Assembly (NCBI GenBank): GCA_030445745.1
Contig: JASUTE010000027.1
Coordinates: 1 to 18,365, forward strand
Origin: Candidatus Cloacimonadota bacterium
GTDB lineage: Bacteria; Cloacimonadota; Cloacimonadia; Cloacimonadales; TCS61
Length of the DNA: 18,365 nucleotides
Reading direction: 5' to 3'
A model generated the notes under the pieces. That model did no database searches. It worked only from the letters and a program-made list of their open reading frames with translations, and was not told the DNA's origin. Both the position numbers and the translations under genes were made by a program. Below, in pieces: positions 1 through 18,365 of the stretch; within the stretch, counting starts at the first letter, position 1; every line of letters begins with the position of its first letter.

Positions 1-19
1 ACCTCGAGCTATAAATTTT

Positions 20-98
20 AGATTACTTCCATGTGAAATGAGGGAAATTTCACTTGGCAGGCGCGAAAGATAATTCAAGAAGATTTACTCGTAATGAC
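20..98. repeat. REP-like palindromic repeat, copy 1
   Basis: This unit begins AGATTACTTC and ends TCGTAATGAC. Inside it is a hairpin: GTGAAAT at 33-39 pairs with ATTTCAC at 47-53, and the stem extends after one T-T mismatch by CCA (29-31) and TGG (55-57). The same hairpin and the same kind of ends recur at 189-267, so this is a dispersed intergenic repeat and not a unique regulatory site. The outer decamers resemble the GTCATTGCGA/GAAGCAATCT repeats common in bacterial intergenic regions. Confidence 0.75.
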
Positions 99-108
99 AA
101 AAAAAACC

Positions 109-267
109 GTCATTGCGAACCCTTTATGGGTGAAGCAATCTGTAATTAAAAACATAAAGTTAATATAAGACTTTTATTAACAATTTATAGATCGCTTCCA
201 TGTGAAATGAGGGAAATTTCACTTGGCAGGCGAATTAGTATTTGCAAGAAGAATAACTCGCGATGAC
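109..267. repeat. REP-like nested inverted repeat, copy 2
   Basis: GTCATTGCGA (109-118) and GAAGCAATCT (132-141) are answered in inverted order by AGATCGCTTC (189-198) and TCGCGATGAC (258-267), one mismatch per decamer. The right half carries the same hairpin as copy 1 (GTGAAAT 202-208, ATTTCAC 216-222, flanked by CCA 198-200 and TGG 224-226). The unit lies between the window edge and the 3' end of the heptose kinase gene. It may act as a transcript-end structure, but no T tract supports a classical terminator. Confidence 0.75.
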
Positions 268-307
268 ATTTCCTATGTAATAGTATATTTTGAAGTATAG
301 GAATCCT

Positions 308-1270
308 CTACTCACCCAGCTTCTCTGCCAGCTCCTGTTTGGAAACACTGGCAGTGCCCAGTTTCCCTACTTTTATCCCAGCTGCCTGATTAGCCAACAG
401 AGCTGCTTCTTCCAAACTAGCACCAGCAGATATTGCCAAAGCAACAGTAGCCACTACGGTATCGCCAGCGCCGGAAACATCGTAAACTTCGCGGGCTGCC
501 GTGGGAATATGCAGCGGATGGTTTTCTCCAAACACACTCATGCCATCTTTCCCGGTTGTTATTATCAGTCTGGTATTCAGCTCTTGTTGCAGTTTTAGTC
601 CAGCTGTCTCTATTTGCTGCTTATTTGCCAATTCTAAGTGGCTCATTTGGCTGGCTTCTTTGCGGTTAGGCGTTATTAGGAAAACGTTCTGGTACCATCT
701 CATGTGTTTAGGTTTAGGATCAACCAAAAGCGGTAGCTCTTTTTGTTGGCAATAGGTGGTAAGTTTTTGCATCAGCTGCTGGGTTATGGTACCTTTGGCA
801 TAGTCGGAAATAATGATAGCATCCAGCTCGGGTAGAGAGGTAATATTTGCCAAAATTTGTTTTTCGAAATGTGATTCCAAATAGGAAGTATCTTCGTGGT
901 CAATGCGCAACAGCTGTTGGTTTAACGCAATTACACGAGTTTTCTGGGTGGTACCCTTTTGAGGATCTGTTAGGATGTGGCTACTGCTTAAGTTGTTCTC
1001 AGTTAGGATATCGAAAAGTATCTTTTTATGTACATCTTCGCCTACTGTACCCAGCAAATAAGCCTGGCCGCCCAGGGCATTTATATTCAAAGCCACATTG
1101 GCAGCTCCACCTGGCACATATTTTTCCCGAGTTACCTTCACAATTGGTACAGGAGCTTCCGGTGAAATACGATCTACTTCACCATAGATGTATTTATCTA
1201 AAATAATATCACCGATTATGGCGATTTTTTTGTGACTGAATTTTTCCAATATTTCTAAAAGCTCGTTCAT
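308..1270 (-). CDS. hldA: D-glycero-beta-D-manno-heptose-7-phosphate kinase
   Basis: A PfkB/ribokinase-fold sugar kinase of 320 aa. It is predicted to phosphorylate D-glycero-D-manno-heptose 7-phosphate at C1 in cytoplasmic ADP-heptose synthesis for the LPS inner core. Visible signatures are AIIGDIILDKYIYGEVDRISPEAP near residues 17-40 as short blocks (GDIILDKY, RISPEAPVP), PGGAANVALN at 53-62, and the C-terminal DVSGAGDT at 264-271 with D270 as the expected catalytic base. The length fits the kinase half of HldE alone; the adenylyltransferase domain is absent, as in RfaE1/HldA organisms. The ATG follows TAGGAG about nine bases upstream. No other LPS gene is adjacent. A related sugar kinase cannot be fully excluded, but the RISPEAPVP block is typical of RfaE1. 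Confidence 0.92.
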   Translation of the reverse strand: MNELLEILEKFSHKKIAIIGDIILDKYIYGEVDRISPEAPVPIVKVTREKYVPGGAANVALNINALGGQAYLLGTVGEDVHKKILFDILTENNLSSSHILTDPQKGTTQKTRVIALNQQLLRIDHEDTSYLESHFEKQILANITSLPELDAIIISDYAKGTITQQLMQKLTTYCQQKELPLLVDPKPKHMRWYQNVFLITPNRKEASQMSHLELANKQQIETAGLKLQQELNTRLIITTGKDGMSVFGENHPLHIPTAAREVYDVSGAGDTVVATVALAISAGASLEEAALLANQAAGIKVGKLGTASVSKQELAEKLGE

Positions 1271-1896
1271 AATCTATTCTCCTAAATTCCTATGTGAATA
1301 GGGGGTTAGCATCAATTCTCTCGTAAGCATATTATATTTCATGAGGCTATTTTTTTCTCTCTTGACCTGCTTGCCTTGCCTGCCCAGTTGAATCCTTTTT
1401 TATATTCAACAGGGGTTGAATTTATCTTCTTATCCACTGAGTTTTGGAAATCTCACATTTTCCCTTTTTACATTATTCACTAGTCATTATTCATTATTCA
1501 TTTTTAATTGGAAACTCCCATCTCACTTTTCCCATTCTTGACCTGTGAAATTCGAGGTACGAGAATATTTCACCGGGTTCCCATTTTACATTTTTAATTT
1601 GGTTTGTTCACCTTATCTTAGCCCAGACACAGCTTCGCCCCCTCACTTACAATGTGGGAAATTCAACGTTCCCGGCACGGCAAGTGTTAAAATCACCTCT
1701 ATTCCTCTTCCCTACTTTTTACAGAATCTATATTTTTAGAAATCCGGAAAATTCTGTCTATAAAAAAAAGAGAATTTTTATTGGAAACAACTATATTTAA
1801 TTTTATGAGAGGTGATTATGGAAGGTGGTAAAGAGAAAAAATTCTTTTAGTTTAACACTCCTTGATGTAATTTTTACAGAACTAGTTACTGGAATT
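1271..1896. other. Gene-free AT-rich intergenic stretch
   Basis: No coding region with a credible ribosome site and protein-like composition is seen. The stretch holds low-complexity ATTATTCATT-type sequence near 1470-1500, a GTTGAAT (1387-1393)/ATTCAAC (1404-1410) inverted repeat, and GTGAAAT (1545-1551)/ATTTCAC (1567-1573). The last pair uses the same arm sequences as the REP-like hairpins at 33 and 202, with a longer loop. Open frames here look random. Confidence 0.6.
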
Positions 1897-1898
1897 AA

Positions 1899-1926
1899 AC
1901 AAAAAGCCCCGCTGTTAGCAGGGCTT
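1899..1926 (-). terminator. Intrinsic terminator of the 866-aa surface protein gene
   Basis: Read on the minus strand, AAGCCC-type arms (1904-1909 and 1921-1926) and an inner GC pair enclose a five-base loop with one C/A mismatch. They are followed at once by TTTTTGTTT. It lies 144 bases past the stop codon at 2070, on the far side of the 37-bp repeats, so the repeats should be part of the transcript. Confidence 0.8.
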
Positions 1927-1957
1927 ATGTGGGGTTTGGGTTGAGTGGGGAATTTAC

Positions 1958-2078
1958 ACTATTTCAATTTAACTTGTCCTGTGAAATTCGCCAGACTATT
2001 TCAATTTAACCTGTCGTGTGAAATTCGCCAGACTATTTCAATTTAACCTGTCGTGTGAAATTCGCTAGACTATTTCAG
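1958..2078. repeat. Three 37-bp tandem repeats next to a stop codon
   Basis: Full units are at 1958-1994, 1995-2031 and 2032-2068. The second and third differ by one base; the first differs at a few more positions. A fourth partial unit (from 2069) is the actual 3' end of the 866-aa gene. On the coding strand every unit ends in TTGAAATAG, mirroring the gene's own CTGAAATAG (Leu-Lys-stop). The array therefore looks like duplication of sequence spanning the stop codon. There are no spacers, so it is not CRISPR. Confidence 0.9.
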
Positions 2079-4670
2079 CAGGATCATCTTTTTAATATCG
2101 CTATAGTTTTCTGTTTCCAGTTTATAGAAATAGATCCCAGAACCATATCTACTTGCTTCCCAGGTAAATTGTTTTTGTTCGGGTGTTATTTTTTTTGTTT
2201 CAAGAACCTGACCTTTGGAGTTGTAGATAGTCAGTTTTCCCGTATCACCTGCTTTTATTTGAAATTCGATAGTTGTTTGGGGATTGAAAGGATTAGGATA
2301 ATTTCCAATAAGCTTTGTTAATTGCGGCAGCTCTGGAGTTTCCTGTTCCTCGGGAATATTAAGGGTTATCGGCCCATAAGTTTCTGTTTCACCATTATTG
2401 GCAACGCTTTCCAACCAGTACCAGTAGGTATTTCCCGGCTCGACTTCATAAATATCTGTGTAATTATAGTTACTAGGCTCAGAAGTAGTTCCCGCACCTT
2501 CAATAAGTTCATTATTTATCTTCAGGGTTACGTTTTGGTCAAAATCGGTTTCGTTATTGCCCCGATATAGATTCCAACCAGAGTTATTGTTTTCAGATTG
2601 GGTAGTCCAAGCAATGTTAGGGCGGTTGCCAGCGAAAGTAGCACTAAAAGCAGATAATTCTACTGGTAAGCTAGCTGGATCTGTTCCGAACATTATGGCA
2701 ATATTGTTTTTAGCATCTTGGAATAAAGGCCCGCCTATTTCATTATAATAGTAATTCACTCCTTTAGTTCCATCTGCATTTTCGATTCCAACCGTTAGTT
2801 CATCGAAAACTACGTAGAGATCTGCATCTCTTTCTTTGTATTGAAGTTTAATTCTGCCATCGTGGTAGAGAATGATTTGGCCAGTGAACCATCTGGTGTC
2901 GTCCAAGGTCATATAAACATGATAATGCTGGAAGGTTACGACCAATTTATCTGAGAAATTTTTGTAATAAAGAGCATCTCCCGCTAGAGCCGAAGCAGGA
3001 TAAAGGTCTGTCCAGAAGAGAGCAATTAAGTTATTAGGGCCAGTTACCTCGGGAATATTTTGGTTACTGGGTGAGCCGGCCCCAGAGCCAAAGGTGATAA
3101 AACCATCCGCAGCTATCCAGAATTTATCGTAAGTTTGACCAAAAAAGGGAAAATCGAAGCCAATGGAATAGCCTGCAGCACCACCAGCGAAACCATCGCC
3201 ACTGCTAAGTTCAGCATAGACTTCATTGCCATCAGTTATGTCGATCCATTCGTATGTGGGAGCTGATTGTGCATATTGAGCCAGGTTATTTGAATAATAA
3301 TAACCTCCATTTTCAGCATTACCTCCACCTGAATTTGGGTCGATTCCTGTTGTGAAACTCCAAACACTACTCTGGCTGCTACCATACTGATTTAAGGCGT
3401 CTATTCTCCAAAAATAGGTTGTGTTTCCCTTAAGATAGTTTGCGGGGGAATAGCTAGTTGCGGTTGTATTTCCTTGGAAGGTCGGAGAAGTATTATCTGC
3501 TATCAACACAGCTGCTTCCTCTGTTCCCAGATAGACATCATAGGAAGTAGCAAATTGAGCTTGGTGCCAACTTAGCGCTGTGAATACGTCTACATTAGTA
3601 TCTTCATCAGCAGGATTATCGATTGAGCATATTCCCGGTTCACCGTGTTGGTCAACCACTACATAATCAAGATAGACTCTTAAGCGGTAACCATTGTTAT
3701 AATCACCGTGAAAAGCGATTTTTACATCATTTTCCTGGTTGTAGTCCGATAAGTCGATCTCCTGTCTGGTAAGTGGATAATCCGAGACTCCCTCATTGTT
3801 GGTGTAGGTTTTCAGTACTTCCCAACTAGAGCCGCCATCTGTAGAAATTTTCACATATAAATAATCACCCTCACCAAGATAACGCAGACGTATATAGTAG
3901 GCTAAATAATCTGTACGATCGTTACTGGTAAGGTCTATTGAGGGAGATATCAACCAGTCGTCAGTATCAGAATCGCTTTGATACATATAGGCAACATAGT
4001 TACCATCTGTAGCATGGGAATTATCATCTCTATCCCAATCGGAATCGGCTATAACACTGCCATCAGCTGTATTCGATTCACTCCAACCTGCTGGCCCGTA
4101 AGGAGGTGAACTATTCCAGATTGCTTCAAAACTTTCACATAATAAACTGGTATCTTGACCTATCTTTACATCATCTAAATAGATGCCATAGCGATTATCG
4201 TTATTATAACGAAACCCGATGTAAATTTCCTGGCCAGCATAACTGCTTAAGTCGTTAGTCAGATTTGTCCATCCCAAAGGAGCCCAAGCGTCTAATATTT
4301 GCTCTAAAGTGGAATCTGGATTTTGGCTACTGCAAACCCAAATTTCATACTGTTCCATTACATAATCTTGGTTATAACTATCGATCCAGTAGCTTAAAAT
4401 ATCTCCAGTTGCAATAGTTACAGCTGGTGTAAATAACCAGGAATCGGCATTATCGGTATCAAATGAAGACATTCTGGCGCTATATTCTCCATTATAGCTG
4501 TTTTCACTAACCTGTTGAACCTCATCATCGGAACTGGCTGGCTGGGTAGCATAATAAACCGCCCATCCGGCTGCTGGCACCTCTTCTTCAAACCCGTGTT
4601 CCAACTTCCAAGCAGATAGCTGTAAAACTAGCAAAGCTAAAAATACTAAGAAAATTGTCTTTTTTAACAT
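2070..4670 (-). CDS. Large secreted surface protein with T9SS type A sorting domain
   Basis: An 866-aa multi-domain exported protein. Residues 1-20 form a signal peptide (hydrophobic, ending LSA before WKLEHG). Residues about 22-172 and 175-345 are two choice-of-anchor J/MAM-like modules (GFEE..PAAGW, DDWLISPSIDL, YLDDVKIG, YLDYVVVD). Residues about 347-442 resemble a fibronectin III module (FWRIDALNQYG). Residues about 455-665 resemble the nidogen-like FPFFGQ..D.FWIAADGFITF fold. Residues 668-772 begin PVELSAFSA, common in T9SS cargo, and 790-866 are the sorting domain ([29 protein letters not shown]). The protein should cross the inner membrane by Sec and the outer membrane by T9SS. No enzyme motif is seen, so adhesion or glycan binding is an inference. 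The ATG is preceded by AGGAGGAG. The gene diverges from the operon at 4982. Confidence 0.85.
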   Translation of the reverse strand: MLKKTIFLVFLALLVLQLSAWKLEHGFEEEVPAAGWAVYYATQPASSDDEVQQVSENSYNGEYSARMSSFDTDNADSWLFTPAVTIATGDILSYWIDSYNQDYVMEQYEIWVCSSQNPDSTLEQILDAWAPLGWTNLTNDLSSYAGQEIYIGFRYNNDNRYGIYLDDVKIGQDTSLLCESFEAIWNSSPPYGPAGWSESNTADGSVIADSDWDRDDNSHATDGNYVAYMYQSDSDTDDWLISPSIDLTSNDRTDYLAYYIRLRYLGEGDYLYVKISTDGGSSWEVLKTYTNNEGVSDYPLTRQEIDLSDYNQENDVKIAFHGDYNNGYRLRVYLDYVVVDQHGEPGICSIDNPADEDTNVDVFTALSWHQAQFATSYDVYLGTEEAAVLIADNTSPTFQGNTTATSYSPANYLKGNTTYFWRIDALNQYGSSQSSVWSFTTGIDPNSGGGNAENGGYYYSNNLAQYAQSAPTYEWIDITDGNEVYAELSSGDGFAGGAAGYSIGFDFPFFGQTYDKFWIAADGFITFGSGAGSPSNQNIPEVTGPNNLIALFWTDLYPASALAGDALYYKNFSDKLVVTFQHYHVYMTLDDTRWFTGQIILYHDGRIKLQYKERDADLYVVFDELTVGIENADGTKGVNYYYNEIGGPLFQDAKNNIAIMFGTDPASLPVELSAFSATFAGNRPNIAWTTQSENNNSGWNLYRGNNETDFDQNVTLKINNELIEGAGTTSEPSNYNYTDIYEVEPGNTYWYWLESVANNGETETYGPITLNIPEEQETPELPQLTKLIGNYPNPFNPQTTIEFQIKAGDTGKLTIYNSKGQVLETKKITPEQKQFTWEASRYGSGIYFYKLETENYSDIKKMILLK

Positions 4671-4981
4671 CTCTCCTCCTTTTTTTCTTGACTAATTAAT
4701 TAGAACTAATCTCCTATAAAGAAGGCATTTAATATGCCTACGATGGCCATGGGTTGAGGCTACCAAACTGAAACCCATGGTCTTTTCTTTATCCACAAAC
4801 GATTGAGTAAAATTTCAGAATTATTGTCAAACTATTTTTTACTAAAACCGGAAAAATATTACAGAATAGAGCTATTGAGTGCATCCAATTCAGAATTATT
4901 TCCGCAAATGGTAAAAAATATTTTGACAAAAAAGCTGGGTATGGGTTGGTTGACATAGGTAAGATAGTAAAAGGAGATGAG
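4671..4981. promoter_or_regulatory. Divergent intergenic region with hairpins and 12-bp direct repeat
   Basis: This region separates the 866-aa gene (-) from the winged-helix/M29 operon (+). It contains hairpin AGGCAT (4723-4728)/ATGCCT (4734-4739), hairpin CCATGGGTT (4747-4755)/AACCCATGG (4772-4780) followed on the + strand by TCTTTTCTTT, and two perfect copies of TTCAGAATTATT (4814-4825 and 4889-4900) 75 bases apart. The second hairpin could end antisense transcription or act in the 866-aa gene's leader. The direct repeats are candidate operator half-sites for the adjacent winged-helix protein. A TTGACA at 4923-4928 has no good -10 partner. Confidence 0.45.
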
Positions 4982-6361
4982 ATGATCAAAAATATCTTTG
5001 TTATCGATAAGCATGCTCAGATAAAAGCGCTTGGTTCTAAGTTAAAATTTCAGATCTTGAATGAGTTGATATTAAACCCAGCCACCTGCAAGCAATTAGC
5101 TGATATTTTCGGTATTAGCAAGCAGAAAACCCATTACAACCTTAAGAGTTTATTAGAGGTGGGACTAATAAAAATAGTTGAGATAGATCCCGCAAACAAT
5201 AAGGAAAAATATTATCGTGCTAAAGCCAAAAATTATGTAATAGATTTTTCGGTAGGTATGAATGCCAAGGGCAACAATAATAATCGAGAAATAATAAATT
5301 CGATATTAGATAAAGATTATGGCATAAAATTATCTAAGATAGCAGCTAAGATATTGGAACGCAGTTTACATCTTACCACCAAAGATAAGCTTTTGATAGT
5401 AACGGGCGAATATAATATGCCTTTGGTTAGCAAGATAATCTTGGAGGCTTCGAAAAGAAAGATTAGCACAACTATTATCTATCGTAATCGTGAAATTTTA
5501 AAATCAAAGCATGAAGATTATTCCCTAGCTGCCTTCAGTTGGGATTATGAACAATTTAATAATATGCTAAAGGAACATACTGCCTATTTGAATTTAAATG
5601 GCGAGTCACGTTATATTCCCCTGCATAATAAGAAAAAAATTGAGATCAGAGGCAAAGCTTTTGAAAAAAGTAGAGAGATAATTAACAAGAAAGGTATCAA
5701 GGTTGCTATGATGCCAGGTCTTATCCAAGATACCCTATCCGAAAACAATATTCAATCCGAAATTAACTTTTGGAAGGCTTTAGATGTTGATTATGACAGG
5801 CTTTATGAAAGCACTTATGAGCTTGCTAAAACCTTATTGAACTATGAGGATATCGAAGTTTCTACAGCTAATTCCTATTTCAATTTTAGTATTGATAAAA
5901 TTTTATGTGAATATGGTTCCTTTGTAGATAATTCCTTGCAGAGTCCGGTAATTAATATTCCCGGTGGTGAGATTTTGATAATTCCCAAACAAAATACATT
6001 TTCTGGAACTATTGGTGCTAAAATAGGATATATCTATGGCAAAAAGATCATCAATCCGCTAATAACGATAGATAATAACAAGATCACTTCCTATACAGCT
6101 ACAGAAAATTCCCATCTTATAGAAAAAGCAATAGAAGAGGGAGGCGAAAATAGCAATGAAGTCGCCTTAATTTGTTTAGGAACTAATTATAATATGCATC
6201 TCGAAAACATTGATAAATCATACAGAAATAAATCCAAGGGATTAATGACAATTTATTGGGGTGAGAATGCCTCACTGGGGGGAAAAGTTAAAAGCAATAT
6301 TGAATGGCATGTAGAATTAGAAAATCCACAAATAACTTATAAAAAAGGGAGAAAAAGATGA
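4982..6361 (+). CDS. Winged-helix regulator fused to an M29 aminopeptidase-like domain
   Basis: A 459-aa protein without signal peptide, so cytoplasmic. The chosen ATG has AAGGAG five bases upstream; an in-frame TTG at 4946 lacks one. In the longer numbering from that TTG, residues about 25-95 are an ArsR-like winged helix ([37 protein letters not shown]). Residues about 125-470 match the fold order of M29 metallo-aminopeptidases ([41 protein letters not shown]). Of the family's metal ligands only the Glu in PGGE (342) is clear. The Glu before the GTN block appears to be Leu408, the His of H-I-A-x-G appears to be Thr435, and H-x-D reads E-x-H (453-455). I infer a non-catalytic sensor domain, perhaps for a peptide. 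It overlaps the next gene by ATGA, so the two are co-transcribed. Confidence 0.75.
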
Positions 6362-9300
6362 AAAGGATTATTTTAGTACTTGGCTTACTGCTTTGTATAA
6401 CTGCAATTTATGCAGACTGGCAGTTGGAAACAAGTTTTGAGGCAGGTGAATTTCCAGCAGGCTGGCTAGCTTACGACGAAGATGGAGATGACCATATCTG
6501 GCAGGTTTACGAAAATACCGAATATGCCTATGAAGGTAATTATGCAGCTTTTGTAGATAACTATCTGCCAAATGAAAATGAAGATTGGTTGGTTACACCA
6601 GCTTTATCGATTAGTAGCGGCGATTCACTGAAGTTTTTTACCCGCTCCTGGTATAGTACCGAAAATTTAGAGGTGAAAATTTCAACAGCAAGTAATAATG
6701 TAGAGGATTTTGATGACACTATCTTAACTCTGGAAAATATAGACGAAGAATATTCAGAATACACAGTAGCTTTAAATGAATATGCTGACCAGGATGTTTA
6801 TTTAGCTTTTTATTGGGAATGTAATAGTTATGGCATTTTGCTTGATAATGTTAAAGTTGGCCAGCAAACCGGGATTGAAACAGAACTGGATTTGCCTGAA
6901 CAATTCAGCTTTATCCAGGGAGAACAACTACAGGTAGATTTTAGTCAATATATTACTGTTGCCGACCCCGAAGCTGCAACTCTTTCAGTTTCCGGAAACG
7001 AAAATGTAACGGTTTCAATTGAAGAATTTATGGTTACCTTCAGTTGCTCTGATTGGTTTGGTACAGAGACATTAACTTTCAGCCTTGATGACGGTGCTGG
7101 TAAAGAAATAGTTACCGATGAAGTTGAGATAGTGGTTGAGCCGATTCAGTATGTAGATCTTAGTATAGAAGAGATCAGTGCTCCCCAGCTGGTGGCATTA
7201 TTAAACCTGGAAAATCAGCCTGCGGTTGTTATAAAAAATGTTGGCGACCTGCCTATTACAGAAAGTTTCTTACTAAATTGCGAGATTACCGATGAGAGTG
7301 AAACCTTAGTATATGAAGACGAACTGGAATTCCTGGATGATCTAGCCGTAGGTGAAACAGCTGAACTCCAATTTGCAGCTTGGCAGCCAACTTTAACTGG
7401 AAATTATAACATAGAAATATCTCATCAGCTGCAAGATGATTTTACCACGAACAACAGTTTAAGCACTGCTATTACTGTAGCCGAGCATTTTGCTACCAGC
7501 GAACCAGACGGCTTCGGTTATCAGTGGATTAATAGCAATGCAGAAGATGGCCCCGAATTCGCTTGGATCGATATCAGTGAAACGGGTAGTTCAAGCATTA
7601 TGGCAGGTGTAGATCAATTTTATGGTGACGATAATTTCTCGGAACCAATAGAGATAGGATTTCCTTTTACGTTCTATGGAATAGACTATGATTCGATGTA
7701 TATTGATGTAAATGGCGAAATTTTGTTAGCCGAAAACACCTTTTATCAACCCTACCCCTCAGATGGCTGGGGTTCTGATGGTTTTATCTTTAACTATGTG
7801 TATCCAATCCCAGGGTTTGAAGCTGTTCCCGCTTTGATAGCCCCCTATTGGGATGATTTAGAAGCTATCGAAGGCACTGGTGATGTCTATTACCAAACTT
7901 TGGGCGAAAGCCCGAACCGCTATTGCGTGGTGCAGTGGCATAAGCTTAGATTCCATGCTGGTGATAATGAAACAGATAGCCTGGACTTTGAAGTGATCTT
8001 GCATGAAAATGGTGAGATCGTAATGCAATATAACAATGTTGCTACTGGCCAGTCAAATAGCAATGTACCCCATGATTATGGTCAAAGTGCAACTGTAGCT
8101 ATCCAAAATGAAGCTGCTACTATGGGTTTATGCTATTTACAAGAAGTTGTAGAGAATAATACCTATATGGGAGTGGAACCTTTAGGAAACATTTTACAAG
8201 ATAATTTAGCTATAAAATTTACAACTGGCGCAGATACCCAACCACCCTATATTACCCATGAAGAAGTTGGAAACACTTTTAATTCTAATGTTGAATTTAC
8301 TACAACTATTACCGATATGTCTGAACTTGAATCTGCTAACTTGCATTACAATTTAGGCAATGGTTGGGAAATAATCTCTTTCAGCGCTTTCACTGAGCCA
8401 AACATCTATACCTTTAGTTTAGATAATTTGGCAAGTGGTACAACTGTGGAATACTATTTCAGTGCTGAAGATATTTTGGGAAATAGTTCTGTTTTACCAG
8501 AAACAGCTCCGGAGGATACTTACAGCTTCCAAGTACTTCCCAATGCAGGAAACTCAGTCTTGTTATGTTATCCTGGTAGTATGGATTATAATAATACTGA
8601 ACTACCACTCTATGAAGAGGTATTGGCTGATCTTGATATTTCCTACGATAAATATGATTGGCAAGAATATGCTGAGTTTGAATTACCACATACTTATGAA
8701 GCAATAATAGTTTATGCCAACACAGGCTCAAATTCACCAGAATTGCAATTACTAAGCCAAGAGCTGATGAATTATATGGATGCTGGTTCTGAAGAAGAAC
8801 CTAATAATGTCCTTTTTGTTTCCGATAATTTTGCCTCTGCCCAACATGGTCAACCAAATTCAAGTCCCCGCAAGAAATTACTTACTGCCTATTTTAGGAC
8901 TTCTTATATAGCTACTGGATTAGGTGGCGGAACTAACGGACTAGGCGGCCCAGACTGTTATGACTATGAAGAAGGAAGCATCATGGCTTTAGATGATTCA
9001 CCAATCGGAACCTCAGGCATTGAATATGATGTCTATGCCAATTCTCCGGATTGTCTTTTCGAAAAAGATGCCTGCCCAGCTTGGTATGAAGATGAGGTAA
9101 TCAACCCCGAGATCCCTTCCCATAACGCCTTTGTATTCGAAGATGGGCCTATTAACGGTCAGGCTTACTTATACCATGGTGTTTGCGCTACCTGGATAGA
9201 TAACTTGATTTACAAGGGATTCTACTTTAGCTTTGATTTTTCTCAGTTAGATGAATATGAGGATCGTAAAATGTTTTTGGAAGAGGCGCTGGTATGGTTT

Positions 9301-9624
9301 GACATTATAAATGTTGAAAATGACCCCGCAGAAGAGCTTCCTAACAACAAAGTTATTATGTCGCAAAATTATCCTAATCCATTTAACCCTACCACTTCGA
9401 TCGAGTTCTCTATTCCCCATAGTAGTAAAGTTGAATTAGCTATTTATAATCTAAAAGGACAAGTTGTGAAAACTTTAGTAAGCCGCAATTTGGCAGCAGG
9501 GAATCATATAGTAAACTGGAATGGGAAAGATAATACAGGAAATCAGGTTAGCAGTGGCGTTTATTTCTATAAACTGCAAACCGCGAATGCTAACATCACT
9601 AAAAAAATGCTGTTAATGAAATAG
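6358..9624 (+). CDS. Giant secreted surface protein with T9SS type A sorting domain
   Basis: A 1088-aa exported protein. Residues 1-19 are a signal peptide ending YA before [11 protein letters not shown]. Domains in order: choice-of-anchor J (21-168: [25 protein letters not shown]), a cadherin-like Ig fold (about 175-262), a CARDB-like module (about 264-375: [20 protein letters not shown]), a nidogen-like module (about 385-625: [31 protein letters not shown]), an Ig-like module (about 626-725), an unrecognised block (about 730-985), then the sorting domain (1004-1088: [32 protein letters not shown]). Its N-terminal module is of the same type as those in the divergent 866-aa protein. The ATG overlaps the upstream stop, and GGGAG lies six bases before it inside the upstream gene, suggesting translational coupling. 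No proven enzyme motif; adhesin or extracellular binding protein is inferred. Confidence 0.85.
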
Positions 9625-9650
9625 TATTAACCCGTATTGCATAAGCAACG

Positions 9651-9678
9651 AGCCTGTGTCTTTGGCACAGGCTTTTTT
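9651..9678 (+). terminator. Intrinsic terminator of the winged-helix/surface protein operon
   Basis: A perfect 8-bp stem, AGCCTGTG (9651-9658) with CACAGGCT (9666-9673), encloses a seven-base loop and runs into TTTTTT. It starts 27 bases after the stop of the 1088-aa gene and closes the two-gene operon. Confidence 0.95.
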
Positions 9679-9737
9679 ATTAGAACCAGCTGAATTTATT
9701 CCCAATCTGTTGCAAATCTATTTTTTGAAAATGTGTG

Positions 9738-9802
9738 TTTCTTCCACTTGAATTCCCCAGTTTTTAAAGTTGAAAAGTTACCAGTTGAAATAAAAAATAG
9801 CC
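9738..9802. repeat. Short direct repeat C, copy 1
   Basis: About 62 bases (TTGAATTCCCC, then AAAGTTGAAAAGTTA, then TTGAAATAAAA) recur at 10999-11060 with small differences. The two copies bracket the structured-RNA region, repeat A and vapBC. Confidence 0.75.
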
Positions 9803-9817
9803 AATACCTAAAAAAAA

Positions 9818-9932
9818 GGGGGGGTACACCCTTCCAGCGAGATCTTACTCTCGCTGCTGCAGGTAGATGCGCTTACCAAAGGGTGGCTGGAAGTTTGACT
9901 TGTCGGTAAGTGCCCCCCTTCCCCGGGAGCAC
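9818..9932. ncRNA. Candidate structured RNA with alternative pairings
   Basis: Read on the + strand, a G7 run at 9818-9824 can pair with C6 at 9913-9918. Inside, CACCCTT (9827-9833) pairs with AAGGGTG (9879-9885) and encloses two smaller hairpins: CAGCGAG (9835-9841)/CTCGCTG (9850-9856) and GGTA (9862-9865)/TACC (9874-9877), giving a three-way junction. A competing 8-bp helix is possible between CTTCCAGC (9831-9838) and GCTGGAAG (9886-9893), and GTGC (9910-9913)/GCAC (9929-9932) can close a second hairpin. I do not recognise a known family; strand and expression are unknown. Confidence 0.4.
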
Positions 9933-10193
9933 CCTGAAACTAAGAAAAATATGCCAATAACCCTATTCTGCCAAGATTTTTAGAGATACTTTCCTAAAGA
10001 ATAAATTATTTTTGCCAAATGCTAATAAAACTATATTTTAATTATCTTTTTTATTGGGAAGTTTAGAAGAAATGAAAAACAATCTAAAGTGAATATCCGC
10101 AACATTTATCCGCCTTAGGAGGAATTGTCGCCTAACCCCAAATTCAGTCGTGTTCTCGACGAAATGCGAGGACAAAAACGCTAGTTGAAAATA
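9891..10193. repeat. Long direct repeat A (upstream of vapB)
   Basis: About 300 bases starting AGTTTGACTTGTCGGTAAG are repeated at 11784-12073 (repeat B). The first ~150 bases are very similar: the GTGC...GCAC hairpin, then CTAAGAAAAATATGCCAA, then CCCTATTCTGCCAAG. Similarity then fades but returns at CCGCAACATTTATCC. This copy ends about 65 bases before vapB, so it may carry the vapBC promoter. No coding frame runs through both copies. Confidence 0.85.
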
Positions 10194-10258
10194 TTTTAAT
10201 TGACACCCACACATAGAGAACTACTTTGTTTTGTGTAAAAAAAATACTGGAGGTAATT

Positions 10259-10459
10259 ATGGCAACAAACTTAGCTCTTGATCCTAAATTAATAATTGAA
10301 GCTCAAAAAATTGGAGGATTTAAAACAAAAAAAGAAACTGTTAATACAGCTTTATTGGAATACATACAAAGACATAAACAACTGGAAATTATTGAACTTT
10401 TTGGTTCGATAAAATATGACCCTGAATATAACTATAAAGAAGGACGAAATAGAAGATGA
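10259..10459 (+). CDS. vapB: VapB-type antitoxin
   Basis: A 66-aa antitoxin of a type II toxin-antitoxin pair. The N-terminal part (MATNLALDPKLIIEAQKIGG, then FKTKKETVNTALLEYIQRHK) has the VapB ribbon-helix-helix pattern, expected to bind DNA as a dimer and autoregulate. The tail (FGSIKYDPEYNYKEGR) matches the toxin-binding C-terminus of this VapB subfamily. The ATG was chosen because GGAGG at 10249-10253 lies five bases upstream; an in-frame ATG at 10226 would add 11 residues without such a site. The last bases overlap vapC by ATGA. Confidence 0.9.
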   Translation: MATNLALDPKLIIEAQKIGGFKTKKETVNTALLEYIQRHKQLEIIELFGSIKYDPEYNYKEGRNRR

Positions 10460-10878
10460 AAGTGTTAGTTGATACATCTATCTGGTTCTTAGCCTTAAGA
10501 AAAAAGAAAACACAATTAAACAAAACTCAAATTTTAATAGTTGAAGAATTAATCGAGTTAATCAATGAATCTAGAGTTGTATTGATCGGCCCCGTTCGAC
10601 AAGAAATTCTGTCTGGAATAGTTTCAAAATCTCAATTTCAGAAGCTAAAAGCAAAATTTAGGGCTTTCGAAGATTTTCCCATAAATCAAAGAGATTATGA
10701 ATTAGCTGCTGAATTTTATAACATTTGTCGTAAAAATGGAGTTAAAGGTTCTCATATTGATTTTCTAATCTGCTCTACTTCATATAATCATAAGTTTTCA
10801 ATATTTACAACAGATAAGGATTTTGAGAATTATTCAAAACATTTAAATATTTCGATTCATAGTGTTCGTAAGAAATGA
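10456..10878 (+). CDS. vapC: VapC-type PIN-domain ribonuclease toxin
   Basis: A 140-aa PIN domain, the usual VapC size. These toxins are Mg-dependent endoribonucleases, commonly cutting tRNA or rRNA, and are held inactive by VapB. The acidic residues are present: D6 in VLVDTSIWF, E50 in PVRQEILSG, D102 in GSHIDFLICSTS, and D120/D122 in FTTDKDF. The catalytic set looks intact. The start overlaps the vapB stop (ATGA), so translation is coupled. The pair sits in a repeat-rich accessory stretch with IS remains, as is common for mobile toxin-antitoxin modules. Confidence 0.93.
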   Translation: MKVLVDTSIWFLALRKKKTQLNKTQILIVEELIELINESRVVLIGPVRQEILSGIVSKSQFQKLKAKFRAFEDFPINQRDYELAAEFYNICRKNGVKGSHIDFLICSTSYNHKFSIFTTDKDFENYSKHLNISIHSVRKK

Positions 10879-10998
10879 AAAATTTCCACTATGACAGGAG
10901 GTTTTGGGGTGGAGTTTAACCTGAATAATTCTGAATCCGTTGTGCCCGCTAAACGATATCCCCCAAAATTCACACCATATTTATTCTAGAAAGATATT
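10879..10998. other. Intergenic stretch after vapC
   Basis: No gene is seen. TTTTGGGG (10902-10909) is inverted as CCCCAAAA (10961-10968) across a 51-base loop, with no T tract, so it does not look like a terminator. Confidence 0.4.
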
Positions 10999-11060
10999 TT
11001 TTCTTTCGCTTGAATTCCCCTGTTATTAAAGTTGAAAAGTTAAATTGAAATAAAATTGCC
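10999..11060. repeat. Short direct repeat C, copy 2
   Basis: Second copy of the sequence at 9738-9802 (TTGAATTCCCC, ATTAAAGTTGAAAAGTTA, TTGAAATAAAA). It stops exactly where the IS-like left end begins. This suggests that C and B were once adjacent, like C1 and A, before the IS arrived. Confidence 0.75.
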
Positions 11061-11170
11061 CCGTCCTGAAATAGGTTGACAGAAACCTAAACTAGGGAGG
11101 CTTAATGAGTAAGAAGATTAAGAATTACCGATACAGCCAGTATTTTAAATATGCTGTATTGCAAAATTAG
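11061..11170 (+). mobile_element. Remnant left end of an IS with truncated transposase start
   Basis: CCGTCCTGAAATAGGTTGAC with AGAAACCT looks like an IS terminal end. About 30 bases on, GGGAGG precedes ATG at 11105, encoding MSKKIKNYRYSQYFKYAVLQ-N-stop (21 aa). The YRYSQYFKYAVLQ block matches the N-terminal helix of transposase OrfA proteins (RYSxxFKxxVL). The frame stops at 11170 and nothing else of a transposase follows, so the body was deleted. No right end is visible before the lipoprotein gene. Confidence 0.6.
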
Positions 11171-11190
11171 GAAAGAAGGAAGGAATTAAG

Positions 11191-11676
11191 ATGAATTTTA
11201 AAAAGCTATTATTACTGCTATCAGTAATCTCAATATTCGCATGCTCAAATACTGGTAGAGAAGGTGAATGGAAGAAATTTAAATACAAATGGGGTGATAA
11301 TAAATTAGTTGATAAAGTTGAAATTATTGTTCAAGGTTCCTACTATTGTGCACAAGGTTTTTTTAATGATGAAAATATTATTCGAGTCCAATGGCAAGCA
11401 AAGAATCTGGGTAATTCAACAACTTCCTATAGATATCTTGATAAATATCTTATTGATAAAGCAGGTAGAAAATACAAACCTTATGATGGTTTTGGAAGTG
11501 ATGATGTTCATCCACTTGTAAAATCAAAAATTCTTGTTTGCATGTATGTAATACCTTCCACTGTAAAAATAAGAGATTTATCATGGGGACTATATAATAA
11601 TGATATAGATAAAGTTTATTATAAAATAAAATTAAGACCAACTAAGAAAAATCTTTCTGAAATCATCATCTATTAA
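11191..11676 (+). CDS. Small lipoprotein, DUF4352-like
   Basis: A 161-aa protein. The first 18 residues are a lipoprotein signal (KK, hydrophobic LLLLLSVISIF, lipobox IFAC with Cys18), so it should be lipid-anchored in the periplasm or at the outer membrane. The mature part has an Ig-like pattern similar to DUF4352: IIRVQWQAKNLGNSTTSY, then LIDKAGRKYKPYDG, a hydrophobic strand (KILVCMYVIPSTVKIRDLSW) and a final KVYYKIKL strand. Function is unknown. AGGAAGGAA lies upstream of the ATG. The gene sits between an IS remnant and repeat B, so it may be an inserted passenger. Confidence 0.7.
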   Translation: MNFKKLLLLLSVISIFACSNTGREGEWKKFKYKWGDNKLVDKVEIIVQGSYYCAQGFFNDENIIRVQWQAKNLGNSTTSYRYLDKYLIDKAGRKYKPYDGFGSDDVHPLVKSKILVCMYVIPSTVKIRDLSWGLYNNDIDKVYYKIKLRPTKKNLSEIIIY

Positions 11677-11783
11677 GTAGATGAAAAAACGCCTCACATA
11701 AATGCTGCTATCCCATTTTTTAAGCCACAATTAATGTGATTTAATCTTTTTATTAACCTTGGGCCAGTTTTAGGGACAACGTC
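11677..11783. other. Short intergenic stretch before repeat B
   Basis: AT-rich, with no terminator hairpin or gene that I can support. It separates the lipoprotein stop from repeat B. Confidence 0.4.
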
Positions 11784-12073
11784 AGTTTGCCTTGTCGGTA
11801 AGTGCCCCCCCCTTCCCCGGGAGCACCCTGGAACTAAGAAAAATATGCCAACAACCCTATTCTGCCAAGATTTTTAAAGATACTTTCCTGCAGAATAAAT
11901 TATTTTTTGTTTGACAAATGCTAAGCAAAACTAAATTTTTAGTCGTGTTGTTATTGGTAAGATTTTGTGAAAGATAGAAAGCAATTTAGATATAATACTT
12001 GTCCTCCTAGGAAGCATCCGCAACATTTATCCACCTTGGGAAAAATTCGGGGATAAAGACGTTAGAGGAAATT
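11784..12073. repeat. Long direct repeat B (upstream of alpha-amylase)
   Basis: Second copy of repeat A (9891-10193). It keeps the TTGTCGGTAAGTGCC hairpin start, CTAAGAAAAATATGCCAA, CCCTATTCTGCCAAG and CCGCAACATTTATCC, with small indels. It lacks the structured region that precedes copy A at 9818-9890. It ends about 78 bases before the amylase ATG, much as copy A ends just before vapB, so it may supply a promoter. Confidence 0.85.
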
Positions 12074-12150
12074 TGGGCAAAAATTCTAATACAAACCAGC
12101 CATACCTAATTGCTTAAAAAGTTGAACTATTTTAGTAAGGAGAAATAAAT

Positions 12151-13626
12151 ATGAAAGAATATAATGGTGCAATGATGCAATATTTTCATTGGTACACTCC
12201 AGCTGATGGCACCCTGTGGAATCAATTATCCAAAAATGCTGCTAACCTGGCAAAAGCAGGTATTACAGCAGTTTGGCTTCCACCAGCTTATAAAGGTGCT
12301 GGAGGCAAAAATGATGTAGGTTATGGTGTCTATGATTTATTTGACTTGGGAGAATTTGACCAAAAAGGTTCAATTTGTACTAAATATGGTACCCGCTCTG
12401 AATATATAAAAGCAATAAAAGCAGCTCAGAGAGAAAATATTCAGGTATATGCTGATATAGTATTAAATCACAAAATGGGAGCTGACCATCCCGAAGAATT
12501 CAAAGCAACCCCCTATAATCCGCAAAATCGTAATGAACCCAAGGGAGAAATGGCCCCTATAAAAGCTTGGACTAACTTTACTTTCCCGGGTCGCAATAAG
12601 AAATATTCTGAACTTGAATGGCATTGGTGGCATTTTAGCTCGGCTGATTATAACGCATTGGATGAAAAAAAAGACGCTATCTATCTTTTTGAAGGTAAGA
12701 GTTTTGATGATAATGTTGATCAGGAAAAGGGCAATTTTGACTATCTTATGGGCTGTGATCTAGACATTAATAATCCGGATGTCAGAAAAGAACTTTTTTA
12801 TTGGGGTGAGTGGTTTATCGAAACAACAGGTATTGATGGTTTTCGCTTCGATGCAGTGAAACATGTCAAGTCAACATTCTTTATTGAATGGCTTAATCAT
12901 TTACGAAAACATAGCGGTCGTAAACTTTTTGCAGTAGGGGAATATTGGTCAACCCAGATTGAAGCATTGAAACATTTTATTGAGACAACTGATGGTGGGA
13001 TGATGTTATTTGATTCCGGACTTCATTATAATTTTGCCGATGCCAGTAAAAAGGGTAAGGATTATGATTTACAAGGAATATTTAATAACACCCTAATTAA
13101 AGAGATGCCCAGTCTGGCTGTTACCATTGTCAGCAATCACGATACCCAACCATTACAAGCACTGGAATCTGTGGTAGAAGCATGGTTTAAGCCCTTGGCT
13201 TATGCAATTATTTTGTTAAGAAGGGATGGCTACCCCTGCATATTCTCTGCCGATTACTATGGAGCCAATTATAAAGGCATGGGTAAAGATGGTAAAGAAT
13301 ACGAAATTGATATGCCAAGCCATCGCTGGATGATCGATAATTTTCTTAAGGTTAGGAAGAATTATGCCTTTGGTGATCAATATGATTATTTTGATCATCC
13401 CAATTGTGTAGGTTGGACACGCACCGGAAATGAAGCTCACCCTGGCGGTGTTGCTGTATTATTAAGCAATGGGGAGAATGGCCTTAAAAATATGCAAACA
13501 GCTTCTCCAAATACTTCCTATATTGATATAACAGAGCATATTAAAGATACCGTTGTAACCAATAGCGAAGGTTGGGGAGAATTTCATTGCCTAGCAGGTT
13601 CTGTTTCGGTTTGGATACCCAAATGA
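12151..13626 (+). CDS. amyA: Cytoplasmic alpha-amylase (GH13, subfamily 5-like)
   Basis: A 491-aa enzyme predicted to hydrolyse internal alpha-1,4 bonds of starch, glycogen or maltodextrin (EC 3.2.1.1). The conserved GH13 regions are complete: ADIVLNH (101-107), GFRFDAVKH with nucleophile D234, AVGEYW with acid/base E264, and IVSNHDT with D331. The N-terminal block QYFHWYTPADG...WLPPAYKGAGG and DLFDLGEFDQKGSICTKYG is that of the AmyA/liquefying amylase group. There is no signal peptide, so it acts on internal glycogen or imported dextrins. AAGGAG lies eight bases before the ATG. It is the only clearly intact metabolic gene in the accessory zone; no other glycan gene is next to it. Confidence 0.93.
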   Translation: MKEYNGAMMQYFHWYTPADGTLWNQLSKNAANLAKAGITAVWLPPAYKGAGGKNDVGYGVYDLFDLGEFDQKGSICTKYGTRSEYIKAIKAAQRENIQVYADIVLNHKMGADHPEEFKATPYNPQNRNEPKGEMAPIKAWTNFTFPGRNKKYSELEWHWWHFSSADYNALDEKKDAIYLFEGKSFDDNVDQEKGNFDYLMGCDLDINNPDVRKELFYWGEWFIETTGIDGFRFDAVKHVKSTFFIEWLNHLRKHSGRKLFAVGEYWSTQIEALKHFIETTDGGMMLFDSGLHYNFADASKKGKDYDLQGIFNNTLIKEMPSLAVTIVSNHDTQPLQALESVVEAWFKPLAYAIILLRRDGYPCIFSADYYGANYKGMGKDGKEYEIDMPSHRWMIDNFLKVRKNYAFGDQYDYFDHPNCVGWTRTGNEAHPGGVAVLLSNGENGLKNMQTASPNTSYIDITEHIKDTVVTNSEGWGEFHCLAGSVSVWIPK

Positions 13627-13688
13627 AAAAATAAGCTATCTATTATTCAGAAAAGCCTTTTTTAATAAGTGAAGTCAAGACCGCTGAT

Positions 13689-14206
13689 ATGATTCACTAC
13701 AACAGTGTATTTATCACACCTGAGAATGAAGCACAGAAGGGTTGCTTGGCGATTCAGGATGGTCAAATCATTTACCTTGATTCTGAGGCCGGCAGCAAGG
13801 AATATGTCACCGATGACACGAAATGTGTAAATTGACAAAATAACACCGTTCTACCGTGATTTTTTGTCCGCCATTACCAGTCTTATATGAAAGGAAGGTT
13901 TATGAATTCCTGCCTGCTGCTCTGGAAAGACCAAGGAAGATTATTTCAGTATCCTCAAACTATACATCAAGATAAAGACTCTATTCTCTGATTTAGCTGG
14001 TGCCATATGCCGTTTGAATCCATAGAGCCGTCATCAAAGGATCGAGACAGGTTGATTCCCGCCAGGCCAGCTATGTTTCTATCTTTTGACTATCATTCCG
14101 CCTGGGTAAACTCCAAAGCGGTTGCAATCGCAAAGATCGATAAAAATACCTCTGATACGTCTGGTAACCACTCTGCAGCTAAGGAAGATGGCCACAAAAA
14201 ACATTA
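13689..14206 (+). pseudogene. Decayed amidohydrolase (YtcJ-like, amidohydrolase 3)
   Basis: Two separated pieces look like one broken metal-dependent amidohydrolase. The first (13689-13835, ending at a stop) reads MIHYNSVFITPENEAQKG and LAIQDGQIIYLDSEAGS, the usual N-terminal beta-sandwich of the family. The second (14007-14206) reads RLIPARPAMFLSFDYHSAWVNSKAVAIAKIDKNT, matching the internal P-V-x-L-x-S-x-x-x-H-S-x-W-V-N block of YtcJ-type enzymes. The sequence between contains stops and frame changes and has lost the HxH-containing stretch; the C-terminal two thirds are missing. A full member is about 500-550 aa, so it is non-functional. I infer the relationship from motifs only. Confidence 0.7.
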
Positions 14207-14212
14207 GTACAT

Positions 14213-14350
14213 TTGAAGGCTTGTTCTGTGCATTTTAAAAAAAGCAATTGCATCACTGAAAAGACTGGATATATCTGTGCTCAGTGTAAAGTGTATAAAG
14301 AGAACCAATTGGATAAGCTATATTTCTGCCTACAGACAGGCGATAAATAA
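14213..14350 (+). pseudogene. Cys-rich open fragment of unknown origin
   Basis: An open frame reads KACSVHFKKSNCITEKTGYI, then CAQCKVYKENQLDKLYFCLQ, TGDK and a stop at 14348-14350. The CxxC pair and spaced cysteines suggest a metal-binding protein end. No start codon with a ribosome site is seen, and it lies between two gene remnants, so a third remnant is more likely than a real gene. Confidence 0.3.
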
Positions 14351-14370
14351 AATGCCCAAGTCAATCTAAC

Positions 14371-14871
14371 CCAGATTTCATCACAATTGATGGCAGACCT
14401 GGGGCAACAGGGGCATCTCCTAAATTTGTCAAAGCATCAACATCTGTTCCTACATTATTTGCTTTATATAGAGCAAGAAAATTTCTAGATGAAAAAGATA
14501 GAAAGGATATTTCTTTGATAATTACGGGCGGATTAAGAGTATCTGCGGATTTTGCAAAAGCCCTTGCACTAGGAGCAGATGCTATTGCTATTGGGACAGC
14601 AGCACTTATGGCTACTGCATGCCAGCAGTATAGAATATGTGATTCTGGGAACTGTCCGGTTGGTGTTACTACCCAAGAGCCTGAACTGAGAAAACGATTA
14701 AAAATTGACATTTCTGCAAAGAAATTAGAATTTTTTTTTAAAGTATCAACAGCCGAATTAAAGGATTTTGCTAGACTTACTGGAAATAATGATGTTCATA
14801 AGTTAAATATTAAAGATTTATGCACTACCAATTCTGAAATATCAAGATTCACTGATATTAAACACGTTTAA
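14371..14871 (+). pseudogene. gltB: 3' fragment of glutamate synthase (FMN-binding domain)
   Basis: An open frame of about 166 aa matches the C-terminal part of the glutamate synthase alpha/beta-barrel: DFITIDGRPGATGASP, LIITGGLRVSADFAKALALG, ADAIAIGTAALMATACQQYR, and the cysteine region CDSGNCPVGVTTQEPELRKR. In intact enzymes this part binds FMN and the Fe-S cluster and makes glutamate from 2-oxoglutarate and ammonia. The frame is closed by a TAA at 14344 just before the homology and has no normal start, so about two thirds of a ~500-aa archaeal-type GltB (or more of a long one) is missing. The C-terminus (DLCTTNSEISRFTDI) seems natural. Confidence 0.85.
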
Positions 14872-15065
14872 ACACTTCTTGCCCTAAATGTTTTTCTTTG
14901 AGGGCTAACTGTGTTCGCTGGATTGGAGAGAATTTCCTTAACTATTGTCTCCCTTCGGTCGGATTAATTGGAACTTAAATTTAACTTTACGGGCGTAATT
15001 TTGCCCCCACTACGTAGAACAAAAGAAGCTAACAGGAATTATCAGGAAGATTCGGTAGGCTTAGC
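14872..15065. other. Convergent intergenic region
   Basis: No gene is seen between the gltB fragment (+) and the ATP-grasp gene (-). GGGC (14991-14994)/GCCC (15003-15006) forms a weak hairpin that could end minus-strand transcription, followed there by GTAAAGTTAAATTT. TAGGC (15056-15060)/GCCTA (15064-15068) is a short palindrome over the ATP-grasp stop codon. Confidence 0.4.
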
Positions 15066-16406
15066 CTAAATCGCCAAGCGATTTTTCGAATGTTTCCCCT
15101 TTTCTTCCGCTACCAGCGAGGGTAAGCTGATACTTCGTTCCATTCCCGCGATAATATTATGTTCGCTTACCCGCGCATACAAACCGCTGAAATTTCCCTG
15201 GTAAGCAAAAAGTCCTACAGTGGTTTTAAACGGTTTAAATACAAAAGTTCCATTTTGGAAAACCGGCATTTCTCTCTGCGTAAAATTACAAAATTCCTGC
15301 AGCAGAAATTCATCCTTCTCTTTCGCTTTAGCTACCTGGTTTTTCCACTCATCCTCTGTGCAATCCAATCCGCATACAACGCCTTTTCCGCCATAAAAAT
15401 CTTTGGGCTTGATGACATAAGCATCTTTGTTATCTAACGCTAATTGGCAATGTTTCTCGTTCAATTGCCATGTTTGGGGGATATGTTTGGTGATAAATTG
15501 TCGTTCTTCGGAATTTAGAAATCCGGTTTTATTTTCATCCGACAAAATGGAAAAAAAGGTTTTGTTATGCATAATCTGCGAGCGAAACGGACCCACTACG
15601 CAAACCGCTCTATCTTTATACGCTTGGATAAAATCACCTACTTCATGCAGCCGTTTCTCCATCTCCTGATTCACAGCTCTACGATATACTAAATCTATAG
15701 GCAACTTGCCAAAATAAAGCCTCCCGTTCTTATATTTCATCTCTCTCGGGTCGCAAATAACAGTTGTATAGCCACCTTTTTCAAAAACAGTTTGGAAAGT
15801 TTTAAATTCTTCGGACGTTCCTAAACCGCTAAAATCCACAATCGCAATGTTCGGTTTTCTGGTCCCGCCAAATTCCTGATAGATTTGCAAAAGCGCTTCT
15901 AGCCAAGAATGAAAAAGCTCAAAGTTATAGATTCGATATGTTTTCTGCAGTTCACGAATGATATCTGATTCCAAAAATATCCTTTCCAGCGTATTGGCTT
16001 CATTCATTGCCGAAGTTCCATCTCCATTCAGTTCACAAAATGAATAATTCCCATCGTAAAAAATATCTAACCGGGCAATAGGGGCAGCGCAGGAATAACC
16101 TGGGTCGATTAATATCAATTCTTCCATTTGATTGCTGAAGCCGAAATATTTTCGAAAGGCTGGGTTTTGCAAATATTCTTCAACACATTTTTGAATAATC
16201 CCCATCATCCGCTTGCAGATATTCTGGAAGTTTTGTACATCTTCTTGGTCAAAAAACATAGGCTGATACAGGAAATTAACAGTTTTACCCTTGTATTTTG
16301 CATTGGATTGTTTCATTTTTCTGATTATCTTGCGAAAATCCGAACTGAATTTTTCCGGATTCTGTTCTATTCGTTTTCTATACTCATCAAATATCTTCTT
16401 CTGCAA
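15066..16406 (-). CDS. ATP-grasp ligase, glutathionylspermidine synthase-like
   Basis: A 446-aa cytoplasmic protein resembling the circularly permuted ATP-grasp/glutathionylspermidine synthase group, which joins an amine to a peptide carboxylate via an acyl phosphate. Visible motifs: ARLDIFYDGNYSFCELNGDG (111-130) and MNEAN, which fit the R-x-D and E-x-N metal/substrate residues; VVGPFRSQIMHNKTFF (270-285); and the nucleotide loop AYVIKPKDFYGGKGVVCG (329-346). A C-terminal GLYARVSEHNII (408-419) resembles the family's GxYxRxS end. The TTG start has GGAGG seven bases upstream and a stop lies just above in frame. It follows the glutamate-cysteine ligase gene by 154 bases on the same strand. The final residues (KHSKNRLAI) are encoded over a short inverted repeat and may not be ancestral. 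Confidence 0.75.
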   Translation of the reverse strand: MQKKIFDEYRKRIEQNPEKFSSDFRKIIRKMKQSNAKYKGKTVNFLYQPMFFDQEDVQNFQNICKRMMGIIQKCVEEYLQNPAFRKYFGFSNQMEELILIDPGYSCAAPIARLDIFYDGNYSFCELNGDGTSAMNEANTLERIFLESDIIRELQKTYRIYNFELFHSWLEALLQIYQEFGGTRKPNIAIVDFSGLGTSEEFKTFQTVFEKGGYTTVICDPREMKYKNGRLYFGKLPIDLVYRRAVNQEMEKRLHEVGDFIQAYKDRAVCVVGPFRSQIMHNKTFFSILSDENKTGFLNSEERQFITKHIPQTWQLNEKHCQLALDNKDAYVIKPKDFYGGKGVVCGLDCTEDEWKNQVAKAKEKDEFLLQEFCNFTQREMPVFQNGTFVFKPFKTTVGLFAYQGNFSGLYARVSEHNIIAGMERSISLPSLVAEEKGKHSKNRLAI

Positions 16407-16440
16407 AATCTCCTCCGTATCTTCTTCTTATAAACATTTT

Positions 16441-16485
16441 GTCATTATGAGGTAAGCGGCAACGAAATCAAGCGACACAATCTCA
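16441..16485. repeat. Diverged REP-like element between two operon genes
   Basis: GTCATTATGAGG...GCGACACAATCTCA has the layout of the GTCATTGCGA...GAAGCAATCT element seen at 109-141, with several substitutions. It lies in the 154-base gap between the two minus-strand ligase genes, where it may have inserted into the operon. Confidence 0.5.
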
Positions 16486-16560
16486 TACTCAACGAAAAAA
16501 GATGATTTGGCGCGAGGCTAGGAATATCTAACACAAGAATATTCATGCTTAGCGAATTAC

Positions 16561-17784
16561 CTAATAGGCTGTCCTAAACTTTCTAAAGCGGGGTATGATT
16601 CCTGTTTCTACAATCTCCTGATTCCATTTTTGAAACAAGTTATCAGCAGGAATGAGTTCCATAATTTCAGAAAAATGCTCTAAAATGGTTTTCCCGACAT
16701 ATTGTGCTTGAATCCCTTTTTGAATGATTTCCAATTTTGCCTGCTGAATCTCCTGCAATCCGATATTTTCCAGTAAATGATGCACTTTTTGGAATATAGA
16801 AGCATTGTAAAAGATAATATAAACCAATTCTATGAAGGCAAAATTAAGCGGATATGGCAGCGAATCCGTCATACGAAGCTCAAGATATTTTCGCGCCCGC
16901 ACATCCGGGAAACACATGGAAAAAACATGATTCAGTTGCGCTTCAATATCACCATTCAAATCAAAGACATCCTTAAATGGCCTCTGTGAGGATACAATAT
17001 TATTTTTCTTATCGGTAATGAGAATAGGAACTAAATTCAGGATATATTCAGCGTATTTTTCATATCCAAAATCGACAGCGAAAATCTGCGGAATAATCCC
17101 GCAACGCTGTTCATCACAATGGTTCCAAATCAAGGTTCGCAAACAAAAGTCCTGATATTCTTCACCTTCAAATACGTTGCTGTTATCATAAATGGCACTA
17201 AAGATAGGAGTTAAACGAGATGCCAAACGCATTTTTTGCACAAAATCCTCTTCCTTGGAATAATCTACCGCAACTTGTATAGATGCAGTTCCTTTCATCA
17301 TATTATGAGCATATTTACCGGTTTTGCAAAAATAATCATACATAAATCGATACCGCTTTTTAGGCAGCATTTCAATTTCAGAAATTGTACTTTTGGGAAG
17401 ATAACCCGATGAATAAAGCATTTGATTACGTGACTGTAAAATGGGAGTTAACTGCTCAATAAAATCTAAAAAGACCTTTTGCAAAGTAGCAATATTCGTT
17501 TGAGGGTATAAACTGATTTCCCATTGCGCTCCCGGTTCCAAACTGATAGCTAATTTTTCATTTTGAATACCAATTACATGTTCTGCTTCTAGAATCGGCT
17601 GAAATCCATAGTTCAGCAGCTCTTTTAGAATAAGTTCAATCCCGTTTTTGAAAGGAAGACTTTTCTTTGTAGCTTTATCGACAATGAAATATTCCAATTC
17701 TGCTCCGTGCAGAAAGTGATGTTCCGGAGTTTCACCTTTCTGCATATATGCTTTGATAGCTGCTATCTGTTTTTTATTTTCCAT
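16561..17784 (-). CDS. Glutamate-cysteine ligase-like protein (GCS2 family)
   Basis: A 407-aa enzyme of the carboxylate-amine ligase superfamily, predicted to form a gamma-glutamyl bond, normally Glu + Cys + ATP to gamma-glutamylcysteine, in the cytoplasm. Motifs in order: FLHGAELEYFIVD (24-36, metal-binding acids), LAISLEPGAQWEISLYPQ (78-95), KRYRFMYDYFCKTGKYAHNM (143-162), MMKGTASIQVAVDYS (162-176), IFSAIYDNSN (194-203) and EQRCGIIP (225-232). This pattern is that of plant/alphaproteobacterial-type GCS2 and EgtA-like enzymes. The ATG has AAGGA about nine bases upstream. The next gene on the strand is an ATP-grasp ligase, so the two may act in sequence as a GshA-like and GshB-like pair. The acceptor amino acid cannot be read from sequence. 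Confidence 0.82.
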   Translation of the reverse strand: MENKKQIAAIKAYMQKGETPEHHFLHGAELEYFIVDKATKKSLPFKNGIELILKELLNYGFQPILEAEHVIGIQNEKLAISLEPGAQWEISLYPQTNIATLQKVFLDFIEQLTPILQSRNQMLYSSGYLPKSTISEIEMLPKKRYRFMYDYFCKTGKYAHNMMKGTASIQVAVDYSKEEDFVQKMRLASRLTPIFSAIYDNSNVFEGEEYQDFCLRTLIWNHCDEQRCGIIPQIFAVDFGYEKYAEYILNLVPILITDKKNNIVSSQRPFKDVFDLNGDIEAQLNHVFSMCFPDVRARKYLELRMTDSLPYPLNFAFIELVYIIFYNASIFQKVHHLLENIGLQEIQQAKLEIIQKGIQAQYVGKTILEHFSEIMELIPADNLFQKWNQEIVETGIIPRFRKFRTAY

Positions 17785-17808
17785 TACCTATTCCTTTGAT
17801 ATTATAAA

Positions 17809-17837
17809 ATATAATCATTGTAAATCTTTATTGTCAC
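17809..17837 (-). promoter_or_regulatory. Candidate promoter of the ligase pair
   Basis: On the minus strand GTGACA (17832-17837) and TTATAT (17809-17814) are separated by 17 bases, each a partial match to the vegetative consensus. They lie 25-50 bases before the ATG at 17784. The AT-rich background makes chance matches likely. Confidence 0.35.
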
Positions 17838-18159
17838 ATAATAATGATAAAACCACGCATCTCCCCCGTTTTTATAAATTGATAAGGTTTTGTTCCAATT
17901 GTTGATTTTTAACCTTGTATTTTTTATATTTTCCAGCATAATTGGTTTTTATTTCTTATAGTAAATAAAAGTCAAGTCCATTTTTATTAACAGTGTAAAA
18001 AAATGTGTAACCCTATTTCGCTACCTTTCTATATCAATATCAAGGGTTATTACCTCGCTATCATGGTGGGTTAATGATTAAAGGAGCATACAACCGTATT
18101 CTGTCATATAATTCTGCTTATGGTAGATTTGTGTGAACTGTATACCCTCTGTGCCAAGA
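17838..18159. other. Intergenic region upstream of the ligase pair
   Basis: AT-rich DNA between the ligase operon promoter and the IS end. I see no gene, RNA or clear repeat in it. A second weak -35-like TTGACT occurs on the minus strand at 17970-17975 without a good -10. Confidence 0.4.
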
Positions 18160-18365
18160 TGACACTGGACACTTCTAAAATAGTGTTGAAAAGAAGGTAA
18201 AAAATGGAGAAAAAGCAGCAACGATTAATTGAATTTAGCGAATTGGAAGGGGACCGTAGGAAGACTGGAGATTCTGAATATTATGAACTCTGATATTTAC
18301 CTGGATCAGACGCCATATGAGATTTATGCATCTCAGCTTGATGAAGGTAATTATCTTTGCTCCAT
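18160..18365 (+). mobile_element. Left part of an IS3-family element, cut by window end
   Basis: TGACACTGGACACTTCTAAA at 18160 looks like an IS3-family terminal repeat starting with TG, 44 bases before the first ATG (18204). The coding part then shows IS3 transposase sequence. The other end lies outside the window, so size and completeness cannot be judged. Confidence 0.6.
18204..18365 (+). pseudogene. IS3-family transposase, frameshifted and partial
   Basis: An ATG at 18204 with AAGGT upstream opens MEKKQQRLIEFSELEGDRRK and stops at 18291. A second frame, open from 18229 to the window end, encodes NWKGTVGRLEILNIMNSDIY then LDQTPYEIYASQLDEGNYLC-S. The latter matches the N-terminal part of IS3 OrfB integrases (xxP.xVYAxLLDEGxYLCSxxTMYRIL). 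A normal IS3 element has a ~100-aa OrfA with a helix-turn-helix before this point; only about 25-60 bases are available here, so OrfA is missing and the frame is shifted. The downstream DDE core is beyond the window. Confidence 0.7.

Follow-up and report, generated by a model that had tools for sequence, protein, structure and literature searches.

A winged helix fused to a degenerate M29 aminopeptidase fold: a putative one-component regulator of a secreted-protein operon in Cloacimonadota

What does a protein do that carries a DNA-binding domain in front of an aminopeptidase fold which appears to have lost its metal ligands? The question is raised by a gene in an 18,365-nucleotide stretch of DNA from a Candidatus Cloacimonadota bacterium (contig JASUTE010000027.1), referred to here as the window. 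A first-pass annotation, made from the letters and the open reading frames alone, had described the product as an ArsR-like DNA-binding domain joined to a full-length M29-like domain, and had suggested that it is a dead peptidase used as the sensor of a one-component regulator. The gene and its domains are located as follows.

4971–4976, + strand: Shine-Dalgarno sequence AAGGAG of the putative regulator gene
4982–6361, + strand: gene of the HTH-M29 pseudo-aminopeptidase, the putative regulator; ORF of 459 aa with ATG start
5012–5242, + strand: winged helix-turn-helix, residues 11–87 (Pfam, predicted structure, orthologue alignment)
5294–6346, + strand: M29-fold domain, residues about 105–455 (Pfam, hhalign, predicted structure)

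The domain assignment was borne out both by Pfam and by the predicted structure. HTH_20 matched residues 17–65 (E 8.7e-9), and Peptidase_M29 matched in two stretches above the gathering score (E 2.3e-12). The AlphaFold model, for which 37 orthologues were used as input, had a mean pLDDT of 88.7 and a pTM of 0.79 and consisted of a winged helix and a complete M29 fold. When compared with known structures (Foldseek, VIA-align), residues 105–459 of the model aligned to PepS (4icr) over 336 residues with a Z of 25.7 and an rmsd of 3.3, to NicX with a Z of 25.3, and to AmpT and AmpS, the superpositions proposed at the outset, with Z values of 24.8 and 23.4; the match to CgnE and CgnB was weaker (Z 13–14). 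Residues 9–90 matched ArsR-type winged helices with a Z of about 11, and PH1932 was aligned to residues 1–97 with an E value of 3e-8. The NCBIfam metalloregulator model NF033788 scored 21.4 bits, which is under its cut-off of 55. In the recognition helix Q48, K49, H51 and Y52 were invariant in the 37 orthologues, and K47 was present in 36. No other M29-family protein is encoded in the genome from which the window comes, which measures 2.04 Mb and is 99 % complete. A search of IMG/VR with the protein gave no relative.

The catalytic Tyr of AmpS is Y355. It is known that in AmpS Glu253 and His348 hold one metal and His381 and Asp383 the other, with Glu319 bridging the two, and that two M29 enzymes of Listeria, LmAmpII and Lmo1603, cannot do without any one of the equivalent residues (PMC4661694, PMC7023490). 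We mapped the ligands by aligning a profile of the 37 orthologues to a profile of 18 unfused M29 proteins with hhalign. The two profiles aligned with a probability of 99.7 % (E 1.5e-25) over residues 123–453, and the E, E, H, H and D columns, all five of which were present in 18/18 unfused proteins, paired with the following positions (hhalign, orthologue tally).

5969–5971, + strand: E330, first M29 Glu ligand, kept
6167–6169, + strand: L396, replaces the bridging Glu ligand
6248–6250, + strand: T423, replaces a His ligand; Thr or Ser in all orthologues
6302–6304, + strand: E441, replaces the His of H-x-D; the position is Glu in every orthologue and part of an invariant E-W pair
6308–6310, + strand: H443, replaces the Asp of H-x-D; variable among orthologues

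The by-eye reading of the first-pass annotation, in which the Glu of the PGGE block alone is kept and the other ligands read Leu, Thr and E-x-H, agrees exactly with this profile alignment. The PGGE block of M29 aminopeptidases is retained in the window protein, and position 330 is Glu in 35 and Asp in 2 of the 37 orthologues. The substitutions themselves proved to be conserved: Leu was found in 31 orthologues at position 396, with Glu in none, position 423 was Thr in 17 and Ser in 20, and position 441 was Glu in all 37. Position 443 varied (F15, Q13, Y3, S2, I2, H1, M1) and was never Asp. N206, E208, N402, D411, N429 and E441 were invariant in the M29 domain. Since the altered residues are kept across the 37 orthologues, the degenerate site is itself conserved. 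For ten closely related pairs the dN/dS ratio over the full length of the gene was 0.04–0.15, with similar values for both domains; this, together with the orthologue conservation, rules out a pseudogene or recent decay. Judged from these alignments, the sensor-like half is an aminopeptidase whose metal-binding site was lost long ago. Its fold places it in the M29 superfamily; its ligands are not those of an M29 peptidase.

The loss is not confined to the close orthologues. Orthologues were collected by a profile scan of genome contigs, and the fusion proteins fall into three clades with identical domain order, so that the search for other HTH-M29 fusions added two further clades, one of them in another phylum. 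Clade 1 comprises the 37 orthologues, which are 42–57 % identical to the window protein and occur in two families of its order and in two genomes from another family of its class. Its named records are from Cloacimonadota, apart from one titled Armatimonadota, and the regulator is present in 48 of the 121 Cloacimonadota genomes. Clade 2 (15 proteins of 480–495 aa, with an identity of about 22 % to the window protein) belongs to another family, f13, of the same class and co-occurs with clade 1 in two genomes. Clade 3 (13 proteins of about 500 aa) was found in another small phylum, where 15 of 20 genomes carry it, incomplete copies counted. The five ligand columns read PGGM/L, S, S/T, I/V and Q in clade 2 and K, G, A/T, S and G in clade 3, with none of the ligands kept. 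The dead-peptidase claim is thus strongly supported, four of five ligands being gone in 37/37 clade 1 proteins and all five in the other two clades. No intact M29 site was found among the 65 HTH-fused proteins; neither an intact fusion homologue nor an alignment that restores the ligands, the outcomes which would have argued for an active enzyme, turned up. When the M29 domains were placed in a maximum-likelihood tree, every clade stood on a long stem with 100/100 support; the tree would allow all three to have arisen from one fusion event. A fourth HTH-M29 clade was not found in two overlapping domain-wide samples of 386 bacterial genomes each. Two other kinds of M29-like protein were observed during the scan: a further degenerate M29 family of single-domain proteins from Cloacimonadota, about 350 aa long, with neither metal ligands nor HTH (L092, L093, L139, L140, L148), and proteins of about 690 aa that match the M29 profile in part (positions about 108–406), widespread in Cloacimonadota and present also in other phyla (for example G040:C23:5561-6436 and G063:C4:24671-25393).

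The gene order downstream of the putative regulator is conserved as well. In the window its stop codon overlaps the next gene by 4 bp.

6358–9624, + strand: gene of a secreted protein of 1088 aa in the same operon; 4-bp overlap (ATGA) with the regulator stop

The same secreted protein of about 1086 aa is encoded by the next same-strand gene in 34 of the 36 clade 1 loci that have sequence downstream, usually after a gap of 2–22 bp, and where complete these proteins are 44–50 % identical over about 1090 aa. The 1088-aa protein has a signal peptide-like start and a choice-of-anchor J/cleaved-adhesin domain at its N-terminus, a C-terminal domain with a class-I GATase/ThuA-like fold, and a T9SS sorting tail at its end; the T9SS translocon protein SprA is encoded in the window's genome. 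A third secreted protein, of about 555 aa, comes next in many clade 1 loci. In the complete genome G048 the third operon gene is split over two frames (L203:7531-9308), possibly by a frameshift.

The neighbours of the other clades are secreted proteins too. The clade 2 regulator lies 14–26 bp upstream of the gene of a secreted C25 (gingipain-family) peptidase in 10 of 12 loci, and such a gene is within a few genes of it in 12/12. In several clade 3 loci the genes downstream, less tightly placed, are those of secreted proteins that carry an InhA-like MAM domain. That the downstream protein of clade 1 is likewise a C25 peptidase was ruled out by the class-I GATase/ThuA-like fold of its C-terminal domain; with a GATase-like domain and no peptidase in its partner, clade 1 is without a direct link to peptides.

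Elsewhere in the window, a PIN-domain (VapC-like) protein is encoded at 10456–10878, and a 118-aa ORF at 14515–14871 resembles the last portion of a glutamate synthase-type FMN domain and looks truncated. On the minus strand, at 15066–17784, a GCS2-type glutamate-cysteine ligase gene adjoins a circularly permuted ATP-grasp gene, possibly a glutathione-like or peptide-ligase pair.

Upstream of the clade 1 operons a 17-bp palindrome of fixed length, GTCWA-N7-TTGAC, was found as an exact match in 26 of 35 upstream regions, with near matches in most of the others; in 200 dinucleotide shuffles the mean was 0.1 and the maximum 2. The extended consensus is TRGTCWAAANNTTYTTGACNA. The window has two near copies.

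4826–4842, no strand assigned: second putative operator, GTCAAACTATTTTTTAC, 1 mismatch
4911–4927, no strand assigned: putative operator, GTAAAAAATATTTTGAC, 1 mismatch to GTCWA-N7-TTGAC

In the whole window these are the only one-mismatch matches to GTCAA-N7-TTGAC, and both fall within the 311 bp that precede the regulator. The stringent form, GTCAAAAANWTYTTGAC, occurred in 20 of the 121 genomes of the phylum, and all 20 are among the 48 that have the regulator (P 5e-10); the same pattern written backwards, as a control, gave five scattered matches. Nineteen of the 22 stringent sites are immediately ahead of the regulator; one of these precedes a second copy cut by a contig end. The remaining three, in one genus, are about 340–390 bp upstream of the gene of a 917-aa paralogue of the third operon protein (about 50 % identity over 500 aa), and there about 30 bp are conserved between flanks that cannot be aligned. 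Between these detached sites and the paralogue (L200–L202) a start context, GATAAGGANTTTATGAAGATG, is kept ahead of unconserved ORFs of about 90 aa. A widespread regulon based on the loose palindrome was ruled out because its genome-wide count was at control level; taken with the genome distribution of the stringent site, this points to a very small regulon tied to this regulator. The right arm, TTGAC(A), resembles a -35 hexamer in many clade 1 loci and could double as one, which would fit repression; no sigma-70-like promoter was found upstream of the regulator in the window. The palindrome could be bound by some other regulator instead. Inspection by eye of the last 130 bp upstream of clade 2 revealed no such palindrome, only a G+C-rich hairpin, which comes after the preceding gene and before the start of the regulator (L192–L199, L083–L085, L096).

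Taken together, we propose that the protein is a one-component regulator of its own operon, likely a repressor, whose M29-derived half brings about dimerisation and probably takes up a ligand, and we give this reading a probability of about 0.65. As far as sequence comparison can carry it, the regulator part of the first-pass suggestion gains support from the conserved operon, the conserved upstream palindrome and the small regulon. The winged helix, as a dimer, would recognise TRGTCWA-N7-TTGACNA, the palindrome ahead of the operon, and autorepression would be the simplest reading. The M29 domain most likely provides the dimer, because M29 peptidases are dimeric (PMC10070186). Its pocket, for which N206, E208, E330, N402, D411, N429 and E441 would supply a conserved acidic and polar lining, probably binds a small ligand (a peptide, amino acid or amine), and ligand binding would alter the affinity for DNA. 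The targets would be the regulator itself, the T9SS-type secreted protein of about 1086 aa and often the third secreted protein as well; one genus would add the detached paralogue of the third gene.

It is also conceivable that the protein regulates its own operon with the M29-derived domain as a dimerisation scaffold that takes no ligand, control being by protein level alone. The extensive dimer interfaces of M29 peptidases (PMC10070186) and the palindromic operator would suit such a scaffold, but the invariant N206, E208, N402, D411, N429 and E441, together with the E330 column (E35/D2), seem to exceed what a scaffold needs, and we consider this reading unlikely. We regard it as less probable still that the protein is a metalloregulator with a new metal site made up of E208, E330 and E441: the winged helix is ArsR-like and the three Glu residues are conserved in the M29 domain of clade 1, yet clades 2 and 3 have no Glu in the 330 or 441 columns and the NCBIfam metalloregulator model stayed far under its cut-off (21 versus 55 bits).

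Two readings would leave the domain as a working enzyme. NicX, an M29-fold dioxygenase, ranks with the best structural matches at a Z of 25, from which it follows that the M29 fold is able to change its chemistry. However, its ligands are His265, Ser302, His318 and Asp320 (PMC7910607), while the window protein has E-x-H for H-x-D and all orthologues have Thr or Ser for the other His, so that a domain with some other chemistry appears very improbable. A trigger enzyme, in which a still active M29 aminopeptidase has gained a DNA-binding domain, would agree with a Peptidase_M29 match above the Pfam gathering score; it is hardly credible when every ligand is essential in LmAmpII and Lmo1603 and four of five are lost in all orthologues.

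As ligand of the proposed regulator a peptide or an amine is plausible by analogy, based on the M29 fold itself, on the peptide-binding CgnB and CgnE, and on the position of clade 2 beside genes of secreted peptidases. By that position clade 2 would control a secreted endopeptidase whose products would fit an M29 pocket. A wider idea, which we put forward tentatively and would not expect to hold in full, is that the dead M29 domain serves as a peptide sensor in at least two phyla, coupling peptide supply to T9SS-secreted surface proteins and, in clade 2, to gingipain-type peptidases. If true, this would amount to a feedback loop: the peptidase would be under the control of a sensor derived from the kind of enzyme that would use up what the peptidase releases.

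Our literature searches of open-access papers found no paper on an HTH-M29 fusion or on an M29 peptidase as the sensor of a transcription factor. With a DNA-binding domain joined to a dead aminopeptidase, a conserved operon and a palindrome, the protein looks like a kind of regulator not previously described. Former enzymes are known as sensors of transcription factors, and the M29 fold in that role appears to be new; it would be a third re-use of this fold, besides CgnB/CgnE and NicX. The regulator would also offer a first way into the control of type IX secretion cargo in Cloacimonadota, where genetic work is almost absent. A direct test is within reach, as the putative operator is short and conserved, the regulon consists of one operon and tens of natural variants are at hand.

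Among known systems, the M29 aminopeptidases AmpT (2ayi), AmpS (1zjc) and PepS (4icr) share the whole fold with the window protein (Z 23–26 over about 335 residues) and the PGGE block, but the window protein is without four of the five metal ligands and has an N-terminal winged helix and a conserved putative operator upstream. With the ArsR/MarR-type regulators PH1932 (1uly) and CzrA it shares the winged helix (Z 9–11, CzrA about 11), whereas it has an M29 domain of 350 residues in place of a small dimer or sensor domain. 2,5-Dihydroxypyridine dioxygenase NicX (7cn3, 7cup; Z 25) is likewise an M29-like fold put to another use. It is an active Fe(II) enzyme with His/Ser/His/Asp ligands, which appear absent in the window protein, judged from its E-x-H in place of H-x-D. 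CgnB and CgnE of crocagin biosynthesis are derived from M29, bind peptide and have no aminopeptidase activity, and the metal site of CgnE is broken (PMC10070186). The window protein is similarly M29-derived and without a peptidase site; CgnB and CgnE, in contrast, are distant in fold (Z 13–14), monomeric and without a DNA-binding domain, and they act in RiPP biosynthesis. MocR has been described as a regulator made of an HTH and a former enzyme (PMC6677901). With its DNA-binding domain fused to a degenerate enzyme domain, the window protein would follow the same logic as the one-component regulators ROK, MocR/GabR and NrtR, whose enzyme domain is dead or borrowed. To our knowledge the M29 peptidase is used by no regulator of that kind.
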